In this document: piece after piece, positions 1 to 64,000 of the stretch
Position numbering within the stretch: the stretch's first letter is position 1
Layout: each line of letters begins with the position of its first letter
Assembly (NCBI RefSeq): GCF_029626225.1
Contig: NZ_JARUBP010000001.1
Coordinates: 6,076,001-6,140,000 of the forward strand
Reading direction: 5' to 3'
Length of the DNA stretch: 64,000 nucleotides
Source: Asanoa sp. WMMD1127
GTDB taxonomy: Bacteria > Actinomycetota > Actinomycetes > Mycobacteriales > Micromonosporaceae
Program-made: the position numbers and the translations under genes
Notes under the pieces: model-generated
Database searches by the model: none
Told to the model about the DNA's origin: nothing
What the model saw: the letters and a program-made list of their open reading frames with translations, nothing else

Positions 1-148
1 TCAGGGCCGTGACGACCGCGCCGCCGACCACCGAGGCGCGGCGGCGGGCGTGCCGGTCGGCGGCCCGGCGCAGGTCGCCGGCGCTGGGCAGGCCGCTGCC
101 GTCCACATCGGACGCGAGTGCCGCGTACCAGGTCTCCAGGTCACGCAT
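1..148 (-). CDS. Partial gene downstream of ECF sigma factor, unknown function
   Basis: The first 49 codons are visible; the gene runs off the left edge. Translation begins MRDLETWYAALASDVDGSG and contains an Arg-rich stretch (HARRRAS) followed by the start of a hydrophobic segment (VVGGAVVTAL), the layout of a short cytoplasmic head before a membrane span. Its ATG at 148 overlaps the last eight bases of the sigma gene, so the two are translationally coupled. Genes in this position after SigE-type ECF factors often encode a membrane regulator or a secreted protein of the same regulon. Too little is present to assign a family. Confidence 0.6.
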   Translation of the reverse strand, partial: MRDLETWYAALASDVDGSGLPSAGDLRRAADRHARRRASVVGGAVVTAL

Positions 149-644
149 CCCGCACCTCCAGGTCGGTGTCCGCCGTGCCGAGTTGGGCCGCGAGGCGTTC
201 GCGGCCGCGGGAGAGCCAGGACTTCACCGTGCCGGGCGGCGCGCCGGTCTCGGCCGCGATGTCCTCGATCGACATGTCGCAGAGGTAGTGCAGGGCCAGT
301 GCCCGGCGGAGGTTGACCGGCAGGGCCCGGAGCGCGGTGACCAGCACGACCGTGTTCTCGCCCGGTGGTGGCGCGGGTGGCGGCGGGCCCGTGCGGCGCA
401 GGAGCGCCGCCACCCCGCCGAGCCGGCGCCAGCGGTCGTTGGCCAGCCGGCTCACGACGAGTCGCACCCACGCCTCCGGCGCCGGGTGCGCCGCGACGGC
501 CTCCCACCGCCGCCACGCCCGGGCGTACGCCTCCTGGACCGCGTCCTGCGCCTCCGTGGCGTCGCCGACGACGGCCACGGCGTAACGCAAGGTGCGGACG
601 GCCGTCGTCCGGTAGAACTCGTCGAAACTTCCCGCGTCCCGCAC
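141..644 (-). CDS. ECF RNA polymerase sigma factor (SigE-like family)
   Basis: A 167-residue sigma-70 family protein. Region 2 lies at about residues 8-75 (FDEFYRTTAVRTLRYA, then DAVQEAYARAWRRW) and region 4 at about 98-155 (LPVNLRRALALHYLCDMS, then GTVKSWLSRGRERL, the DNA-binding helix-turn-helix). Regions 1 and 3 are absent, as is normal for ECF factors. The start is GTG with a good GGAGGAG-type site just upstream. It would direct RNA polymerase to a small regulon, probably including its own operon. The downstream gene overlaps it and may encode its membrane partner. It is divergent from the ribosomal protection gene; shared regulation is possible but not shown. Confidence 0.88.
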   Translation of the reverse strand: MRDAGSFDEFYRTTAVRTLRYAVAVVGDATEAQDAVQEAYARAWRRWEAVAAHPAPEAWVRLVVSRLANDRWRRLGGVAALLRRTGPPPPAPPPGENTVVLVTALRALPVNLRRALALHYLCDMSIEDIAAETGAPPGTVKSWLSRGRERLAAQLGTADTDLEVRDA

Positions 645-699
645 AGAAGAGCTCCTCCCCGTTTCGTAATCCTCTTACGGGCCGCGGGCCGGTCAGGTT

Positions 700-753
700 G
701 CGGGGCGCTCTGTCGTAAATCCGTTGCGACGGCCCCGCAGCCCGTGATGGGCT
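700..753 (+). promoter_or_regulatory. Hairpins in the untranslated leader of the ribosomal protection gene
   Basis: Two adjacent potential stem-loops lie between the divergent starts. The first pairs GCGGGG (700-705) with CCCCGC (733-738), with an inner GTCG/CGAC stem. The second pairs AGCCC (739-743) with GGGCT (749-753). They sit just before a ribosome-binding site (AAAGGA near 771-776) for a short leader ORF. Placement suits attenuation control, but neither is followed by a U-run, so a terminator role is uncertain. Confidence 0.35.
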
Positions 754-786
754 GGCCGAAACACCGACAGAAAGGAAATCTCCGAG

Positions 787-897
787 ATGCGTGCAGCTCG
801 CGTGTTCGTTCCGATGGCCTATATCCACGCCTTCGTAAAGGACCGCTCGCTTGCGTACGCTCAATCTCGGGATTCTCGCTCATGTCGACGCCGGTAA
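787..897 (+). CDS. Putative 36-codon leader peptide overlapping the resistance gene start
   Basis: This ORF begins MRAARVFVPMAYIHAFVKD, has its own AAAGGA ribosome-binding site about ten bases upstream, and ends TAA at 895-897. It is in a different frame from the downstream gene and overlaps its first 47 bases. The ribosome-binding site of the downstream TTG start (AAAGGA, 837-842) lies inside this ORF, so ribosomes on the leader would cover or expose it. This is the geometry of translational attenuation leaders of ribosome-targeting antibiotic resistance genes. I do not recognise the peptide, and only position and ribosome-binding site support its being translated. Confidence 0.45.
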   Translation: MRAARVFVPMAYIHAFVKDRSLAYAQSRDSRSCRRR

Positions 898-2800
898 GAC
901 CAGCCTGACCGAGCGGCTCCTGCATGCCGCCGGCGTCATCGAAGCGCCCGGCAGTGTCGACGACGGCAGCACGCAGACCGACTCGCTCGCCCTCGAACGG
1001 CAGCGCGGCATCACCATCAAGTCCGCGGTGGTGTCGTTCCCGATCGACGGCGTCACCGTCAACCTGATCGACACGCCCGGCCACCCGGACTTCATCGCCG
1101 AGGTGGAGCGGGTGCTCGCCGTGCTCGACGGCGCCGTGCTGGTCGTCTCGGCCGTCGAGGGCGTGCAGCCGCAGACCCGGGTGCTGACCCGGGCGCTGCG
1201 CCGGCTCGGCATCCCGCTGCTCGTCTTCGTCAACAAGGTCGACCGCGCCGGCGCCCGGCCCGACGCGGTGGTCGCCGACCTCGCGCGCCGGCTCGGCCTG
1301 ACCCCGCAACCCATGGGGACCGTCCGTGGCGCCGGCGCCCGCGACGCCACCTTCCACGACGGCGCGGCGGGGCTGGTCGACCTGCTGGCGCAGCGGTCCG
1401 ACGCGGTGCTGCGGACGTTCGTCGACCACGGCCGTGTCGCCGCCGAGCGGCTCCGCGCCGAGCTCGCCGCCCAGACCGCCCAGGGCTGGATCCACCCGGT
1501 GTACGCCGGTTCCGCCATCACCGGCGCCGGCGTCGCCGAGCTGATGACGGGCATCCGCGACCTGCTGCCCACGGCGACAGGCGACCCGGCCGCCCCACCG
1601 TCCGGCGCCGTGTTCAAGGTGGAGCGCGGCGCGGCCGGCGAGCGACTCGCCTACGTGCGCATGTTCGACGGCACCCTCACCGTCCGCGACAAGGTCCAAA
1701 CAGGACAGGCGGAGGCCAAGGTCACGGGGATCGACGTGTTCGACGGCGGCGCCCGGGTGACCCGGCCGGCCGTGTCGGCGGGCCGGATCGCGGTGGTGCG
1801 CGGCCTCACCGGCGTCCGCGTCGGCGACCCGGTCGGCACGCCGCGTCCCGGCGCCCGCCGACACTTCCCGCCGCCGTCGCTGGAGACGGTGGTGGTCCCG
1901 GACCGGCCGGGCCGGGCCGGCGCGCTGCACGCCGCCCTCACCGAGCTCGCCGAGCAGGACCCGCTGATCAACCTGCGCCGCGACGACGTACGCGACGAGA
2001 CCTCGGTGTCGCTCTACGGCGAGGTGCAGAAGGAGGTCATCGAGGCCACGCTGGCCGACGAGTACGGCCTGGCCGTCACGTTCCGCGAGTCCACCACCAT
2101 CTGCGTGGAACGGGTCCAGGGCACCGGCGCGGCGCACGAGCTCAAGCACGAGGCGCCGTTCCTCGCCACCGTCGGCCTGCGCGTCGAGCCCGGCCCGGTC
2201 GACTCGGGCATCGCGTTCCGGCTCGGTGTCGAGCTCGGCTCGATGCCCCCGGCCTTCTTCGCCGCGGTCGAGGAGACCGTGCACGAGGTGCTGCGCGCCG
2301 GCCCGCACGGCTGGCAGGTCGTCGACTGTGTGGTGACCATGACGCACTCGGGCTACTACGCGCGCCAGAGCCACGCCCACGGCACCTTCGACAAGAGCAT
2401 GTCGAGCACGGCCGGCGACTTCCGCAACCTCACGCCGCTCGTGCTGATGGCGGCGCTGCGCCAGGCCCGGACGGCGGTGCACGAGCCGGTGCACGCGTTC
2501 CGCCTGGAGCTGCCGGCCGACCTGCTCGGCGCCGTCCTCCCGGTGCTGGCCAAGCACGGCGCGCTGCCCACCGGCACGCAGACGACCGGGGCGACCGCGG
2601 TCGTCGAGGGCGACATCCCGGCGGCCCGGGTGCACGCCCTGGAGACCCGCCTGCCGTCACTGACCCGCGGCGAGGGCGTGCTGGAGTCGGCGTTCGACCA
2701 CTACCGCCCGGCCCCGTGCCCGTGGCCGGAACGCCCGCGCACCGACCACAACCCGCTGGACCGCCGCGAGTACCTGCTGCACGTACAGCGCCGTGTCTAG
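851..2800 (+). CDS. TetM/OtrA-type tetracycline ribosomal protection protein
   Basis: A 649-residue translational GTPase of the EF-G superfamily. The G motifs are clear: AHVDAGKTS (10-18), RGITIKSA (52-59), DTPGH (74-78) and NKVD (128-131). Overall length and the N-terminus MRTLNLGILAHVDAGKTSL match the Tet(M)/OtrA group rather than EF-G (about 700) or LepA (about 600). Such proteins bind the ribosomal A site and dislodge tetracycline by GTP-driven action. The start is TTG, chosen because AAAGGA lies eight bases upstream and the G1 motif needs this N-terminus. Expression may be controlled through the overlapping leader ORF. The TAG stop shares CTAG with the convergent DUF302 gene. An intrinsic actinobacterial homologue with another ligand cannot be excluded. 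Confidence 0.85.
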   Translation: MRTLNLGILAHVDAGKTSLTERLLHAAGVIEAPGSVDDGSTQTDSLALERQRGITIKSAVVSFPIDGVTVNLIDTPGHPDFIAEVERVLAVLDGAVLVVSAVEGVQPQTRVLTRALRRLGIPLLVFVNKVDRAGARPDAVVADLARRLGLTPQPMGTVRGAGARDATFHDGAAGLVDLLAQRSDAVLRTFVDHGRVAAERLRAELAAQTAQGWIHPVYAGSAITGAGVAELMTGIRDLLPTATGDPAAPPSGAVFKVERGAAGERLAYVRMFDGTLTVRDKVQTGQAEAKVTGIDVFDGGARVTRPAVSAGRIAVVRGLTGVRVGDPVGTPRPGARRHFPPPSLETVVVPDRPGRAGALHAALTELAEQDPLINLRRDDVRDETSVSLYGEVQKEVIEATLADEYGLAVTFRESTTICVERVQGTGAAHELKHEAPFLATVGLRVEPGPVDSGIAFRLGVELGSMPPAFFAAVEETVHEVLRAGPHGWQVVDCVVTMTHSGYYARQSHAHGTFDKSMSSTAGDFRNLTPLVLMAALRQARTAVHEPVHAFRLELPADLLGAVLPVLAKHGALPTGTQTTGATAVVEGDIPAARVHALETRLPSLTRGEGVLESAFDHYRPAPCPWPERPRTDHNPLDRREYLLHVQRRV

Positions 2801-3327
2801 GGTCGAGTCAGCTCCGGTGGGACGGGCAGGTCGACCTTGCGCAGGACGGCGGCGATGGCCTCTTCGACCTGCGTGCCGTGGGCGACCAGGTCCGGGATCG
2901 CGTAGCCGCCGAACAGGTCGCACGGCTTGTCGAAGGTCAGCGTCGAGTCGCCGCCGGGCTGCTCGGAGATGGTCAGCCGGACCGGCAGATATTCGATCAC
3001 CGCCGGGTCGTGTTTGTAGAGGCCCTCTTCGATGACCAGGTTGTCGGCCAGGTAGGTGACCGCGCGGAGCTGGTGGCCGGCGAGCCGCATCACCGGGCTC
3101 GGATCGAACGTCGAGATGTTCACCAGGCCGTCGCCGGCTGTGCGGTCCGAGAGGTTCTCCAGCGCCGGCCAGCCGCCGCCGCCCTTCGCCTCGGCCACCG
3201 CCGTGCCCCAGGACCAGGCCGGCACGGCCCGCTCCCACTGCTTGCGGAACTGGTCGTAGGACCGCCCGGTGTTGATCACGAAACGCCGGACCGGCCGGTT
3301 GAGCACCGACACTGCTGGTGAGCTCAT
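2797..3327 (-). CDS. DUF302 domain protein
   Basis: A 176-residue soluble protein. The C-terminal two thirds show the DUF302 pattern, with YLPVRLTISEQPGG, a DKPCDLF stretch and a helix (HGTQVEEAIAAVLRKV) near the end. No signal peptide is visible. The family function is unsettled; structures show a small alpha-beta fold and some members are linked to redox or lipid-peroxide stress. The gene lies 63 bases downstream of gnd, separated from it by a strong hairpin, so it may have its own promoter. Its TAG stop overlaps that of the convergent ribosomal protection gene in the shared CTAG. Confidence 0.7.
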   Translation of the reverse strand: MSSPAVSVLNRPVRRFVINTGRSYDQFRKQWERAVPAWSWGTAVAEAKGGGGWPALENLSDRTAGDGLVNISTFDPSPVMRLAGHQLRAVTYLADNLVIEEGLYKHDPAVIEYLPVRLTISEQPGGDSTLTFDKPCDLFGGYAIPDLVAHGTQVEEAIAAVLRKVDLPVPPELTRP

Positions 3328-3347
3328 CTCTCTCGCCTCTCCCCGTC

Positions 3348-3378
3348 GCCGCGGCCCCGTCCGATGCGGGGCCGCGGC
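3348..3378 (-). terminator. Hairpin downstream of gnd
   Basis: A perfect 12-bp stem, GCCGCGGCCCCG paired with CGGGGCCGCGGC, with a seven-base loop. It starts 12 bases past the gnd stop and precedes the DUF302 start. No U-run follows, as is usual in high-GC actinobacteria. Confidence 0.6.
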
Positions 3379-3390
3379 TGGAGGCCGCGC

Positions 3391-4845
3391 CTAGGCGTCG
3401 ACCTCCCGCTTGTCCTCGGCCCACATCGTGTGGAAGGAGCCGTCGCGGTCGACGCGCTGGTAGGTGTGCGCGCCGAAGTTGTCCCGCAGGCCCTGGATCA
3501 GCGCGGCGGGGAGCCGGGGGCGGCGCAGCGCGTCCAGGTAGGCCAGCGAGGAGGAGAAGACGGGGGTGGGCACGCCGCCGCGGATCGCGGTGACCAGCAC
3601 GCGGCGCCAGCTGTCGAAGCCGTTGGCGACGGCCTCGGCGAAGTAGGGAGCGACGAGCAGGCTCTCGAGGTCGGCGTTCTCGGCGTAGACCTCGCGGATC
3701 CGGTCGAGGAACTTGGCCCGGATGATGCAGCCGCCGCGCCAGATCGTCGCCATGGCGCCGGGGTCGATGCCCCAGTCGTTGTCCTTGCTGCCGGCCCGGA
3801 TGTGGTCGAAGCCCTGCGCGTACGCCACGATCTTGGAGGCGTAGAGCGCGTTGCGGACGTCCTCGACGAACTGCTTGCGGTCCTCGACGAGCCCGGCGAT
3901 GTCGGTGTCGGCCGCGCGACCCGCGTAGGTCTCCTGCGCCGCCGCCCGCTGCTCGACGTGCCCCGACAGCGACCGCGCGAAGGTGGCCTCGGCGATGCCG
4001 GTGATCGGCACGCCCAGGTCGAGCGCGCTCTGCACGGTCCAGCGCCCGGTGCCCTTCTGCTCGGCGCGGTCGGCGACCACGTCGATGAAGGGCTGGTCGG
4101 TCTTGCCGTCGGTGTGCGCGAGCACCTCGGCGGTGATCTGGATCAGGAAGGAGTCGAGGTCGCCGCTGTTCCACTCGCGGAAGATCTCGGCGATCTCCGC
4201 CGGCGAGGCGCCGAGACCGGCCCGGAGCAGGTCGTAGGCCTCGGCGATGAGCTGCATGTCGGCGTATTCGATGCCGTTGTGCACCATCTTGACGAAGTGG
4301 CCGGCCGCCCCCGGACCGACGTGGACGCAGCACGGCGTGCCGTCGACCTGGGCCGCGATCTTCTCGAAGATCGGGCCGAGCTTGCGGTAGGACTCGGCGG
4401 ACCCGCCGGGCATGATGCTCGGGCCGAGCAGCGCGCCCTCCTCGCCGCCGGAGACGCCGGTGCCGACGAAGTGCAGGCCCTTGGCGGCGAGGTCACGCTC
4501 CCGCCGGGCGGTGTCGACGAAGTGGGCGTTGCCGGCGTCGATGACGATGTCGTCCTTCTCGAGCAGCGGCACGAGCTCGTCGATCACGGCGTCGGTGGCC
4601 TTGCCGGCCTTGACCATGATGATGACCGCGCGCGGCCGCTGCAGCGAGGCGACGAAGTCGGCCATCGACTCGCTCGGGATGAAGTCGCCCTCGTCGCCGT
4701 GGTCCGCGACCAGGCTGCGGGTGCGGGCGACGCTGCGGTTGTGCAGGGCCACGCTGAACCCGTTGCGGGCCAGGTTGCGGGCGAGGTTTCGCCCCATCAC
4801 CGACAGACCGGTCACGCCGATCTCGGCCCGGGCTTCAGTGCTCAT
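3391..4845 (-). CDS. gnd: 6-phosphogluconate dehydrogenase (decarboxylating)
   Basis: A 484-residue enzyme of the oxidative pentose phosphate pathway: 6-phosphogluconate plus NADP+ gives ribulose 5-phosphate, CO2 and NADPH. The N-terminal Rossmann motif is IGVTGLSVMGRNLARN (residues 9-24). Substrate-site motifs follow in order: LGPSIMPGG, the HFVKMVHNGIEY segment with the catalytic Lys and Asn, and DNDWGIDPGAMATIWRGGC in the all-alpha C-terminal domain. Length is that of the long homodimeric class. The gene is monocistronic by appearance, bounded upstream by the malQ terminator hairpins and downstream by its own hairpin. Confidence 0.96.
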   Translation of the reverse strand: MSTEARAEIGVTGLSVMGRNLARNLARNGFSVALHNRSVARTRSLVADHGDEGDFIPSESMADFVASLQRPRAVIIMVKAGKATDAVIDELVPLLEKDDIVIDAGNAHFVDTARRERDLAAKGLHFVGTGVSGGEEGALLGPSIMPGGSAESYRKLGPIFEKIAAQVDGTPCCVHVGPGAAGHFVKMVHNGIEYADMQLIAEAYDLLRAGLGASPAEIAEIFREWNSGDLDSFLIQITAEVLAHTDGKTDQPFIDVVADRAEQKGTGRWTVQSALDLGVPITGIAEATFARSLSGHVEQRAAAQETYAGRAADTDIAGLVEDRKQFVEDVRNALYASKIVAYAQGFDHIRAGSKDNDWGIDPGAMATIWRGGCIIRAKFLDRIREVYAENADLESLLVAPYFAEAVANGFDSWRRVLVTAIRGGVPTPVFSSSLAYLDALRRPRLPAALIQGLRDNFGAHTYQRVDRDGSFHTMWAEDKREVDA

Positions 4846-4927
4846 CTACCCCTCCGTGCTCTTCTGTCACGGCCCGCGGCGCCAGGACCAACGCTGGTCG
4901 ATGGGCCGCCGTCCGTATTGACGCGGG

Positions 4928-4960
4928 TGCCCCGGTGGGGCAATAGCAAACCCTGTTTGC
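4928..4960 (-). terminator. Tandem hairpins after malQ
   Basis: Immediately past the malQ stop, GCAAAC (4946-4951) pairs with GTTTGC (4955-4960) around a three-base loop. Next comes TGCCCC (4928-4933) with GGGGCA (4937-4942), also with a three-base loop. Together they look like a terminator separating malQ from gnd. Confidence 0.5.
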
Positions 4961-4964
4961 CCGA

Positions 4965-6875
4965 TTAATCCCGCCTGCGCCGTGGCCGCGCGGCGGCCAA
5001 CAGACGCGCGATGTCGCGTACTCCCGGATGGTCCTGGATCTCCTCCCGTGGGAGCGGCAGCGGCAGCCGCCAGTTGGGGTACTGGTCGGTCGTGCCCGGC
5101 AGGTTGGGCTGGCGGGTCTCGCCGAGGACATCGTAGAGCGAAGCGGCGATCAACCGGGCCGGGCTGGCCGCGAGCGCGGCGTGCAAGGCTGTGACGATCG
5201 CGTCATCGTCCGTAGTGGACAGTAGGCCGGCCTGCCGCAACATGTCGGTCAGCGCGGCGCGGTCGGCCCGCGCCCGCTCCCGTTCGGCGCTCTCGCCGGT
5301 GGCCAGCAGGCCCAGCCGCGCCCGGACGTCGACGTGCTCCTCGGTGAGAAAGCCCTTGGCGGTCGGCAGGTCGTGGGTCGAGACCGAGGCCAGCGCGGTC
5401 CGCGGCCACTTCCGCGGCGGGATGAACGTGTCGCCGTCGCGGGTGAACCAGAGCACCGTCGAGCCCAGCATGTTGCGGCCGCGCAGGGCCCGGGTCACCG
5501 ACGGTTGCACGGTGCCGAGATCCTCGCCGACGACCACCGCGCCGGCCCGCTCCGCCTCCAGCGCGAGGATGCCGAACATCGCGTCGGCGTCGTAGCGGAC
5601 ATAGGTGCCCTCGGCCGCGCCCGCGCCCGGCGGGATCCACCACAGCCGGGACAGGCCGGCGACGTGGTCGACCCGCAGGCCGCCGCCGTGCCGGAGCAGG
5701 GCCCGGAGCATGTCGCGGTAGGCGGCGTAACCGGTCGCGGCCAGCCGGTCCGGGCGCCACGCGGCCAGGCCCCAGTCCTGGCCGAGCTGGTTGAACGCGT
5801 CCGGCGGGGCGCCCACCCGCACGCCCTGGGCCAGCACGTCGCCGAGCTGCCAGCCGTCGGCGCCGCCCGGGTCCACGCCGACGGCCAGGTCGTGGACGAT
5901 CCCGACCGGCATGGCCCCGGCGGCTTCGGCGGCGGCCGCGAGCTGCTCGTCGCAGAGCCGCTGGAGCCAGGCGTAGAAGCCGACCCGGGCCGGGTCCGCG
6001 GTGGCCCGGGCCGGGTCGCGCAGCTCCGCCGGCCACTGCCGCCAGTCGGTGCCGTGCTCCTCGGCCAGCACGCAGTAGGTGGCGAAGGCGGCCAGGTCGG
6101 GGTCGACGTCCGCCGCCGGGCCCGGATAGAGCAGCTCCAGCGCCGTCCGCTTGGCCCGCCACACCGCGTCGTAGTCGATCAGCTCGCCGCCGTCGGGCCG
6201 CAGCGCGTCGACCTTGGCCCGGACGGCCGCGTCGGCCGCCGCGTATTCGGCCGTGTCGGTGACCCGGATGTAGAGCGGGTTGGCGAACCGCCGGCTGGAG
6301 GGGGAGTACGGCGAGGCCTGCACCGGATGGTTGGGGCCGATCGCGTGCAGCGGGTTGAGCAGCACCAGGCCGGCGCCGGTGCCGGCGGCCCAGCCGGCGA
6401 AGGCCCGCAGGTCGCCGAGGTCGCCCATGCCCCACGAGTCGCGGGACCGCAGCGAGTAGAGCTGGAGCATCCAGCCCCAGGCCGGTGGTGGCGGCGGCAG
6501 CCGGCGGGGAGCGACGACCAGCGTCACCTCCTGGTCGCCGCAGGCCAGCCGGTGCCAGCCGAGCGGCAGCCCGTGCAGCTCCGGCCCGACGCCCCGCGTG
6601 CTGCCGTCCTCGAGGGTGACCGTGCCCGGGCCGGGCAGGGTGCGGCGGTCGCCTTCGCGCAGCACCACGGTGGGCGGCAGCCGGTCGCCGGCCTTGGCCG
6701 CCTCGGCGGTGGCCAGCGCGTCGCGGACGGCGGCCGGGCTGCTCGCGTCGACGTCGAGGAGGCCGAGGACGCGTACGACGGTGTCCCGGTCGACCTGGGC
6801 GCGGCGACCGTCGGCCGCGTCGTAGGCGGTGACCACTCCGTGTGCCGCGGCGAGGCGGCGCAGGTCGCGTTCCAT
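4965..6875 (-). CDS. malQ: 4-alpha-glucanotransferase (amylomaltase)
   Basis: A 636-residue GH77 enzyme that moves alpha-1,4-glucan segments between malto-oligosaccharides, acting in cytoplasmic maltodextrin and glycogen turnover. The catalytic triad sits in three motifs: LRVDHVAGLSRLWWIPPG (Asp nucleophile), VVGEDLGTV (Glu acid/base) and VSTHDLPT (Asp). An N-terminal segment of about 150 residues before LQLYSLRSRDSWGMGDLGD resembles the extra N-domain of actinobacterial MalQ. The ATG at 6875 overlaps the TGA of the upstream gene by one base, which fixes the start and implies coupling. Confidence 0.93.
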   Translation of the reverse strand: MERDLRRLAAAHGVVTAYDAADGRRAQVDRDTVVRVLGLLDVDASSPAAVRDALATAEAAKAGDRLPPTVVLREGDRRTLPGPGTVTLEDGSTRGVGPELHGLPLGWHRLACGDQEVTLVVAPRRLPPPPPAWGWMLQLYSLRSRDSWGMGDLGDLRAFAGWAAGTGAGLVLLNPLHAIGPNHPVQASPYSPSSRRFANPLYIRVTDTAEYAAADAAVRAKVDALRPDGGELIDYDAVWRAKRTALELLYPGPAADVDPDLAAFATYCVLAEEHGTDWRQWPAELRDPARATADPARVGFYAWLQRLCDEQLAAAAEAAGAMPVGIVHDLAVGVDPGGADGWQLGDVLAQGVRVGAPPDAFNQLGQDWGLAAWRPDRLAATGYAAYRDMLRALLRHGGGLRVDHVAGLSRLWWIPPGAGAAEGTYVRYDADAMFGILALEAERAGAVVVGEDLGTVQPSVTRALRGRNMLGSTVLWFTRDGDTFIPPRKWPRTALASVSTHDLPTAKGFLTEEHVDVRARLGLLATGESAERERARADRAALTDMLRQAGLLSTTDDDAIVTALHAALAASPARLIAASLYDVLGETRQPNLPGTTDQYPNWRLPLPLPREEIQDHPGVRDIARLLAAARPRRRRD

Positions 6876-7225
6876 CAGCCGCTGACCTTGTCGAGGTACT
6901 GCAACAGGTCGTGGGCGGCCAGCTCGACCTCCTTGTGCCGGAAGGACGAGGCGCGGTAGACCACCGCGATCAGCCCGCTGCGGTGCAGCCGGCGCAGGTC
7001 GCCGTAGACGAAGGCGTAGCGGGCCTTGGTCTCGTCGGCGGCGCCCTCGGTCAGCCCGAGGTGCCACTCCGACAGCTCGGCCCACGAATGCCGCTCGAGG
7101 TAGGAGTTCTCGTCGTCGGCCCGCGGTTGCGCGGCGCCCCAGTCGCTGTTGAGCACGTACTGCCTGTTGTCGATCAGCTGCCGGGCCTTCTTGACGGCAA
7201 CCGGGTTGACCGCGTACCTCGCCAT
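6875..7225 (-). CDS. Conserved hypothetical protein coupled to malQ
   Basis: A 116-residue protein beginning MARYAVNPVAVKKARQLID. It is rich in aromatic and charged residues (SWAELSEWHLGLTEG, then ARYAFVYGDLRRLHRSGL) with no signal peptide or membrane span, and is compact and probably all alpha. I do not recognise an assigned function, though the pattern recurs in actinobacteria. The ATG at 7225 is preferred over an upstream in-frame one because the MARYxVNP opening looks like the true N-terminus. Its stop overlaps the malQ start as TGATG, so the pair are co-translated; a link to carbohydrate metabolism is inference only. Confidence 0.7.
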   Translation of the reverse strand: MARYAVNPVAVKKARQLIDNRQYVLNSDWGAAQPRADDENSYLERHSWAELSEWHLGLTEGAADETKARYAFVYGDLRRLHRSGLIAVVYRASSFRHKEVELAAHDLLQYLDKVSG

Positions 7226-7297
7226 GCGGCCATGTTCCCGCAACCAGGGTGCGCCATGCCTGCCCCACGCCGGGTCCGACTATTCCGTCTCGTGGTG

Positions 7298-7320
7298 GTT
7301 TAGCAGCAACGATTACGGTA
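7298..7320 (+). promoter_or_regulatory. Candidate SigB/SigH-type stress promoter for the Asp23 operon
   Basis: GTTT at 7298-7301 and GGTA at 7317-7320 are separated by 15 bases, close to the GTTT-N14-16-GGGTA pattern of actinobacterial general-stress sigma factors. It lies 54 bases before the ATG of the first Asp23 gene. The match is by eye and short. Confidence 0.4.
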
Positions 7321-7373
7321 AGTCAGGTGTCATTGCACAACCTGTCGTCAATCCTCACGAACGGGACGTAGTG

Positions 7374-7850
7374 ATGACGCAGACTGCCAGCAGGACCGCC
7401 CAGACCACCGACCCGCAGCAGCACCTACGCGGCGGTGGTCAGGACGGCGGGAAGATCACCGTCGCGGACGGTGTCGTTCAGAAGATCGCCGGGATGGCCG
7501 CGCGCGAGGTCTCCGGTGTGTACGCCATGGGCTCCGGCGCGGCGCGGACCGTCGGTGCCATAAAGGAACGGATTCCGGGCAGCACCGGGGCCAGCGTGTC
7601 GCAGGGTGTCGGGGTCGAGGTCGGTGAGAACGAGGCCGCGGTCGACCTGGACATCGTGGTCGAGTACGGCGTGTCCGCCAACGAGCTCGGCCGGGGCATC
7701 CAGCGCAACGTGCGGTCGTCGATCGAGCGCATGACCGGGCTCGACGTCGTCGAGGTGAACGTCAACATCAACGACGTGCACCTGCCGGACGATGGTGACG
7801 GCGCGAGCGGCGGCTCCGCCACCAGCACCGGCGAGTCGCGGGTGTCATGA
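7374..7850 (+). CDS. Asp23/Gls24 family envelope stress response protein
   Basis: A 158-residue Asp23/Gls24 protein. The core runs from GKITVADGVVQKIAGMAAREV (about residue 25) through AVDLDIVVEYG to VVEVNVNINDVHLP, the alternating strand-helix pattern of the family; the N-terminal 20 and C-terminal 20 residues are polar and probably disordered. In firmicutes Asp23 is a membrane-associated protein tethered by AmaP that protects against cell-envelope stress. The ATG at 7374 is chosen; a GTG one codon earlier is possible. It is the first of six genes joined by stop-start overlaps. Confidence 0.88.
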   Translation: MTQTASRTAQTTDPQQHLRGGGQDGGKITVADGVVQKIAGMAAREVSGVYAMGSGAARTVGAIKERIPGSTGASVSQGVGVEVGENEAAVDLDIVVEYGVSANELGRGIQRNVRSSIERMTGLDVVEVNVNINDVHLPDDGDGASGGSATSTGESRVS

Positions 7851-8179
7851 CGGCGCAGCCGATGACGGACGCCGACACGACGGTCGACGGCGTCGACGTC
7901 GAGCAGCTGGCGGCCGCCGTCGAGGACTGCCCGGCCGTCGACGCGCTGGTCGAAGGGCCGCCCGCGATGGCCGCCACGTACCTGCCCCGGCGCCGGATCA
8001 CCGGGATCCGGATCGACGGTGACGTGGTGACCGCCCAGGTGCGCCTGCGCTTCGGGTCGACGGTCGGGCAACTCGCCCGGCAGGTCTGGCGGGCGGCGAC
8101 GCCGCTGGCCGGGCCGCGCCGGGTGGACATCGTGGTGGCGGACATCTCGGAGCCACCCACGGGGGGTGCAGGGCAATGA
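7847..8179 (+). CDS. Small protein of the Asp23/AmaP operon
   Basis: A 110-residue protein whose C-terminal half (RRRITGIRIDGDVVTAQVRLRFGSTVGQL, then RRVDIVVADI) reads like a shortened Asp23/Gls24 fold: two strands, a helix and a closing strand. The N-terminal part contains VEQLAAAVEDCPAVDALVEG. No signal or membrane segment is present. Its ATG overlaps the previous stop (ATGA), and its own end overlaps the next start by four bases. Members of this position in actinobacterial Asp23 operons are usually unnamed; a structural or adaptor role is inferred. Confidence 0.65.
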   Translation: MTAQPMTDADTTVDGVDVEQLAAAVEDCPAVDALVEGPPAMAATYLPRRRITGIRIDGDVVTAQVRLRFGSTVGQLARQVWRAATPLAGPRRVDIVVADISEPPTGGAGQ

Positions 8180-8376
8180 CAATGGTGAGGACCATCTTCG
8201 GTACGGCGGTCGGCATCGCGCTCGGGTTCGCGGTGGCGTTCGGGAACTTCGGCGACATGGCCATCGTGGGCGCGTTCGCCATCGTCGGCTACGGCATCAG
8301 CAAGGTGGTCGGCGGTCAGGTCGACGTCGGCGCCACGCTGCAGCCGCTGCGCCGCTCGCAGCGGAGTCAGCAGTGA
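8176..8376 (+). CDS. Small membrane protein of the Asp23/AmaP operon
   Basis: A 66-residue protein that is almost entirely hydrophobic and Gly-rich at residues 5-45 (TIFGTAVGIALGFAVAFGNF, AIVGAFAIVGYGI), giving one or two membrane spans like the DUF2273-type small membrane protein often found beside AmaP. The tail is basic and Gln-rich. ATGA overlap with the preceding gene and GTGA overlap with the following gene place it firmly in the operon. Confidence 0.7.
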   Translation: MTMVRTIFGTAVGIALGFAVAFGNFGDMAIVGAFAIVGYGISKVVGGQVDVGATLQPLRRSQRSQQ

Positions 8377-8843
8377 CGCAGGACCGGCCGGTCGGCACGG
8401 CGCATCCGACGACGACGCCGCGGGCGGAACGGCACCTCGCCGAGGCCGCCCCGGCGCCGCCGCCGGCACCGCCGGACCCGGACTGGCTCGGCGAGGTGAA
8501 CATCTCGCCGCAGGTCGTGGCCAAGCTGGCGGCGCAGGCGGTCTACGAGCACCCGGTGGCCGGCGCGGCCGCGCCGCGGATGTTCGGCAGCACCCTGCCC
8601 GGCGCCGGCCACCTGGGCATCCGGGGCACCGACCTGACCTCGCGGCCCAAGGTCAGCGCGTGGATCGACGGGTCGGTGGCCTACGTCGACATGTCGATCA
8701 GCGTCCGCTGGGCCGAGTCGCTCGGCGAGGTGACCGAGCGGATCCGCAACACGGTGGAAGACCGGATCAAGGCGTGGACGGGGCTGACCGTGGCCCGCGT
8801 ACGCATTTCGGTGACCGACCTCGTCGTCGACGGAGCGTCCTGA
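8373..8843 (+). CDS. Second Asp23/Gls24-like protein
   Basis: A 156-residue protein starting at a GTG that overlaps the previous stop (GTGA). Residues 1-37 are Pro/Ala-rich; an Asp23-like core follows with VNISPQVVAKLAAQAVYEHP, VSAWIDGSVAYVDMSISVRW and VARVRISVTDLVVDG. A loop of about 30 residues between the first helix and the strands is longer than in the first Asp23 protein of the operon. Two Asp23 paralogues in one operon may form mixed assemblies at the membrane through AmaP; this is inference. Confidence 0.75.
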   Translation: MTQDRPVGTAHPTTTPRAERHLAEAAPAPPPAPPDPDWLGEVNISPQVVAKLAAQAVYEHPVAGAAAPRMFGSTLPGAGHLGIRGTDLTSRPKVSAWIDGSVAYVDMSISVRWAESLGEVTERIRNTVEDRIKAWTGLTVARVRISVTDLVVDGAS

Positions 8844-9376
8844 TGAAACAAGTCAACCGGCTGTTGGCGATCCCCATCTCACTGGGCTTCGTCTTCCTGG
8901 CCGTGCTGGTCGTGGTCGAGCTGATCGCGGAGCGGGCCGGCGCCGGCCCCGTGATCGTCAACTGGCACGGCATGTACGACTGGATGGGCAGCCGCACCTG
9001 GGACTCCACCAGCGTGCGGATCATCGGCGGGCTGTGCGCGCTCGGCGGGCTGTTGCTGCTCGCGCTCCAGTTCATCCCACGCAAGCCCGAGCGCCTGCGG
9101 GTACGTGACGCCGGCGACGGCATCGACGCCGCGATCGACCGGCGCAGCGTCGTGCGCACGGTGCAGCAGGCCGTCGGCGACCTCGACGGGATCAGCCGCG
9201 CCCGGGTCGCGCTGCGGGGCAACAAGGTCACCGTGGACGCCCGCCGTCGGGCCGAGGCCGCCGAGGGGATCACCACCCAGACCGTGGCGGACGCCACCCA
9301 CCGGGCGGTCGACGACCTGCACCTGCGCCGGCCACCCCGGATCACCGTCAAGCTCGACACGGCCAAGGAGCGGTGA
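8843..9376 (+). CDS. DUF6286-type membrane protein
   Basis: A 177-residue protein with two N-terminal membrane spans (about residues 8-28 and 60-80) and a cytoplasmic C-terminal domain of about 95 residues (SVVRTVQQAVGDLDGISRA, then ITVKLDTAKER) with the alternating strand-helix pattern of Asp23-like folds. This layout is that of the DUF6286 proteins found in actinobacterial Asp23 operons. ATG and previous TGA overlap by one base. It likely acts with the next gene as a membrane anchor for Asp23 proteins. Confidence 0.72.
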   Translation: MKQVNRLLAIPISLGFVFLAVLVVVELIAERAGAGPVIVNWHGMYDWMGSRTWDSTSVRIIGGLCALGGLLLLALQFIPRKPERLRVRDAGDGIDAAIDRRSVVRTVQQAVGDLDGISRARVALRGNKVTVDARRRAEAAEGITTQTVADATHRAVDDLHLRRPPRITVKLDTAKER

Positions 9377-9951
9377 TGTTGCGCGGACACGCTGACCGGA
9401 TCACCCGGACCGTTCTGATCATCCTGGGCTTCTGCTTCGTCGCGATCGGCGGCGCCATCATCGCCGCCAACACCGGCGTCTTCGCGAGTGGCTTCCCCTC
9501 GCGGACGCTGCTGGAGAACCCGGCCGTCGCCTGGATCGGCGGCCACAGCACCTGGTTCTGGCCGATCGCCGCGGCCGCGCTGACGCTGATCGGCGTGTTC
9601 TCGCTGTTCTGGTTCTTCGCGGTGCTGCGCCCGCCGCGCAAGTCCCGCGACATCTCGATCGACGGCACGGCCCGCACGACCCTCGGCTCCGCCGCCCTGC
9701 GGGACGCGCTGACCAACGAGATCCAGAGCTACCGGGGCGTGGAGAACGCCAAGGTCCGGGTGTACGGCGACCCGGTCGAGCCGCGGCTCGGCGTGCGGGT
9801 CAACCTCACCCACGACGCCCGTGTCGCCGAGGTGCGCGACCGCATCGAGCACCAGGCGCTGGCCCACGCCCGCGAGGCGCTGGACGCGCCCGAGCTGCCC
9901 GTCATCCTGGACCTGGGCGTGACCGGCAAGAGCGGGGCCCGCGTCGAGTGA
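9376..9951 (+). CDS. AmaP-like alkaline shock membrane anchor protein
   Basis: A 191-residue protein with two membrane spans: VLIILGFCFVAIGGAIIAA (about 13-31) and a second in WFWPIAAAALTLIGVFSLFW (about 61-80). A cytoplasmic domain of about 100 residues follows with strand-helix periodicity. In AmaP both termini face the cytoplasm and the C-terminal domain binds Asp23. It starts at the ATG overlapping the previous TGA. It closes the six-gene run; no hairpin is evident in the 33 bases before the next gene. Confidence 0.78.
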   Translation: MLRGHADRITRTVLIILGFCFVAIGGAIIAANTGVFASGFPSRTLLENPAVAWIGGHSTWFWPIAAAALTLIGVFSLFWFFAVLRPPRKSRDISIDGTARTTLGSAALRDALTNEIQSYRGVENAKVRVYGDPVEPRLGVRVNLTHDARVAEVRDRIEHQALAHAREALDAPELPVILDLGVTGKSGARVE

Positions 9952-9984
9952 CCGCCTGGTCCGATTCCCGGTACGGTGCCGGGT

Positions 9985-11625
9985 ATGACCGGCGAGCTCG
10001 CGTACGCCAGTGGACCGTCCGACATCCCGCTGCTGGCCGACACCATCGGGCGGAACCTGGCCCGCAGCGCCGCTGCCTTTCCTGACCGGGAGGCCCTCGT
10101 CGACGTGCCGAGCGGTCGCCGGTGGATTTACCGGTCGTTGGCGGCCGACGTCGACTCGCTGGCGCGGGCGCTGCTCGCCCTGGGCGTGGCGAAAGGCGAC
10201 CGGGTCGGGATCTGGGCGCCGAACCGGCCCGAGTGGGTGCTGGTGCAGTACGCGACCGCGGCCGTCGGGGCCATCATGGTCAACATCAATCCGGCGTACC
10301 GGCGGCACGAGGTCGGTTTCGTGCTCCGGCAGTCCGGGGTCTCGGTGCTCGTGTCCGCGTTGGCGCACAAGGGCAGCGACTACCGGGCGATGGTGGAGTC
10401 CGTGGCGGGGGAGTGCCCCGGGCTGCGTACCGTCGCGTATCTGGACGATCCGAGCTGGACCGCTCTGGTGGCCCACGGCGCCGATGTCACCTCGGCCGAT
10501 CTGGAGTCGCGCGCGGCCACGTTGACCAGTGACGACCCGATCAACATCCAGTACACCTCGGGTACGACCGGGTTCCCGAAGGGCGCGACGCTGTCGCACC
10601 ACAACATCCTCAACAACGGGTACTTCGTCGGCGAGTTGCTGGGCTACACCGAGGCCGACCGGATCTGCATCCCCGTGCCGTTCTACCACTGCTTCGGCAT
10701 GGTGATGGGCAACCTGGCGGCGACGTCGCACGGGGCGTGCATGGTCATCCCGGCGCCGTCGTTCGAGCCGGCCGCGACGCTCGCGGCGGTGGCGACGGAG
10801 CGGTGCACGTCGCTCTACGGGGTGCCGACGATGTTCATCGCCGAGCTCGACCTGCCGGACTTCGCCGACTACGACCTGAGCAGCCTGCGTACGGGCATCG
10901 TGGCCGGCTCGCCCTGCCCGGTCGAGGTGATGAGGAAGGTCGTCGACCGGATGCACATGTCCGAGGTGTCGATCTGCTACGGCATGACCGAGACGTCGCC
11001 GGTGTCGACGCAGACCCGGGTCGACGACGACCTCGACCGGCGCACCGGCACGGTCGGGCGGGTGCTGCCGTTCCTGGAGGTCAAGATCATTGATCCGGCG
11101 ACCGGGGTGACCGTGCGGCGGGGCACGCCGGGGGAGCTGTGCACGCGGGGCTATTCCGTGATGCTGGGCTACTGGGACGAGCCGGAGAAGACCGCGGAGG
11201 TGCTCGACGCGGCGCGGTGGATGCACACGGGCGACCTCGCGTCGATGCGGGACGACGGCTACGTCAACATCGTGGGTCGGATCAAGGACCTGATCATCCG
11301 CGGTGGCGAGAACGTCTATCCGCGCGAGGTCGAGGAGTTCCTCTACCGGCACCCGAAGATCTCGGACGTGCAGGTGATCGGGGTGCCCGACGACCGTTAC
11401 GGCGAGGAGATCATGGCCTGCGTGATCCTGCGTGCGCCGGACGACTCGTTGACCGTCGAGGAGGTCCGCGAGTTCTGCCAGGGGCAGCTGGCGCACTACA
11501 AGATCCCGCGGTACGTGCGCGCGGTCGAGTCGTTCCCCATGACCGTCAGCGGCAAGGTCCGAAAGGTCGAGATGCGCGAGTGGGCGGTCCGGGAGCTCGG
11601 CCTCTCGGGTGTGGCGACCGCCTGA
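9985..11625 (+). CDS. AMP-binding acyl-CoA synthetase
   Basis: A 546-residue adenylate-forming enzyme. Motifs in order are [18 protein letters not shown] (phosphate-binding loop, near residue 190), YGMTETSP (A5), HTGDLASM (A7), [20 protein letters not shown] (A8 hinge) and [11 protein letters not shown] with the catalytic C-terminal Lys. It activates a carboxylic acid, probably a medium or long-chain fatty acid, to the acyl-AMP and then the CoA thioester, as in FadD-type medium-chain ligases. ATG 9985 is used; a GTG three codons upstream is possible. It stands alone, and a strong hairpin follows before the convergent gene. Confidence 0.9.
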
Positions 11626-11687
11626 GCACCGCCCGCGTCCGTTTCGATTCGGCGAGCGGCCGCGGCGCGGGCTGGCCGGATTTGGCG

Positions 11688-11716
11688 CGGGGGCGGCCCG
11701 CACCGGGCCGCCCCCG
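11688..11716. terminator. Bidirectional hairpin between convergent genes
   Basis: A perfect 13-bp stem, CGGGGGCGGCCCG with CGGGCCGCCCCCG and loop CAC, between the ends of the acyl-CoA synthetase and Spo0M genes. It can serve both transcripts. Confidence 0.7.
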
Positions 11717-11725
11717 CCGATCCGG

Positions 11726-12709
11726 TCACTCGCCGCCGAAGTCTCCGAAGTCGCCGCCGTCGTCCTCGAAGGCCTCTTCGATCATCTCGCCGGCGATCAT
11801 GCCGCCGGCGACGCCCAGGGCCGCGCCCGCGACGACGCCGCCCATCCCGCCGCCGCGGTGGCCGTGCCCGCCGTAGCCGTGACCGCCCGGACCGTGGCCG
11901 CCGGGAAACCCGCCGCGGCTCGCGAAGAAGGCCTGCCGACCGTCGAGGGCCTGGCGGACCCAGCCGTCGACGACCTGGCCCCAGTCGGCGCTGTCGGCGT
12001 GCGAGTGCGGCACCGTGTAGCGCCCGTAGGCGTCGTGGCCGCCGACGAACAGGCCGCCGCGCTTGTCGAACTCGAGCACCACCTCGACCGTGTGGGGGTT
12101 GGCCACGAAGGTGAGCTCGACCTCGTTGATGCCGTGCCCGTATTGCGGCGCCGGCCAGAACTCGATCTCCTGGAAGAAGGGGAGGGTCTGGTGCACGCCG
12201 TGGATGCGGCCGTATTCCAGGTCGGCGTGCTTGAAGCGGAAGCCGAGGCGGGCGAACGCCTCGAGGATGCGCTCCTGCACCGGCAGCGGGTGCACCGCGA
12301 CCGGGTCGAGGTCGCCCTTGTCGACGGCGCGGTCGATGGCGACCTCGGTGCGCAGGCCCATCGTCATGCCGCGCAGGCGCTGACCGTAGACGTCGGTGAC
12401 CGGGGTCTCCCACGGCATGTCGACCTGGAACGGGATGGACAGCTGCTGGCCGGCGGCGAGCTTGGTGCGGCCGGCGACCGCGGTGCGGTGGAACTCGCCG
12501 ACGGCGCCGTGGTCGCCGTGGCCGGTCTCGACCTCGATGCGGGTGACCAGGCCGAGCGTGATGTGCGCGAGATCCACGTCGCTGGTGCCACCGGTCAGGT
12601 TGACCTGGCCGGTCAGCGGGAGGCCCGGGCGGGTGTTGGGATTGGACAGCACCGTGTCGACGCTGGGCCCGCCGACCCCGAGGGCGCCCAACATCTTCTT
12701 GAAAACCAC
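11726..12709 (-). CDS. Spo0M-like sporulation/arrestin-fold protein
   Basis: A 327-residue protein starting at GTG 12709, which has AGGAGA six bases upstream. Residues 1-250 match the SpoOM (Spo0M) family: FKKMLGALGVGGPSVDTVL at the start, then repeated beta-strand segments (LPLTGQVNLTGGTSDVDLAH, SIPFQVDMPWETPVTD, EVELTFVANPH). Residues about 275-305 are Gly/His-rich (GGHGPGGHGYGGHGHRGGG) and could bind metal or be flexible, and the tail is acidic. Spo0M affects sporulation and cell-cycle control in Bacillus; the actinobacterial role is not settled. The gene is followed by the shared terminator. Confidence 0.82.
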   Translation of the reverse strand: MVFKKMLGALGVGGPSVDTVLSNPNTRPGLPLTGQVNLTGGTSDVDLAHITLGLVTRIEVETGHGDHGAVGEFHRTAVAGRTKLAAGQQLSIPFQVDMPWETPVTDVYGQRLRGMTMGLRTEVAIDRAVDKGDLDPVAVHPLPVQERILEAFARLGFRFKHADLEYGRIHGVHQTLPFFQEIEFWPAPQYGHGINEVELTFVANPHTVEVVLEFDKRGGLFVGGHDAYGRYTVPHSHADSADWGQVVDGWVRQALDGRQAFFASRGGFPGGHGPGGHGYGGHGHRGGGMGGVVAGAALGVAGGMIAGEMIEEAFEDDGGDFGDFGGE

Positions 12710-12824
12710 GTCGTTCTCCTGGTGTCGACATCCGGGTCCGCCACGACTCTCCACATCGGAGAGTGCGCGCCGTCGGAGGAACGTACCAGGCGAATCTGAC
12801 AGTTCGCTGAGAGTGACCGGTGCG

Positions 12825-13718
12825 TCAGTAGCGGTCGAGCTCGCTGGCCGGCGCCATCACGATGCGTGGCTTGGCCGCCGGGTCGAGCCAGCGGAGCACC
12901 TTGACGAGGTCGGACTCGGAGATCGCGACGCAGCCCGCGGTCGAGCGGCCGACGGACACGTGCAGGAAGATGCCGCTGCCGCGCGGCGGGTCGTCCTTGA
13001 CCACCGGGATGTTGTAGTTGATCACCGCGAAGTAGTGGTATTGCGGCGCGATCTCCCAGAGAGCCTCGCTGGCGCCGCCAGGGTCGGCGCCGTGGAAGAA
13101 CGTGTTGTAGCCGGCGGTGTCCGGGTTCTCGTTCCACCAGTCGTTCTCGACCAGCTTGTGGTAGCCGTAGCGGACGCCGGGGTTCGTCCTGATGCCGTAC
13201 ATCGTGGTGCCGATGCTGTAGACGCCCGTGGGTGTGCCCACGTCGCCTTCGGTCTTGTTGTCGGTGAAGCCGTTGCCGCCCAGCCGGGCCGGCATCAGGT
13301 CGAACGCGGGAGTCCACCCGCCGGAGCGCTTGCTGAACGCCTGCAACGTGCCCGTGCTGGTGTCGAAGCCGTTGGCCTTGACCACGATCACCTGGGTGGT
13401 GTCGGCGGGCAGCGTGCGCAACCGGGACGCGTCGTTGGCCGGCAGATGGACGTCGTTGCCGCCGGGGCGGGCGCCGCTCGGCCAGCTGGTCGGCTTGGGC
13501 TTCGACCTCGGTGTCGCGGTCGGGGTGGCGCCGGGCGTGGCCAGCAGCTCGGCGCGCCGGGCGAGCTGGTCGCGGGCGGCCTGGGGAGCATCGGCGGCGT
13601 TGCCGCCGGGCTTACCCGGTCGCTGCTCGGCGCCGGTGCGCTCGGCCGGCACGGCGCCGCACGCCGTCAGCGCGAACAACAGCAGGACTGCCAGCGTCGA
13701 CCGCCGCAGTGTGCTCAC
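12825..13718 (-). CDS. L,D-transpeptidase-like (YkuD) lipoprotein
   Basis: A 297-residue protein beginning at GTG 13718 with a lipoprotein signal (VLLLFALTACG, Cys near residue 19). A Pro/Thr-rich linker follows, then a catalytic domain whose signature IFLHVSVGRSTAGCVAIS carries the His and Cys of YkuD L,D-transpeptidases, which cross-link or modify peptidoglycan stem peptides outside the membrane. The domain also has the FHGADPGG stretch common in this branch, which includes annotated L,D-transpeptidases of unknown substrate. It is divergent, at 29 bases, from a peptidase-like lipoprotein, suggesting shared cell-wall control. Confidence 0.82.
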   Translation of the reverse strand: MSTLRRSTLAVLLLFALTACGAVPAERTGAEQRPGKPGGNAADAPQAARDQLARRAELLATPGATPTATPRSKPKPTSWPSGARPGGNDVHLPANDASRLRTLPADTTQVIVVKANGFDTSTGTLQAFSKRSGGWTPAFDLMPARLGGNGFTDNKTEGDVGTPTGVYSIGTTMYGIRTNPGVRYGYHKLVENDWWNENPDTAGYNTFFHGADPGGASEALWEIAPQYHYFAVINYNIPVVKDDPPRGSGIFLHVSVGRSTAGCVAISESDLVKVLRWLDPAAKPRIVMAPASELDRY

Positions 13719-13747
13719 TCCGGACCCCGATCCGTATCGTATGGACG

Positions 13748-14476
13748 ATGGCGCGCTGGAAACCCTACCGGCTGGCGGCGCTGGCCGTGGTCCTGGTCGT
13801 CGCGGGCTGCGGAGCACGACCGGCTGAACCCGCGGTGTGGTCGCCCGCGCCGGTTTCGCCCTCCCCGTCGCTGTCGCCCTCCGCGCCGGCGGCCCGCGCG
13901 GCGCCGACGGCGGTGTTCGCGGCCGCGTCCACCCGCGTCACCGCCGCTGACCTGGGCAAGAGCTGGCGCGCGGGCTGCCCCGTCGGGCCGGCGAGCCTGC
14001 GGCTGGTGCGGCTGACCTACTGGGGTTTCGACGGCCAGCCCCACGTCGGCGGGATCGTCGTGCACAAGGACGTGGCGGCCGACGTGACCACGGTGTTCGG
14101 GACGCTGTTCGCCAAGCGGTTCCCGATCCGCCGGCTCGAGCCGGTCAGCGAGTACGGCGGCAGCGACGACAGGTCGATGGCGGCCGACAACACGTCGGCG
14201 TTCAACTGCCGCAACGCGGTCTCCTCGGGGGCGCCGTCGTGGTCGGTGCACGCGTACGGCAAGGCGATCGACGTCAACCCGGTCGAGAACCCGTACCTGT
14301 TCGGTGACGAGGTGTTGCCGCCCGAGGGGCGTGCCTTCGTCGACCGCTCCCGCTATCGCCCCGGCATGGCGGTCAAGGACGGCGTCCTGGTCAAGGCGTT
14401 CGCGGCGGTGGGCTGGAAGTGGAACGTCGGCGGCGACAACCCCGACTACCAGCACTTCAGCACGAGCGGCCGGTGA
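13748..14476 (+). CDS. M15/VanY-type D,D-carboxypeptidase-like lipoprotein
   Basis: A 242-residue lipoprotein with signal AALAVVLVVAGCG (lipidated Cys near residue 20) and a Pro/Ser-rich linker. The C-terminal domain has SVHAYGKAIDVNPVENPY, giving the His and Asp zinc ligands of the SxHxxGxAxD motif, and NPDYQHFS with the final His, as in M15 peptidases acting on peptidoglycan D-Ala-D-Ala or cross-bridges. ATG 13748 fits the signal peptide. It is divergent from the L,D-transpeptidase and its end overlaps the convergent acetyltransferase by 20 bases. Confidence 0.85.
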   Translation: MARWKPYRLAALAVVLVVAGCGARPAEPAVWSPAPVSPSPSLSPSAPAARAAPTAVFAAASTRVTAADLGKSWRAGCPVGPASLRLVRLTYWGFDGQPHVGGIVVHKDVAADVTTVFGTLFAKRFPIRRLEPVSEYGGSDDRSMAADNTSAFNCRNAVSSGAPSWSVHAYGKAIDVNPVENPYLFGDEVLPPEGRAFVDRSRYRPGMAVKDGVLVKAFAAVGWKWNVGGDNPDYQHFSTSGR

Positions 14477-15050
14477 CGCGCTTCATCGAGACGTAGTGCG
14501 TGAACCCGGCGCGGCCGGCGAAGCGCACCCGGCGGCGGCGGTACTCCGCGAAGCCTAGCTTGCGGTAGAGGGACAGGGCGGGCTCGTTGGTGTCCTTGAT
14601 GTCCTCGAGCACGAACTCCCGGTGGCCCGGCAGCGCGAGCAGGTGGCGCAGCAGCGCGGTGGCGACACCGCGGCCCTGGTGGGCCGGCGCGGTCGCGACG
14701 AAACCGATCTCCGTCGGGAAGTCCGGCGGCCGCGGTCGCATGAACTGGGTACGGATGATCTGGTGCGTCACCGTGCCGCGGACGAGGCCCAGGTGGCGGC
14801 GGATGTCGGACGCCGACGGCGCGAAGATCTGCTCGCCGGGGCTCGTCAGCGTCGCGACGCCGGCCGGCTCGCCGTCGACCCGCGCCACGTGGAAGCGCTC
14901 GAGGATCAGCATCGGGGCGAAGACGTCGGTGAGTGTCGTCTCGTCGCGGGAGAAGGAGGCGAAGTCGTCGGCGAACCCGCTGACCAGGACCTCGGCGACC
15001 CGGCGGCGGAAGGGCTCACCGAGCGCGTCCGCGCGGGTGACCTCGATCAT
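14457..15050 (-). CDS. GNAT family N-acetyltransferase
   Basis: A 197-residue protein. The acetyl-CoA binding motif is seen as IGFVATAPAHQGRGVATALLR (about residues 118-138, with the Q/R-G-x-G/A signature), followed by the late-domain pattern ALSLYRKLGFAEY. An N-terminal part before RVDGEPAGVATL has the expected strands. Substrate cannot be told; it may be an amine antibiotic, a peptide or a small molecule. ATG 15050 is the only good start. The stop overlaps the end of the convergent peptidase gene. Confidence 0.85.
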   Translation of the reverse strand: MIEVTRADALGEPFRRRVAEVLVSGFADDFASFSRDETTLTDVFAPMLILERFHVARVDGEPAGVATLTSPGEQIFAPSASDIRRHLGLVRGTVTHQIIRTQFMRPRPPDFPTEIGFVATAPAHQGRGVATALLRHLLALPGHREFVLEDIKDTNEPALSLYRKLGFAEYRRRRVRFAGRAGFTHYVSMKRVTGRSC

Positions 15051-15098
15051 CAATGCCTCCGGTCTCCGATCGTACGCCCGCCGTGGCACGATCCGTTG

Positions 15099-15461
15099 GT
15101 GGACATCCGCCGGCTCGCCGCGGTCGACATGCACGGGTCGGCCGGCGCCTCGTGGCGGCGGTGGGTCATCCTGGCCGAGTTCCTGCTCGGGGTGGTCGGC
15201 GGGCTGGCGCTCGGCTTCTTCGTCATCCTCTCGGCCGACGGCGGCCCGGGCCGGACCGTCTTCGGCGCATGGCTGCTCGGGGTCGCGCTCAACTACGCGC
15301 CGCTGGCGGCGCACGCGCTGTCGCTCATCCGGCCGGGCGCGCTCGAGCGGGAGCTGGCCGGCGTCGACGTGCCCGCCGCGTTGCGTCACTACACGACCCG
15401 GCAGTTCGCCGTGCTCGTGCCGTTGTTGTTCGTGGTGTGGGAGGTCAGGCGGCGGCTGTGA
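15099..15461 (+). CDS. Small integral membrane protein, unknown function
   Basis: A 120-residue protein with three likely membrane spans: WVILAEFLLGVVGGLALGFF, a second in VFGAWLLGVALNYAPLAAHA, and FAVLVPLLFVVWEV near the C-terminus. The region between spans two and three contains ERELAGVDVPAALRHYTTRQ. Start at GTG 15099 (a TTG just upstream is in frame). Its stop overlaps the next start as GTGA, so it is co-expressed with the NIPSNAP gene. Family not recognised. Confidence 0.65.
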   Translation: MDIRRLAAVDMHGSAGASWRRWVILAEFLLGVVGGLALGFFVILSADGGPGRTVFGAWLLGVALNYAPLAAHALSLIRPGALERELAGVDVPAALRHYTTRQFAVLVPLLFVVWEVRRRL

Positions 15462-16078
15462 CCATTGTGGAGCTTCGGCAGTACACGCTCGTGCCCGGCG
15501 GCCGCGACACCCTCGTGGCGCTCTTCGACCGGCATTTCGTCGACTCGCAGGAGGCGGCCGGGATGCGGATCGTCGGCCAGTTCCGTGACCTCGACCGGGC
15601 GGACCGGTTCGTGTGGGTCCGCTCCTTCCCGTCGATGGCGCAGCGGCACGCGGCCCTGACCGCGTTCTACTCTGGGCCGGTCTGGGCGGAGCACCGCGAC
15701 GCCGCCAACGCCACGATGCTCGACGTCGACGACGTGCTGCTGATGCGCGCGATCCAGCCGTTCGGCGGCGGCGGCGCCGGCCTCGTCGTGGCGGGCCTCT
15801 GCCCCCTCGCCCGCGTGGACTACGCGGACCACTTCGAACAGAAGGTACGGCCGTCCCTCGGCGAGGTGATCGCGACCTGCCAGACGATCCACGAGCCGAA
15901 CACCTATCCCGCGCTGCCGGTGCGCGAGGGCGAGGACGTCTTCGTGTGGTTCGCCAGCGTCGAACCCGCCGCCGTCGACGACTTCGCGGCGCGGGTGGCC
16001 GCGCTCGACGGCGACGGGTTGAGCGGGCCGGTGCGGCTGCTGCGGCTGGCGCCGACTCCCGGATCCAGGCTCCGCTGA
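15458..16078 (+). CDS. NIPSNAP family protein
   Basis: A 206-residue protein opening MTIVELRQYTLVPGGRDTLVALF, the typical NIPSNAP start, followed by MRIVGQFRDLDRADRFVWVRSF and a second ferredoxin-like half ending near the C-terminus. Bacterial members are small soluble proteins of unclear biochemical role, sometimes compared with dimeric alpha-beta barrel proteins. The GTG start overlaps the preceding stop. Only 11 bases separate its stop from that of the convergent ABC permease. Confidence 0.82.
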   Translation: MTIVELRQYTLVPGGRDTLVALFDRHFVDSQEAAGMRIVGQFRDLDRADRFVWVRSFPSMAQRHAALTAFYSGPVWAEHRDAANATMLDVDDVLLMRAIQPFGGGGAGLVVAGLCPLARVDYADHFEQKVRPSLGEVIATCQTIHEPNTYPALPVREGEDVFVWFASVEPAAVDDFAARVAALDGDGLSGPVRLLRLAPTPGSRLR

Positions 16079-16089
16079 CAGCTCGGCCG

Positions 16090-16854
16090 TCAGGCGTCCC
16101 GGAGGCGGAGGAGCAGGCCGCCCAACAGGAGCGACGCGACGGACCACAGGGCCAGCACGCCCAGGCCCGGCCAGGGACCGACGGGCAGGCTCGGCAGGTC
16201 GACGGTGTGTTGGATCGACAGGCCGGCGCTGCTCGGGGTGATCTGCTGCAGGCGGCGTTGCCAGTCCGGATCGCTGACCACCGAGGCGAGGATCGGGCCC
16301 AGGTAGAGCACCGCGAGCACGACGCCGACGCCGGTGGGCGCGTCGCGTACCGCCGCCGCCAGACCCAGGCTCAGCAGCGCGACCAGGGTCAGGTAGAGCA
16401 CCGAACCGGTCACCGCCCGCAGCGTCGCGCCGTTGGTCAGCGACAGCTGGGCCGCGGTGAAGCCGTGGTCCGGCATGATCAACCGGCCGGCGAGCCAGGC
16501 GCCGAGGACGCCGGGCACCGCGGCGGCCAGCGTCGCCCCCGCCACCACCACGGACTTGGCCGCCAGCACCCGCGCGCGGGACGGCATCGCGGCCAGGGTC
16601 GTGCGGATCACGCCGGTGCGGTACTCGTCGCCGACCACCATCACCGCCAGCACCGCGACCACGGCCTGGCCCAGTTGCACGCCGGTCAGGGCGATCCGAG
16701 GGCCGTCCAGGGTGCAGGCCGGCGCCGGGCAGGTCACCGCAGCCGCGGTGGCGGCGCTCAGGGCCGCGGTCAGGACCGCGGCCGCGACGACCAGCCAGGC
16801 CGGGCCCGCCACCGTGCGCAGCTTGGTCCATTCGGCGTGCAACGCGGCGGTCAT
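16090..16854 (-). CDS. ABC exporter permease subunit
   Basis: A 254-residue ABC-2 type permease with about six hydrophobic spans, starting with MTAALHAEWTKLRTVAGPAW, the common AEWTKLRT opening of this family. Middle segments include VVGDEYRTGVIRTTLAAMPSR, the conserved cytoplasmic loop of ABC-2 permeases, which is shared with its neighbour (TTEYRRGLVRTTFATTP). It starts at an ATG overlapping the upstream stop (ATGA). With the neighbouring permease and ATPase it forms a three-gene exporter; substrate unknown. Confidence 0.86.
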   Translation of the reverse strand: MTAALHAEWTKLRTVAGPAWLVVAAAVLTAALSAATAAAVTCPAPACTLDGPRIALTGVQLGQAVVAVLAVMVVGDEYRTGVIRTTLAAMPSRARVLAAKSVVVAGATLAAAVPGVLGAWLAGRLIMPDHGFTAAQLSLTNGATLRAVTGSVLYLTLVALLSLGLAAAVRDAPTGVGVVLAVLYLGPILASVVSDPDWQRRLQQITPSSAGLSIQHTVDLPSLPVGPWPGLGVLALWSVASLLLGGLLLRLRDA

Positions 16855-18329
16855 GCGTCCCTCCGGCGCAGCAGCACCGCGGCCAGCGCCAGCGCCGCGG
16901 CGGTCCAGCCGCACAGCACCGCGAAGCCGCCCCACAGGGGGAGGGGGAAGTAGCCGAACGCCGGGGTGTACGCCTGGTGCACCTGCGGCCAGACCGGCAC
17001 CGTCTGCTGGATGGCGAACGCCGCCGCCGGGGTCAACCGCAGCACCCACTGCGCCGGCACGACGGGCAGCACCGCCGCCACCGAAAGGATGTAGGGCAAC
17101 GTGGTGAGCACGACCACCGCCGCCACCGCGCCGGCCCCGCGCCGCAGGATCGTGCCGATCGCCAGGGCGAACACCGCCGCCACGGCCAGCAGGGCGGCCG
17201 TGCCGGCGACGAGCCGCAGCTGCGTCGCCCAGCCGACCGGATAGTGGTCGCCGCCCCGGAACGCCGAGCCGACGAACAGCGCCGCCGTGGTCGCGACCAG
17301 GCCGACGGCGAACGTGATCCCGCCGAGCACCACCGCCTTCGCGGCCAGCACCCGCACCCGGCCGGGCGTCGTGGCGAACGTGGTGCGGACCAGCCCGCGC
17401 CGGTACTCGGTCGTGACGAACAGGACTCCGAGCACCGCGAGCACCGTCAGCGCCGCGAAGCCGCCGACCAGCGTCTGCTCCAGCTTGGGCCCCGCGCCGC
17501 CGCCGGCCGGCGCGACGTCGCCGGCCGCGTTGACGGTGACGGTGTCGCCGGAGCGGCTCGACCCGAGCCCGTCAGGGTCATCGCGATCGTCACCCAGTGT
17601 CAGCGTGCGCCAGTCGCCGCCGGCGCCGGCCACCGTCAGGTTGTCGAACGTGCCGGTCGCGATGACCTTCCCCCCGATGCTGCTCGTGCCGCCCAGGAAC
17701 TGGTCGAACTCCTCGTGCGGCGGCGTCGCGACGAAGATGCCGGCGGTCGCCGCGCCGGTGGGCACGGCCGCCGACCCGACCCGGGTCCAGGCGCTGCCGT
17801 CGACGGACGCGTACGCCGTGACCGTCCCACCGGCCCGAACGAGCCGCAGCCAGCGGGCGTCGCGCGGCCCGGCGAGGTCGTGCACGAAGTCGTGCTGCAG
17901 GCGTACGCCGTGTGCTCCGGTCACCATCACCGCCGCGTAGGGCGACCCGGGCGCGGTGCCGGACTTGACGATCAGGCCGGCCTTGGCCCACGGCTCGGCC
18001 GCGGCACCCGGCGAGGCGGGCGGCGCGGCGCCGTCCGGACCCGGCAACGAGAGCCCGCTGCCGGTCAACGACGCCACCCGCACCGTCAGCGTGCCGTCGC
18101 CGGCGAGACCCTGCGCGAACAGCGTCGGGCCGTCGATCACCGGCGTGCCGTCGGGACCCTTCGGGGGCTCGCCACCACCGCGCGGCCCGCCGGTGTCGCT
18201 GGTGCCCGCCCCGGCCAGCATGGCGAAGAACACCATCAGCACGACCGCGACCCCGCACCCGACGAGCCACCCGCGAACGGACCGGAACTTGGTCAACTCG
18301 GCCCGGACGAGCCACCCGAAGCCGCTCAT
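16851..18329 (-). CDS. ABC exporter permease with large lectin-like insertion
   Basis: A 492-residue ABC-2 permease. The first span is at about residues 19-42 (GWLVGCGVAVVLMVFFAML); a hydrophilic insertion of about 240 residues follows before the remaining spans. The insertion has the jelly-roll-like pattern of DUF1349/laminin-G-type domains (LTVRVASLTGSGL, WAKAGLIVKSG, DARWLRLVRAGGTVTAYAS, GTFDNLTVAG). It sits between spans 1 and 2 and so should face outside. The conserved loop TTEYRRGLVRTTFATTPGR follows the second span. Coupled by ATGA overlaps to the ATPase upstream and the short permease downstream. Confidence 0.82.
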   Translation of the reverse strand: MSGFGWLVRAELTKFRSVRGWLVGCGVAVVLMVFFAMLAGAGTSDTGGPRGGGEPPKGPDGTPVIDGPTLFAQGLAGDGTLTVRVASLTGSGLSLPGPDGAAPPASPGAAAEPWAKAGLIVKSGTAPGSPYAAVMVTGAHGVRLQHDFVHDLAGPRDARWLRLVRAGGTVTAYASVDGSAWTRVGSAAVPTGAATAGIFVATPPHEEFDQFLGGTSSIGGKVIATGTFDNLTVAGAGGDWRTLTLGDDRDDPDGLGSSRSGDTVTVNAAGDVAPAGGGAGPKLEQTLVGGFAALTVLAVLGVLFVTTEYRRGLVRTTFATTPGRVRVLAAKAVVLGGITFAVGLVATTAALFVGSAFRGGDHYPVGWATQLRLVAGTAALLAVAAVFALAIGTILRRGAGAVAAVVVLTTLPYILSVAAVLPVVPAQWVLRLTPAAAFAIQQTVPVWPQVHQAYTPAFGYFPLPLWGGFAVLCGWTAAALALAAVLLRRRDA

Positions 18330-19249
18330 CCCGCCACCTCCGAAGCCCGGAACTCGACGGCGTCGCGGGTCAGCTCCATGTAGGCCTCCTCGAGGGTCGC
18401 CCGGTGCGCGGAGATCTCCGAGAACGGCACGCCCGCCTCGCTCAGCAGCGTCACCACGCGGTCGGCCGGCAGACCTTCGACGGTGAGCACGTCCCGGTCG
18501 GTGGCCGCGACCGTGGCCCCGGCCCGGGCCAGCGCGGTCATCGCCTCGGCGCGGGCGCTCGTACGCAGCGTGACCCGGTCCTGCGACGCCGCGGCGATCA
18601 GCTCGGCGACGCTGGTGTCGGCGACGACCGTGCCCCGGCCGACGACGACCAGGTGGCCGGCGGTGTCCTGGAGCTCGCTCATCAGGTGGCTGGAGACGAG
18701 CACGGCCCGGCCCTCGGCGGCCAGCGCGCGCAGGAAGCCGCGCATCCACCGGATCCCCTCCGGGTCGAGCCCGTTGAACGGCTCGTCGAGCATCAGCACC
18801 GGCGGGTCGCCGAGCAGCGCGCCGGCCACGCCGAGCCGCTGCCGCATGCCGAGCGAGTAGCCGCCGGCCCGGCGCCGGCCGACGTCGGCCAGACCGGTCA
18901 GCCGCAGCACCTCGTCGACCCGCGTCCCGCGCAGGCCCTGCGAGTGGGCCTGCCAGAGCAGGTGGTCGCGGCCGCTGCGGGCCGGGTGGAGGGCCGACGC
19001 GTCGAGCAGCGCGCCGACGTGCCGCAGCGGTGTGCGCAGGCTGCGGTACGGGCGCCCCCCGACGAGGGCCGTGCCGCGGTCGACCCGGTCCAGCCCGAGC
19101 ACGACCCGCATGGTGGTGGACTTGCCGGCGCCGTTGGGCCCGACGAACGCGGTGACCCGCCCCGGCGTGACGGTGAACGTCATCCCGTCCAGCGCGACGG
19201 TCGACCCGTACCTCTTGTGCAGGCCGTCGACCTCGATGGTGGCTTCCAT
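18326..19249 (-). CDS. ABC exporter ATP-binding protein
   Basis: A 307-residue ABC ATPase of the DrrA/CcmA-like export group. Walker A is FVGPNGAGKSTT, the signature is GYSLGMRQRLGVA, and Walker B is VLMLDEPFNGLDPEG. The switch His is in VLVSSHLMSEL. A C-terminal domain of about 80 residues after the core is typical of drug or lantibiotic exporters. It leads the exporter operon and overlaps the first permease by four bases. The divergent NarL-type sensor/regulator pair 135 bases away probably controls it, as in bacitracin-type or self-protection modules. Confidence 0.92.
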   Translation of the reverse strand: MEATIEVDGLHKRYGSTVALDGMTFTVTPGRVTAFVGPNGAGKSTTMRVVLGLDRVDRGTALVGGRPYRSLRTPLRHVGALLDASALHPARSGRDHLLWQAHSQGLRGTRVDEVLRLTGLADVGRRRAGGYSLGMRQRLGVAGALLGDPPVLMLDEPFNGLDPEGIRWMRGFLRALAAEGRAVLVSSHLMSELQDTAGHLVVVGRGTVVADTSVAELIAAASQDRVTLRTSARAEAMTALARAGATVAATDRDVLTVEGLPADRVVTLLSEAGVPFSEISAHRATLEEAYMELTRDAVEFRASEVAG

Positions 19250-19332
19250 GACCGCAGACGCTACGAACCGCGGCGGCCGTGGTCGTCCCGCGTGGGAGCC
19301 ATCTTCGGCGTCACCGACAGGAGGGGTGCGCG

Positions 19333-19352
19333 CGTCCCTGGCACGAGGGACG
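19333..19352. promoter_or_regulatory. Inverted repeat between exporter operon and two-component genes
   Basis: CGTCCC (19333-19338) and GGGACG (19347-19352) form a perfect inverted repeat with eight bases between, centred in the divergent intergenic region. It is a candidate binding site for the adjacent NarL-type regulator; support is positional only. Confidence 0.35.
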
Positions 19353-19384
19353 ACCTCGGCGCGAGCAGCGGACAGAATGGCAGC

Positions 19385-20470
19385 GTGCGGAACCTGCAGG
19401 CGGCCACGCTGGCGCTCACGGTCGCCGCCGTCGTCGAGGCGCTGGTCCGCACGGCGCCGGCCGACCCGCCGTTCCTGGTGCTCGTCGGCGCGCTGGCGAT
19501 GGCGTCGACGGCGCCGCTGGCCCTGCGCAACGCGACCGTCGCCGCGGCGGTCGTCACCGTCGCCATGACCGTCTCGATCGCCGGGTTCCGGCTCGCCACC
19601 GTGGCCGGCGTGCTGGCGCAGCTCGTCGCGGCCTACCTCGCCGGCCGCCGCGGCGCCCTCGCGATCGCCGTGCCGCTCGGCCTGCCGTTCCTGGTGCTGG
19701 CCTTCGGCCACCCGGTCGCGGTGGTGCTCGCCGGGCTCGTGCCGGCGTGCGCGCTGGCCGGCGCCGCCCGCCGGGTCAGCCGGGCCGACGCCGCGCACCT
19801 GGCCGCCCGCGACGCGTACGCCGGGACGCTCGTCGAACACACCGCCCGCGGCGAGCGGGCAAGGATCGCCCGCGAGCTGCACGACGTGGTCGCGCACCAC
19901 ATCTCGATGATCTCCGTGCAGGCCGAGAACGCGCGGTTCACGACACCCGGGCTGCCGGCGGCCGGCGCGGAGCGGTTCGCCGCGATCGGCGGCACGGCGC
20001 GGGCGGCGCTGACCGAGATGCGCCGGCTGCTGGGCGTGCTGCGCGCCGACGCCGCGCCGGTGACGCCGGAACGGCGGCCGCAGCCGGGCCTGCGCGAGCT
20101 GGCCGCGCTGCTCGACGAGGCGCGCGACGCCGCGGGCAGCGGGGCGCGGCTGATCCTGCGCGGGCCGCCGGTGCCGTTGGACCCGGGAGTGGAGCTCGCG
20201 GCATACCGCATCGTGCAGGAGGCCCTGACCAACGCCCGCCGGCACGCGCCCGGCGCCGCCGTCGACGTCGAGATCACCTATCGTGCCGACGGGCTCGGCC
20301 TCCGGATCCGCGACAACGGTCCGGGGCCCGAGGGGGCCGCCGCCGGGCACGGCCTGTCGGGGATGCGCGAACGGGCCGTGGCGGTCGGCGGCCGGCTGCG
20401 CACGGGCGTGGCCGGGCCGGCCGGCGGGTTCGTCGTGGAGGCCACGCTGCCGATCCGGGAGGACACATGA
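19385..20470 (+). CDS. NarL-type sensor histidine kinase
   Basis: A 361-residue membrane kinase. Residues 1-135 hold about five hydrophobic spans with almost no extracellular loop, as in intramembrane-sensing kinases. HisKA_3 is at about 155-225 with [20 protein letters not shown], where the first His is the phosphate acceptor. The ATPase domain follows: [13 protein letters not shown] (N box), IRDNGPGP (G1) and [11 protein letters not shown] (G2). Starts at GTG 19385. It overlaps the regulator gene by four bases and is divergent from an ABC exporter, suggesting it senses the compound exported. Confidence 0.9.
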
Positions 20471-21129
20471 TCCGCGTAGTGGTGGCCGACGACCACGAGG
20501 TGGTGCGGGGCGGTTTCGCCGGCCTGCTCGCCACGCAGCCCGACATCGAGGTGGTCGGCACGGCCGCCGACGGCGCTGAGGCGGTGCGGGTCTGCGCGAC
20601 GGCGGCGCCGGACGTGGTGCTGATGGACGTCCGCATGCCCGGCGTCGACGGCATCGAGGCGACCCGGCGGCTGACCGCGTCGGCGGCCCACCCGCGGGTG
20701 CTCATCCTGACGACCTTCGACCTGGACGAGTACGTCTACGACGCGATCCGGGCCGGCGCCAGCGGCTTCCTGCTCAAGGACGTCCGGGCCGAGGCGCTCT
20801 TCGACGCGGTCCGGGTGATCGCCGCCGGCGAGGCCCTGCTCGCCCCGACCGTGACCCGCCGCCTCATCAGCGAGTTCGCCCGCGCCCACCGCCCGTCGGC
20901 ACCGTCACCGGTGGCGCTGTCGGCGCTGACGCCCCGCGAGACGCAGGTGCTGCGCCTGGTCGCGGAAGGCCTGTCGAACCCGGAGATCGCCGCCCGCCTG
21001 GTGGTCACCGAGGAGACGGTCAAGACCCACGTCAGCCGCATGCTCACGAAACTGGGCCTCCGCGACCGCACCCAGGCCGTGGTCGCCGCCTACGAAACCG
21101 GCCTCGTCATCCCCGGCGCCCGCGACTAG
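20467..21129 (+). CDS. NarL/LuxR family response regulator
   Basis: A 220-residue regulator. The receiver has the acidic pair in VVADDHEVV, the phosphoacceptor Asp in [11 protein letters not shown], and the conserved Lys in GFLLKDV. The C-terminal LuxR helix-turn-helix is [20 protein letters not shown] through [21 protein letters not shown] overlap with the kinase makes them a pair. Likely targets are the exporter operon opposite and its own promoter. Confidence 0.93.
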
Positions 21130-21213
21130 GGCGCGTCAAGGATCAGGCGCGCGGCGTACGGACGGCGTCAAGGGCCTGTTCCTCCCCACCGCGGGCGGCG
21201 CACGATCGGTGGC

Positions 21214-21546
21214 ATGAGCGGAGAGGTCGAGGCGGTCGTCCTGGTGTGGCTCAACCGGGCTCAGGACGCGCCGTGTCTGGAGGCCCACCTGGCCGGGCGG
21301 CCGGAGGTGGTCGACGCCGTCTGGGTGGCGGCCGACTCCGATGCCGTCGTGCGGGTGCGGTGCGCCGACATGGCGGCCCTCGACGACCTGGTCCGCGGGC
21401 TCCGGCACCACGCCGGAGCCGGGCGCACGCTGACCCACCTCGTGCTGCGTCCTTTCGATCCGCACCACACAAGGAGCAGGCATGAGCCTCTCGGATCTCA
21501 TCCCGTCCCTGCGGACCTCGCTGCCACCGCAGCGGCTCTGCGCTGA
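21214..21546 (+). CDS. AsnC/Lrp-type ligand-binding domain protein without DNA-binding domain
   Basis: A 110-residue protein whose residues 5-80 (VEAVVLVWLNRAQDAPCLEA, WVAADSDAVVRVRC, LTHLVLRPF) follow the beta-alpha-beta plan of the Lrp/AsnC effector domain (RAM). The helix-turn-helix half of a full Lrp protein is missing. The last 22 residues are encoded in the 65-base overlap with the next gene and may be unstructured. Stand-alone domains of this kind bind amino acids in some archaea and bacteria. Here it precedes a LysA paralogue and a LysE exporter, so an amino-acid sensing role is plausible. Confidence 0.55.
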   Translation: MSGEVEAVVLVWLNRAQDAPCLEAHLAGRPEVVDAVWVAADSDAVVRVRCADMAALDDLVRGLRHHAGAGRTLTHLVLRPFDPHHTRSRHEPLGSHPVPADLAATAAALR

Positions 21547-22831
21547 GATCTGGCCGGCGTCGACCCGCCACACCGGGCACGGCGCGATCAGCGTCGGCGG
21601 GGTCGACCTCGCGACGCTGGCGGAGGAGCACGGCACACCGGCGTACGTCATCGACGAAGGCGAAGTGCGTGACCACTGCCGGGAGTACGGCGCGGCGTTC
21701 GGGCCGGGGCGGGTCGTCTACGCGGCGAAGGCGTTGACGAGTCGGGCCGTGCTGCGGTGGGTCCGCGAGGAAGGGCTGGGGCTGTCGGTCTGGTCCGAGG
21801 GGCAGCTGTCGGTCGCCGCGGCGGTCGGCTTCCCGGCGGAGCGGATCGTGCTGCACGGCGACGCCAAGACGCCGGCCGACCTGCGGGCGGCGTTGGACTA
21901 CGGCGTCGGGCGGGTGGTGATCGAGTCGGCGTCGGAGGTGACCCGGCTCGCCGCCCTCGCCGAGCGGCGGCAGGAGGTGCTGATCCGGGTGTTGCCGCCC
22001 CACGACGAGCTGTTCGACGGTGGCGCCGGGATTCCCGCGGCCCGGGACGCCGACCGGTTCGGCGTGTGCGCGCCCGGCGCGGCGTTCGACGACCTCGTGC
22101 GGCGGATCGTGGCCCAGCCGAAGCTCGCGCTGGTCGGGCTGGACTGTTACGTCGGCTCGCAGATCAGCCGGTTCGGCGGCTACGAGCGGGCGATCCAGCG
22201 GCTGGTCGCGGTGGCGGGGCACCTCGCGCGTACCCACGGGATCCTGGTCCGGGAGATCAACATCGGTGGGGGTCAGGCCGCCCCCGCTGTCGACGGCGAG
22301 TCCCCCTTCGCCGTCGCCGCGTTCGCAGGCCGGGCCCGGGCGGTCCTGGGTCTGGCCTGCGAACGCGCCCACGTGCCGGAGCCTGACCTGGTGGTCACCC
22401 CGGGGCGGGCGGTCGTGGCGCGGGCCGGGGTGGCCCTGTACCGGGTCGTGGCGGTTCGCCGCGAGCCGGAGGGTGCCCAGCTCGTCGCCGTCGACGGTGG
22501 GCTGAGCGACAACCCCCGGCCGGCCCTCTACGGCGCCCGCTACACGGCCGTCCTGCTCGGCCGGGCCGGCGCCGGCCCCGCGGTGTCGAGCACGATCGTC
22601 GGCCGGCACGACGAGGCCGGCGACGTGCTCGCCCGGTCGGTGCCGCTCCCGGCCGACCTGCGGCCCGGTGACCTGCTGGCGGCGCCGGGGGCGGGGGCCT
22701 ACCAGCTGCCGCTCGCGTCGAACTACAACCTGGTCGGGCGGCCGCCGCTGATCGCGGTGCGGGACGGTGTCGCGCGGGTCATCGTGCGCCGGGAGACCAT
22801 CGACGACGTGCTGAGCCGCGATCTGGCGTAA
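21482..22831 (+). CDS. LysA-like fold-III PLP decarboxylase with altered active site
   Basis: A 449-residue member of the alanine-racemase-fold decarboxylases closest to diaminopimelate decarboxylase. The PLP Lys is Lys83 in VYAAKALTS; the glycine loop is INIGGGQ; the phosphate-site region and C-terminal GAYQLPLASNYNLVGRP are present. Two key positions differ from canonical LysA: the CESGD motif reads DEAGD (Asp377 replaces the catalytic Cys) and EPGR reads TPGR (Thr306). The ATG has AAGGAG six bases upstream. A second, canonical lysA probably exists elsewhere, so this copy may act on another basic amino acid. It lies 44 bases upstream of a LysE-type exporter. Confidence 0.8.
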   Translation: MSLSDLIPSLRTSLPPQRLCAEIWPASTRHTGHGAISVGGVDLATLAEEHGTPAYVIDEGEVRDHCREYGAAFGPGRVVYAAKALTSRAVLRWVREEGLGLSVWSEGQLSVAAAVGFPAERIVLHGDAKTPADLRAALDYGVGRVVIESASEVTRLAALAERRQEVLIRVLPPHDELFDGGAGIPAARDADRFGVCAPGAAFDDLVRRIVAQPKLALVGLDCYVGSQISRFGGYERAIQRLVAVAGHLARTHGILVREINIGGGQAAPAVDGESPFAVAAFAGRARAVLGLACERAHVPEPDLVVTPGRAVVARAGVALYRVVAVRREPEGAQLVAVDGGLSDNPRPALYGARYTAVLLGRAGAGPAVSSTIVGRHDEAGDVLARSVPLPADLRPGDLLAAPGAGAYQLPLASNYNLVGRPPLIAVRDGVARVIVRRETIDDVLSRDLA

Positions 22832-22875
22832 ATCCGCTGGCTTGGCGGCGGTGCTGCCGGCGATGATGGATCGCC

Positions 22876-23508
22876 ATGGACGTGTCGCTGTTGCTCGCCT
22901 TCGTCGTGGCGTGCGCCCTGTTGTCCCTGGCGCCCGGGCCCGACCTGCTGTTCGTCGTGGCCAACGGGGTGGCCGGCGGGCGCCGGGCCGGGGTGCTGGC
23001 CGCCCTCGGCATGTCCACCGGCCTGGCCATCCACACGGTCGCGGCGGCGTTCGGGTTGGGCGCGCTGATCCAGGCGGCCCCACAAGCCTTGACCGTCGTA
23101 CGCCTCGCCGGCGCCGTGTTCCTCCTCTACCTGGCCGTGGCGACGTGGCGGGCCAGCCGCGCGGCGGCCGAACCGACCGCGGTGGTGCCCCGTCGTTCGC
23201 TGCGCCGCACCTACCTCATGGCGACGCTGACCAACCTGGCCAACCCCAAGGTGATCCTGTTCTACCTGGCCTTCGTCCCGCAGTTCCTGGGCACCGGGCC
23301 AGGCGCCTGGCCGGTCACCGCGCAGCTGATGACGCTCGGGCTGGTGTTCATCGTGATCGGGCTGGCCGTCGACGGCACCGCGGGGCTGCTGTCCGGCGCG
23401 CTCGCCGAGAAGATCGCCGCGCGGCCGGGCTTCCGCCGTGGCATGGAGCGACTGTCGGCCGCCGTATTCGCCGGCCTGGCCGCCCGCCTGGTGCTCGACT
23501 CCCGCTAG
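22876..23508 (+). CDS. LysE/RhtB family amino-acid exporter
   Basis: A 210-residue membrane protein with about six spans. Family marks are APGPDLLFVVANGVAGGRRAG near residue 20 and NLANPKVILFYLAFVPQF near 120. Such proteins export lysine, homoserine, threonine or related compounds by proton antiport. Position directly after the LysA-like gene suggests it exports that enzyme's substrate or product. Its TAG stop shares CTAG with the convergent LysR gene. Confidence 0.88.
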   Translation: MDVSLLLAFVVACALLSLAPGPDLLFVVANGVAGGRRAGVLAALGMSTGLAIHTVAAAFGLGALIQAAPQALTVVRLAGAVFLLYLAVATWRASRAAAEPTAVVPRRSLRRTYLMATLTNLANPKVILFYLAFVPQFLGTGPGAWPVTAQLMTLGLVFIVIGLAVDGTAGLLSGALAEKIAARPGFRRGMERLSAAVFAGLAARLVLDSR

Positions 23509-24485
23509 GGTCGCTGTCCGACCTCGCCCTTCGGCGGCTCGTAGACGACCGCCCACGGCTGGGCCCGGGACGTCCCGGCGACCGGACGGATCGGCTCGGG
23601 GCCCGCGAGGATGGCGGCCGCGACCGCGCCGAACGTCGGCGCCGCCGGATGGGGGGAGCGGTCCGGCCAGACCGCCGAGGTGCGGCGTTCCAACCCCTCG
23701 CCGGCGAGGGGGCGCCACGCGACGCGGGGCTCGCGCCGGGCGGTGGTTTCCGGTTCGAAGGCCACGCACTGCCGGCCCAGCACCAGGCCGAGCAGGAAGT
23801 CGGGGTTGCGGGCGTGCCGGATCCGGCCCGGGGTGAAACCGTGGTGGCGGCAGGCGTCGAGGATGGCGTCGTACCACTCGGGCGCCGTGGCCCGCGGGAA
23901 GACCGCCAGGTCGTGCCCGGCCAGGTCGGCCAGGTCGAGCTCGCGGAGGCGGGCCAGCGGTGACGTGCGCGGCAGCACCACCCCGAGGCGGGCGCCGACC
24001 ACCGGGCCGGCCCGCAGGCCGTCAGCCAGGTCGACCGGGTGGTGCACCAGCCCCACGTCGAGCCGCGCCTCGGCGAGCATCCGGAGCTGCTCGGCGCTGG
24101 TCAGCTCGTGCAGGTCGACGTCGAGCCCGGGCGCGCGCTCGGCCATGCCGGCCAGCAGGGCCTGCAGGGTCGCGGCGGGCAGCTCCGGCGGCACGCCCGC
24201 CCGCAGCGTGCCGATCTCGCCGTCGCCGGCCTTGCGCATGACCAGCCGGAGCCGCTCCTCGGCGGCGAGCAGCGCCGGCGCCTCGGCGGTGAGCAGGCGG
24301 CCGGCGCCGGTCAGCGCCACCTGCCGCCGCGACCGGTCGAACAGCGCGACGCCCAGCTCCCGCTCCAGGCGCGCGATGGCCTGGCTCAGCGGCGGCTGGG
24401 CGATCCGCAGCCGTTGCGCGGCCCGCCCGAAGTGCAGCTCCTCGGCCACGACGAGGAACTGCCGCAACTGCCGGCCCAGGTTCAC
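23505..24485 (-). CDS. LysR family transcriptional regulator
   Basis: A 326-residue regulator. The N-terminal helix-turn-helix is LRQFLVVAEELHFGRAAQRL and QPPLSQAIARLERELGVALF; the effector-binding domain occupies about 90-290. The start is GTG. It is divergent, at 56 bases, from the beta-lactamase-like gene, with a strong palindrome in between, the arrangement of AmpR-type control. A near copy of the palindrome lies before the downstream metallo-hydrolase, so that operon may belong to the regulon. Confidence 0.9.
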   Translation of the reverse strand: MNLGRQLRQFLVVAEELHFGRAAQRLRIAQPPLSQAIARLERELGVALFDRSRRQVALTGAGRLLTAEAPALLAAEERLRLVMRKAGDGEIGTLRAGVPPELPAATLQALLAGMAERAPGLDVDLHELTSAEQLRMLAEARLDVGLVHHPVDLADGLRAGPVVGARLGVVLPRTSPLARLRELDLADLAGHDLAVFPRATAPEWYDAILDACRHHGFTPGRIRHARNPDFLLGLVLGRQCVAFEPETTARREPRVAWRPLAGEGLERRTSAVWPDRSPHPAAPTFGAVAAAILAGPEPIRPVAGTSRAQPWAVVYEPPKGEVGQRP

Positions 24486-24493
24486 CGCCCGAG

Positions 24494-24511
24494 GATATGC
24501 GTTCGCATATC
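24494..24511. promoter_or_regulatory. LysR operator candidate
   Basis: GATATGCGTTCGCATATC, a perfect 8-bp inverted repeat with a two-base centre, lies in the 56-base gap between the divergent LysR and beta-lactamase-like genes. It contains the T-N11-A spacing expected of LysR sites. Confidence 0.65.
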
Positions 24512-24541
24512 GGTGGCGAGGGGGCGGTAGCGTCGGTCGAC

Positions 24542-25423
24542 GTGTCAGTGGAGGACCGGATCACCAAAATCTTCGACGCGGCCGGGGTCGACGCGCGGTT
24601 GCATGCCGTCGACGTCGATCGGGGCGGCGAGGTCGCCCTCGGGGCCGACGAACCGGTCGTGCTCGCCTCGATCTTCAAGGTCATGCTGGTGCTCGAGTTC
24701 GCACGGCAGGCCGCGGCCGGGCAGCTGGACCCGACCGAGCGGGTGGTCGTCCGGGCCGCGGACCGCCTCGGCGGGTGGGGCACCTCGGGCTGCGCCGACG
24801 ACGTGGAGGTCTCGCTGCGGGACCTCGCGTACTTCGCCATGTCCGTCACCGACAACACGGCCGCCGACCTGCTGTTGCGGCGCGTCGGGCCGGACGTGCT
24901 GCCGCTGCTGCCGGCCGAGCTCGGCCTGGAGCGCACCCGGATCGTCGGCGGGCCCCGGGAGCTCCTCGCCTCCATGTACGCCGACGTCGGCGCGGGCGGC
25001 GACGACGAGTTCGTGGCCCGGTTCCCGACCCTGTCACCCGACCGGATCCGCGCCATGCGGGTCTTCGACCCCGAGCGGACCACCTCCAGCACTCCCCGCG
25101 AGGTCACCCGGCTGCTGGAGCTCATCTGGCGCGACGAGGCCGGCCCGCCCGCCGCGACCGCCATGGTGCGCGCGCTGATGGGCCGCCAGATCTTCTGGAC
25201 CCGGATCGCCTCCGGTTTCCCGCCGGGGGTGCGGGTGGCCGCCAAGACGGGCACGCTGCCGGGCCTGCACATGGAGGCCGGCGTGGTCGAATACCCGGAC
25301 GGCGGCCGCTACGCCCTGGCCGTCTTCGCGCAGACCCGGTCGCTCGAGTTCCGCCGCATCGACGTCGACCTGGCGATCGGGGAGGCCGCCCGGGCCGCCG
25401 TCGACGCGCTGCGCGCGGCGTGA
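24542..25423 (+). CDS. Class A beta-lactamase-like serine hydrolase
   Basis: A 293-residue member of the beta-lactamase2 group. The catalytic SxxK is ASIFK (Ser43, Lys46), an SDN-like motif reads SVTDNTA, and the KTG box is AAKTGTLPG. A TTSSTPREV segment matches the region after the omega loop, but the omega loop itself lacks the WEPELN motif with Glu166, needed for rapid deacylation. No signal peptide is seen, so it appears cytoplasmic. It may be a penicillin-binding or esterase-like hydrolase rather than a true resistance enzyme. The GTG start is divergent from LysR across the palindromic operator. Confidence 0.78.
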   Translation: MSVEDRITKIFDAAGVDARLHAVDVDRGGEVALGADEPVVLASIFKVMLVLEFARQAAAGQLDPTERVVVRAADRLGGWGTSGCADDVEVSLRDLAYFAMSVTDNTAADLLLRRVGPDVLPLLPAELGLERTRIVGGPRELLASMYADVGAGGDDEFVARFPTLSPDRIRAMRVFDPERTTSSTPREVTRLLELIWRDEAGPPAATAMVRALMGRQIFWTRIASGFPPGVRVAAKTGTLPGLHMEAGVVEYPDGGRYALAVFAQTRSLEFRRIDVDLAIGEAARAAVDALRAA

Positions 25424-25468
25424 GCCAGATCTCGCCGACGCCGAGCATCAACCACCAGGACCAGGCCC

Positions 25469-25486
25469 GATATGCGTACGCGTATG
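25469..25486 (+). promoter_or_regulatory. Second LysR operator-like site
   Basis: GATATGCGTACGCGTATG matches the palindrome between LysR and the beta-lactamase-like gene at 15 of 18 positions, with the left half-site identical. It lies in the 121-base gap before the metallo-hydrolase gene. Confidence 0.5.
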
Positions 25487-25544
25487 AGTCGTTATCGATC
25501 TTGGTCTTGGACCCCGCCGCCGCGCCGCTGGTTGGGTGCATCCC

Positions 25545-26516
25545 ATGACGAATCACCACCTCGACCGCCGTGGCCTGCTGCGCACCGCGGCCGCCGCGAC
25601 CGGCCTGGCCGCCACGGGGGCGGCCGGACTGACCACCGCGACCCCGGCCGCCGCGTCCCCGCGGCGCGCGTGGCGGCCCGGCGCCGCCACGTTCCGCTGG
25701 TTCGGCACCGCCGGCTGGCGCATCGACATCGGTGACCGCACGGTCCTGGTCGACCCGTACCTGAGCCGCTACCACACCGGCCTCTTCGACGGCGGCATGA
25801 ACCCGGAGACGCTGTTGAAGGTCGCGACCGACACCGTCGACACCCACGTCGGCCGGCCCGAGACCGTGCTGGTGACGCACTCGCACTGGGACCACTTCAA
25901 CGACGTGCCGCACATCGCCACCACCACCGGCGCCCGGGTGCTGGGCACTCTGACCACCTACCAGCTCGGGCTCGCGATGGGCATCCCGTCGGGTCAGCTC
26001 GGCCCGGTCAAGGGCGGCGAGGTGCTCGACTTCGGCGCCTACACCGTCGAGGTGGTGGCGTCGTTGCACAGCCGCAACGCCGCGTACTCGATCGGCATCC
26101 CCGGCGTGCGCCCGAACCAGCCGGACCGGCGGCCCGCCACGGTGGCCGACCTGCCGGAGGGCGACACGCTCGCGTTCCTGCTGTCCGTCCACGATGGACC
26201 GAGCGTGTTCTTCATGGGCGCCAGCGACTTCGTCGCCCGTAACGTCGACGGGATGCGGCCCGACATCGCGATGGTGGCGATGGCATCGGCCACCACCACC
26301 CACGAGTACGTCCCCCGCCTGCTGGAGGCCCTCGGCAAGCCGCGGGTCGTGGTGCCGGTGCACTGGGACAACTTCGAGAAGCCCCTCGAGAACCCGCCGC
26401 CCGCGGTGCCCGACGACCGCGCGAAACTGGAGACCATGATCGCCACCATCCGCCGGGTCGCCCCGCGCACCAGGATCGTCGTGCCCGACTATCTGACGCC
26501 CTACACGTTCGCGTGA
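25545..26516 (+). CDS. Tat-exported MBL-fold metallo-hydrolase
   Basis: A 323-residue protein with a Tat signal (RRGLLRTAAAATGLAATGAA, residues 9-28, cleavage near ASP). The metallo-beta-lactamase core has VLVTHSHWDHFND (HxHxDH zinc motif), a downstream LHS, MGASD and a final PVHWDNF carrying the last His. It resembles the UlaG/phospholipase-D-like branch more than true metallo-beta-lactamases. The substrate is unknown; export suggests a lipid, lactone or cell-wall ester. ATG 25545 is preferred over a GTG nine bases upstream. It leads a three-gene operon with four-base overlaps. Confidence 0.85.
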   Translation: MTNHHLDRRGLLRTAAAATGLAATGAAGLTTATPAAASPRRAWRPGAATFRWFGTAGWRIDIGDRTVLVDPYLSRYHTGLFDGGMNPETLLKVATDTVDTHVGRPETVLVTHSHWDHFNDVPHIATTTGARVLGTLTTYQLGLAMGIPSGQLGPVKGGEVLDFGAYTVEVVASLHSRNAAYSIGIPGVRPNQPDRRPATVADLPEGDTLAFLLSVHDGPSVFFMGASDFVARNVDGMRPDIAMVAMASATTTHEYVPRLLEALGKPRVVVPVHWDNFEKPLENPPPAVPDDRAKLETMIATIRRVAPRTRIVVPDYLTPYTFA

Positions 26517-27073
26517 GAACCGCCAGGCGCGCCGGCGCGTCGCTCGTCGTGGGCATCCTGCTCGCGGCGTGCGACGCGCCGAACCCGGCGCCGGTGCCCG
26601 TGCCCGTCCCGCCGGCCCCGGCCCCGTCGCTGACCGCCACGGCCGCGTGCGCCGACGGCTTCCGGATCACCGCCACCGACGTCGAGGCCGCGATGGGCCT
26701 GCGCGCGATGGGCCTGGTGCTGGAGAACTGCGGCGCCCGCCCGTACGAGCTGAACGGTTTCCCGGTCATCCGCCTCCTCGACGACCGACACGCCACGCTG
26801 GGTGTGACCGTCGGCAACGGCTCCCAGCCGGTCAGCGCCCCCGACGCCTGGGACGCCCCCGCGAAACCCGTGACCGTGCCACCCGGGGAAACGGCCCGCG
26901 CCCGCGTGCTCTGGCGCAACACGGTGACCGACGGCGAGGCGGTGACCGCCACCCACCTCGCGGTGACGCCGGCCCCGGACGCGCCGGAACAGCTGGTCAC
27001 CCCCGACGGCGGCATCGACCTCGGCACCACCGCGCGGCTCGCCGTCAACGCGTGGGTACTGTCGAAGGAATGA
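26513..27073 (+). CDS. DUF4232-type lipoprotein
   Basis: A 186-residue lipoprotein with signal SLVVGILLAACD (Cys near 20), a Pro-rich linker (PVPVPVPPAPAP), and a beta-rich domain (MGLVLENCGARPYELNGFPV, KPVTVPPGETARARVLW) with the DUF4232 pattern found in mycobacterial and streptomycete lipoproteins. Function unknown. The GTG start overlaps the previous stop as GTGA. Confidence 0.78.
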   Translation: MRTARRAGASLVVGILLAACDAPNPAPVPVPVPPAPAPSLTATAACADGFRITATDVEAAMGLRAMGLVLENCGARPYELNGFPVIRLLDDRHATLGVTVGNGSQPVSAPDAWDAPAKPVTVPPGETARARVLWRNTVTDGEAVTATHLAVTPAPDAPEQLVTPDGGIDLGTTARLAVNAWVLSKE

Positions 27074-27699
27074 GCTGGACCGCGTACGGATCGTTCGTCG
27101 TGTTCGCGATCGTCCTCATCGCCATCCCGGGCGCCGACTTCGCGGTGACGGTGCGCAGCACCCTCGTCGGCGGCCGGCGCCAGGGCCGATGGAGCGCCGC
27201 CGGCATCGCCTCGTCCAACGTGGTCCAGGGCCTGCTCGCGGTGGCGGGCCTCGGCGCCGTCGTCGTGCACGTCGAGCCGCTCTTCCAGGCGATCAAGTGG
27301 GCGGGCATCGGCTACCTGCTCTACCTGGCGGCGCAGTCGTTCCGCTCCGCCTGGCGCGGCGACTACGCCTCCCTCGACGCCGCTGCCGGCGACCGCACCG
27401 GCACGGCCTGGACCGGTTGGCGGCAGGGCTTCCTGTCCAACATCACCAACCCGAAGGTCCTGGTCTTCTACCTGGCGGTGCTGCCGCAGTTCCTGGGCCC
27501 GGGCACACCGGTCGCGGTGCTGGTGCTGTTCGCCCTGACCCACGCGGCTCTCGGCCTGCTCTGGTCGCTGCTCGTCGTGGCCGCCCTGCACCGGGTGCGC
27601 CGCGTTCTCCGCCGCCGCACGGTCCGCCGCACGCTCGACGCCGCCACCGGCACGGCCCTGACCGCCTTCGGCGCCCGCCTCGCAGCCGAGAGCGCCTGA
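27070..27699 (+). CDS. Second LysE family exporter
   Basis: A 209-residue integral membrane protein with six probable spans. IPGADFAVTVRSTLVGGRR near residue 18 and NITNPKVLVFYLAVLPQF near 124 mark the LysE/RhtB family; the usual PGP is PGA here. The C-terminal stretch is basic (RVRRVLRRRTVRR). The ATG overlaps the preceding stop (ATGA), so it is last in the metallo-hydrolase operon. Substrate not deducible. Confidence 0.86.
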   Translation: MSWTAYGSFVVFAIVLIAIPGADFAVTVRSTLVGGRRQGRWSAAGIASSNVVQGLLAVAGLGAVVVHVEPLFQAIKWAGIGYLLYLAAQSFRSAWRGDYASLDAAAGDRTGTAWTGWRQGFLSNITNPKVLVFYLAVLPQFLGPGTPVAVLVLFALTHAALGLLWSLLVVAALHRVRRVLRRRTVRRTLDAATGTALTAFGARLAAESA

Positions 27700-28001
27700 C
27701 GTCCTTAGTGGACACTCAGCCACCCGCGTAAGGTGCGGGGAGCGTCCTATGTGCGTACCGCCGGATGCTTGTGATCAGGAACCGCCCTACTTTTGCTGCC
27801 ATAGATAAAAGTCTGCTCAAGCTGATCGAAAGCTGTGGACATGTTGAAGATCAGCGATTAGGGTCGGTCGCACACCACGTTGTTTCGTCGATGTAAACGG
27901 CTCGCGAGCGGTGCACCTCGCGCGTCGTTTCACACGCCCACGTCCCCGACCCCCAGGCATCGCCGACCCGTTCCACCAGGGTCAGCGAGGTCTGCCTTGC
28001 C
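27700..28001 (+). promoter_or_regulatory. Non-coding region upstream of the secreted oxidative cluster
   Basis: About 300 bases without a convincing gene and with more A/T than its surroundings. Two inverted repeats are visible: ACTTTT (27789-27794) with AAAAGT (27807-27812), and CTGATC (27822-27827) with GATCAG (27849-27854). No clear sigma-70 or iron-box promoter is seen. It most likely contains the promoter and operators of the three-gene cluster that follows. Confidence 0.45.
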
Positions 28002-31000
28002 ATGTCATCCGTCGGTCGACTTGCGGAAGGTATGCCGGACATGCCCATTGTTTCCAGGCGAAGGCGCCTGCTCTCGAGACTCGGACACGGCCGGTTCGCC
28101 CGGCCCACGTCCGCGTTCGCGGCCGTCACCGTCATGCTGGCCAGCGTCGTGCTGGCCGGGGTCCTGTCGGGCACGCGCCCGGCCGGGGCCGAGCCACCGG
28201 CGGACGGCGGCGCCGCCGCCCCGCAGCAGCTACAGGCCCAGGTGCTCACCTGGACGGCCGGGGACAGCTTCACCGCGTACGCCTCGGTGCCCGGCTCCGC
28301 CGTCGCGGGCCCGACCACCATCGTCTTCGAGAACAGCGCCGCCACCGGCAACACCACCGGGATGCAGCACACGCTGACCTTCGACACCGGCGACCCGCGC
28401 TACAACAACGACGTCAACGTCAACATCATCGCCGACCCCAACGACGCCAACGGGGGCCGGCACACCGTCGACGTGACGCTGACGCCGGGCACCTACCGCT
28501 TCTTCTGCGCGATCCCCGGGCACGGCCAGATGACCGGCCTGCTCACCGTCACCGGCGGCGAGGGCGACACCACCGCCCCCGAGGTGACCGCGCAGGTCGC
28601 GGGCGAGCGCGACGGCGACGGCAACTACGTCGGCGCGGCCACCGTCACCCTGAACGCGACCGACGCCGGCTCGGGCGTCGCGCGCGTCGAGTACGCCCTG
28701 GACGGGGGCCCGTTCGGCACCTACTCGGCGCCCGTCACCGTCAACGGCCCGGGCGCGCACACCGTGCAATATCGCGCGACCGACGTCGCCGGCAACACCT
28801 CGGAGATCGGGTCCACGCAGTTCACGGTCGTCGAAGGCCAGGAGGAGGACACCACCGCGCCGACCGTCACGGCCGCGGTCGGCGGCGACCAGGACGAGAA
28901 CGGCGCCTACGTCGGCGCGGCCACCGTCACGGTGACCGCCACCGACACCGAGTCGGGCGTCGCCAGCGTGGAGTATTCGCTGGACGGCGGGGCCTACGCG
29001 GCCTACACCGCGCCGGTCACCGTCAACGAGGCCGGCGCGCACACCGTCACCTTCCGCGCGACCGACGGGGCCGGCAACACGTCCAACCCGCAGTCGGTCG
29101 CCTTCACGGTGGTCGACGCCGCGGACCCCGACGAGACCGCGCCCGAGGTGACCGCCACGGTCGCCGGCGAGCAGAACGAGCAGGGCGCCTACGTCGGCAC
29201 GGCCACCGTCACGGTGGCCGCCACCGACGCCGACTCCGGCGTGGCCACGGTGGAGTACTCGCTCGACGGCGCTCCGTACGCCGCCTACAGCGACCCGGTC
29301 GCGGTCACCCAGCCCGGCGCGCACACGTTCAGCGCCCGCGCCACCGACGAGGCCGGCAACACCTCCGAGCCCGAGACGGTGCAGTTCACCGTCGCCGACG
29401 CCGGTGGCGGCGACACCACCGCGCCGACCGTCACCGCGGCGGTCGACGGCGACCAGAACGAGCAGGGCGCCTACCTGGGCAGCGCGACCGTCACCGTCAC
29501 CGCGACCGACACGGAGTCGGGTGTGGAGACGGTGGAGTACGCGGTCGACGGTGGGGCGTGGGTCGCCTACACCGCGCCGGTCACGGTCAACACGACCGGC
29601 GCGCACACGGTCACCTTCCGGGCGACCGACGAGGCGGGCAACACCTCCGAGCCGGGCAGCGCGCAGTTCACGGTCGTGGACGCGCCCGACCCCGACAACA
29701 CCGCGCCGACCGCGACCGCCACGGTGGCCGGCAACCGCGACAACGCCGGCGCGTACGTCGGGGCCGCCACGGTCACCGTCAGCGCCACCGACGCCGACTC
29801 GGGCGTGGCCACGGTCGAGTACTCGATCGACGGCGCCCCGTACGCGGCCTACACCGCACCGGTCACCGTCAACCAGCCGGGCGCCCACACGGTGAGCTAC
29901 CGGGCGACGGACAACGCCGGCAACACCTCGGCGCCGGGGACCGTGCAGTTCACCGTGGTCGCGGCCAACGACGACACCACGCCGCCAACCGTCAACGCCG
30001 CCATCAGCGGCCAGCTCAACAGCGGCTGGGCGTACGTCGGCAGCGCGACCGTCACGCTCACCGCGAGCGACAGCGGCTCCGGCCTGATGCGCGTCGAGTA
30101 CGCCCTGGACGGCCGCGGCTACCTGGTCTACACCGGGCCGGTCACGGTCAACACCCCGGGCGCGCACACGTTCACCTACCGGGCCACCGACCGGGCCGGC
30201 AACGTCAGCACCACCGCCTCGACCACGTTCACCGTGGTGGAGAGCGCGCCGCCGGCGCCGACCTGCGAGGTCGCCGACAACCGGGTCACGGTCTGGATGG
30301 GCACCCACGACACGGGCGTGGCCAACCGGGTGATCGAGGGCGGCTGCAGCATCAACGACCTGGTGCTCGACGAGTCGCCGTGGCCCAGCGCCGCCGACTT
30401 CGTCGCGCACGTCACGGCGCTGGCCGACCGCTGGCACCAGCGCTCGCTGATCCCGCTGAAGGATCGCAACGGCCTGGTCCGCGGCGCCCGCGAGTCCAAT
30501 GTGGGCAGGGCCGAGTCCGTGCAGGGCTACGCGCCGCTGCTGGACGCCAAGGCCGCCTCGTTCCGGCTCTGGGAGCAGGTCGGCGCCGGCGGTTTCCGCC
30601 GCAACGCCGACGGCTCGATCACCAGCAGGCCGGAGGACGGCCTCGGCATGCTCTGGTTCCCGGTCCGCACCTACGGCGACTTCTCGCTCAAGCTCCAGTG
30701 GCGCGACGACGCCCCGGGTGAGGCGCGGGTCAACAGCGGTGTCTTCGTCCGCTTCCCGCAGGTGCACCAGCACCCGCAGGAGCCGCGGCCGGAGTGGGTG
30801 GCCATCAAATACGGCCACGAGCTGCAGATCTTCGACAGCCCGACCGGCGACCAGTACAAGAGCGGCTCGGTCTACGGCTTCGACCGGGTCGACCTGGCCG
30901 ACGCCGGCGTGCGGGACAAGGGCGTCTGGAACGACTACGAGATCCGCGTGGTCGGCCAGCACTACTCGATCTTCCGCAACGGCAAGCTGATCAACCAGTT

Positions 31001-31157
31001 CACCAACGCGCCCGGCCTCACGTTCGACCCGCCGCGGGCCGACGACCCGGGCACCGACGGGCGGCAGCACGCCGAGGGCTACATCGGCCTGCAGAACCAC
31101 GGCGCCACGGACACGGTCAGCTTCCGCAACATCCGCATCGCCCCGCTGACCCCGTAA
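28002..31157 (+). CDS. Secreted cupredoxin / six-repeat / DUF1080 protein
   Basis: A 1,051-residue exported protein. A signal peptide ends near residue 63 (RPAGA). Residues about 75-186 form a plastocyanin-like domain: His in MQHTLTF and FFCAIPGHGQMTG supply the His, Cys, His and Met ligands of a type 1 copper site. Six repeats of about 94 residues follow (190-750), each with TAPxVTA, GAYVGxATVTV, SGVxxVEYxxDG and RATDxAGNTS, the OmpL47/Ig-like pattern. Then come a Cys-containing module (755-812, GGCSINDLVLDE) and a DUF1080 domain (833-1051). ATG 28041, ten bases after GGAAGG, is an alternative start. It heads a probable operon with the oxidase and ThuA proteins. Confidence 0.86.
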   Translation: MSSVGRLAEGMPDMPIVSRRRRLLSRLGHGRFARPTSAFAAVTVMLASVVLAGVLSGTRPAGAEPPADGGAAAPQQLQAQVLTWTAGDSFTAYASVPGSAVAGPTTIVFENSAATGNTTGMQHTLTFDTGDPRYNNDVNVNIIADPNDANGGRHTVDVTLTPGTYRFFCAIPGHGQMTGLLTVTGGEGDTTAPEVTAQVAGERDGDGNYVGAATVTLNATDAGSGVARVEYALDGGPFGTYSAPVTVNGPGAHTVQYRATDVAGNTSEIGSTQFTVVEGQEEDTTAPTVTAAVGGDQDENGAYVGAATVTVTATDTESGVASVEYSLDGGAYAAYTAPVTVNEAGAHTVTFRATDGAGNTSNPQSVAFTVVDAADPDETAPEVTATVAGEQNEQGAYVGTATVTVAATDADSGVATVEYSLDGAPYAAYSDPVAVTQPGAHTFSARATDEAGNTSEPETVQFTVADAGGGDTTAPTVTAAVDGDQNEQGAYLGSATVTVTATDTESGVETVEYAVDGGAWVAYTAPVTVNTTGAHTVTFRATDEAGNTSEPGSAQFTVVDAPDPDNTAPTATATVAGNRDNAGAYVGAATVTVSATDADSGVATVEYSIDGAPYAAYTAPVTVNQPGAHTVSYRATDNAGNTSAPGTVQFTVVAANDDTTPPTVNAAISGQLNSGWAYVGSATVTLTASDSGSGLMRVEYALDGRGYLVYTGPVTVNTPGAHTFTYRATDRAGNVSTTASTTFTVVESAPPAPTCEVADNRVTVWMGTHDTGVANRVIEGGCSINDLVLDESPWPSAADFVAHVTALADRWHQRSLIPLKDRNGLVRGARESNVGRAESVQGYAPLLDAKAASFRLWEQVGAGGFRRNADGSITSRPEDGLGMLWFPVRTYGDFSLKLQWRDDAPGEARVNSGVFVRFPQVHQHPQEPRPEWVAIKYGHELQIFDSPTGDQYKSGSVYGFDRVDLADAGVRDKGVWNDYEIRVVGQHYSIFRNGKLINQFTNAPGLTFDPPRADDPGTDGRQHAEGYIGLQNHGATDTVSFRNIRIAPLTP
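28566..30251 (+). repeat. Six tandem 282-bp in-frame repeats
   Basis: Repeat units begin at 28566, 28848, 29130, 29412, 29694 and 29973. Five spacings are 282, 282, 282, 282 and 279 bases. All encode the same Ig-like domain with strongly conserved sequence, so they arose by duplication inside the gene. Confidence 0.9.
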
Positions 31158-31172
31158 GCAAAGGACAGACCA

Positions 31173-32363
31173 GTGGAGAAGGAAACCTCACGCCTGGGAT
31201 CGGCGGGCGGGCCGCGCATGCTGGCCATCGCGATCCTCGCCGTGACCCTGGTCGGTGCGGGAGTCCTCCGGTTCGGCGGCCAGCAGGCCGCCGCGCCGGG
31301 GGCGCCCGCCGAGGCCCCGGCCGTGGCCGCCGAGAAGGCGGCGCTCGCGGCCCTGGCGCCGGGCGACCGCCCGGAGGGTTGCATCCAGCCGGACCGACGG
31401 ATCCAGCTGTACGCGGTCGAGCTGCCCAAGGACGGCACGCAGGTCCGGCTCGGCTACGGCCTGACGCCGGAGACGGCCTCGTACCCGGGTCCCCTGATCG
31501 AGATGATCGAGGGGGAGTGCCTGGCGATCACGCTGCACAACCAGATCCCGGAAGCGACGCTCGCCGCGCTGCGGACCGAGCCGAACCATCCGCTGGGCGT
31601 GTCGCTGCACACCCACGGCGTGAAATACACGCCGACCTCCGACGGCACCGTCCACACCGACTCGTGGGTTCCGCCGGGCGGCCAGCGCACCTACATCTGG
31701 TTCGCCAAGCCCCGCAACGCGACCACCGGGGCCCAGGGCACGGCCGGCTACTGGTGGTACCACGACCACATGGTCGGCGGCGCCCACGGCACGCGCGGTC
31801 AGGGCGCCGGCCTCTTCGGCGGGCTGGTCGTGCGGCGCCAGGGGGACCTGCGGCCGCACCGCACCTATGTCACGGCCTTCGGTGACCTCCAGTCGATCAA
31901 CCTGCGCCGCGGCGCGGCCACCGACACCTGTGACCCGGCCAACCCGGTGCCCGGCCCGACCTGCCTGGTCGCCAAGCCCGGCGAGCGGGTCGAGTTCGTG
32001 GTCATCGGCATGGGCAACGACATGCACACCTTCCATTTGCACGGCCACTCCTGGGCGGACACCCGCACCGGGACGGTCGACGGCACCAACCGGGCGCTCG
32101 TCGACTCGGTGCCGGTCATCGACAACAAGACCCTCGGCCCCGGCGACTCGTTCGGTGTGACGGTCGTCGCCGGCGACTCGGTCGGCCCCGGCAACTGGAT
32201 GCTGCACTGCCACATGCAGTTCCACTCCGACCTGGGCATGGCCACGATGCTGCACGTCCTCAACCCCGACGGCACGCTTCCGTCGCACGCCCACGACCAC
32301 GCGCCGGCGGCGGCCGCGGGCGCGCCGGCGGCACACGCCGGCCACCAGGCGAGCTCGAAGTGA
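31173..32363 (+). CDS. Two-domain multicopper oxidase
   Basis: A 396-residue exported oxidase with an N-terminal membrane/signal segment (LAIAILAVTLVGAGVLRF). Copper motifs are LHTHG and WWYHDHM in domain one, HTFHLHGHSW and HCHMQFHSDLGM in domain two; the last contains the type 1 Cys. The set is complete for a type 1 site plus a trinuclear centre, as in small laccases. It oxidises a donor while reducing oxygen to water. A His-rich tail (HAHDHAP, HAGHQ) may bind copper. GTG 31173 follows AAAGGA. It lies 15 bases after the cupredoxin gene and 29 bases before the ThuA protein. Confidence 0.9.
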   Translation: MEKETSRLGSAGGPRMLAIAILAVTLVGAGVLRFGGQQAAAPGAPAEAPAVAAEKAALAALAPGDRPEGCIQPDRRIQLYAVELPKDGTQVRLGYGLTPETASYPGPLIEMIEGECLAITLHNQIPEATLAALRTEPNHPLGVSLHTHGVKYTPTSDGTVHTDSWVPPGGQRTYIWFAKPRNATTGAQGTAGYWWYHDHMVGGAHGTRGQGAGLFGGLVVRRQGDLRPHRTYVTAFGDLQSINLRRGAATDTCDPANPVPGPTCLVAKPGERVEFVVIGMGNDMHTFHLHGHSWADTRTGTVDGTNRALVDSVPVIDNKTLGPGDSFGVTVVAGDSVGPGNWMLHCHMQFHSDLGMATMLHVLNPDGTLPSHAHDHAPAAAAGAPAAHAGHQASSK

Positions 32364-32392
32364 CCACCCGAGAGCCCCACGAAGGAGCAGGA

Positions 32393-35300
32393 ATGGCACA
32401 CCGAAAGCGGCCGACGCTACGCCGCGCGATCGCGCTGGCGTCGGCGGCCGTGCTCACGCTCGGCATCATGACCGGCCCGGGATCGCCGCCGGCCTCCGCC
32501 GCGGCGCCGACCTGGGGCGCCAACGCGGTCAACGTGCTCGTCTTCCACGGCCCGGTGGACCAGCAGAGCGACCCGGTCACCAAGGCCGTGGCCGCGGTGC
32601 GCAGGCTCGGCACGGAGAACGGCTTCACCGTGCGGGTGTCCAGCAACCCGGCCGACTTCAACCGCGACAACCTCGCCAGGTACCGCGGCGTGGTCTTCCT
32701 GTCGGCCAACGGCGTCACGCTCGACGACGCACAGGAGGCCGCGTTCCAGGCGTACGTCAAGGGTGGTGGCGGGTTCGTCGGCGTCCACGACGCGGCCCGC
32801 GCGCAGCCCACCTCGGAGTGGTTCACCGGGCTGGTCGGCAGCCGGCCGGCGCCGAGCCTGCCCAACGCCGAGAAGGTCGTCGAGTCGGCGGCCAGCGGCC
32901 AGAACCCGCCCAACGAGACCGTCGCCAACCTGTTCGACGGCCGCACCGGCACCAAGTGGCTCACGTTCGCCACCACCGGCTGGGCCCAGGGCAAGCTCGC
33001 CGCCCCGACGGTGATCAACCGGTACGCGCTGACCTCGGCCAACGACTTCGCCGGCCGGGACCCCAAGAACTGGAAGCTGCAGGGCTCGGCCGACGGGCAG
33101 AGCTGGACCGATCTGGACACCCGCACCAACGAGGTGTTCCAGCAGCGCTTCCAGACCCGGCAGTTCTCGTTCGAGAACACCACCGCCTACCAGTACTACC
33201 GGCTCGACGTCTCCGCGAACAGCGGTGAGCCGATCATCCAGCTCGCCGAGCTGTTCCTGATCGGCCCGGACGCCGGCCCGCCGCCGGAGGCCAACGTGCA
33301 GCGGGCGACCGTCAGTGTCGTCGACCGGCAGCACCCGGCCAACGACGGCCTGCCGCTGACCTGGACCCGGGAAGACCAGTGGATCAACTGGGACCCGAAC
33401 CCGATCGGCAACGTGCACACCGTCGCCCAGGTGCAGGAGCACACCTACAACGCGGGCCTGTCCGGCAACGGCGCGTTCCACCCGATCTCGTGGTGCCGCG
33501 ACTACGACGGCGGCCGCTCCTTCTACACGGGCATGGGGCGCACCGACGCCAGCTACACCACCGACACGAAGTTCCTCGGCCACCTGCTCGGCGCGATCAA
33601 GTGGACCGCCGGCCTCGTCCGTGGTGACTGCCAGGCGACGATCGCGTCGAACTACAAGGTCGAGCGGCTGACCGCGGTCAACCAGCCCGGCCAGCTCGAC
33701 CAGATCGGTGAGCCGCACGGCCTGACCATCGCCCCCGACGGCACCGTGTTCTACATCGGCAAGGCGGCCTGCCCGTCCGGTCCGATCGTGGACTGGAACG
33801 ACCCCAACGTCGGCAAGGGCTGCGGCACGATCCATTCCTTCGACCCGCGTACGAAGCAGGTCAAGCTCCTCACCACGCTCGAGGTGATGGGCAACCGGGG
33901 CAGCGGCAGCGAGCTCGTCAAGAACGAGGAAGGTCTGGTCGGTCTCACGCTCGACCCGAACTTCGCCGAGAACGGCTGGGTCTACGCCTACTGGATGCCG
34001 CACGCGTCGATCGACCGCGAGAAGCGGATCGGCCAGCGCACCGTGTCGCGGTTCACCTACGACAAGGCCGCCCAGACGATCGACCAGGCCACCCGCAAGG
34101 ACCTGCTGCACTGGGACACCCAGATCCACAGCTGCTGCCACGCCGGCGGCGGCATGACCTTCGACGAGTCCGGCAACCTCTACATCGGATCCGGCGACAG
34201 CAACTCGTCCGGCGGCTCCGACGGCTACTCCGGCAACAACTGGACCCAGGAGTACGCCGGCACGTCGTTCCAGGACGCGCGGCGCACCGCCGGTAACACC
34301 AACGACCTGAACGGCAAGATCATCCGGATCCACCCCGAGGCGGACGGCACCTACACGATCCCCGAGGGCAACCTGTTCACCGGCCAGGAGGGCGGTGGCG
34401 GCAAGGCCCGCCCGGAGATCTACGTGATGGGCGTGCGCAACATCGCCCGCATCGCCTGGGACCCGGTCAACGACTGGCTCACCGCCGCGTGGGTCGGCCC
34501 GGACGCCGGCGCGCCCAGCCCGGAGCTCGGCCCGGCCAAGTACGAGACGGCGACCATCATCACGCAGGCCGGCAACCACGGCTGGCCGTACTGCATGGGC
34601 AACCGGCAGCCGTACCGGGACCGCAGCAACACCGACGCGACCCAGCTCACCGGGTGGTACGACTGCGACAACCCGAAGAACGAGTCGCCCCGCAACACCG
34701 GTCTGGTCAACCTGCCGCCGGTCCGCGACAACATGATCTGGTACTCGCCCCAGGGCGGTGGCCCGGTCTTCCCGAAGCGGGCGGACGGCAGCGGGATCCC
34801 GACCTACGTGCAGTCGGAGACCACCTACACCCAGCCCTACCTCAGCGGCGGCGGTCAGGCCATCATGGACGGTCCGACCTACCACCGGAAGAACGTCGAC
34901 GTGAACAGCGGCGTGGCGTGGCCGGCGTACTGGGACAACAAGTGGTTCATCGGTGACCAGTCCAACGCCAACAACCGCGTGGCCATCACGGTCAACCCGG
35001 AGACGGCGCGGGAGGCCGGCGCCCCGGCGTTCGCCGAGGACCTCCGCCGGATCATCCCCGGCGGCACCAACCCGCAGACCCAGCTGCAGTCCTGGATGGA
35101 CGCCAAGTTCGGCCCGGACGGCGCGCTCTACATGCTGGACTACGCGGGCGGCTTCTTCAGCCTGCACAACAACCAGAAGCTGATCCGGATCACCTACAAC
35201 GGTGGCCAGGCGACCCCGAACCCGGGTCTGGCCACGGCGGTCTCGGCGACCCCGACGACGCCGCGCACCATCGAGTTCTCCAGCAACCGGGTCGGCGGCG

Positions 35301-36361
35301 TCGCCTGGCAGTGGGACTTCGGCGACGGCACCGCGGGCTCCACCGCGCCGCACCCGAAGCACACCTACCGGCGCTACGGCACGTTCACCGCGAAACTGAA
35401 GGTGACGTACGCCGACGGTGAGGTCGTCGAGTCGTCGATCCCGGTCACCGCCGGGTGTGTGGCGGCCGACGCCCGGCCCACGGTCTATTTCCTCGAGACC
35501 GACAGCGGGGTGGCCAACCGGCAGGTGGGCGGCGGCTGCACGATCAACGACCTGATCGACGACGAGACGACCTGGCCCAACCGCGGCGCCTTCGCCGACC
35601 ACCTCGAGACGGTGATCGCGGAGCTCACGGCGGCCCACGTCATCGACAACCGGGAGGCCGGCACGCTGCGGCGCACCGGCACCCAGTCGCCGATCGGCGC
35701 CACCAACGGCTACCAGACGATCTTCAACGGCTCGGCGTACTCGCTGGCCGGCTGGCGTCAGGCGCCCGGTGGCTCCTTCGGGCTGCGGCCCGACGGGTCG
35801 ATCCGCAGCAGCGGCGGCCTGGGCATGCTGTGGTACGCCGACCAGGAGTTCGCGGACTACTCGATCAAGCTGCAGTTCAAGGACATCTCACCGGACGCCG
35901 TCCGGGCCAACAGCGGTGTGTTCGTGCGGTTCCCGGACCCGCGTACCCCGCTGGAGCAGCGTCCGCCGGGCAGCTGCGGCACGGTCGGGTCGGCGCGTTC
36001 CTCGCAGGCCTGGGTCGCGATCTTCTGCGGACACGAGATCCAGATCTACGACGGTGAGACGGGCGAGCCCCAGAAGACCGGGTCGGTCTACAACTTCGAC
36101 CCGAACAACCTCGCCCAGTCCGGCGCCACGGCCAAGGGCGTCTGGAACGACTACGAGATCCGCGTGGTCGGCCAGCACTACACGATGATCCGCAACGGCG
36201 TGGTGATCAACGAGTTCGACAACACGCCGGGCAAGCAGTCGTCGCGCGCGGGCGACCCGCCGACCGACCTGCGGCAGTTCATCAGCGGTTTCGTCGGGTT
36301 GCAGAACCACGGCAACAACGACGTGATCGAGATCCGCAACGTGCGGGTCCGCACCTACTGA
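32393..36361 (+). CDS. Secreted ThuA / discoidin / sugar dehydrogenase / PKD / DUF1080 protein
   Basis: A 1,322-residue exported protein. ATG 32393 follows GAAGGAG; signal cleavage is near residue 36 (ASAAAP). Residues 42-155 and 302-413 are the two halves of a ThuA-like glutamine-amidotransferase fold (NVLVFHG, GGGGFVGVHDA; later VDRQHPAND, RTDASY). A discoidin (F5/8 C) domain is inserted at about 162-291. A glucose/sorbosone dehydrogenase propeller runs about 423-936 (EPHGLTIAPDG, EGLVGLTLDPNF, GVRNIARIAWDP), then PKD (949-1021, WDFGDGTA), a GGCTINDLIDDE module, and DUF1080 (1107-1322). It probably binds and oxidises or cleaves polymeric glycosides outside the cell. Confidence 0.88.
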   Translation: MAHRKRPTLRRAIALASAAVLTLGIMTGPGSPPASAAAPTWGANAVNVLVFHGPVDQQSDPVTKAVAAVRRLGTENGFTVRVSSNPADFNRDNLARYRGVVFLSANGVTLDDAQEAAFQAYVKGGGGFVGVHDAARAQPTSEWFTGLVGSRPAPSLPNAEKVVESAASGQNPPNETVANLFDGRTGTKWLTFATTGWAQGKLAAPTVINRYALTSANDFAGRDPKNWKLQGSADGQSWTDLDTRTNEVFQQRFQTRQFSFENTTAYQYYRLDVSANSGEPIIQLAELFLIGPDAGPPPEANVQRATVSVVDRQHPANDGLPLTWTREDQWINWDPNPIGNVHTVAQVQEHTYNAGLSGNGAFHPISWCRDYDGGRSFYTGMGRTDASYTTDTKFLGHLLGAIKWTAGLVRGDCQATIASNYKVERLTAVNQPGQLDQIGEPHGLTIAPDGTVFYIGKAACPSGPIVDWNDPNVGKGCGTIHSFDPRTKQVKLLTTLEVMGNRGSGSELVKNEEGLVGLTLDPNFAENGWVYAYWMPHASIDREKRIGQRTVSRFTYDKAAQTIDQATRKDLLHWDTQIHSCCHAGGGMTFDESGNLYIGSGDSNSSGGSDGYSGNNWTQEYAGTSFQDARRTAGNTNDLNGKIIRIHPEADGTYTIPEGNLFTGQEGGGGKARPEIYVMGVRNIARIAWDPVNDWLTAAWVGPDAGAPSPELGPAKYETATIITQAGNHGWPYCMGNRQPYRDRSNTDATQLTGWYDCDNPKNESPRNTGLVNLPPVRDNMIWYSPQGGGPVFPKRADGSGIPTYVQSETTYTQPYLSGGGQAIMDGPTYHRKNVDVNSGVAWPAYWDNKWFIGDQSNANNRVAITVNPETAREAGAPAFAEDLRRIIPGGTNPQTQLQSWMDAKFGPDGALYMLDYAGGFFSLHNNQKLIRITYNGGQATPNPGLATAVSATPTTPRTIEFSSNRVGGVAWQWDFGDGTAGSTAPHPKHTYRRYGTFTAKLKVTYADGEVVESSIPVTAGCVAADARPTVYFLETDSGVANRQVGGGCTINDLIDDETTWPNRGAFADHLETVIAELTAAHVIDNREAGTLRRTGTQSPIGATNGYQTIFNGSAYSLAGWRQAPGGSFGLRPDGSIRSSGGLGMLWYADQEFADYSIKLQFKDISPDAVRANSGVFVRFPDPRTPLEQRPPGSCGTVGSARSSQAWVAIFCGHEIQIYDGETGEPQKTGSVYNFDPNNLAQSGATAKGVWNDYEIRVVGQHYTMIRNGVVINEFDNTPGKQSSRAGDPPTDLRQFISGFVGLQNHGNNDVIEIRNVRVRTY

Positions 36362-36370
36362 TCCAACCCG

Positions 36371-36405
36371 ATGACCGGGTACGGGCGGCGCCCGTACCCG
36401 GTCAT
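36371..36405. terminator. Bidirectional terminator with perfect 16-bp stem
   Basis: ATGACCGGGTACGGGC (36371-36386) pairs perfectly with GCCCGTACCCGGTCAT (36390-36405) around a three-base loop. It lies between the convergent ThuA protein and anmK genes; the anmK stop codon is inside the right arm. Confidence 0.8.
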
Positions 36406-37535
36406 TCCATTGTCAGCCGGCGCGGCAGCGTGGCCAGCGGGGTCGGGAGCCGCAGCGCCTCGGCGCCCGGGGTGATCGCGCCGACCACCCGCGGCCCGCG
36501 GGCCCCGGTGGCGGCCGGCACCGCGCCGGGCAGGCCGTGCCAGGTGAGCCAGCCGATCAGCGCGAACAGCACCGCCTCCTTGGCGTCGGCGGGCAGCCCG
36601 ACCTCCTCGGAGCGGACGAGCGTGACACCGGGCGCGTGGGCGGCGAGCCGGGCGAGCAGCGTGCGGTTGTGCACGCCGCCGCCGGAGAGCAACAGGTGGT
36701 CGAGGCGGTGCCGGCGCACCTCGTCGGCCACCGTCACCGCGGTCAGCTCGGTCAGCGTGGCCAGCAGGTCGGCCGGGGGATAGCCGCCGGCCCCCTCGAG
36801 GTAGGCCGCCGAGAACAGCTCCTTGCCCGTCGACTTCGGCGGCGTACGCGCGTAGTAGGGCTCGACCAGCAACCGGTCCAGCAACTCGGTCCGGACCGTG
36901 CCGCCGGCCGCCAGCGCGCCGCCGCGGTCGTAGGGCTCCCCGGTCACCGCCAGCGCGGCGGCGTCGACCAGCGCGTTGCCCGGCCCGGTGTCGTAGGCGC
37001 ACACCTCGCCCGGCACCGCGACCGTCAGGTTGGCGATGCCGCCCAGGTTGACCGCGCCCCACCGCCCCGCGCGGCCGGCGAGCAGCATCAGGTCGAGCAC
37101 GGGCACCAGCGGCGCGCCCTGCCCGCCGGCGGCGACGTCGCGGATCCGGACGTCGGCGACCACCGGCAGCCCGGTCCGCTCCGCGATCCAGGCCGGCTGC
37201 CCGAGCTGGAGGGTGCCGTCGGTGGCGGCGTGGAACAGCGTCTGCCCGTGCGAGCAGACCAGGTCGGCGGCCCCGGCCGCGTCCAGCGCCGCGGTCGCCG
37301 CGCCGGCGAACGCCTGACCGAGCCGCGTGTCCAGCGCGCACACGTCGCCGAGCCGGACCTTCCCGGGCGGCAGCGCCTTGCGGATGGCGGCGCGCACCGC
37401 CGGCTCGTACGCCGTGGTGGCGTGGTGCAGCAGCCGCGCCCGCAGCTCGTCGCCGCCGGGCGTCGCGGTGAACGACACCAGGGCCGCGTCGATGCCGTCG
37501 TGCGAGGTGCCGGAGCTCAGGCCGAGGACGCGCAT
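36402..37535 (-). CDS. anmK: Anhydro-N-acetylmuramic acid kinase
   Basis: A 377-residue ASKHA-fold kinase that converts 1,6-anhydro-MurNAc to MurNAc-6-phosphate in cell-wall recycling. Motifs are [17 protein letters not shown] at the N-terminus (phosphate loop), [32 protein letters not shown] and [13 protein letters not shown] near the C-terminus, in family order. Length is usual. It starts at ATG 37535 and stands alone on the minus strand, ending within the strong shared terminator. Confidence 0.95.
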
Positions 37536-37596
37536 CGATCCACCCTGGGCCAGTCGTGGGCTGCGCGTCAATGCGTGGGCGGCGCAGAATGACGCC

Positions 37597-38418
37597 ATGA
37601 CCGAGACGCAGCGGTACGCGCTGGCCGGCATGTCCGTCGTCGAGCGCGACCTGGTGGCGAGAGCCGACGCGCGGCAGCTCCGCCGGGTGGCCCGCGGCCG
37701 GGTGCTCGAGCAGCAGCCGGCCGGCACGCCGCCCGCGGGCGAGGCCGGGCAACGCCGGCTGGCCCGGTTGCGCGAGTTCCACGGCGGCACGGTCGAACGG
37801 GCCCGGGCGCCCCGCCCGGCGCCGGTCGCGCTCGGCACCGTGGCGACGCCGCCCTACGAGTTCGAGTGGACGTGGAGCCACGCGGTCAACGACACGCGCG
37901 TCGACGCGCTGACGGCCGCCCGGGCCGACGGCGCCTGCGAGCTGACCGGCATCGCGACCGGCGAGACCGGCGACGCCACGCTGAGCCTGCGGGCGGCCGT
38001 GGGCCTGGCCGTGCGGCCGGGCGTCGACGGGCTGCTGACCCTGGCCGCGGCGCCGGCGCTGAGCTGGCGCTGGATGACCCTGGTCAACCTGCAGGACGGC
38101 GCGAGCGCCGGGTTCACCGGTTTCGTCGTGCAGCGGTTCCGGGTCGCCGACAACGCCTTCGAGGGCACCGAGGTCCAGCAGATCGGGCCCTACCTGTGGA
38201 GCGAGAACTCCTGGTGGGGCGGGGCCAACGGGGAGGCGACGACCGACGCGCACCCGCTCGCCGCGACGATCCCGGTCAGTGCCGCACACTGGTACGCGGT
38301 CTGGGTCTGGTGCGGCACGATCGCCGACGCGGGTCACGACTTCGGCATCTTCTGGTGGGCCAGCGCCCGCTCGTCGCTCGCGCTGCGCCTGCCCTATGTG
38401 GCCTGGAACGTCGCCTGA
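37597..38418 (+). CDS. Hypothetical protein, Trp-rich beta C-terminal domain
   Basis: A 273-residue protein without a signal peptide. Residues 1-85 are charged and helical ([20 protein letters not shown]), a Pro-rich bridge follows ([10 protein letters not shown]), and residues 90-273 are beta-rich with many Trp ([43 protein letters not shown]). I do not recognise the family. The end overlaps the convergent GVxG-repeat gene by 25 bases. A binding or structural role is guesswork. Confidence 0.62.
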
Positions 38419-39551
38419 GGCGGTGGCGGCACCTCGTCCGGCGCCTCCGCCGGCGTGGCGGCGCGCGGCGGCAGCTCGACCCGGGCGAGCCGACCGCGGT
38501 CGACGTCGGGCCGGCGCAACGCGACCCGCCAGCTGAACGGCAGCGTGTTGCGCCCGCCGCGCAGCTCGCGCACCTCGAAGCCGCCCGGCGTCCGCTCGCC
38601 GATCCGCAGCCCCTCGGTCTCGCCCTCCGGCGTCAGGAAGACGTGGTAGTCGTCGCCCGGGCGCGCCACCGCCGCGAGGTCGTCGTCGAGCGGCACCCAG
38701 GCCCGTCCCTCGACGAGCTCGGCCCGGCCGAAGTCCTCCCACCAGCTCAGTGGGCTCTCCACCGCGTAGAGCGCCCGGTCGGTGCCGTCCGGGTGGCGCA
38801 CCACCGCGGACTTGGCGCCGAGCACGAGCAAATCCCGCCAGACGGTGGCGTCCTCCTCGATCAGCACGCTGCCGCGGAACGCGCCGGCCCACGGCCGCAA
38901 GCCCGGGCGGCCCTTGCCGGGTACGCCCTCGACGCCGATGCCGCCGTCACCCTCGATCGTCAGGCCGACCCCGCGCACGCCCACCGTGTTGCCCGAGCCG
39001 CGCACGCCGACGCCGGCGCCGCGGAAGCTCTCGCCGACGACCCCGGTGGCGCCCTTGTCGGCGCGCCCGTAGACGCCGGCGTCGCCGCGCAGCACGGAGG
39101 TGGTCAGGCCGACGACGCCCTGGCCGACCGGGCCGCGGGCGTCGCCGATCACGCCGATACCGCGATGGCTGGCCCCCACGACGCCGGTGCCGACGTCACC
39201 GGTGCTCGGCGTGCCGGCCGCGCCGGGCACGCCGGCGGTGAAGGCGCCGGCCACGTTCGGCAGGGCGATCAGGGCCTCCGTGAGCTGGTGGTCGGCGCCC
39301 TGGCGGACCTGCACGTTGCGGACCTCCACACAGGACGGATAGGACTCCGCCGCCGGGTTGACCGCGCCACCCGGCAGGTACTGATCCTCCGTGCTGCGCT
39401 TGGTCAGCGTCAGCATCGGGCCCGGTCCGGCCGGGATGCCCTCGGTCGCCGCCCGCACCAGGTCCGCCGCCCAGCTGGTCGGCGCGCTGGAGCAGTTGAC
39501 GTTGGGGTGCGCCGTGTCGGCGCCGGTCAGCAGGGGATCGCCGTTCGCCAT
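38394..39551 (-). CDS. GVxG-repeat protein with tail-fibre-like C-terminal domain
   Basis: A 385-residue protein. Residues about 100-230 are built from short Gly-Val units (TGVVGASHRGIGVIG, QGVVGL, AGVYGRADKGATGVVG, VGVRGSGNTVGVRG), suggesting a beta-helix or trimeric fibre. The C-terminal 130 residues (WWEDFGRAELVEGRAWVPLD, DDYHVFLTPEG, GFEVRELRGG, LPFSWRVALRR) form a pattern seen repeatedly in fibre-like or autochaperone-linked bacterial proteins. There is no signal peptide. It may be a contractile-tail or surface appendage component, but no other tail genes are in the window. Confidence 0.65.
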   Translation of the reverse strand: MANGDPLLTGADTAHPNVNCSSAPTSWAADLVRAATEGIPAGPGPMLTLTKRSTEDQYLPGGAVNPAAESYPSCVEVRNVQVRQGADHQLTEALIALPNVAGAFTAGVPGAAGTPSTGDVGTGVVGASHRGIGVIGDARGPVGQGVVGLTTSVLRGDAGVYGRADKGATGVVGESFRGAGVGVRGSGNTVGVRGVGLTIEGDGGIGVEGVPGKGRPGLRPWAGAFRGSVLIEEDATVWRDLLVLGAKSAVVRHPDGTDRALYAVESPLSWWEDFGRAELVEGRAWVPLDDDLAAVARPGDDYHVFLTPEGETEGLRIGERTPGGFEVRELRGGRNTLPFSWRVALRRPDVDRGRLARVELPPRAATPAEAPDEVPPPPQATFQAT

Positions 39552-39675
39552 CGCACCAGCGTCGCCCCGACGCCCGCCGCGGCACAACGCGCCTGCCGCG
39601 CACCCGACACGGCGTGCCGCCGGGCCGCGCGCATGGCAGGCTCGCCGTCAGGAACGACGTGGGGAGAGTGACGTC

Positions 39676-40227
39676 ATCGCACACATCGACCTGGGGTTCG
39701 ACGAGAAGGAGTGGCCCGGGATCACCGGGCTGATGCGCTACCGGCCCGAGACCGCCGGGCCGTTGCAGGCGCTGGCCGACGCGCTGCTGCGGGCGCCGAA
39801 CTCGTTGCCGGCGGGGGAGCGGGAGCTGATCGCCGCGTACGTGTCGGCGCTCAACGACTGCGCGTTCTGCCGCGACTCCCATTCCGCGGTGGCCGCGGCC
39901 CGGCTCGAGCCCGGCATGGCGCTGGTCGAGCAGGTCCGGGCCGACCCCGAGACCGCGCCGATCCCGCCAAAGCTGCGCGCCCTCCTGCGGATCGCCGCCG
40001 CCGTGCGCGAGGACGGCCGCGCCGTCACGCCGGCGCTGGTCGAGGCCGCCCGCGCGGCGGGCGCCACCGACGTCGAGGTGCACGACACCGTGCTGATCGC
40101 GGCGGCGTTCGCGATGTTCAACCGCTACGTCGACGGCCTCGGCACGCACGCCCCCGACGACCCGGCCGCCCACGCGGCGTCGGCGCGGCGGATCATCGAG
40201 TTCGGCTACGCCGGCCGGCGTCCGTGA
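39676..40227 (+). CDS. Carboxymuconolactone decarboxylase/AhpD-like peroxidase, start codon abnormal
   Basis: About 184 residues of an AhpD-like protein. The CxxC pair with proton-relay His is in LNDCAFCRDSHSAVAA; GITGLMRYRPETAGPLQAL and ELIAAYVSALN match peroxidase-related members. Homology to the family suggests the protein starts near AHIDLGFDEKEW, but no ATG, GTG or TTG is in frame there: the codons before it are GTC and ATC. A ribosome-binding site (GGGGAG, 39661-39666) and a GTG (39668) are present but one base out of frame. Either ATC is used or one base has been lost. It may protect against peroxides or reactive nitrogen. Confidence 0.75.
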   Translation: MAHIDLGFDEKEWPGITGLMRYRPETAGPLQALADALLRAPNSLPAGERELIAAYVSALNDCAFCRDSHSAVAAARLEPGMALVEQVRADPETAPIPPKLRALLRIAAAVREDGRAVTPALVEAARAAGATDVEVHDTVLIAAAFAMFNRYVDGLGTHAPDDPAAHAASARRIIEFGYAGRRP

Positions 40228-40295
40228 GACTGGCGCTTATGCGGGTGAGCGTCTGAGCCATTCAGAAGCGCGTCGGACCGGGCTGTACTCGATGC

Positions 40296-41120
40296 ATGAC
40301 ATCCAACGAGCAGATTCTCGTCATCGGCGGCACGGGCAAGACGGGGCGGCGGGTCGCCGATCGGCTGCGCGGGCGCGGCATCCCGGTCCGCGTCGGGTCG
40401 CGCGCCGGCACGCCCCGGTTCGACTGGGCCGACCGGACGACGTGGGCGCCGGCGTTGGCCGGCGCGCGGGCCGCGTACGTCTCCTTCTATCCGGACCTCG
40501 CCGTGCCCGGCAGCCCGGCGCTGATCGGCGAGCTGGCCCGGGTCGCCGCCGACGCGGGCGTCGGCCACCTCGTGCTGCTCTCCGGCCGCGGCGAGGAGGA
40601 GGCACAGGCCAGCGAGGCGGCCCTGGCCGCGGCGGTCGACGGCACCGGCACGGCGTGGACGGTGGTCCGGGCGAGCTGGTTCATGCAGAACTTCAGCGAG
40701 GCCTTCATGGCCGACGGCGTCCGCGAGGGCACCGTGGTGCTGCCGGCCGGCGACGTGCCGGAGCCGTTCGTCGACTGCGACGACGTCGCCGACGTGGCGG
40801 TGGCCGCGCTGACCGGCGAGACGCCGTCGGGCCGGGTCTACGAGGTGACGGGGCCGCGGGCGCTGACGTTCGCGGAGGCGGTCCAGGAGATCGCCAAGGC
40901 GGCCGGCCGCGAGATCGCGTTCGTGCCGGTGCCGCTGGACGCGTACGCCGCGGAGCTGCCCGCGTACGGGCTGGGGGAGGAGGAGATCGCCCTGATCACG
41001 TACCTGTTCGGCGAGGTCCTCGACGGCCGCAACGTGGCCACGACCACCGGGGTCCGCGAGGCGCTGGGCCGCGAGCCCCGCGACTTCGCCGACTACGCCC
41101 GCGACACGACCTGGGGTTAA
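40296..41120 (+). CDS. NmrA-like NAD(P)-binding oxidoreductase
   Basis: A 274-residue atypical short-chain dehydrogenase. The dinucleotide motif is ILVIGGTGKTGRRVADRL at the N-terminus; VLLSGRGEEEAQ follows at strand four and WTVVRASWFMQNFSE is the usual late motif of NmrA/QOR2-type proteins. No catalytic YxxxK is evident, consistent with a redox-sensing or quinone-reducing member. ATG 40296. The TAA stop lies at the left tip of a 168-bp inverted repeat. Confidence 0.87.
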   Translation: MTSNEQILVIGGTGKTGRRVADRLRGRGIPVRVGSRAGTPRFDWADRTTWAPALAGARAAYVSFYPDLAVPGSPALIGELARVAADAGVGHLVLLSGRGEEEAQASEAALAAAVDGTGTAWTVVRASWFMQNFSEAFMADGVREGTVVLPAGDVPEPFVDCDDVADVAVAALTGETPSGRVYEVTGPRALTFAEAVQEIAKAAGREIAFVPVPLDAYAAELPAYGLGEEEIALITYLFGEVLDGRNVATTTGVREALGREPRDFADYARDTTWG

Positions 41121-41285
41121 GGCCGATCCGGTGGATCATGCCGGCGCTCCGGCGGGCCCAGACGACGACCGACCGCACGTGGGGAGGGGCCGGATACGAC
41201 ACCGGTATCCGACCCCTCCCCACGCACGCCCGGACGCCGTCTGGACCTCGCCGGAGCACCACCCTGATCCACCGGATCGGCCTTA
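41118..41285 (-). repeat. 168-bp imperfect inverted repeat between convergent genes
   Basis: Left arm 41118-41197, loop 41198-41204, right arm 41205-41285. The outer 21 bases of each arm are perfectly complementary (beginning TAAGGCCGATCC), and overall I count 12 mismatches and one gap in 81 positions. Both flanking genes have their TAA stops in the tips. Each end begins with TA, as left by TA-target transposons. On minus-strand RNA, eight of the 12 mismatches become G-U pairs; on plus-strand RNA none do. It could be an oversized terminator, a structured RNA or a miniature inverted-repeat element. Confidence 0.8.
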
Positions 41286-41648
41286 GGACGCGTCCGCGAT
41301 CGCCGTGAGGAGCTCGGCGCCCGCGCGCATGCGGGCGGCGGCGTCCGAGCGGCCGGCCAGCTCGTAGTGGGCGGCGGCGGCCAGTCGGTCCGCGGCCTCG
41401 GCGCGGACGATGCGCTGGACCTCCGCGCCGTCCAGCGGGCGGCGGGCCACCTCGGCCGCGCCCACGCCCGGCACCCCGAGCGGCTCGGTGCCGAACCGGT
41501 CCGGGCCGGCGTCGACCGCTTCGGCGTTGTCGATCGCGGCGATCGCGGACCGCAGCGCGCCGGCGGCCACGGCGTCACGGGCCCGGAGAGCGTCACGCAG
41601 CGTACGGCGCAGCCGGTCGCGCAACCCGCACGGTTCGGTCGGAGGCAC
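41283..41648 (-). CDS. GatB/YqeY-like protein
   Basis: A 121-residue protein starting at GTG 41648. LRDRLRRTLRDALRARDAVAAGALRSAIAAIDNAEAV carries the YqeY-type helical repeat, and AEVQRIVRAEAADRL plus AGAELLTAI end the chain. It resembles the C-terminal tRNA-binding domain of GatB but stands alone; the role of such proteins is unclear. Its TAA stop forms the right tip of the inverted repeat. Confidence 0.6.
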   Translation of the reverse strand: MPPTEPCGLRDRLRRTLRDALRARDAVAAGALRSAIAAIDNAEAVDAGPDRFGTEPLGVPGVGAAEVARRPLDGAEVQRIVRAEAADRLAAAAHYELAGRSDAAARMRAGAELLTAIADAS

Positions 41649-41696
41649 GGCGGTAACGCTAAGCCACGGGACCCCGTTGTGCCATAAGCCGAGCGA

Positions 41697-41722
41697 GGGC
41701 CGGGGCAACACTGCCCCGGCCC
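41697..41722 (-). terminator. Terminator of the glycoside utilisation operon
   Basis: GGGCCGGGGCA (41697-41707) pairs perfectly with TGCCCCGGCCC (41712-41722) around ACAC. It starts 14 bases past the GH39 stop, at the end of the long minus-strand operon. Confidence 0.7.
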
Positions 41723-41735
41723 CCGCGACACCGCG

Positions 41736-43574
41736 TCAGCGGAGCTCGACCACCTCGACGTACGCGATGGCCGGGTTCGGCAGGTCCACCGTCACCTCGA
41801 CCACGCCGCCGGCCGCGGCGACGGTGGTCGCCGGCCCCGACTCCGGCAGCCGGTCCTCGGCCGCCAGCGTCGACCACTGGTCGTCGGTCGGCCAGTCGCC
41901 GCCGCCCATCGACTGCCATCGCGCCGCGACGTTGCCGTGCGCCGCGTCGACCCGCCACTGGCGCACCTCGTAGCGGGCGCCCGGCAGGCCCTCGAACCGC
42001 ACCGTGACGCAGCGGTCGAGCGCCTTGTCGCCGTCGCGCTTGGCGTGGTCGAGCGTGCCGTTCCAGACCAGCGCGCCCACCGTGCCGTCGGCGTGGCGGG
42101 CCGTCCACGTCTCGACCAGGCTGCTGGCCCCGTCGCCGGCGATCCGGGCCGGGATCGCCGTGTCGCCGAGGCGCTGCGCCAGCCACAGGGCCCAGAATTT
42201 CGGCTTGGCCAGGTTGCCGACCGTGAGCAGCCCGAAGCCGCCGTGCAGGAAGCGCGGCGGCCGGCCCAGCTCCTCGAAGTGGTCCGAGGCGACCCACGGC
42301 GCGAGCGACTCGATCCGCCCGGCCGCCGAGCGCATCCCGCGCAGCAGGAACGTGGCGGCGAAGACCGTGTCGTTGATCTCGTTGCCGTGGGTCGCGGTCA
42401 CGCCCCACTCGGTCCACCACAGCGGCAGGTCGGCCCGGATGCCGCGCAGGTCGAGCGGCGGGCTGCCGTAGATGTGGGTCGACAGGAAGTCGACCGGCGC
42501 GTCCACGGCGAGCTGCTCGGAGATCCACCCGACCGCCGCGGTCGCCGGCCCACCGACCCGCAGGCCCGGGTCGACGTCCTTGACGGCCCGGGCGGTGACC
42601 TCGTAGAGCCGCCAGTACTCGGCCGGCGTGCCCGACCAGAACACCGACAGGTTCGCCTCGTTCCACACCTCGAACGCCCACCGGTCGCGCACCTCGGCCA
42701 GGCCGTAGCGCTCCACCAGATGGGCCACGAGGGAACGAACGAGATCGGCCCACCGGTCCCAGTCCTTCGGCGGCGAGATGATCCCGCGGTACGTGAAAAC
42801 GGTGCGCGCAGGATCACTGGCGAGATCGCGGGGCATGAAACCCAGCTCCACGATCGGCCGCATGCCCAGCTCGCGCACCGTGTCGTAGACCCGGTCGACG
42901 CCGGCCCAGTCGTGCACCGGCTCGCCGTCGACCTCGCGGTAGACGCCGAGGTCGTCGCAGAGAATCCCGTGCGCCCGGACCGTCTCGACGCCGAGCTCGC
43001 CGTGCACCCGGGCCAGCGCCGCCCGCAGCTCCGGCCCGATCTCCCGGCCGCCGGTGCGATCGGTCTCGAGCAGGTGCGACAGGTGCTCGGAGCCCACCAT
43101 GAACCGCCACGGCCGGTGCAGCGGTCCGTCGTCGCCGGCGGCGTCGACGGTCAGCAGCAACGGCGTCACGGTGTCGGACGGGCCGAACGCGGCGCCCCGC
43201 ACCGGCGGACACAGTGGACCCATCGCGGTCACGGTGGCCAGCGGGGCGACCGCGTACCAGTATTCGCGTTCCGGCTCGACGGTGGTGTCCGCGTAGGGGC
43301 CGTGCGGCACGGCGAGGACGTCGCCCCCGCCGTGGTCGACGACGGCGAAGGGACCCGTGGCGCTGGTGGCGCGGTGCACGGCGTACCCGATGGCGCCCTC
43401 GACCGGATCCCAGCGGAGGGTGACCTGGCCGCGGCCCCCGACCGCGACGAGCCCCGTCGGCGCGGGCAGGTCGGCCGTGTCGGGCTCACCCGGAGCGCGG
43501 TCCTGCGCCCCGCCGCTGCCCATCATCGCGACCCACTGTGCCCGCGCCTGCGCGGCGATGTCGCCGACCGTCAT
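41736..43574 (-). CDS. GH39-like glycosidase with fibronectin type III domain
   Basis: A 612-residue protein. A fibronectin III-like domain lies at about 38-125 (PAPTGLVAVGGRGQVTLRWD). The GH39-type barrel follows, with acid/base Glu in FEVWNEANLSVFW (near 300) and nucleophile Glu in LWWTEWGVT (near 387). A C-terminal beta domain closes the chain. Relatives include beta-xylosidases and alpha-L-iduronidases. No signal peptide is seen, so it probably acts on oligosaccharides imported by the adjacent transporter. Its ATG overlaps the previous stop (ATGA). Confidence 0.82.
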   Translation of the reverse strand: MTVGDIAAQARAQWVAMMGSGGAQDRAPGEPDTADLPAPTGLVAVGGRGQVTLRWDPVEGAIGYAVHRATSATGPFAVVDHGGGDVLAVPHGPYADTTVEPEREYWYAVAPLATVTAMGPLCPPVRGAAFGPSDTVTPLLLTVDAAGDDGPLHRPWRFMVGSEHLSHLLETDRTGGREIGPELRAALARVHGELGVETVRAHGILCDDLGVYREVDGEPVHDWAGVDRVYDTVRELGMRPIVELGFMPRDLASDPARTVFTYRGIISPPKDWDRWADLVRSLVAHLVERYGLAEVRDRWAFEVWNEANLSVFWSGTPAEYWRLYEVTARAVKDVDPGLRVGGPATAAVGWISEQLAVDAPVDFLSTHIYGSPPLDLRGIRADLPLWWTEWGVTATHGNEINDTVFAATFLLRGMRSAAGRIESLAPWVASDHFEELGRPPRFLHGGFGLLTVGNLAKPKFWALWLAQRLGDTAIPARIAGDGASSLVETWTARHADGTVGALVWNGTLDHAKRDGDKALDRCVTVRFEGLPGARYEVRQWRVDAAHGNVAARWQSMGGGDWPTDDQWSTLAAEDRLPESGPATTVAAAGGVVEVTVDLPNPAIAYVEVVELR

Positions 43575-45109
43575 GCGCCCGCTCCCCGCAGCTGGGGCAG
43601 GTCCTGGTCGGCCGGCACGTTGAACGTCTCCTGCCCGATCAGCGGCCGGATCCGCTGCTCGAACCGCTTGTCGACGAACGCGCGCCGGATCACGTCGTGG
43701 GACAGCTCGTTGCCGAGCGCGCCCATGATCATCGCCTGGTCGAGCGACAGGTAGCGCTTGGCCACGGTGCCGCTGCCGACCGCGACCGCGTCGTAGAAGC
43801 CACCCGGCCCGTACGAGTCGAAGTCGGCCTTCAGGCGCGCCAGGTTGTCGACGACCGGACCCTTGGCGTACGGCAGCGCGAGGAACGCCGCGTGCGGTGT
43901 CACCACGCCGTTGCCGTAGTCGGGCGCCGGACCGGCCGGGCGGCAGTCACCGAAGCCGGCGTCGTACTTGGAGGCCTCCACATCGGAGGGATAACCGTCG
44001 GTGTCCATGCCCATCGCGTCGACGCCGTAGACCCCGTAACCGCCGTTGGGGTTGCTGGCGGGGGAGAAGCCCCAGTAGCCGTAGCCGGCGTCGTGGAGGC
44101 CGTGCTCGATCTGGCCGGCGACGGTCGCCTTGTGGTTGCGGCCCCAGCTGTTGGGCGCCCAGCGCTCCTCGGGCACGAAGAGGTCGGGCATCAGCGCCTC
44201 GAACATGTCGCCGCCCCAGCTCGGCACGAACTGGATGCCGCGGTAGCGGTACGCGCCCTCGTAGACCGGCACGCCCAGGTAGCTGGTGTCGAACCCGACC
44301 GGCTGCATCTCGTGCCAGCTCCAGTCACAGGTGGCCGGCAGTGTCCGCATGGTGTTGTAGTAGGCCTCGGCCGGGATCTGGCCCGCGCCGATGCCGAGGT
44401 AGGTCGCGATCCGCGGCTCGGTCACCGTGATGTCGTAGTGGTTGCAGGTGAACCAGACGCCGTCGCGCTGCTGGGAGCAGCCGGGCGGCGCCTCGTCCCA
44501 GAAACCGCCCGCGATCAGCCCGCTGGCGCCGAACGGCGTGGTGGCCGCGGGGTTGTAGTAGAACCCGAAGTCCATCGTGGACAGGATCCGGTCGGCCTTG
44601 CCGCGCAGCTCCGGCACTGCGCCCTTGACCACCCGCAGCGCCGCGGCCAGCCAGCCGTTGTCGACGCTGGACATGAACGGATAGACGGTGCTGCCGTCGT
44701 CGGGCCAGACCCGGACGACCGAGCCGTCCCGCGGGTCGTACCAGTTGTAGTACATGCCGGACGCCTCGTGGTGGTCCAGGCGCGACAGCGTGTCGAGCGT
44801 CTTCCCGATCCGCTCGCGGGCCTCCTTGCGGGAGATGAACCCGAGGTCGCGGGCGACCACCGCCGACCACATGTAGCCGCCGATGTTGGTCGGCGAGGTG
44901 TAGGTCGAGGGGGTCTTCAGGTCACCGGTGATGTTGTCGGCCACCAGCCCGGTGCGCGGGTCGGTCATGGCGACCATGGACCGCCAGGTGTCCTTCGCGT
45001 AGGCGGTCAGGGCTCGGTCGGCTCCGCGCGTGTCCGGCGCCGCGACGGCGGCCGAGCCGCCGACGAACACCAGCGCGAGCGCGACGACAGGGGCGAGGAT
45101 GCGTCGCAT
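43571..45109 (-). CDS. Secreted Glycoamylase-family glycosidase (GH144-like)
   Basis: A 512-residue exported enzyme: signal MRRILAPVVALALVFVGGSA, cleavage near AVAAP. The chain matches the DUF3131/Glycoamylase (PF10091) group: DPRTGLVADNI, GGYMWSAVVARDLGFIS, YNWYDPRDGSVV and, towards the end, YGYWGFSPASNPNGGYGVYG, GVVTPHAAFLALPYA and GGFYDAVAV. Characterised relatives include GH144 endo-beta-1,2-glucanases. ATG 45109 follows AAGGAG. It sits eight bases after the permease gene, so the same regulator should govern it. Substrate beta-1,2-glucan is a reasonable but unproven guess. Confidence 0.82.
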   Translation of the reverse strand: MRRILAPVVALALVFVGGSAAVAAPDTRGADRALTAYAKDTWRSMVAMTDPRTGLVADNITGDLKTPSTYTSPTNIGGYMWSAVVARDLGFISRKEARERIGKTLDTLSRLDHHEASGMYYNWYDPRDGSVVRVWPDDGSTVYPFMSSVDNGWLAAALRVVKGAVPELRGKADRILSTMDFGFYYNPAATTPFGASGLIAGGFWDEAPPGCSQQRDGVWFTCNHYDITVTEPRIATYLGIGAGQIPAEAYYNTMRTLPATCDWSWHEMQPVGFDTSYLGVPVYEGAYRYRGIQFVPSWGGDMFEALMPDLFVPEERWAPNSWGRNHKATVAGQIEHGLHDAGYGYWGFSPASNPNGGYGVYGVDAMGMDTDGYPSDVEASKYDAGFGDCRPAGPAPDYGNGVVTPHAAFLALPYAKGPVVDNLARLKADFDSYGPGGFYDAVAVGSGTVAKRYLSLDQAMIMGALGNELSHDVIRRAFVDKRFEQRIRPLIGQETFNVPADQDLPQLRGAGA

Positions 45110-45117
45110 GAGTCTCC

Positions 45118-45969
45118 TTACTTGAGTCCGGTGGTCGCGATACCGCGCATGAAGTGCCGCTGGAGGAGCAGGAACACGATCAGCACCGGCAGGACGACCA
45201 CGACCGCGCCGGCCAGCAGCAGGCCGAAGTCGGTGCGGTTCTGCCCGATGCTGTAGAGCGCCAGGGCGACCGGCAGCGTGTACTTGTCCTCCGTGCTGGC
45301 GACCACGAGGGGCCAGAGGAAGTTGTTCCAGGACGCGAGGAACGTCAGGATCCCGAGTGTGGCCAGCGCCGGCCGGCACAGCGGCAGCACCACCCGCCAG
45401 AAGATCCGGAACTCGCCGGCGCCGTCGACCCGGGCGGCCTCGATGAGGTCGTCGGGGATCGACTGGAGGAACTGGCGCATCAGGAACACGCCGAACGGGC
45501 CGACGAGGAACGGCAGGATCAGGCCCGCGTACGTGTTGGTCAGGCCCATGTTGCTGACCAGCACGAACTGCGGGACGAACGTCACCATGCCGGGCACCAT
45601 CAGCATGCCGAGCACGGCCAGGAACAGCACCCGCTTGCCGGGGTAGCGCAGCTTGGCCAGCGCGTACCCGACCAGCGAGCAGAACAGCAGGTTGCCCGCC
45701 GTCACCGCGAGCGCGACGAAGGCGGAGTTGAAGAAGAACAGCGGGAAGTCGAGGCGAGAGAACAGCTCGCGGAAGTTGTCGAGCGTCCACACGTCCGGCA
45801 GCCAGGTCGGCGGGACCGAACGGATCTCGCCCTCGGGCTTGAGCGACGAGAGCGCCATCCACAGGAACGGGCCGACCACGACCAGCATCCCGACGCTCAG
45901 GATCGCATAGAGCACCGCCTTGGCGACGCGGTCGCGGCCGCGTACCGCCCGATTGTCGACTGTGGTCAT
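45118..45969 (-). CDS. Sugar ABC transporter permease (MalG-like)
   Basis: A 283-residue CUT1 permease with six spans. The cytoplasmic EAA loop reads EAARVDGAGEFRIFWRVVLPLCRPAL, contacting the ATPase. The first span is VGMLVVVGPFLWMALSSLKP. It pairs with the MalF-like subunit, whose gene it overlaps by four bases. No ATPase gene is in the operon; a shared MsiK-type ATPase elsewhere is usual in actinobacteria. Confidence 0.93.
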   Translation of the reverse strand: MTTVDNRAVRGRDRVAKAVLYAILSVGMLVVVGPFLWMALSSLKPEGEIRSVPPTWLPDVWTLDNFRELFSRLDFPLFFFNSAFVALAVTAGNLLFCSLVGYALAKLRYPGKRVLFLAVLGMLMVPGMVTFVPQFVLVSNMGLTNTYAGLILPFLVGPFGVFLMRQFLQSIPDDLIEAARVDGAGEFRIFWRVVLPLCRPALATLGILTFLASWNNFLWPLVVASTEDKYTLPVALALYSIGQNRTDFGLLLAGAVVVVLPVLIVFLLLQRHFMRGIATTGLK

Positions 45970-46925
45970 TTGCGCTCTCCCAGCAGGCGGAACTGGAGCA
46001 CCGACAGCGCCACGATCGCCACGAACAGCACGTAGCTGGCGGCGGCCGCGTAGCCGTAGTTGCCGAACCCGAACTGGTTGTAGATGTGGTAGCTCACAGA
46101 CAGGGTCGACGAGAGCGGTCCGCCCTGGGTCATCACGAACGGCTCCTCGAAGAACTGGAGGTAGCCGATGCCGGTGACCACGCCGCCGAAGAGCAGCGTC
46201 GGGCGCAGCAGGGGCAGCGTGACGTTGCGGAACTGCTGCCACCGGCTCGCGCCGTCGAGCGTGGCCGCCTCGTAGAGGTCGCCCGGGATGGCCTGCAGGC
46301 CGGCCAGGAAGATCACCATGAGGAAGCCGAAGTTGCGCCAGGCCGCCATCAGGATCAGCGAGGGCAGCGCCAGCTTGGTGTCGAACAGCCAGCTCGGCCC
46401 GTCGATGCCGACGACCCGCAGCAGGTTGTTGACCAGGCCCACCTCGGGGTCGAGCAGGAACCGCCAGACCACCGCGACGGCCACGATGCTGGTGACCACC
46501 GGCAGGTAGAAGCCGACGCGGAACAGCGCCCGGAACCGGATCAGGCCCGAGTTGAGCGCCGTGGCGGCGGCCAGCGCCAGCACGATGGTCAGCGGCACGC
46601 CGATCACCACGAACACGAGCGTGTTGACCGCCGACCGCAGGAACAGGTCGTCGCCGAACAGCCGGGTGTAGTTGTCGAGACCGATGAAGTTGACGGCGAA
46701 CGGGTTGCGCAGGTCGGTCGAGCGCAGGTCGGTGAAGCTCATCACCAGCGACACGACCACCGGCACGAGCATGAAGACCAGGAACAGCACGGTGTACGGC
46801 GCGGAGAAGGCCCAGCCGGTCAGCGCCCGCCGCAGGCGCTGCCGCCGCCGGATCGACCCGGCGGGCCGGTCGGGGGTGTCCCCGGCCGGCCGCGCCGGTG
46901 CCGTCGCCACGGGGGCGCTCGTCAC
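45966..46925 (-). CDS. Sugar ABC transporter permease (MalF-like)
   Basis: A 319-residue CUT1 permease. Start at GTG 46925, one base after the binding-protein stop. A 35-residue Pro/Ala-rich head precedes the first span (FSAPYTVLFLVFMLVPVVVS). The EAA loop is YEAATLDGASRWQQFRNVTLPLLRP. It forms a heterodimer with the MalG-like protein to import an oligosaccharide. Confidence 0.92.
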   Translation of the reverse strand: MTSAPVATAPARPAGDTPDRPAGSIRRRQRLRRALTGWAFSAPYTVLFLVFMLVPVVVSLVMSFTDLRSTDLRNPFAVNFIGLDNYTRLFGDDLFLRSAVNTLVFVVIGVPLTIVLALAAATALNSGLIRFRALFRVGFYLPVVTSIVAVAVVWRFLLDPEVGLVNNLLRVVGIDGPSWLFDTKLALPSLILMAAWRNFGFLMVIFLAGLQAIPGDLYEAATLDGASRWQQFRNVTLPLLRPTLLFGGVVTGIGYLQFFEEPFVMTQGGPLSSTLSVSYHIYNQFGFGNYGYAAAASYVLFVAIVALSVLQFRLLGERK

Positions 46926-46926
46926 C

Positions 46927-48189
46927 TCAGGCCCCGGTTCCGATGGCGCTGGCCTTGTCCTGGATGGCCTTGGCGGCCGCCGCCGGGTCCACATTCGACT
47001 TGCAGAGCTTCTCGACCTCGAGGTCGAACGAGGCCGCGATCTGCTCCCAGGTCGGGATCGCCGGCGGCGCCTTGGCGTCCTCGAGCTGCTTGCCGAACAC
47101 CGCCAGGTACGGGTCGCTGGAGAGCGTGCTGTCGTCCCAGGCCGACTGCACGGCCGGCAGGTCCTTGACGGCCTGGTACCACTTGACCTGGACGTCGGGC
47201 TTGCTCAGCCACTGCACGAACTTCCATCCGGCGTCCCGGTTCTTGGCGTCCTTGAACACCGCCAGGTTGCTGCCGCCGATGAACGAGGTGGCCGACTTCT
47301 TCATCGGCATCTGCGCGACGGCGAACTTCTCGCTGAAGCCCGCGCCGCCCTTCTCCTCGAGCAGGCCGATGTGCCACGGCCCGGAGATGAACGCGCCGAT
47401 CTTGCCGCTGACGAAGTCCGGCTCCAGCGCGCCCTCGGGCAGGTCGGTGCCCGACAGCCCCTCCTTGAAGAACGACTGGTAGTAGGCCAGCGCCTCGGTC
47501 ATCTCGGGGGAGTCGAAGGAGAGCTTGTCCTCGGTGAGGCCCTCGGCGCCGTTGGACCAGGCGAACGGCATCACGGACTGCCAACTGCCGGTCTTGCCGG
47601 GCTGCAGGTGGAAGCCCTCGCGGACCCCCTTGTCCTTCATGCCCTTGGCCATCGCCTTCAGGTCGTCCCACGTCTTCGGGCCGTCCGGGAAGCCGGCCTG
47701 CGCGGCCAGGTCCTTGCGGTAGAAGATGCCGCGGGTCTCCACGTACCAGGGCACGCCGTAGGAGGTGCCGTCGACCATCGTGGTGTCCCAGGCGCCCGGG
47801 AAGAAGTCGTCCTTCTTGATCAGGTCCGGCGGGGTGGGGTCGAGCGCGCCGGTCTTGGCGAACTCGCCCTGCCAGGTCGTGCCGATCATCGACACGTCCG
47901 GGGTCTGCTTGGCCGCGATCGCGCTGGCGATCTTCTGGTGCGCCGCGTCCCACGGCACCGCGGTCACGTTGACCTTGGCGTCCGGGTTCTCGGTCATGAA
48001 CTCCTTGGCGAACTCGCCGAGCTTCTCGCCCTCGGTGCCCATCGCCCAGACCGTGATCTCGCCGCTGGCCTTGCCTTCGGCCACGGACTGGGCCTCGTCG
48101 TTGCCGCCGCCCGAGTCGCGACCACAGGCCGTCAGGGCCACCGTGGCGGCCAGTGCGACCGCTGCGGCCGCGAACCTGCTCCTTCTCAT
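46927..48189 (-). CDS. Sugar ABC transporter substrate-binding lipoprotein
   Basis: A 420-residue CUT1 solute-binding lipoprotein. Signal AAVALAATVALTACG gives Cys near residue 22. The fold shows EITVWAMGTEGEKLGEF, TPDVSMIGTTWQGEF, YGVPWYVETRGIFYRKDL and MPMKKSATSFIGGSNLAVF, the standard order in family 1 binding proteins. It overlaps the LacI gene upstream (ATGA) and is followed directly by both permeases. Specificity is probably for oligosaccharides released by the adjacent secreted glycosidase. Confidence 0.93.
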   Translation of the reverse strand: MRRSRFAAAAVALAATVALTACGRDSGGGNDEAQSVAEGKASGEITVWAMGTEGEKLGEFAKEFMTENPDAKVNVTAVPWDAAHQKIASAIAAKQTPDVSMIGTTWQGEFAKTGALDPTPPDLIKKDDFFPGAWDTTMVDGTSYGVPWYVETRGIFYRKDLAAQAGFPDGPKTWDDLKAMAKGMKDKGVREGFHLQPGKTGSWQSVMPFAWSNGAEGLTEDKLSFDSPEMTEALAYYQSFFKEGLSGTDLPEGALEPDFVSGKIGAFISGPWHIGLLEEKGGAGFSEKFAVAQMPMKKSATSFIGGSNLAVFKDAKNRDAGWKFVQWLSKPDVQVKWYQAVKDLPAVQSAWDDSTLSSDPYLAVFGKQLEDAKAPPAIPTWEQIAASFDLEVEKLCKSNVDPAAAAKAIQDKASAIGTGA

Positions 48190-49232
48190 GCCGTACCTCC
48201 GAGGGGATCGGTGTTTTCCACGGGGTGTGCGCCGCAGCTGCGCCGGACGACGAGCTGCGTAGGTAGGACCCGGCGCCGCGGGGTGGCGCGCTCCGGGCCC
48301 GCGTTGCGTTCGCCGATGCGCTGGTCGAGCCAGCGCGCCGCGGTGGCGCCCAGCTCACGCATCGGCTGCGAGACGGTGGTCAGGCCGGCGAACCGGGCAG
48401 CGAGCACGTCGTCCCATCCGGTCACGGCCAGGTCATCGGGTACGGAGCGGCCGGCGGCCTCGGCGGCCAGGTGCACACCGAGGGCGACCTCGTCGTTGGC
48501 GCAGACCACGGCGTCCGGCGGGTCGGCCATCAGCGCGGCGCCGACCCGCTCGCCCGCTTCGACGTCGTAGGAGCACGGGCGGCACTCCGGCCGGGGCAGG
48601 CCGCAGGCCCGCAGGGCCTTGGCCAGGCCGGCGTAGCGGCCCGCCATGTCGGGCGCGGCCTCGGGGTCGCCGACGAACACCATCCGCCGGTGCCCGTGCG
48701 CGACGAGGTGGTCGGCGAGTGCGGTGGCGGTGCGCTCGTTGCGGGTGCGGATCGTGTCGATCCCGTCGACCGGAGGCCGGGCCAGCAGCACCAGCGGCAC
48801 GCCGGTGGCCGCGATCGCCCGCACGGTGTCGTCGCCGACCGTGTTGCCCATGACGGCCAGCCCGTCGACCCGGCCGGCCAGGTCGAGCACCGCTGCCTCG
48901 GCGTCGCGCCGGCCGTGCGTCGTCAGGATCAGCACGCTGCGGCCCAGCTCGGAGGCGGCTTCCTCGTAGCCGAGGACGACCTCGGCGTAGTAGGGACCGG
49001 TCAGGTCGGGGAAGACGATGCCGTTGGCCGCGTGCCGGCCCTCGGCCAGCGACCGGCCCAGCTGGTTGGGCGTGTAGTTGAGCGCTTCGACGGCGGCGCG
49101 CACCCGGGCGCGGGTCGCCTCGGTGACGAGATCCGAGTCGCGCAGGGCGCGCGAGACGGTGGCTATCGACACGCCGGCGTGCCGGGCCACTTCGTAGATC
49201 GTCGCAGCCTTCGACTTTGAAAGCGCTTTCAT
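48186..49232 (-). CDS. LacI family repressor of the glycoside operon
   Basis: A 348-residue regulator. The N-terminal helix-turn-helix is ATIYEVARHAGVSIATVSRAL; the sugar-binding core runs from about 65, ending with VLPTQLVVRRSCGAHP. ATG 49232 is chosen; a GTG two codons earlier is possible. The palindrome GAAAGCGCTTTC covers codons 1-5 of this gene, so the repressor likely binds over its own start. It is first in the operon, followed with ATGA overlap by the binding-protein gene. Confidence 0.92.
   Translation of the reverse strand: MKALSKSKAATIYEVARHAGVSIATVSRALRDSDLVTEATRARVRAAVEALNYTPNQLGRSLAEGRHAANGIVFPDLTGPYYAEVVLGYEEAASELGRSVLILTTHGRRDAEAAVLDLAGRVDGLAVMGNTVGDDTVRAIAATGVPLVLLARPPVDGIDTIRTRNERTATALADHLVAHGHRRMVFVGDPEAAPDMAGRYAGLAKALRACGLPRPECRPCSYDVEAGERVGAALMADPPDAVVCANDEVALGVHLAAEAAGRSVPDDLAVTGWDDVLAARFAGLTTVSQPMRELGATAARWLDQRIGERNAGPERATPRRRVLPTQLVVRRSCGAHPVENTDPLGGTA
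49219..49230. promoter_or_regulatory. LacI operator overlapping its gene start
   Basis: GAAAGCGCTTTC is a perfect 12-bp palindrome of the LacI-family type with central CG-rich core. It includes the last base of the LacI ATG (49230) and the next codons. Confidence 0.7.
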
Positions 49233-49257
49233 CGCCACGGCGCCGAAGCTACCCGTG

Positions 49258-49269
49258 GTGAACGTTCAC
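49258..49269. promoter_or_regulatory. Second operator-like palindrome upstream of LacI
   Basis: GTGAACGTTCAC is a perfect 12-bp palindrome 26 bases upstream of the LacI start. Together with GAAAGCGCTTTC nearer the gene it could support cooperative binding or a second repressor. Confidence 0.5.
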
Positions 49270-49326
49270 AAAACTTCGCGTTCGCTATGTGCGCCTAGCG
49301 ACAAATCAGGCAAGGTGCACGGTAGC

Positions 49327-50247
49327 TCAGCTGAAACTGAAGCCCGCCAGCACGGCCCGGTGGTCGGTCGCGGGCGTGCGCACCACAGTGGACATCGTGG
49401 CGGTGAGGCCCCGATAGAAGATCTGGTCGGGGCGGATGACCGGCAGGCTGGCGGGCCAGGTGGCGCCCGGGCCGCGGCCGGCGTCGGCCTGCGCGTCGCG
49501 GACGAGGTCGCGCAGCGGGGCCATCACCCGGTCGGTGACGGCGGTGTTGAGGTCGCCGAGCACCACGAGCCGGTCGGCCGGGTCGGCGGCCACCGCGTCG
49601 GCCAGCGCGCGCAGCGAACGGTCGCGGGTGGCGGTCACGCCGGGGCGGGCCGAGCCGAGGTGCACGGCGTACACGGTGAGCCGGCCCTGTGGCGTCTCGA
49701 CCACCGCGCGCAGCGCGCGCTCCCACCCCAGTGCCGTGTCGACCGGCGCGTAGTCGACGATCGGGTAGCGGCTCCACAGCTCCACCGTGGACACCCGCAC
49801 GTGGTGCGCGTAGCGCGCGGCCATGGTGTCGGCGGTCGGCTCCCGCAGGCCCTCGGCCACCTCGACGAGCGCGACCAGGTCGGCCTCGGTGTCGGCCACC
49901 GCGCCGGCCGTGGCCGCCGGGTCGGGGTTGGCGGCGTTGACGTTCTGGCTGGCCACCCGCAGCTGGGTGGCGGCCGGGTCGCCCTTGGGCAGCCAGGCGC
50001 CGCCGAACATGAGCCCCCAGACCAGCAGGGGCGCGAGCACGGCCGCGACGGCCAGCTTGGTGCGGGCGACCACGGCGCCGAGGACGAGCACGGGCACCGC
50101 GAGCAGCAGCAGGGGCGCGGCGGTGTCGAGCGCGCTGCCGAACCCGGCCACGTTGGGCACCGACCGGTGGAAGGCGAGCGCGGCCGTCACGACGACCGCG
50201 AGCAGGACCATTACGGCGGTGACGAGTCGGCGGCGCAGGGAGAGCAC
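49327..50247 (-). CDS. Membrane-anchored endonuclease/exonuclease/phosphatase family protein
   Basis: A 306-residue protein with three N-terminal hydrophobic segments (about residues 7-28, 43-62, 67-85) and an EEP catalytic domain from about 95 (LRVASQNVNAAN, DLVALVEVAEGL, LTVYAVHLGSARPG, RLVVLGDLNT, ATDHRAVLAGF). The Asn, Glu, Asp-Asn and His of the EEP active site are all visible. Similar actinobacterial membrane proteins are annotated as endonuclease/phosphatase; the substrate may be a phosphodiester or lipid phosphate outside the cell. GTG start. Confidence 0.85.
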   Translation of the reverse strand: MLSLRRRLVTAVMVLLAVVVTAALAFHRSVPNVAGFGSALDTAAPLLLLAVPVLVLGAVVARTKLAVAAVLAPLLVWGLMFGGAWLPKGDPAATQLRVASQNVNAANPDPAATAGAVADTEADLVALVEVAEGLREPTADTMAARYAHHVRVSTVELWSRYPIVDYAPVDTALGWERALRAVVETPQGRLTVYAVHLGSARPGVTATRDRSLRALADAVAADPADRLVVLGDLNTAVTDRVMAPLRDLVRDAQADAGRGPGATWPASLPVIRPDQIFYRGLTATMSTVVRTPATDHRAVLAGFSFS

Positions 50248-50326
50248 CGCATGACGTTACCCGGCGCGGTCACGCCGCGTCGGCGCTTGTGCACCGTGTC
50301 GTCACGGCGAGTGTGCACGCTGGAGG

Positions 50327-50366
50327 TTAGGTTGACCTGAGCAGAAGATAGGCTAGCCTAACCCCG
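50327..50366 (+). promoter_or_regulatory. DtxR/IdeR-type iron boxes
   Basis: Two adjacent sites. Bases 50348-50366 (core TAGGCTAGCCTAACC) match the DtxR/IdeR consensus TTAGGTTAGCCTAACCTAA at 14 of 19 positions, including a 12-bp perfect palindrome TAGGCTAGCCTA. Bases 50327-50342 (TTAGGTTGACCTGAGC) are a weaker copy. Iron-loaded repressor bound here would block the siderophore operon. The main box reaches the GTG start codon. Confidence 0.75.
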
Positions 50367-51187
50367 TGTCTGAGGGGGAACTTCGCGGCGCGTCACTCGA
50401 CCTCGCCTACCACGGTGAGCCGGTCGTCCACGGCGCGTCGATCACGCTGCGTCCGGGCCAGGTGACCGCGCTGGTCGGGCCGAACGGCAGCGGCAAGTCG
50501 ACGCTGCTGCGCGCCCTGGCCCGGCTGCACAAACCGGTCAATGGCGACGTGCTGCTCGGCGACGAGTCCGCGCTGGCGCTGTCGCCGCGCGACTTCGCCC
50601 GCCGGGTCACGCTGCTCGCCCAGAGCCGCCCGGTGCCCGCGGGTGTGAGCGTCCACGACGTCGTCGGCTACGGCCGCCACCCGTACCGGGGCCGTTGGCG
50701 CGCCGACGACCCGGACGGGCCACGGGCGATCGCCTGGGCGATGGAGGTCACCGGCGTGACCGGCATGGCCGACCGTGCCGTCGACGAGCTGTCCGGCGGC
50801 GAGCGGCAGCGGGTCTGGCTGGCCACCTGTCTCGCCCAGGACACCGGCGTGCTGCTGCTCGACGAGCCGACCACGTTCCTCGACCTGCGCTACCAGGTGG
50901 AGATCCTCGACCTGGTCCGCGACCTGGCCGACGACCACGGCGTGGCGGTCGGCGTCGTGCTGCACGACCTCGACCAGGCCGCTGCCGTCGCCGACCAGGT
51001 CGTGCTGCTCTCCGGCGGGCGCGTCGTCGGCGCCGGCGACCCGCGGGACGTGTTCACCGAGCCGGCGCTGACGGACACCTACGGCATTCCGGTCGAGGTC
51101 CTCGTGGACCCGGAGACCGGCCACCTCTCCACCCGACCCGTCGGCCGGCACCACAGCCGGTCGCGCACCGAAAGAGAAACCGTATGA
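50366..51187 (+). CDS. Siderophore ABC transporter ATP-binding protein
   Basis: A 273-residue FecE/FepC-type ATPase. Walker A is LVGPNGSGKSTL, the signature is LSGGERQRVWLA and Walker B is VLLLDEPTTFLDL, followed by the switch His in VVLHDLDQAA. It energises import of ferric siderophores by the downstream permease. The GTG start lies at the edge of the iron box and lacks a clear ribosome-binding site, which suggests a leaderless or nearly leaderless transcript. Its end overlaps the next ATG. Confidence 0.93.
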   Translation: MSEGELRGASLDLAYHGEPVVHGASITLRPGQVTALVGPNGSGKSTLLRALARLHKPVNGDVLLGDESALALSPRDFARRVTLLAQSRPVPAGVSVHDVVGYGRHPYRGRWRADDPDGPRAIAWAMEVTGVTGMADRAVDELSGGERQRVWLATCLAQDTGVLLLDEPTTFLDLRYQVEILDLVRDLADDHGVAVGVVLHDLDQAAAVADQVVLLSGGRVVGAGDPRDVFTEPALTDTYGIPVEVLVDPETGHLSTRPVGRHHSRSRTERETV

Positions 51188-52164
51188 AGCGATATTCCCT
51201 GCTCGCCCTCGCCGCGGTCGCGGCCCTGGCGGTCGGCGCCTGCGGCACCACCGAGGAGGCCGGCGCGCCCGCGGCCGGCGCCACGTCCGAGGCCGCGGCC
51301 GGTCCGGTCACCGTCAAGGACGGCCGGGGCAAGGAGATCACGCTGCCCAAGCCGGCGACCCGCGTCGTCAGCCTCGAGTGGGGCGAGACCGAGATCCTCA
51401 CCAGCCTCGGTGTGACCCCGGTCGGCAGCGCCGACAACAAGGGCTACGCCGTCTGGAACACCGCCGCGCCGCTCGACCCGTCGGTCAAGGACGTCGGCAC
51501 CCGCGGCGAGCCCAGCGTCGACTCGGTCGTCGCCCTGCAGCCCGACCTGGTCGTCATGGAGGCCGAGCGGGGCGCGCCGATCGTCGCCCAGCTCGAGAAG
51601 TACGTGCCGGTGCTGGTCACCATCGGCAGCGACGCCAAGCGCAACCTCGACCGGCTGCGCGAGGACGTCACGATGATCGCCACCGCGGTCGGCAAGCAGA
51701 CCGAGGGCGAGAAGCTGCTCTCCGACCTCGACGCCCGCATCGCCTCCGCCAAGACCGAGCTCGGCGCGGCCACCGGCAAGCAGTTCGCGATGGCCGACGG
51801 CTGGAAGGAAGGCAGCACCGTCTCCATCCGGATGTTCGGCCAGGGCGCGCTCGTCTCCGACCTCGCTACCGCGATCGGGCTGCAGAACGCCTGGACCGCG
51901 GCCGGCGATCCACAGTGGGGACTCGGCCAGACCGACGTCGAGGGCATGAAGGCGCTCGACGGCAAGGACCTGCGGTTCTTCTACAACGCCTCGGACGGCG
52001 TCGACGTGTTCGCCGACGGCCTGAAGGGCAACGCCATCTGGGACAACCTCCAGTTCGTCAAGGACGGCAAGGTCACCAAGCTGCCCAACGGCATCTGGAC
52101 CTTCGGCGGGCCGAAGTCGTGCATCCAGTGGATCGACGCGGTCGTCGCGGCGTACAAGGCCTGA
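51184..52164 (+). CDS. Siderophore-binding lipoprotein (FecB/FhuD-like)
   Basis: A 326-residue class III binding protein. Signal LAAVAALAVGACG places the lipid Cys near 20. The pattern TRVVSLEWGETEILTSLGV, SVDSVVALQPDLVVMEAERG and LKGNAIWDNLQFVKDGKV is that of ferri-siderophore or haem receptors. It is coupled by ATGA to the ATPase gene and by TGATG to the permease gene. Siderophore type cannot be deduced. Confidence 0.92.
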   Translation: MKRYSLLALAAVAALAVGACGTTEEAGAPAAGATSEAAAGPVTVKDGRGKEITLPKPATRVVSLEWGETEILTSLGVTPVGSADNKGYAVWNTAAPLDPSVKDVGTRGEPSVDSVVALQPDLVVMEAERGAPIVAQLEKYVPVLVTIGSDAKRNLDRLREDVTMIATAVGKQTEGEKLLSDLDARIASAKTELGAATGKQFAMADGWKEGSTVSIRMFGQGALVSDLATAIGLQNAWTAAGDPQWGLGQTDVEGMKALDGKDLRFFYNASDGVDVFADGLKGNAIWDNLQFVKDGKVTKLPNGIWTFGGPKSCIQWIDAVVAAYKA

Positions 52165-54272
52165 TGAGCCTCTCCACAGTGGAGTCGGCGGCGCCGGCGG
52201 AGACGCCGGTCGCCGCCGCGCTCCCGGCGCCGAAGCGGGTGCGGGTGGCGGCGGCCTTCGTGGTCGCCGTCGCCCTCGCCGCGCTGCTGGCGCTGGTGCA
52301 CCTCACCCAGGGCACCTCGGCGGTCGGCGCGACGGATCTCGTCAAGCTGCTCTTCGGCGCCGGCGACACCGGTGCGGCCGACGTGCTTCTGGCGTCCCGC
52401 CTGCCCCGGCTGCTCGCCGCCGTGGTGATCGGGCTGGCGCTCGGCGTGGCCGGCGCCGGCCTGCAGTCGCTGGCCCGCAACCCGCTCGCCGCACCGGACA
52501 CCCTCGCCGTCAACGGCGGCGCCTACCTCGCCGTCGTCGCGGTGTCCGCGTTCGGGGTCAGCCTCGGCGTGCTGCCCTCGGGCGGCATCGCGTTCGTCGG
52601 CGGCCTGCTCGCCGCCGGCCTCGTGCTGGCCCTCTCGTCGGGCGGCCGGTCCGGCCCGACCCGGCTGATCCTCGCCGGCACCGCGGTCGCGCTCGCCCTC
52701 AACTCGCTGACCATGCTGCTCCTGCTGCTGTTCGAGCAGAACACCATCGGCCTCTACGCGTGGGGCAACGGCTCGCTGGTGCAGAGCGACCTGCAGGCCG
52801 TCACCCGCCTGGCGCCCGTCGTCGCGCTCGGCGTGGCCGGCCTGCTGGTGGCCGCCCGCCGCCTCGACATCCTCATGCTCGGCGACGACCCGGCCACCTC
52901 GCTCGGCGTCGACGTGCGACGCACGCGGGTCGTCGTGGTGGTGCTGACCGTGCTGCTCGCCGCGGCCGCGGTCACCCTCGTCGGCCCCGTCGGCTTCGTC
53001 GGCCTGTGCGCGCCGGTCATCGTCCGGCTGCTGGCCCGGGTCGTGCCCGGCGTCCAGCGGCACCTGGTGCTGCTGCCGCTCTCGGGCATCGTCGGCCTGC
53101 TCGTCGTCGTCGGCTCCGACGTGCTGCTGCGCGCCGTGGTCGGCGCCCAGGCCGGCGTCGAGGTGCCGACCGGCGTCGTCACCTCCATCTTCGGCGCGGC
53201 GTTGCTGGTCTGGCTGGCCCGCCGGCACCGCGACGCGGGCAGCACTCCACAGTCGACCTCGGGCCGCATGCGCTCCCGCGCCGCCTTCCTCGTCGTGCTG
53301 ACCCTGAGCGCGGTGCTGACGGTGGCCGCGGTCGTGCTCGGCATGCTGGCCGGCGACACCTGGGTGCTGCTCGGCGACGTGGTGAACTGGCTGTCCGACA
53401 AGACCGGGCCGGCGTACACCTTCGTGCTGGACCAGCGCTATCCCCGTGTGTTCGCGGCGCTGCTGGCCGGGGCGGCGCTGGCCGTGGCCGGCACCACCGT
53501 GCAGGCCGTCTGCCGCAACCCGCTGGCCGAGCCGGGCCTGCTCGGCATCTCCGCCGGCGCGGGCGTCGGCGCCGTCATCCTCATCTCGATCGCGCCGCTG
53601 GCCTCGGTGTGGCTGATGTCGGGCGTGGCCGGCGCGGGCGCGCTGGTGGCCTTCGCGATCGTCTACGGGCTGTCCTGGCGGGGCGGCCTGAGCTCCGACC
53701 GGCTCGTGCTCGTCGGCGTCGGCATGCAGACGGGCCTGTTCGCGTTGATCACGATGATCATCATCGCTACCGACCCGTGGAACACCGGCAAGGCGCTGAC
53801 CTGGCTGTCCGGCTCCACCTACGGCCGCACGGCCGGCCAGGTCGTGCCGGTCCTGGTGGCACTGGCGATCACGGTGCCCCTCCTGGCGTACGCCCGGCGT
53901 GATCTGGATCTGCTCGCGCTCGACGAGGACACGCCGCGAGTGCTCGGGGTGCGGCTCGAACGCACGCGCATGATCGCCCTGGTCGCCGCCGCGCTGCTCA
54001 CCTCGACCGCGGTGTCGGCCGTCGGCGTGATCAGCTTCGTCGGCCTCGTCGCGCCGCACGCGGCCCGGGCCCTGGTCGGCGGCCGGCACGCCCGGGTGCT
54101 GCCGGTGGCCGCGCTGCTCGGCGCGCTGATGGTCAGCGTCGCCGACACCCTCGGCCGCACCGTGATCGCGCCGGCCCAGATCCCCGCCGGGCTGGTGACG
54201 GCGCTGATCGGCACGCCCTACTTCATCTGGTTGCTGTGGCGGTCGCGTACCGCGTCTGGAGGCATGTCATGA
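52164..54272 (+). CDS. Fused double FecCD siderophore permease
   Basis: A 702-residue fusion of two FecCD permeases, FhuB-like, with about 20 spans. The first half (to about 365) contains LPRLLAAVVIGLALGVAGAG and ARNPLAAPDTLAVNGGA; the second repeats them as YPRVFAALLAGAALAVAGTT and CRNPLAEPGLLGISAGAG. Each half has its coupling segment and a FVGLxxP motif (VGFVGLCAP, ISFVGLVAP). A hydrophilic linker with QSTSGRMRSR joins them. One chain forms the whole transmembrane pore. Confidence 0.94.
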   Translation: MSLSTVESAAPAETPVAAALPAPKRVRVAAAFVVAVALAALLALVHLTQGTSAVGATDLVKLLFGAGDTGAADVLLASRLPRLLAAVVIGLALGVAGAGLQSLARNPLAAPDTLAVNGGAYLAVVAVSAFGVSLGVLPSGGIAFVGGLLAAGLVLALSSGGRSGPTRLILAGTAVALALNSLTMLLLLLFEQNTIGLYAWGNGSLVQSDLQAVTRLAPVVALGVAGLLVAARRLDILMLGDDPATSLGVDVRRTRVVVVVLTVLLAAAAVTLVGPVGFVGLCAPVIVRLLARVVPGVQRHLVLLPLSGIVGLLVVVGSDVLLRAVVGAQAGVEVPTGVVTSIFGAALLVWLARRHRDAGSTPQSTSGRMRSRAAFLVVLTLSAVLTVAAVVLGMLAGDTWVLLGDVVNWLSDKTGPAYTFVLDQRYPRVFAALLAGAALAVAGTTVQAVCRNPLAEPGLLGISAGAGVGAVILISIAPLASVWLMSGVAGAGALVAFAIVYGLSWRGGLSSDRLVLVGVGMQTGLFALITMIIIATDPWNTGKALTWLSGSTYGRTAGQVVPVLVALAITVPLLAYARRDLDLLALDEDTPRVLGVRLERTRMIALVAAALLTSTAVSAVGVISFVGLVAPHAARALVGGRHARVLPVAALLGALMVSVADTLGRTVIAPAQIPAGLVTALIGTPYFIWLLWRSRTASGGMS

Positions 54273-55153
54273 CCGCTTACCGCTTCTTCGACGTGACCGT
54301 CGGGTCGGTGCGGCGGTTGAGCCCGTCGTTCGTCCGCGTCACGTTCGTCGGCGACTGCCTCAAGTCCTTCGCCGACAACGGGTACGACCAGCGCATCAAG
54401 CTGTGCCTCCCGGTGCCGGAGCACGGCTTCGCCCACCTGCCCCTGCACGAGGACTGGTGGTCGCAGTGGCGGGCGCTGCCGGACGAGCACCGCAACCCGA
54501 TCCGCACCTACACGGCGGCGGCCGTCCGGCCCGACGCGGGCGAGGTCGACGTCGACATGGTCCTGCACGGCGACGGCGGGCCGGCCTCCACCTGGGCGCT
54601 GGCGGCGGCGGTCGGCGACCAGCTGGTGCTGATGGGCCCCAACGCCGACCACGACGGTGACCACGGCGGCCTCGAGTTCCGCCCGCCGGCCGGGGCGCGG
54701 CTGCTGATCGCCGGCGACGAGACCGCGGTGCCGGCCATGGCGGCGATCCTGGCCCGCCTGCCGCAGGACGCCCGCGGCGAGGTGGTGCTGGAGGTGCCGT
54801 TCGCCGACGACGTGGTGCCGTTGGCGGCGCCGGAAGGCATGCGGGTGTCGTGGGTGTCGCGGGACGGGGAGCACGACTACGGGGCCCGGCTGGTGGCCGC
54901 GGTCCGGCACGTCGTGGCCGGGGCCCGCACCCCGGTGCCGGCCGGAGTGCGGGCGCAGGTCGACTATCTCGAGCCCGACGGTGACATCTGGGAGGTGCCG
55001 GAGGACGGCGCCGCGGGTGACCGTTACGCGTGGCTGGCGGGGGAGTCAGCGGCGATCACGACGCTGCGCCGGCACCTCGTCAAGGAGCTGGGCTGGGACC
55101 GGAAGTCGGTGGCCTTCATGGGCTACTGGCGCCTGGGGCGCGCGGAGTCCTGA
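54269..55153 (+). CDS. Siderophore-interacting protein (ferric-siderophore reductase)
   Basis: A 294-residue SIP/ViuB-type flavoprotein. FVRVTFVGDCLKSFADNGYDQ and RTYTAAAVRPDAGEVDVDMV (flavin-binding RxYT) form the FAD domain, RLLIAGDETAVPAMAAIL the nucleotide site, and YAWLAGESAAITTLRRHL plus FMGYWRLGRAES the typical end. It reduces imported ferric siderophore to release iron. ATGA overlap with the permease; last in the iron-box operon, followed by a strong hairpin. Confidence 0.93.
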   Translation: MTAYRFFDVTVGSVRRLSPSFVRVTFVGDCLKSFADNGYDQRIKLCLPVPEHGFAHLPLHEDWWSQWRALPDEHRNPIRTYTAAAVRPDAGEVDVDMVLHGDGGPASTWALAAAVGDQLVLMGPNADHDGDHGGLEFRPPAGARLLIAGDETAVPAMAAILARLPQDARGEVVLEVPFADDVVPLAAPEGMRVSWVSRDGEHDYGARLVAAVRHVVAGARTPVPAGVRAQVDYLEPDGDIWEVPEDGAAGDRYAWLAGESAAITTLRRHLVKELGWDRKSVAFMGYWRLGRAES

Positions 55154-55161
55154 CCCTTGTC

Positions 55162-55195
55162 GCGGCGGCCGCCGGGAGACCCCGGCGGCCGCCGC
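55162..55195. terminator. Bidirectional terminator after the siderophore operon
   Basis: GCGGCGGCCGCCGGG (55162-55176) pairs perfectly over 15 bp with CCCGGCGGCCGCCGC (55181-55195) around a four-base loop, between the convergent SIP and epimerase genes. Confidence 0.75.
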
Positions 55196-55199
55196 CGCC

Positions 55200-56120
55200 T
55201 CACCCGCCGAGCAGGCGGCGCTCGTCCTCGGCCGAGAGCGGTTCGCGACCGTTGCGCGGGCCCCGGTCGCCGGCCAGCACGGCGTCGATCGTCTCGGCGA
55301 CCGGTCGGGTCGTCAGCCCGGCCGCGCGGGCGCGGCTGCCGTCGACCAGATTCGCCGCCCGCCACCGCGGGTCGCCGATCCACAGCGGCACGCCCATCCA
55401 GGGATCCACGCCGGCCGCCAGAAGGTCCATCGTGGACACCCACCGGATCTCGTGGTCGCCGCCGGTGGCCGCGCGGCAGGCGGCGAGCAGGTCGGCCATC
55501 GGCATCGGCGACCCGACCACGTTGTGCGCGCCGTCCGCCGTGGCGCCGACGAGGAACGCGGCCAGGTCGCGCACGTCGACGAACTGGGCGGGATCGGCCG
55601 GGTCGCCGGGCGCGAGCACCGGACCCGGCCGCCGGAACCGGCGGGGCCAGTAGGCGAACCGGTCGGTCCAGTCGTGCGGACCGACGATGAGGCCGGGGCG
55701 GGCGATCAGCGCACGGTCGCCGTAGCAGTGCTGGACGACCTGCTCGCAGGCCGCTTTCCGGCCACCGTAGGAGTCGTCGTCGAGCACCGCGGCGCCTTCG
55801 ACGGGGGGAACGCTCTGGTCGGCGTAGACGGAGACCGACGAGACGAACACGTAGCGGTCGACGCTGTCGCGCAGCGCGTCGGCCGAGATGGCGACGACGC
55901 CGGGGCCGTAACCGGCGCAGTCGACTACGAGATCGAACCGCCGACCCGCGAGCGCGTCGACGTCGACGGTTCGGTCGCCGATGACGGTTTCCAGCTGCGG
56001 ATAGAGACCCGGGGCGGACTGCCCGCGGTTGAACAGGGTGACCTCGACGCCGAGCGCGAGGGCGTGGTCGACGACGGCACGACCGACGAAGCGGGTGCCG
56101 CCAAGCACCAACAGACGCAT
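55200..56120 (-). CDS. NAD-dependent epimerase/dehydratase family protein
   Basis: A 306-residue extended SDR-type protein. The N-terminal motif is MRLLVLGGTRFVGRAVVDHAL, followed by LVVDCAGYGPGVVAISADAL and YVFVSSVSVYADQSVPP. The YxxxK equivalent reads YGGRKAACE, so the catalytic Tyr and Lys are present. Its nearest types are isoflavone-reductase-like or nucleotide-sugar epimerases with C-terminal domain from about 200. It is single on the minus strand; substrate unknown. Confidence 0.85.
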   Translation of the reverse strand: MRLLVLGGTRFVGRAVVDHALALGVEVTLFNRGQSAPGLYPQLETVIGDRTVDVDALAGRRFDLVVDCAGYGPGVVAISADALRDSVDRYVFVSSVSVYADQSVPPVEGAAVLDDDSYGGRKAACEQVVQHCYGDRALIARPGLIVGPHDWTDRFAYWPRRFRRPGPVLAPGDPADPAQFVDVRDLAAFLVGATADGAHNVVGSPMPMADLLAACRAATGGDHEIRWVSTMDLLAAGVDPWMGVPLWIGDPRWRAANLVDGSRARAAGLTTRPVAETIDAVLAGDRGPRNGREPLSAEDERRLLGG

Positions 56121-56245
56121 GGTGGGAAGAATCCTTCTCAGGCAGTGATGGTCAGGGCATGCGAAAAGAGGCTCTGCACCCGCATGGCCTCACCCCGACG
56201 ACTCACTGCCCGCCCCTCACCCGGAGGCGGCGCTCGCGGGTCAGC

Positions 56246-56806
56246 TTAGCGCGGCACCCGCAGCCGGTCGAACGCCTTCGGGCTCTCGAGGCTGTCGAGC
56301 GCGGCGGCGATCGCCTTCGCGCAGTCGGCGGGGCTGGTGTCCGTCGTGTCGACGGTGAGGTCGGGGTCGCCGTGGGCGTAGACGGCGGTCTGCGAGCGGG
56401 CGAGCCCCACCGGCCGGTCGCCCCGCTCCCGTTCACGGCGCTCGAGCACGTCGGGGGAGCAGCGGACGTCGACGAGCGTCACGTCGTAGCCGTCGAGGGT
56501 CGCCAGCAGGTCGGCCAGGCGCCACGGCTCGCTGAGCGGATAGTCCATGATCACGTCGTTGCCCGCGGACGCGAGCGCGGCGACCGCGCGGTGGTAGCCG
56601 AGCCGGGTCCGGCGGAGCATCACGTCGATCTCGGCGTCGTCGAGGACGCGGGTGTGCACCGTGGAGCGCATGGCGCCGATGGCATCGGCCGGCACGAAGA
56701 ACCACGGATCGGGCAGCAGCGGCAGCAACGCCCGACCGACGCTGGTCTTGCCTGAGCTGGACGTGCCGTTGAGCAGAATGACCCGACCAAGCCGCGATGA
56801 CGTCAC
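56246..56806 (-). CDS. Chloramphenicol phosphotransferase-like kinase
   Basis: A 186-residue P-loop protein: VILLNGTSSSGKTSVGRAL (residues 9-27), FFVPADAI with the acidic catalytic residue, IMDYPLS and LVDVRCSPDVLERRERERGDRPVGLAR (lid region). This is the CPT-like family, which phosphorylates small hydroxylated molecules, chloramphenicol in the Streptomyces venezuelae enzyme. Whether this copy confers resistance cannot be told. GTG start; a 10-bp palindrome (56820-56829) lies 13 bases upstream. Confidence 0.84.
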   Translation of the reverse strand: MTSSRLGRVILLNGTSSSGKTSVGRALLPLLPDPWFFVPADAIGAMRSTVHTRVLDDAEIDVMLRRTRLGYHRAVAALASAGNDVIMDYPLSEPWRLADLLATLDGYDVTLVDVRCSPDVLERRERERGDRPVGLARSQTAVYAHGDPDLTVDTTDTSPADCAKAIAAALDSLESPKAFDRLRVPR

Positions 56807-56819
56807 GCGGGCACCCTAA

Positions 56820-56829
56820 CGACCGGTCG
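56820..56829. promoter_or_regulatory. Operator-like palindrome before the CPT-like gene
   Basis: CGACCGGTCG is a perfect palindrome, extended by GTC on one side, 13 bases upstream of the GTG start. TetR-type sites look like this, but no regulator gene is adjacent. Confidence 0.3.
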
Positions 56830-56932
56830 GTCAGGCCGTCGGTGAGGTCCGACAAATACGCCTACGTCCCCGACGCTGAGGGCAACCGGTCCGGTCAAGC
56901 GCCGAAACCGGCACCTCTTCGTGCTCGCGTCG

Positions 56933-57559
56933 TCAGTTCGGCATCTGGTGGGCGAAAGCTCCGGTCAGCGCGCGCGACCCTGCGGGCAGCACACTGAGCG
57001 AGCCCGCGAGGCTCCCTTCCCACGCCCGCACGCCATCGGGATCCGCGCCCACCACGTAGAACCGGCGCCACGAGCCCGGATCCGCGAGCCGCAGGTCGGC
57101 TTCGACCCGGTGCTCGCCCGTCTCCGGCGGGACCCGTCCCTTGAGTTGGTACCCGGTGTTGTGGTGCACGACCAGCAGGTACTCGGTGCCCTCCGATGGC
57201 GGCCCGGACACGCGAACGGTGGCGTCGACAACGCCGGGACGGTCCGCCAGCTGGAGGATCCTGACGACGTCGCGGGCGTCGGCCTGGCCGCCAGCCGAGG
57301 TCGCGCTGCCGGACGGAGATCGCGGCGTCGCGGATCCAGGGCTTTCGGGCGACCCTGTCGACGGCTTGTCGGCCGACTGCTCGGCCTGCACGCCGAAGAA
57401 CACGGTCGCCCCCAACGCCAGCAGCGCCACGACGAGATCGGGCATCCGCACCGCGGCTTGGGCGTCCGTGCGGCGGACGTACCGGACGACGCCGAGGACA
57501 ACGACGACGGCGGCCACCACCGCGGCCGCAGCCATCGCGAAGGGCCACACCGACTCCAT
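56933..57559 (-). CDS. Membrane protein with Ser/Pro-rich linker and beta-domain, unknown function
   Basis: A 208-residue protein. Two membrane spans lie at about 7-25 (FAMAAAAVVAAVVVVLGVV) and 40-57 (DLVVALLALGATVFFGV), then a low-complexity region (KPSTGSPESPGSATPRSPSG) and a domain of about 105 residues (VVRILQLADRPGVVDATVRV, EYLLVVHHNTGYQLKGRV, RFYVVGADPDG) that should be extracellular. Family not recognised. A 12-bp palindrome lies just upstream of its ATG. Confidence 0.65.
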   Translation of the reverse strand: MESVWPFAMAAAAVVAAVVVVLGVVRYVRRTDAQAAVRMPDLVVALLALGATVFFGVQAEQSADKPSTGSPESPGSATPRSPSGSATSAGGQADARDVVRILQLADRPGVVDATVRVSGPPSEGTEYLLVVHHNTGYQLKGRVPPETGEHRVEADLRLADPGSWRRFYVVGADPDGVRAWEGSLAGSLSVLPAGSRALTGAFAHQMPN

Positions 57560-57564
57560 ACAGG

Positions 57565-57576
57565 GACCGTACGGTC
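57565..57576. promoter_or_regulatory. Palindrome adjoining a gene start
   Basis: GACCGTACGGTC is a perfect 12-bp palindrome ending five bases before the ATG of the downstream minus-strand membrane protein, in the place of its ribosome-binding site. A repressor or RNA hairpin here would reduce expression. Confidence 0.4.
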
Positions 57577-57664
57577 GTGGCTCGGCTCGGATCAGTGCCT
57601 GAACGAGTGACGCCGTGCGTCACCCGGCTCGACACCGCCGGCGCCGGCCCGTCGCCACATACGA

Positions 57665-57705
57665 CCGCGCCGGAGGCGACCGGTGGGGGATCGGCTCCGG
57701 CGCGG
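57665..57705 (-). terminator. Hairpin after the DUF2188 gene
   Basis: CCGCGCCGGAG (57665-57675) pairs perfectly with CTCCGGCGCGG (57695-57705), starting 11 bases past the DUF2188 stop. Confidence 0.5.
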
Positions 57706-57716
57706 AGTGGGCCAGG

Positions 57717-57941
57717 TCAGCCAGCCGGGGGGAACGGGTCGTCCTGGTACGTGAACTCGGTTTCGATCTTGCCGTCGGTGTTGTGGACGACCAGCTGGCT
57801 CGGCTGGTTGCCCTTGGCCACCTTGCGGCCGGCGGCGATGGCTTCGTCCTTCGTGGCGTGTGTGCTGTCCGAAGACGAGCCGTGCTCGACCTTCCAGCCG
57901 CCGCCGTCCGGAACAACGTGGTACTGGCTACGCGAAGTCAT
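57717..57941 (-). CDS. DUF2188 domain small protein
   Basis: A 74-residue protein: YHVVPDGGGWKVEHGSSS, then ATKDEAIAAGRKVAKGN and QLVVHNTDGKIETEFTY, exactly the strand-helix-strand order of DUF2188. No signal peptide. Function of the family is unknown; some members are stress-associated. ATG 57941 with AGAGG upstream. It lies 12 bases after the MFS gene and may be its cotranscribed partner. Confidence 0.85.
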   Translation of the reverse strand: MTSRSQYHVVPDGGGWKVEHGSSSDSTHATKDEAIAAGRKVAKGNQPSQLVVHNTDGKIETEFTYQDDPFPPAG

Positions 57942-57953
57942 GGCACCTCTCCA

Positions 57954-59138
57954 CTATTCGGGATCTGCCGTCTTCCCTACCCAGTTCGGCGCGGGAGGAA
58001 CCCGAACCGCCAGACCACTCGTGCGCAGCAGCGGCGGCGCCAGCACGAACAGGGCGACCGCGAGCGCCGCGACCGCCACCATCGCGCCGCGCAGGCCGGT
58101 CGCGTCCGCCCACAGTCCGACGTAGACCGGGCCCACGACGAAGCCGAGGTACGAGACCGCGGTGACCACCGAGATCGCCCGGCCCCGGTGTGCCTCGTCC
58201 ACGTCGCGTGAGGCGACGCCGACCAGGGTCGGGAACAGCACCGCCGTGCCCACCGCGGCCAGCGCCAGGCCCACGCCGGCGACGAGCAGCGTCGGCGCCA
58301 CCGCGATCACCAGCGCGCCGGCCGCGGCCACGGTGGCGCCGGTCAGCAGGATGGCGCGCGCGTGGTCGACGCCGAGACCGCCGGCGGCGAAGCGGGTGAT
58401 CGCGACCGTGCCCGCGAACACCGCCGGGGGGACCGCGCTGAGCCCGCCGCCCGCCCCGAGCTCGTCGGTGGCGAAGACGGCGCTCCAGCTCTGGTGCGCG
58501 TTCTCGCTCGCGAAGGCCAGCGAGCCCAGCACCCCGACCAGCACGAACGGCGCCACCCGCCACCCGCCGGCCGAACGGGCCGCGGCCGGGGCGCGCGGGG
58601 CGGCGCCGGCCGGCAGGTCCCGCACCATGGCGACGCCCACGGCCACCGACAGCACGGCGACGACGACGAACGGCACCGCGAGCGGCCACCCCGCCGCCGA
58701 CACGAGCCCGGTGGCCAGGCTGCCGAGCACCACGTGCAGCGAGAACATCCCGTGCGCCCGGGTGATGACGGGCCGGTCGGCGACCTTCTCGGCCCGCCCC
58801 GCGACCGCGTTCTCGGCCACGTCCGCCGCGCCGCTCGTCGCGCCGACCAGGGCCAGCCCGACACACAGCGCCGGCAGCGAGCGGGCGGTCAGCGCCAGAC
58901 CGGCGCCGGCCACGCCGAGCGCACCGATGGTCAGCGGCGCGACCCGCAGGCCCCAGCGGTCGAGCGCCCGGCCGACCAGCAGCATCGCGGGCAGCGCGCC
59001 GGCGCCGACGAAGAGCAGCGCGACGCCGAGCTCGCCGGCATCGACGCCCGCCTGTCGTTGCACCCGCGGCACGGACGCGCCCCAGACACCCCAGAACGCG
59101 CCGAACACAGCGAAGGCGGCGTACGCCGAGCGAACCAT
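57954..59138 (-). CDS. MFS transporter
   Basis: A 394-residue major facilitator with 12 predicted spans. RALDRWGLRVAP is the cytoplasmic loop 2-3 motif, and an N-terminal half containing GATSGAADVAENAVAGRAEKV resembles the fucose/YbjJ-like branch of MFS proteins. Probably an efflux carrier; substrate not deducible. ATG 59138 is used; a TTG 11 codons earlier is too close to its ribosome-binding site. It is divergent, at 53 bases, from the TAXI binding protein. Confidence 0.85.
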   Translation of the reverse strand: MVRSAYAAFAVFGAFWGVWGASVPRVQRQAGVDAGELGVALLFVGAGALPAMLLVGRALDRWGLRVAPLTIGALGVAGAGLALTARSLPALCVGLALVGATSGAADVAENAVAGRAEKVADRPVITRAHGMFSLHVVLGSLATGLVSAAGWPLAVPFVVVAVLSVAVGVAMVRDLPAGAAPRAPAAARSAGGWRVAPFVLVGVLGSLAFASENAHQSWSAVFATDELGAGGGLSAVPPAVFAGTVAITRFAAGGLGVDHARAILLTGATVAAAGALVIAVAPTLLVAGVGLALAAVGTAVLFPTLVGVASRDVDEAHRGRAISVVTAVSYLGFVVGPVYVGLWADATGLRGAMVAVAALAVALFVLAPPLLRTSGLAVRVPPAPNWVGKTADPE

Positions 59139-59191
59139 GGAACGTCCGATACCTCTCTGGCGCGGCGGCAAACCCTCCGTATCATCGCCGC

Positions 59192-60145
59192 ATGGCAGCC
59201 AAGCCGGGTCTGCGCCGGCGCACCCTGCTCCTCGCCGCCGGCGGTCTGCTGGTGGGCTGTGACGCCGAACCCGCGACCGGCCCCGTCCACCTGCGGCTGG
59301 CGACCGGCCCGGCCGGCGCCGTCTACCGGCGGATCGGCGGCGCGCTGGCCGCCCACATCAGCGAGCAGGTGCCCGGCGCCACGGTCACCACCGTGCCGAG
59401 CGGGGCCTCCACCGACAACATCCGGATGCTCCGCGCCGGTGTCGTCCACCTCGGACTGTCGAGTTTGGACGCGACGATCACCGAGGACGGCAGCGCGCCC
59501 GAGGGGATATCGGCCCTGTGCCGGCTCTACGACAGCCACCTGCACCTGGTCGTGCTGGCGGGGTCGGCGATCGACGAGTTCGGCGACCTGCGGGGCAGAC
59601 GGGTCTCCCTCGGCGCCCACGACTCGGGCACCGAGTTCACCGCGCTGCGCGTGCTGCGGCTGCACAAGGTCGACCACGACGGCCGCTACCTCAGCCAGGC
59701 GGAGTCGGCGGCCGCGCTGCGGGACGGCGCGATCGACGCGATGTTCTCGCTGACCGGGGTGCCGACGCCGGCCATCACGGAGCTGGCGCAGCGGCAGCCG
59801 GTGCGGCTGATCCCGCTCGACGCGCAGGCCGACGCGCTCGTCACCGCCTACCCGGGTCCCTACGCGCCGGCACGGATACCGGCGACCGCGTACGCCGGTG
59901 TCTCCGCCACCAGCACCGTCGCCGTGCCCAACGTGCTGCTGGCCCGCAACGACCTGCCCGAGGACCTGGTCTACGCGATCACCGACACGATCTTCACCCA
60001 CACCGGCGGGATCACCGCGGCCGGCCGGGACGGTGCCGAGGCGCTGCCGGAGGCCTGGCAGATCAACGTGCGCACGGGCATCTCCACGTCGTCGATCCCG
60101 CTGCATCCCGGCGCGGCCGCCTGGTTCCGCGACCGCAAGCGTTAG
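59192..60145 (+). CDS. TAXI family solute-binding lipoprotein
   Basis: A 317-residue binding protein with a signal that combines twin Arg and lipobox (RRRTLLLAAGGLLVGCD, Cys near 23). Family marks are LRLATGPAGAVYRRIGGALA near residue 34, VPSGASTDNIRMLRAG and LRGRRVSLGAHDSGTEFTA. TAXI proteins normally feed fused TRAP permeases, but none is nearby. It ends TTAG-to-stop against the convergent TctE-like kinase, so it might instead present ligand to that sensor. Possible ligands are glutamate or 2-oxoglutarate type acids. Confidence 0.88.
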   Translation: MAAKPGLRRRTLLLAAGGLLVGCDAEPATGPVHLRLATGPAGAVYRRIGGALAAHISEQVPGATVTTVPSGASTDNIRMLRAGVVHLGLSSLDATITEDGSAPEGISALCRLYDSHLHLVVLAGSAIDEFGDLRGRRVSLGAHDSGTEFTALRVLRLHKVDHDGRYLSQAESAAALRDGAIDAMFSLTGVPTPAITELAQRQPVRLIPLDAQADALVTAYPGPYAPARIPATAYAGVSATSTVAVPNVLLARNDLPEDLVYAITDTIFTHTGGITAAGRDGAEALPEAWQINVRTGISTSSIPLHPGAAAWFRDRKR

Positions 60146-61536
60146 GCGTCGACCACCGGCAGCGCCACCACGGCCGCGAAGCCGTGGCCCGAGCCGTCCG
60201 GCCGCGGCAGACCGTCCTCCAGCCGCAGCTGGCCGCCGGCCGCACCGACCAGGTCCGCGCAGATCGCCAACCCCAGCCCGGTGCCCGGGACGTTCTGGTG
60301 CCGGGGCGATCGCCAGAACCGCCGCAGCGCCTTCGTCCGTTCGTCGACCGACAGCCCCTGACCGTCGTCGCGCACCGCGATCGCGACAACGTCGGTCGCG
60401 GCCGTCGCCGACACCGCGACCGCGCCCGCCCCGGACAACCGCAACGCGTTGCTGATCAGCTCGTCCAGCACGCTGCCCAACCCACCCGGCGGTTCCAGCA
60501 ACCGCAGGCCGGGCGGCACGTCGACCGCGAGCGTCTGGCCGGCGGACGCGGTCAGCGCCCGCCACCGCTCGACCCGGGTGGCCAGCACCTCGTCGAGGTC
60601 CACCGGGGACGCCGTGCGCATGCTCTCCATCCGCGCGCTGGCCTGCAGCGAGTTGAGCATGCGCTGCATCGCCTTGAGCTCGTCGACGGCGACGTCGAAG
60701 ACCGGGCGGCCGCCGGGCGACAGGTGCGGCGCGAGGCTCTCCACCGCGAGCCGCAGGCTGGTCAACGGGTTGCGCAGCTGGTGCGAGGCGTCGGAGACGA
60801 ACGCGCGCTGGCGCTGCACGGCGTTCTCCACCGCGTCCATCATCGTGTTGAACGAGGCGGCGAGCCGGCGCAGCTCGACCGGGCCGGCCTCGGCGTCGGC
60901 CCGGGTGGTCAGGTCGCCCTCGGAGATCCTCGACGTCGCCGCGTCGAGCTCCCGCACGGGCCGCAGCACCCACGCCGACACCGGCCAGGCGACCGCGGCC
61001 AGCGCCAGCAGCGGCAGCAGGCCGAGGCCGGCGAGCCGGGCCCAGCGCACCAGGATCCGCGACCGGGTCTCCGACAGGTCGGAGATCGCCACCACCGCGC
61101 CGACGACCTCGCTGTCGCGGCCGACCGGCTCGGCCACCACCAGCGCCGAGTCGGCCCACGGGGCCCACTCGCCGGACGGCTCCGAGCGGGCACCGGCGAG
61201 CGCCGCCGTGACGATCCGCACCAGCGCGGGCTCGGTGCGGGCGGCCTCCTCGTACGGGCCGGCCGGCCCGAGCAGCACCGCTCCCGAGGTGTCGATCAGC
61301 GCGACGGGTATCCCGTACAACTCGTGGTAGCGGGTCAGCTCCTGGTGCAGTGCCTCGGTGCGACCGGTGGACAGGGCGGTCTCGGCCAGCGAGGCGAACC
61401 GGCCGACGTCGTTGAGCCGGTCGACGTAGGTCTCCTGCATCTCCCGCTCGGCGACCGTGACGCTGAGCGGCACCCCGAGCGCGGCGACCAGCAGCACGGC
61501 CAGGGGCACGAGGACGACCAGCAGGCGACGGTGCAC
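60142..61536 (-). CDS. TctE-like sensor histidine kinase
   Basis: A 464-residue membrane kinase. Spans at about 5-25 and 165-190 enclose a sensor domain of about 140 residues. A HAMP segment follows (VLRPVRELDAATSRISEGDL), then HisKA with VSDASHQLRNPLTSLRLAVE (phosphoacceptor His near 250) and HATPase_c (DELISNALRLSG, RDDGQGLS, GTGLGLAICADL). GTG start. The pair with the response regulator next to tctCBA matches the TctDE arrangement controlling tricarboxylate uptake in enterobacteria. Confidence 0.92.
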   Translation of the reverse strand: MHRRLLVVLVPLAVLLVAALGVPLSVTVAEREMQETYVDRLNDVGRFASLAETALSTGRTEALHQELTRYHELYGIPVALIDTSGAVLLGPAGPYEEAARTEPALVRIVTAALAGARSEPSGEWAPWADSALVVAEPVGRDSEVVGAVVAISDLSETRSRILVRWARLAGLGLLPLLALAAVAWPVSAWVLRPVRELDAATSRISEGDLTTRADAEAGPVELRRLAASFNTMMDAVENAVQRQRAFVSDASHQLRNPLTSLRLAVESLAPHLSPGGRPVFDVAVDELKAMQRMLNSLQASARMESMRTASPVDLDEVLATRVERWRALTASAGQTLAVDVPPGLRLLEPPGGLGSVLDELISNALRLSGAGAVAVSATAATDVVAIAVRDDGQGLSVDERTKALRRFWRSPRHQNVPGTGLGLAICADLVGAAGGQLRLEDGLPRPDGSGHGFAAVVALPVVDA

Positions 61537-61542
61537 GGCGGG

Positions 61543-62232
61543 TCAGCCCGGCCCGATCAGCTCCGGCTGGTCGGCCAGCAGCCGGTAGCCGACCCCGTGG
61601 ATCGTGCGGATGGCGACCTCGGCGCCGAGCTTGTGCCGCAGCGCCGCGATGTGCGTGTCGAGCGTGCGGCTCGACGACTCCCAGGTGGCGCCCCAGATCT
61701 GGTCGAGGATCGCGTCGCGGCTCACCACGTTGGGCGCCCGCCGGGCCAGCAGCAGGAGCAGCTCGAACTCCTTGCGGGTCAACGTGACCGAGGTGCCGCC
61801 GACGGTCACCTCGCGGGTGCCGGCGGCGATCCGCAGCGGGCCGATCACCAGCGGGGCGTCGGGGTTGCGCTGCGCCCGGGCCGCCCGGGTGCGGCGCAGC
61901 ACGGCCTCGATCCGGGCCAGCAGCTCCGGCACCCCGAACGGCTTGACGATGTAGTCGTCGGCGCCGGCGCGCAGGCCGCGTACCCGGTCATCCTCCTCGG
62001 ACCGGGCCGTCACCGCGATCACCGCGGTCTCGGGCCGGTCGCGCAGCCTGCGGATCAGCTCGAGGCCGTCGCCGTCGGGCAGCCCGAGGTCGACGAGCAC
62101 CACATCGGACGGATCGGCCCGCACCGCCTCGGCCGCCGTGGCCACGCGGTGCACCTCGAAGCCGGCCTGCGCCAGCACGGTCACCAGCCCGCGCGCGACC
62201 CGGTCGTCGTCCTCGATGACCGTGACCCGCAT
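61543..62232 (-). CDS. TctD-like OmpR family response regulator
   Basis: A 229-residue regulator. Receiver: VIEDDDRVARGL (acidic pocket), VVLVDLGLPDGDGLEL (phosphoacceptor Asp near 47), DDYIVKPFG (Lys). The winged-helix domain has LTRKEFELLLLLARRAPNVV and SRTLDTHIAALRHKLG. It lies six bases upstream of the kinase gene and is divergent from tctC, so the 131-base intergenic region should contain its binding sites. Confidence 0.93.
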   Translation of the reverse strand: MRVTVIEDDDRVARGLVTVLAQAGFEVHRVATAAEAVRADPSDVVLVDLGLPDGDGLELIRRLRDRPETAVIAVTARSEEDDRVRGLRAGADDYIVKPFGVPELLARIEAVLRRTRAARAQRNPDAPLVIGPLRIAAGTREVTVGGTSVTLTRKEFELLLLLARRAPNVVSRDAILDQIWGATWESSSRTLDTHIAALRHKLGAEVAIRTIHGVGYRLLADQPELIGPG

Positions 62233-62363
62233 ACCGGCGGATTGTACGGGCCGGCGCACCCCGACCCCAGCCATCGACTTCTTGGGATTCCTCTGACACC
62301 ATGCGCCGCGCCGCGGCCCGAAACTGGTGCAGCGCATCCATCGACATGAAGGAGGGCCGCGAT

Positions 62364-63392
62364 ATGAGTACGACCGGCAGCCACCGGGTTGCCGCACGGA
62401 TGATCGCCGTGGCCGGCGCCGTCTCGCTGCTCGTCGCCTGCTCCGACAACGGCGGCGGCGGCAGTGGCACCGGCGGCGACGCCGCGGGCTACCCGCAGCA
62501 GAACATCACGTTCGTCGTGCCGTTCAGCGCCGGCGGACCGACCGACACCGTCACCCGCATGATCGCCGACCCGATGGCCAAGAAGCTCGGCGGCAAGATA
62601 GTCGTGCAGAACGTCGAGGGCGCGGGCGGCACCGTCGGCGCCGGCGAGGTCGCCCGGGCCGAGCCCGACGGCTACACCGTGCTGATGCACCACATCGGCA
62701 TGTCGACCGCGCCGGCGCTCTACGCGGACCTGGGCTACAAGCCGCTCGAGGACTTCGAGATGGTCGGGCTCGTCACCGAGGTGCCGATGACGGTGGTGGC
62801 CCGCAAGGACTTCGAGCCGGCCACGTTGCAGGACCTGGTCACCTATGTGAAGGCCAACTCGGGCAAGGTGACGCTGGCCAACGCCGGCATCGGGGCGGCG
62901 TCGCACCTGTGCGGCCTGCTGTTCCAGTCGGCGGCGGGCGTCAAGCTGCAGGAGGTGCCCTACGAGGGGACCGGGCCGGCGCTGACCGACCTCGTCGGCG
63001 GCCAGGTCGACTTCATGTGCGACCAGACGACCAACACCAGCGGTCAGATCTCCGCGGGCAAGGTCAAGGCGTACGCCGTGACCACGCCCGAGCGGGTGAA
63101 GAGCCTGCCCGACCTGCCGACCACGGCCGAGTCCGGCATGCCGCAGCTGCAGGTGAGCGTCTGGCACGGGCTCTACGTGCCGAAGGGGACGCCGCCGGAG
63201 ATCGTCACCAAGCTGACCGACGCGCTCAAGGCCGCGCTGGCCGACCAGGGCGTGATCGACCAGATGGCCAAGCTCGGCACCGCCCCGGTCCCGGCGGAGG
63301 ACGCGACGCCGGACGCCCACCGGGCCAAGCTCGACGAGCAGATCCAGACCTGGGGCAAGATCATTGCCGACGCCGGGGTCAAGGCATCCTGA
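62364..63392 (+). CDS. tctC: Tripartite tricarboxylate transporter binding protein
   Basis: A 342-residue Bug/TctC binding protein, lipidated (AGAVSLLVACSD, Cys near 26). The family pattern is clear: ITFVVPFSAGGPTDTVTRMI, KIVVQNVEGAGGTVGAGEVA, PDGYTVLMHH, VPYEGTGPALTDLVGGQVDF and LYVPKGTPPEIVTKLTDAL. It binds citrate-like or other organic acids and delivers them to TctAB. ATG 62364 has GGAGGG 11 bases upstream and beats an in-frame ATG at 62301. First gene of tctCBA. Confidence 0.94.
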   Translation: MSTTGSHRVAARMIAVAGAVSLLVACSDNGGGGSGTGGDAAGYPQQNITFVVPFSAGGPTDTVTRMIADPMAKKLGGKIVVQNVEGAGGTVGAGEVARAEPDGYTVLMHHIGMSTAPALYADLGYKPLEDFEMVGLVTEVPMTVVARKDFEPATLQDLVTYVKANSGKVTLANAGIGAASHLCGLLFQSAAGVKLQEVPYEGTGPALTDLVGGQVDFMCDQTTNTSGQISAGKVKAYAVTTPERVKSLPDLPTTAESGMPQLQVSVWHGLYVPKGTPPEIVTKLTDALKAALADQGVIDQMAKLGTAPVPAEDATPDAHRAKLDEQIQTWGKIIADAGVKAS

Positions 63393-63393
63393 C

Positions 63394-63855
63394 GTGGAGC
63401 GCCAACGGTCCTTTCCGGACGTCCTCGCGGGAGGACTCTTCGTCCTGATCGGGGCCGCCTTCGTGGTGGGGTCGCTCGGCTACTCGCTGGGCACCCCACT
63501 GCGGATGGGCCCGGGCTACTTCCCGCTGCTGATGGGCGCCATCCTGGCCGCGTTGGGCCTGGCGGTGGTCGTCAAGGGCCTGATCGCCGGCGAGGTGATC
63601 GAGTTCGGGGCGGTCCCGTGGCGGGCGGTCGTCGCCATCGTGCTCGCGATCGTGTTCTTCGGGTTCACGGTGCGCCGCCTGGGTTTCGTACCCACGTCGC
63701 TCGTGACCGCGTTCCTCACCACCATGGCCAGCACCCGGGTGCGGCTGCTGACGGCGCTGGCCGTTGCCGCCGGGCTGACCCTGGCCAGCACGCTCATCTT
63801 CGTCGTCGGCCTGCAACTGCGGATCCCGTTGTGGGGCCCGTGGCTCGGCCTGTGA
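63394..63855 (+). CDS. tctB: Tripartite tricarboxylate transporter small permease
   Basis: A 153-residue membrane protein with four spans: FPDVLAGGLFVLIGAAFVVG, YFPLLMGAILAALGLAVVV, VVAIVLAIVFFGFTV and LLTALAVAAGLTLASTLIFV. PLRMGPGYFPLLMG is the typical TctB loop. GTG 63394 is two bases after the tctC stop. It forms the membrane part with TctA. Confidence 0.93.
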   Translation: MERQRSFPDVLAGGLFVLIGAAFVVGSLGYSLGTPLRMGPGYFPLLMGAILAALGLAVVVKGLIAGEVIEFGAVPWRAVVAIVLAIVFFGFTVRRLGFVPTSLVTAFLTTMASTRVRLLTALAVAAGLTLASTLIFVVGLQLRIPLWGPWLGL

Positions 63856-63875
63856 CGCGCACTGCGGATTGAGGC

Positions 63876-64000
63876 ATGGAACTTCTCGACAACCTCGCGC
63901 TGGGCTTCTCGACCGCGTTCCTGGTCCAGAACGTCCTGTACTGCTTCGTCGGCGTGCTGCTCGGCACCGCCGTCGGCGTGCTGCCCGGCATCGGGCCCAC
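63876..64000 (+). CDS. tctA: Tripartite tricarboxylate transporter large permease (partial)
   Basis: The first 41 codons are present, truncated by the window end. MELLDNLALGFSTAFLVQN begins the chain, and GVLPGIGP is the TctA signature. The ATG follows 20 bases after the tctB stop with TTGAGG upstream. A full TctA has about 500 residues. Confidence 0.9.
   Translation, partial: MELLDNLALGFSTAFLVQNVLYCFVGVLLGTAVGVLPGIGP

Follow-up and report, generated by a model that had tools for sequence, protein, structure and literature searches.

A conserved actinobacterial gene system of a cupredoxin, a SLAC-type laccase and a sugar-dehydrogenase-like propeller, with a possible role in exported glycoside oxidation

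The small laccase of Streptomyces (SLAC) has long been studied for dyes and lignin. The literature consulted presents it as an oxidase that works by itself on phenols and other substrates, and its own role appears unsettled there. Besides its copper ligands, the SLAC-type class is characterised by a homotrimer whose T2/T3 sites lie between monomers. Cu nitrite reductases are trimers of two-domain chains, and a cupredoxin, either fused or separate, feeds them. On the sugar side, the closest described systems are the soluble PQQ sugar dehydrogenases and the oxidation-elimination-hydration pathway of A. tumefaciens and B. thetaiotaomicron. The original prediction knew of no described system with the exact composition of the locus presented here. 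The literature searched agrees with this: no prior description of the gene combination was found among the matches listed, nor any paper on ThuA together with DUF1080.

Gene layout and linkage across genomes

The locus consists of three abutting open reading frames (positions 28002-36361, + strand) in the window, the whole 64-kb stretch of Asanoa DNA that was analysed. P1 (28002..31157, +, 1051 aa) carries a cupredoxin, OmpL47-type repeats, a module that we call linkC and a DUF1080 domain. P2 (31173..32363, +, 396 aa) is a two-domain, SLAC-type multicopper oxidase with an N-terminal hydrophobic segment. P3 (32360..36361, +, 1333 aa) combines a ThuA domain, split in two by an F5/8 type C domain, with a GSDH propeller, a PKD domain, linkC and DUF1080. 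The reading frames and Pfam thus confirm the three adjacent proteins originally described, with their cupredoxin, full two-domain oxidase, propeller, ThuA and two DUF1080 domains, and their secretion is judged solely from N-termini inspected by eye, which suggest that all three are exported. The F5/8 type C and PKD domains, the six OmpL47-type repeats of P1 and the linkC modules of P1 and P3 had been overlooked. All three frames are retained in relatives, frame length itself being weak evidence in such high-GC DNA. The spacing between P1 and P2 is 15 bases, and P2 and P3 overlap by 4 bases. Since a scan of positions 27600-36700 found no sigma-70 promoter and predicted terminators at about chance level, we infer the operon structure from spacing only. 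The anhydromuramic acid kinase gene that follows (36402-37838, - strand) was considered as a member of the system and dropped: among the loci compared, the Asanoa loci L018-L021 have a relative after P3, and 0 of the 40 others do.

The co-occurrence of the three genes, proposed as a check of the original prediction, was borne out in other genomes. Among 101 Micromonosporaceae genomes, 37 have both propeller and laccase, one (a genome 69% complete) has the propeller only, none has the laccase only and 63 have neither; in all 37 the two genes are on the same contig and strand, at most 5.1 kb apart. The Streptomyces group (199 genomes) has 117 genomes with both, 7 with the laccase only, 3 with the propeller only and 72 with neither, and the genes are adjacent and divergent in 117/117. 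Propeller and laccase hence occur together in 37 genomes and apart in 1 in the former group, and together in 117 and apart in 10 in the latter. The oxidase linked in the Streptomyces group is SLAC itself; in one genome it is 98% identical to its S. coelicolor counterpart. The cupredoxin is found beside propeller and laccase in the 6 phylum-sample genomes (6/6) that have a close propeller. Gene order differs by lineage: P1-P2-P3, P3-P1-TIM-P2 (L048), P3-P1-P2 (Nocardioides, L054), and SLAC divergent from P3-P1 in Streptomyces. At locus L055, from an Actinomycetota MAG, the laccase lies between two Copper-bind proteins and the sugar parts are absent, and at L044 the laccase has no partner at all. 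These data support P1, P2 and P3 as one conserved gene system.

Copper proteins and the proposed electron route

P2 matches Cu-oxidase_2 (7e-16) and Cu-oxidase_3 (1.2e-10) in Pfam, and the solved proteins 9ix9 and 3t9w by sequence at 1.2e-65 or better. It keeps all 12 copper ligands of SLAC, as given in PMC3918160 (T1: H231, C288, H293, M298; T2/T3: H102, H104, H156, H158, H234, H236, H287, H289), as well as Tyr108. The cupredoxin domain of P1 (28236..28559, +; PF00127 Copper-bind, 9.3e-5) has the two His, Cys and Met of a type-1 copper site (His plus C-x4-H-x2-M), and its closest solved structure is auracyanin A (2aan). The motif H...CxxxxHxxM is present in 44/44 cupredoxin matches, some genomes being counted twice. 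The domain is followed by the OmpL47-type, Ig-like repeats (28569..30236, +, outer limits approximate; six stretches of NCBIfam NF047446), a candidate spacer or surface stalk.

Our preferred reading, which we consider about as probable as not, is that of an exported machine that breaks down glycosides by oxidation followed by elimination and hydration, with electrons passing via the cupredoxin to the laccase and O2. The P3 propeller would oxidise a sugar hydroxyl of the presumed glycoside to a ketone, most likely at C3. The DUF1080 domains of P3 and P1, assisted in many Micromonospora by a TIM barrel with a Tat motif, would eliminate across the activated bond and add water, and ThuA probably handles the keto-sugar. 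Electrons would run from the propeller to the type-1 copper in the cupredoxin domain of P1 and from there to P2, which would reduce O2 to water, while the repeats, PKD, F5/8C and linkC modules may hold the parts on the substrate or the cell surface. In Streptomyces, SLAC would be the oxidase of an equivalent chain. If true, this would be an extracellular oxidation-elimination breakdown of glycosides that runs on oxygen and without NAD.

The same genes could process aryl-glycosides or lignin-carbohydrate complexes without any wiring between the proteins. The sugar domains would free phenolic aglycones, the laccase would oxidise them, the propeller would be an extracellular dehydrogenase re-reducing quinones or phenoxy radicals, and the cupredoxin would be an accessory. 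Cellobiose dehydrogenase or AA12 enzymes have been suggested to re-reduce such compounds, and the fold matches of the propeller include AA12 structures. SilA of S. ipomoeae is presumably a SLAC-type laccase. According to PMC5675413, a silA mutant brought less lignin into solution, and its respiration on straw was 40% lower. PMC8236229 and PMC3918160 describe phenol oxidation by SLAC-type laccases, and two-domain laccases oxidise phenols directly (PMC8236229), so P2 may need no protein donor. Yet this leaves unexplained why the type-1 copper ligands are kept in every cupredoxin match and why cupredoxin genes flank the laccase of L055 where sugar genes are absent; moreover, no phenol-specific genes were recognised among the few neighbours scanned. 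We therefore regard it as rather doubtful.

A role in copper handling, in which cupredoxin and oxidase would guard the envelope against Cu(I) and the sugar domains would be incidental, seems very improbable. P2 does match the copper-resistance oxidase model TIGR01480, but with a score of 31 against a cut-off of 479 bits, and its close family is SLAC; copper resistance, to which this weak match alone pointed, was rejected. The regulator beside SLAC is also of the LacI type and not a copper sensor. This LacI-family gene (RbsR-like, below the cut-off) lies at most 1.4 kb downstream of SLAC in 25/30 loci and is missing from 5/30; of the 5 wider loci (L092-L096), 2 lack it too.

Keto-sugar domains and the propeller cofactor

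The DUF1080 domains of P1 (30531..31139, +; Pfam 3.6e-32) and P3 (35708..36352, +; 2.4e-31) belong to PF06439, and their model fold matches a 3-keto-2-hydroxy-glucal hydratase (8tda) and 3-keto-glycoside eliminases/hydratases (8rr2 and 9fbe). Of the original assignment to 3-keto-disaccharide hydrolases, the 3-keto-glycoside part is supported and the term hydrolase is probably better replaced: judging by these models, the domains are probably eliminases/hydratases. Alignment A2, of 20 sequences, shows no variation at residues E196, Q198, D201, W232 and N249. The family is not uniform, as it also includes the endo-xanthanase/lichenase THTE_1561 (cited in PMC9007349). Directly before DUF1080 in both P1 (30237..30530, +) and P3 (35450..35707, +) lies linkC, a conserved module of ~85 aa to which a Pfam search gave no match; in P3 it is preceded by the PKD domain (35240..35428, +).

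A full copy of an additional TIM-barrel protein is found in 18/44 related loci, many of them of Micromonospora, and all 18 copies carry a Tat twin-arginine motif. Its nearest solved structures are 8tcd, 8tcs and 8tct, followed more weakly by 8bvk (3.7e-6), the 3-keto-glycoside beta-eliminase AtOGE; this weak relationship fits 3-keto chemistry. Together, the DUF1080 fold matches and the Tat-motif TIM barrel support a secreted pathway of oxidation, elimination and hydration. No relative of the TIM barrel was found in the window nor in the four close Asanoa loci (L018-L021). Gfo/Idh/MocA genes number 0 in the window and 25 matches genome-wide.

P3 starts with ThuA (32522..33607, +, start approximate; Pfam 2.1e-56), into which the NedA-like F5/8 type C domain is inserted (about 32891-33253, +; Pfam). 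The GSDH beta-propeller follows (33635..35191, +; Pfam 3.7e-21, model pTM 0.89), with a PF07995 score of 76.2 bits against a cut-off of 25. In the PDB it is matched best by soluble PQQ glucose dehydrogenases, and HHIP propellers are also among the fold matches. A Cys-Cys-His motif (34133..34141, +) is present in 18/18 aligned propellers (alignment A1), its His falling in the alignment on the residue that serves canonical GSDHs as catalytic base. This His and an Arg-Asn pair, to which we assign the catalytic roles they have in GSDHs, are invariant in all 18. The canonical GRLR (Arg-x-Arg) motif, which we take to be the clamp for the PQQ carboxylates, is altered. By sequence alignment, not superposed structures, its second Arg is replaced in 18/18 (Met in 16, Ile in 1, His in 1) and its first in 14/18, while the 3 canonical GSDH paralogues of the host all keep both. 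No PqqE was found over the cut-off in the host genome (8 of 296 control genomes were positive), PqqE being the only PQQ-supply marker sought, so that PQQ imported from outside would escape this test. The PQQ cofactor originally proposed is thus weakened, we reject it as a settled fact, and the sequences make its use by P3 doubtful. With PqqE not found and the second Arg lost, the cofactor is in doubt, and even inactivity, as in HHIP, is possible.

The HHIP propeller is non-enzymatic. Propeller and DUF1080 may accordingly be mainly binding modules, with large proteins holding on the cell wall or a polysaccharide a laccase that acts alone in development or pigmentation. The loss of the second Arg, lectins among the weaker fold matches of DUF1080, and the many Ig-like, PKD and F5/8C modules point this way. 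Against it stand the invariant His and Arg-Asn pair, the five invariant DUF1080 residues, and the sugar-lyase-related TIM barrel that joins the operon in 18/44 loci. We find it unlikely.

To return to the glycoside-oxidising chain, its favourable evidence is the gene linkage, the pairing of cupredoxin and laccase at L055, the DUF1080 and TIM-barrel matches, the LacI-family gene near SLAC and a Cu nitrite reductase match of the cupredoxin. Several observations count against it: the PqqE not found, the lost second Arg, the direct oxidation of phenols by two-domain laccases, the endo-xanthanase/lichenase within DUF1080, the 7 Streptomyces-group genomes with the laccase only, the lone laccase of L044, the gaps in the LacI pattern and the lack of a TIM barrel and of Gfo/Idh/MocA genes in the window.

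Comparison with known systems

This conserved set of soil actinobacteria, probably exported, appears to oxidise sugar-containing molecules and to hand the electrons to a laccase and oxygen, which suggests a natural job for the Streptomyces small laccase. We tentatively propose a copper-wired oxidation of glycosides outside the cell, in which SLAC and its relatives would serve as terminal oxidases and the propeller would have a noncanonical cofactor site around the invariant Cys-Cys-His. The strict gene partnership makes this directly testable, as a cupredoxin feeding SLAC upon sugar oxidation, and the missing Arg together with Cys-Cys-His does the same for the propeller cofactor.

P2 is of the same family as SLAC, sharing all its copper ligands and Tyr108, and differs by an N-terminal hydrophobic segment with, by eye, no evident Tat motif. 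The P1 cupredoxin profile also retrieves a Cu nitrite reductase chain (6tfd, 2.4e-4), but here the cupredoxin is on a separate protein and the oxidase P2 has the ligands of a trinuclear O2 site. The P3 propeller shares its fold, catalytic His and Arg-Asn pair with soluble PQQ sugar dehydrogenases (sGDH 1cq1, S. coelicolor ADH 3das, PF07995), from which it departs by the Cys-Cys ahead of the His, the replaced second Arg of GRLR, the fusion to ThuA and a host without PqqE over the cut-off. Finally, the DUF1080 fold and, in many Micromonospora, the TIM barrel weakly related to AtOGE recall the pathway of A. tumefaciens (GlycDH/AtOGE/AtHYD) and the BT2157 group of B. thetaiotaomicron. The TIM barrel of the present system, however, has a Tat motif and no copy in the window, and the oxidant would be a propeller, cupredoxin and laccase instead of a Gfo/Idh/MocA or flavin dehydrogenase.

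Three adjacent genes and their domains

The three genes lie on the + strand and are tightly packed, with a gap of 15 bases between P1 and P2 and an overlap of 4 bases between P2 and P3. P1 (28002-31157) consists of a cupredoxin followed by six OmpL47-type repeats and, at the C-terminus, a DUF1080 domain. P2 (31173-32363) is a two-domain multicopper oxidase, hereafter laccase, and P3 (32360-36361) combines ThuA, a sugar-dehydrogenase (GSDH) propeller, and PKD, and likewise ends in DUF1080. All the domains named in the original prediction were found again. A NedA-like F5/8 type C domain is also inserted within the ThuA of P3 (32891-33253); by eye, the ThuA of a Streptomyces locus (L092) appears to be without it. 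Directly ahead of DUF1080, both P1 (30237-30530) and P3 (35450-35707) carry a module of about 85 aa, which we call linkC, with the conserved pattern ...NR...C.INDLI.DE..W... A Pfam search gave no family for linkC, which is confidently modelled as short strands and helices. GSDH-type proteins from two other loci (L075 and L076) show weak linkC matches at their ends. The host genome has 8 Mb, and P2 is 81-89% identical to its counterparts in Asanoa loci L018-L021. An anhydro-N-acetylmuramic acid kinase gene (36402-37838, - strand) comes after P3, convergent with it, only in the window and in these four Asanoa loci.

Linkage of the laccase and the propeller

P1, P2, and P3 belong together. This can be seen in two genome-wide counts made without picking loci by synteny. 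Among 101 Micromonosporaceae (thresholds of 1e-120 for the propeller and 1e-50 for the laccase), 38 genomes have the propeller, 37 the laccase, and 37 both, always on the same contig and strand and at most 5.1 kb apart. The sole genome with a propeller and no laccase is 69% complete. For G493, which counts among the 37, the top-scoring propeller copy is on a different contig and a second copy adjoins the laccase. The other count covers 199 genomes that we would name the Streptomyces group from their SLAC-like laccase (SLAC being the Streptomyces small laccase). At thresholds of 1e-60 for the laccase and 1e-120 for the propeller, 124 have the laccase, 120 the propeller, and 117 both, with adjacent and divergent genes in 117/117; seven have the laccase only and three the propeller only. 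Fisher p-values for co-occurrence (7e-27 in Micromonosporaceae, 8e-42 in the Streptomyces group) are descriptive, since related genomes are not independent.

The propeller has a match at 1e-30 in 15 of 296 Actinomycetota genomes and a close one (>600 bits) in six, where cupredoxin and laccase adjoin it in all six. The remaining propeller matches listed are 35-50% identical, and 24 loci of distant propellers with short flanks (L068-L091) showed neither a cupredoxin nor a laccase of the kind described here. Using P2 as a query across named genomes gave 44 loci, 32 of which hold close relatives of the cupredoxin, DUF1080, GSDH, and ThuA. The other 12 comprise five short or cut loci (L029, L032, L033, L042, L046), four distant matches (L058-L061, about 90-100 residues aligned at 30-36%), and three true exceptions. 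The laccase of L044 has none of these relatives nearby. In the Planosporangium locus L051 (7239-10986), separate genes for ThuA, a 229-aa unknown protein, the laccase, and DUF1080 lie side by side, and neither a close GSDH nor a cupredoxin was detected. Finally, L055 (7251-11640), from an actinobacterial MAG, lacks every sugar-related gene of this system; because its laccase (50% identical to P2) is flanked on both sides by Copper-bind proteins (1.9e-8 and 3.1e-4), one with a right-handed beta-helix, laccase and cupredoxin can pair without them.

Judged by sequence, the oxidase linked to the propeller in the Streptomyces group is SLAC. The laccase of L092 matches structure 3cg8, which we take to be the S. 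coelicolor enzyme, at 1.7e-188, and among the loci compared that of L116 is 98.2% identical to it, with a propeller 1 kb away in the same genome (G423). Of 30 loci (L104-L133, the best 30 laccase matches of the group and no random draw), 25 have a LacI-family regulator on the SLAC strand, at most 1.4 kb downstream of the laccase gene; its closest models are RbsR, with scores below their cut-offs. Three of five wider loci (L092-L096) have it as well, once 4.4 kb off.

Propeller cofactor and proposed electron acceptor

PQQ, the cofactor implied in the original prediction, is doubtful for this propeller. The model (pTM 0.89) is closest in fold to soluble PQQ glucose dehydrogenases, and the canonical His and Arg-Asn are kept in all 18 aligned propellers, the close group and distant paralogues taken together. 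However, in canonical enzymes PQQ is held by the Arg pair of the GRLR motif, whose second Arg is replaced in 18/18 aligned propellers (by Met in 16, Ile in one, and His in one) and whose first is lost in 14. The second Arg is present in the three canonical host paralogues, one of which is clearly related to 3das from S. coelicolor. Cys-Cys directly precedes the catalytic-type His in 18/18. PqqE above cut-off occurs in 8 of the 296 Actinomycetota genomes; it was not found in the host, which could scavenge PQQ from outside, and among the six genomes with a close propeller only G161 has it (G161:C7:309090-310112).

The copper sites are well conserved. By sequence alignment, P2 retains 12/12 SLAC copper ligands and Tyr108, and the cupredoxin ligands (His and C-x4-H-x2-M) are kept in 44/44 matches. 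The closest solved structures to the cupredoxin are auracyanin A, a Cu nitrite reductase chain, and plastocyanin; its loop in P1 is one residue shorter than that of auracyanin. Since studied two-domain laccases have potentials of 0.35-0.45 V (PMC8236229), a blue copper protein is a plausible electron donor to P2.

Proposed keto-glycoside chemistry and pathway

The predicted linkC-DUF1080 structure (mean pLDDT 89.6) matches in Foldseek BT2157 (3osd) of B. thetaiotaomicron, the 3-keto-2-hydroxy-glucal hydratase 8tda, and the 3-keto-glycoside eliminase/hydratases 8rr2 and 9fbe (E between 2.7e-12 and 9.6e-12), and lectins more weakly. DUF1080 shifts between proteins across lineages: the typical Micromonosporaceae locus has it on both P1 and P3, five Streptomyces loci (L092-L096), where propeller frames are too short to hold it, have it on P1, and the Nocardioides locus L054 has it on P3 alone. 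GSDH, ThuA, and DUF1080 are linked beyond this operon, as two GSDH genes elsewhere in the host adjoin ThuA-DUF1080 fusions, with F5/8C domains in L099 (5618-10739) and CBM6 and ricin-type lectin domains in L100 (5293-10293).

Eighteen of the 44 loci have a full AP_endonuc_2 TIM-barrel gene between the P1 and P2 genes, and every one of these copies carries a Tat twin-arginine motif; none of this kind is within the 64-kb window. Its closest solved relatives are 8tcd, 8tcs, and 8tct, followed by a weaker match (3.7e-6) to 8bvk, the beta-eliminase AtOGE (PMC10628242). Two Micromonospora operons give only short matches (L033, 1931-2035; L040, 8678-8818), which may be remnants; this step therefore seems to be lost at times.

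Most likely, the propeller of P3 would oxidise a glycoside, DUF1080, together with the TIM barrel where present, would split the product via elimination and hydration, and electrons would pass via the cupredoxin to the laccase and then to O2. A phenol-centred reading of the system remains: a silA mutant shows reduced lignin solubilisation and reduced respiration on straw (PMC5675413), a phenotype that this reading and the wired chain can explain alike. Among the papers listed in the literature searches, none describes these parts in combination. For the wired chain, the glycoside oxidation-elimination-hydration chemistry is known, and what differs here is the oxidant, the export, and the copper wiring.
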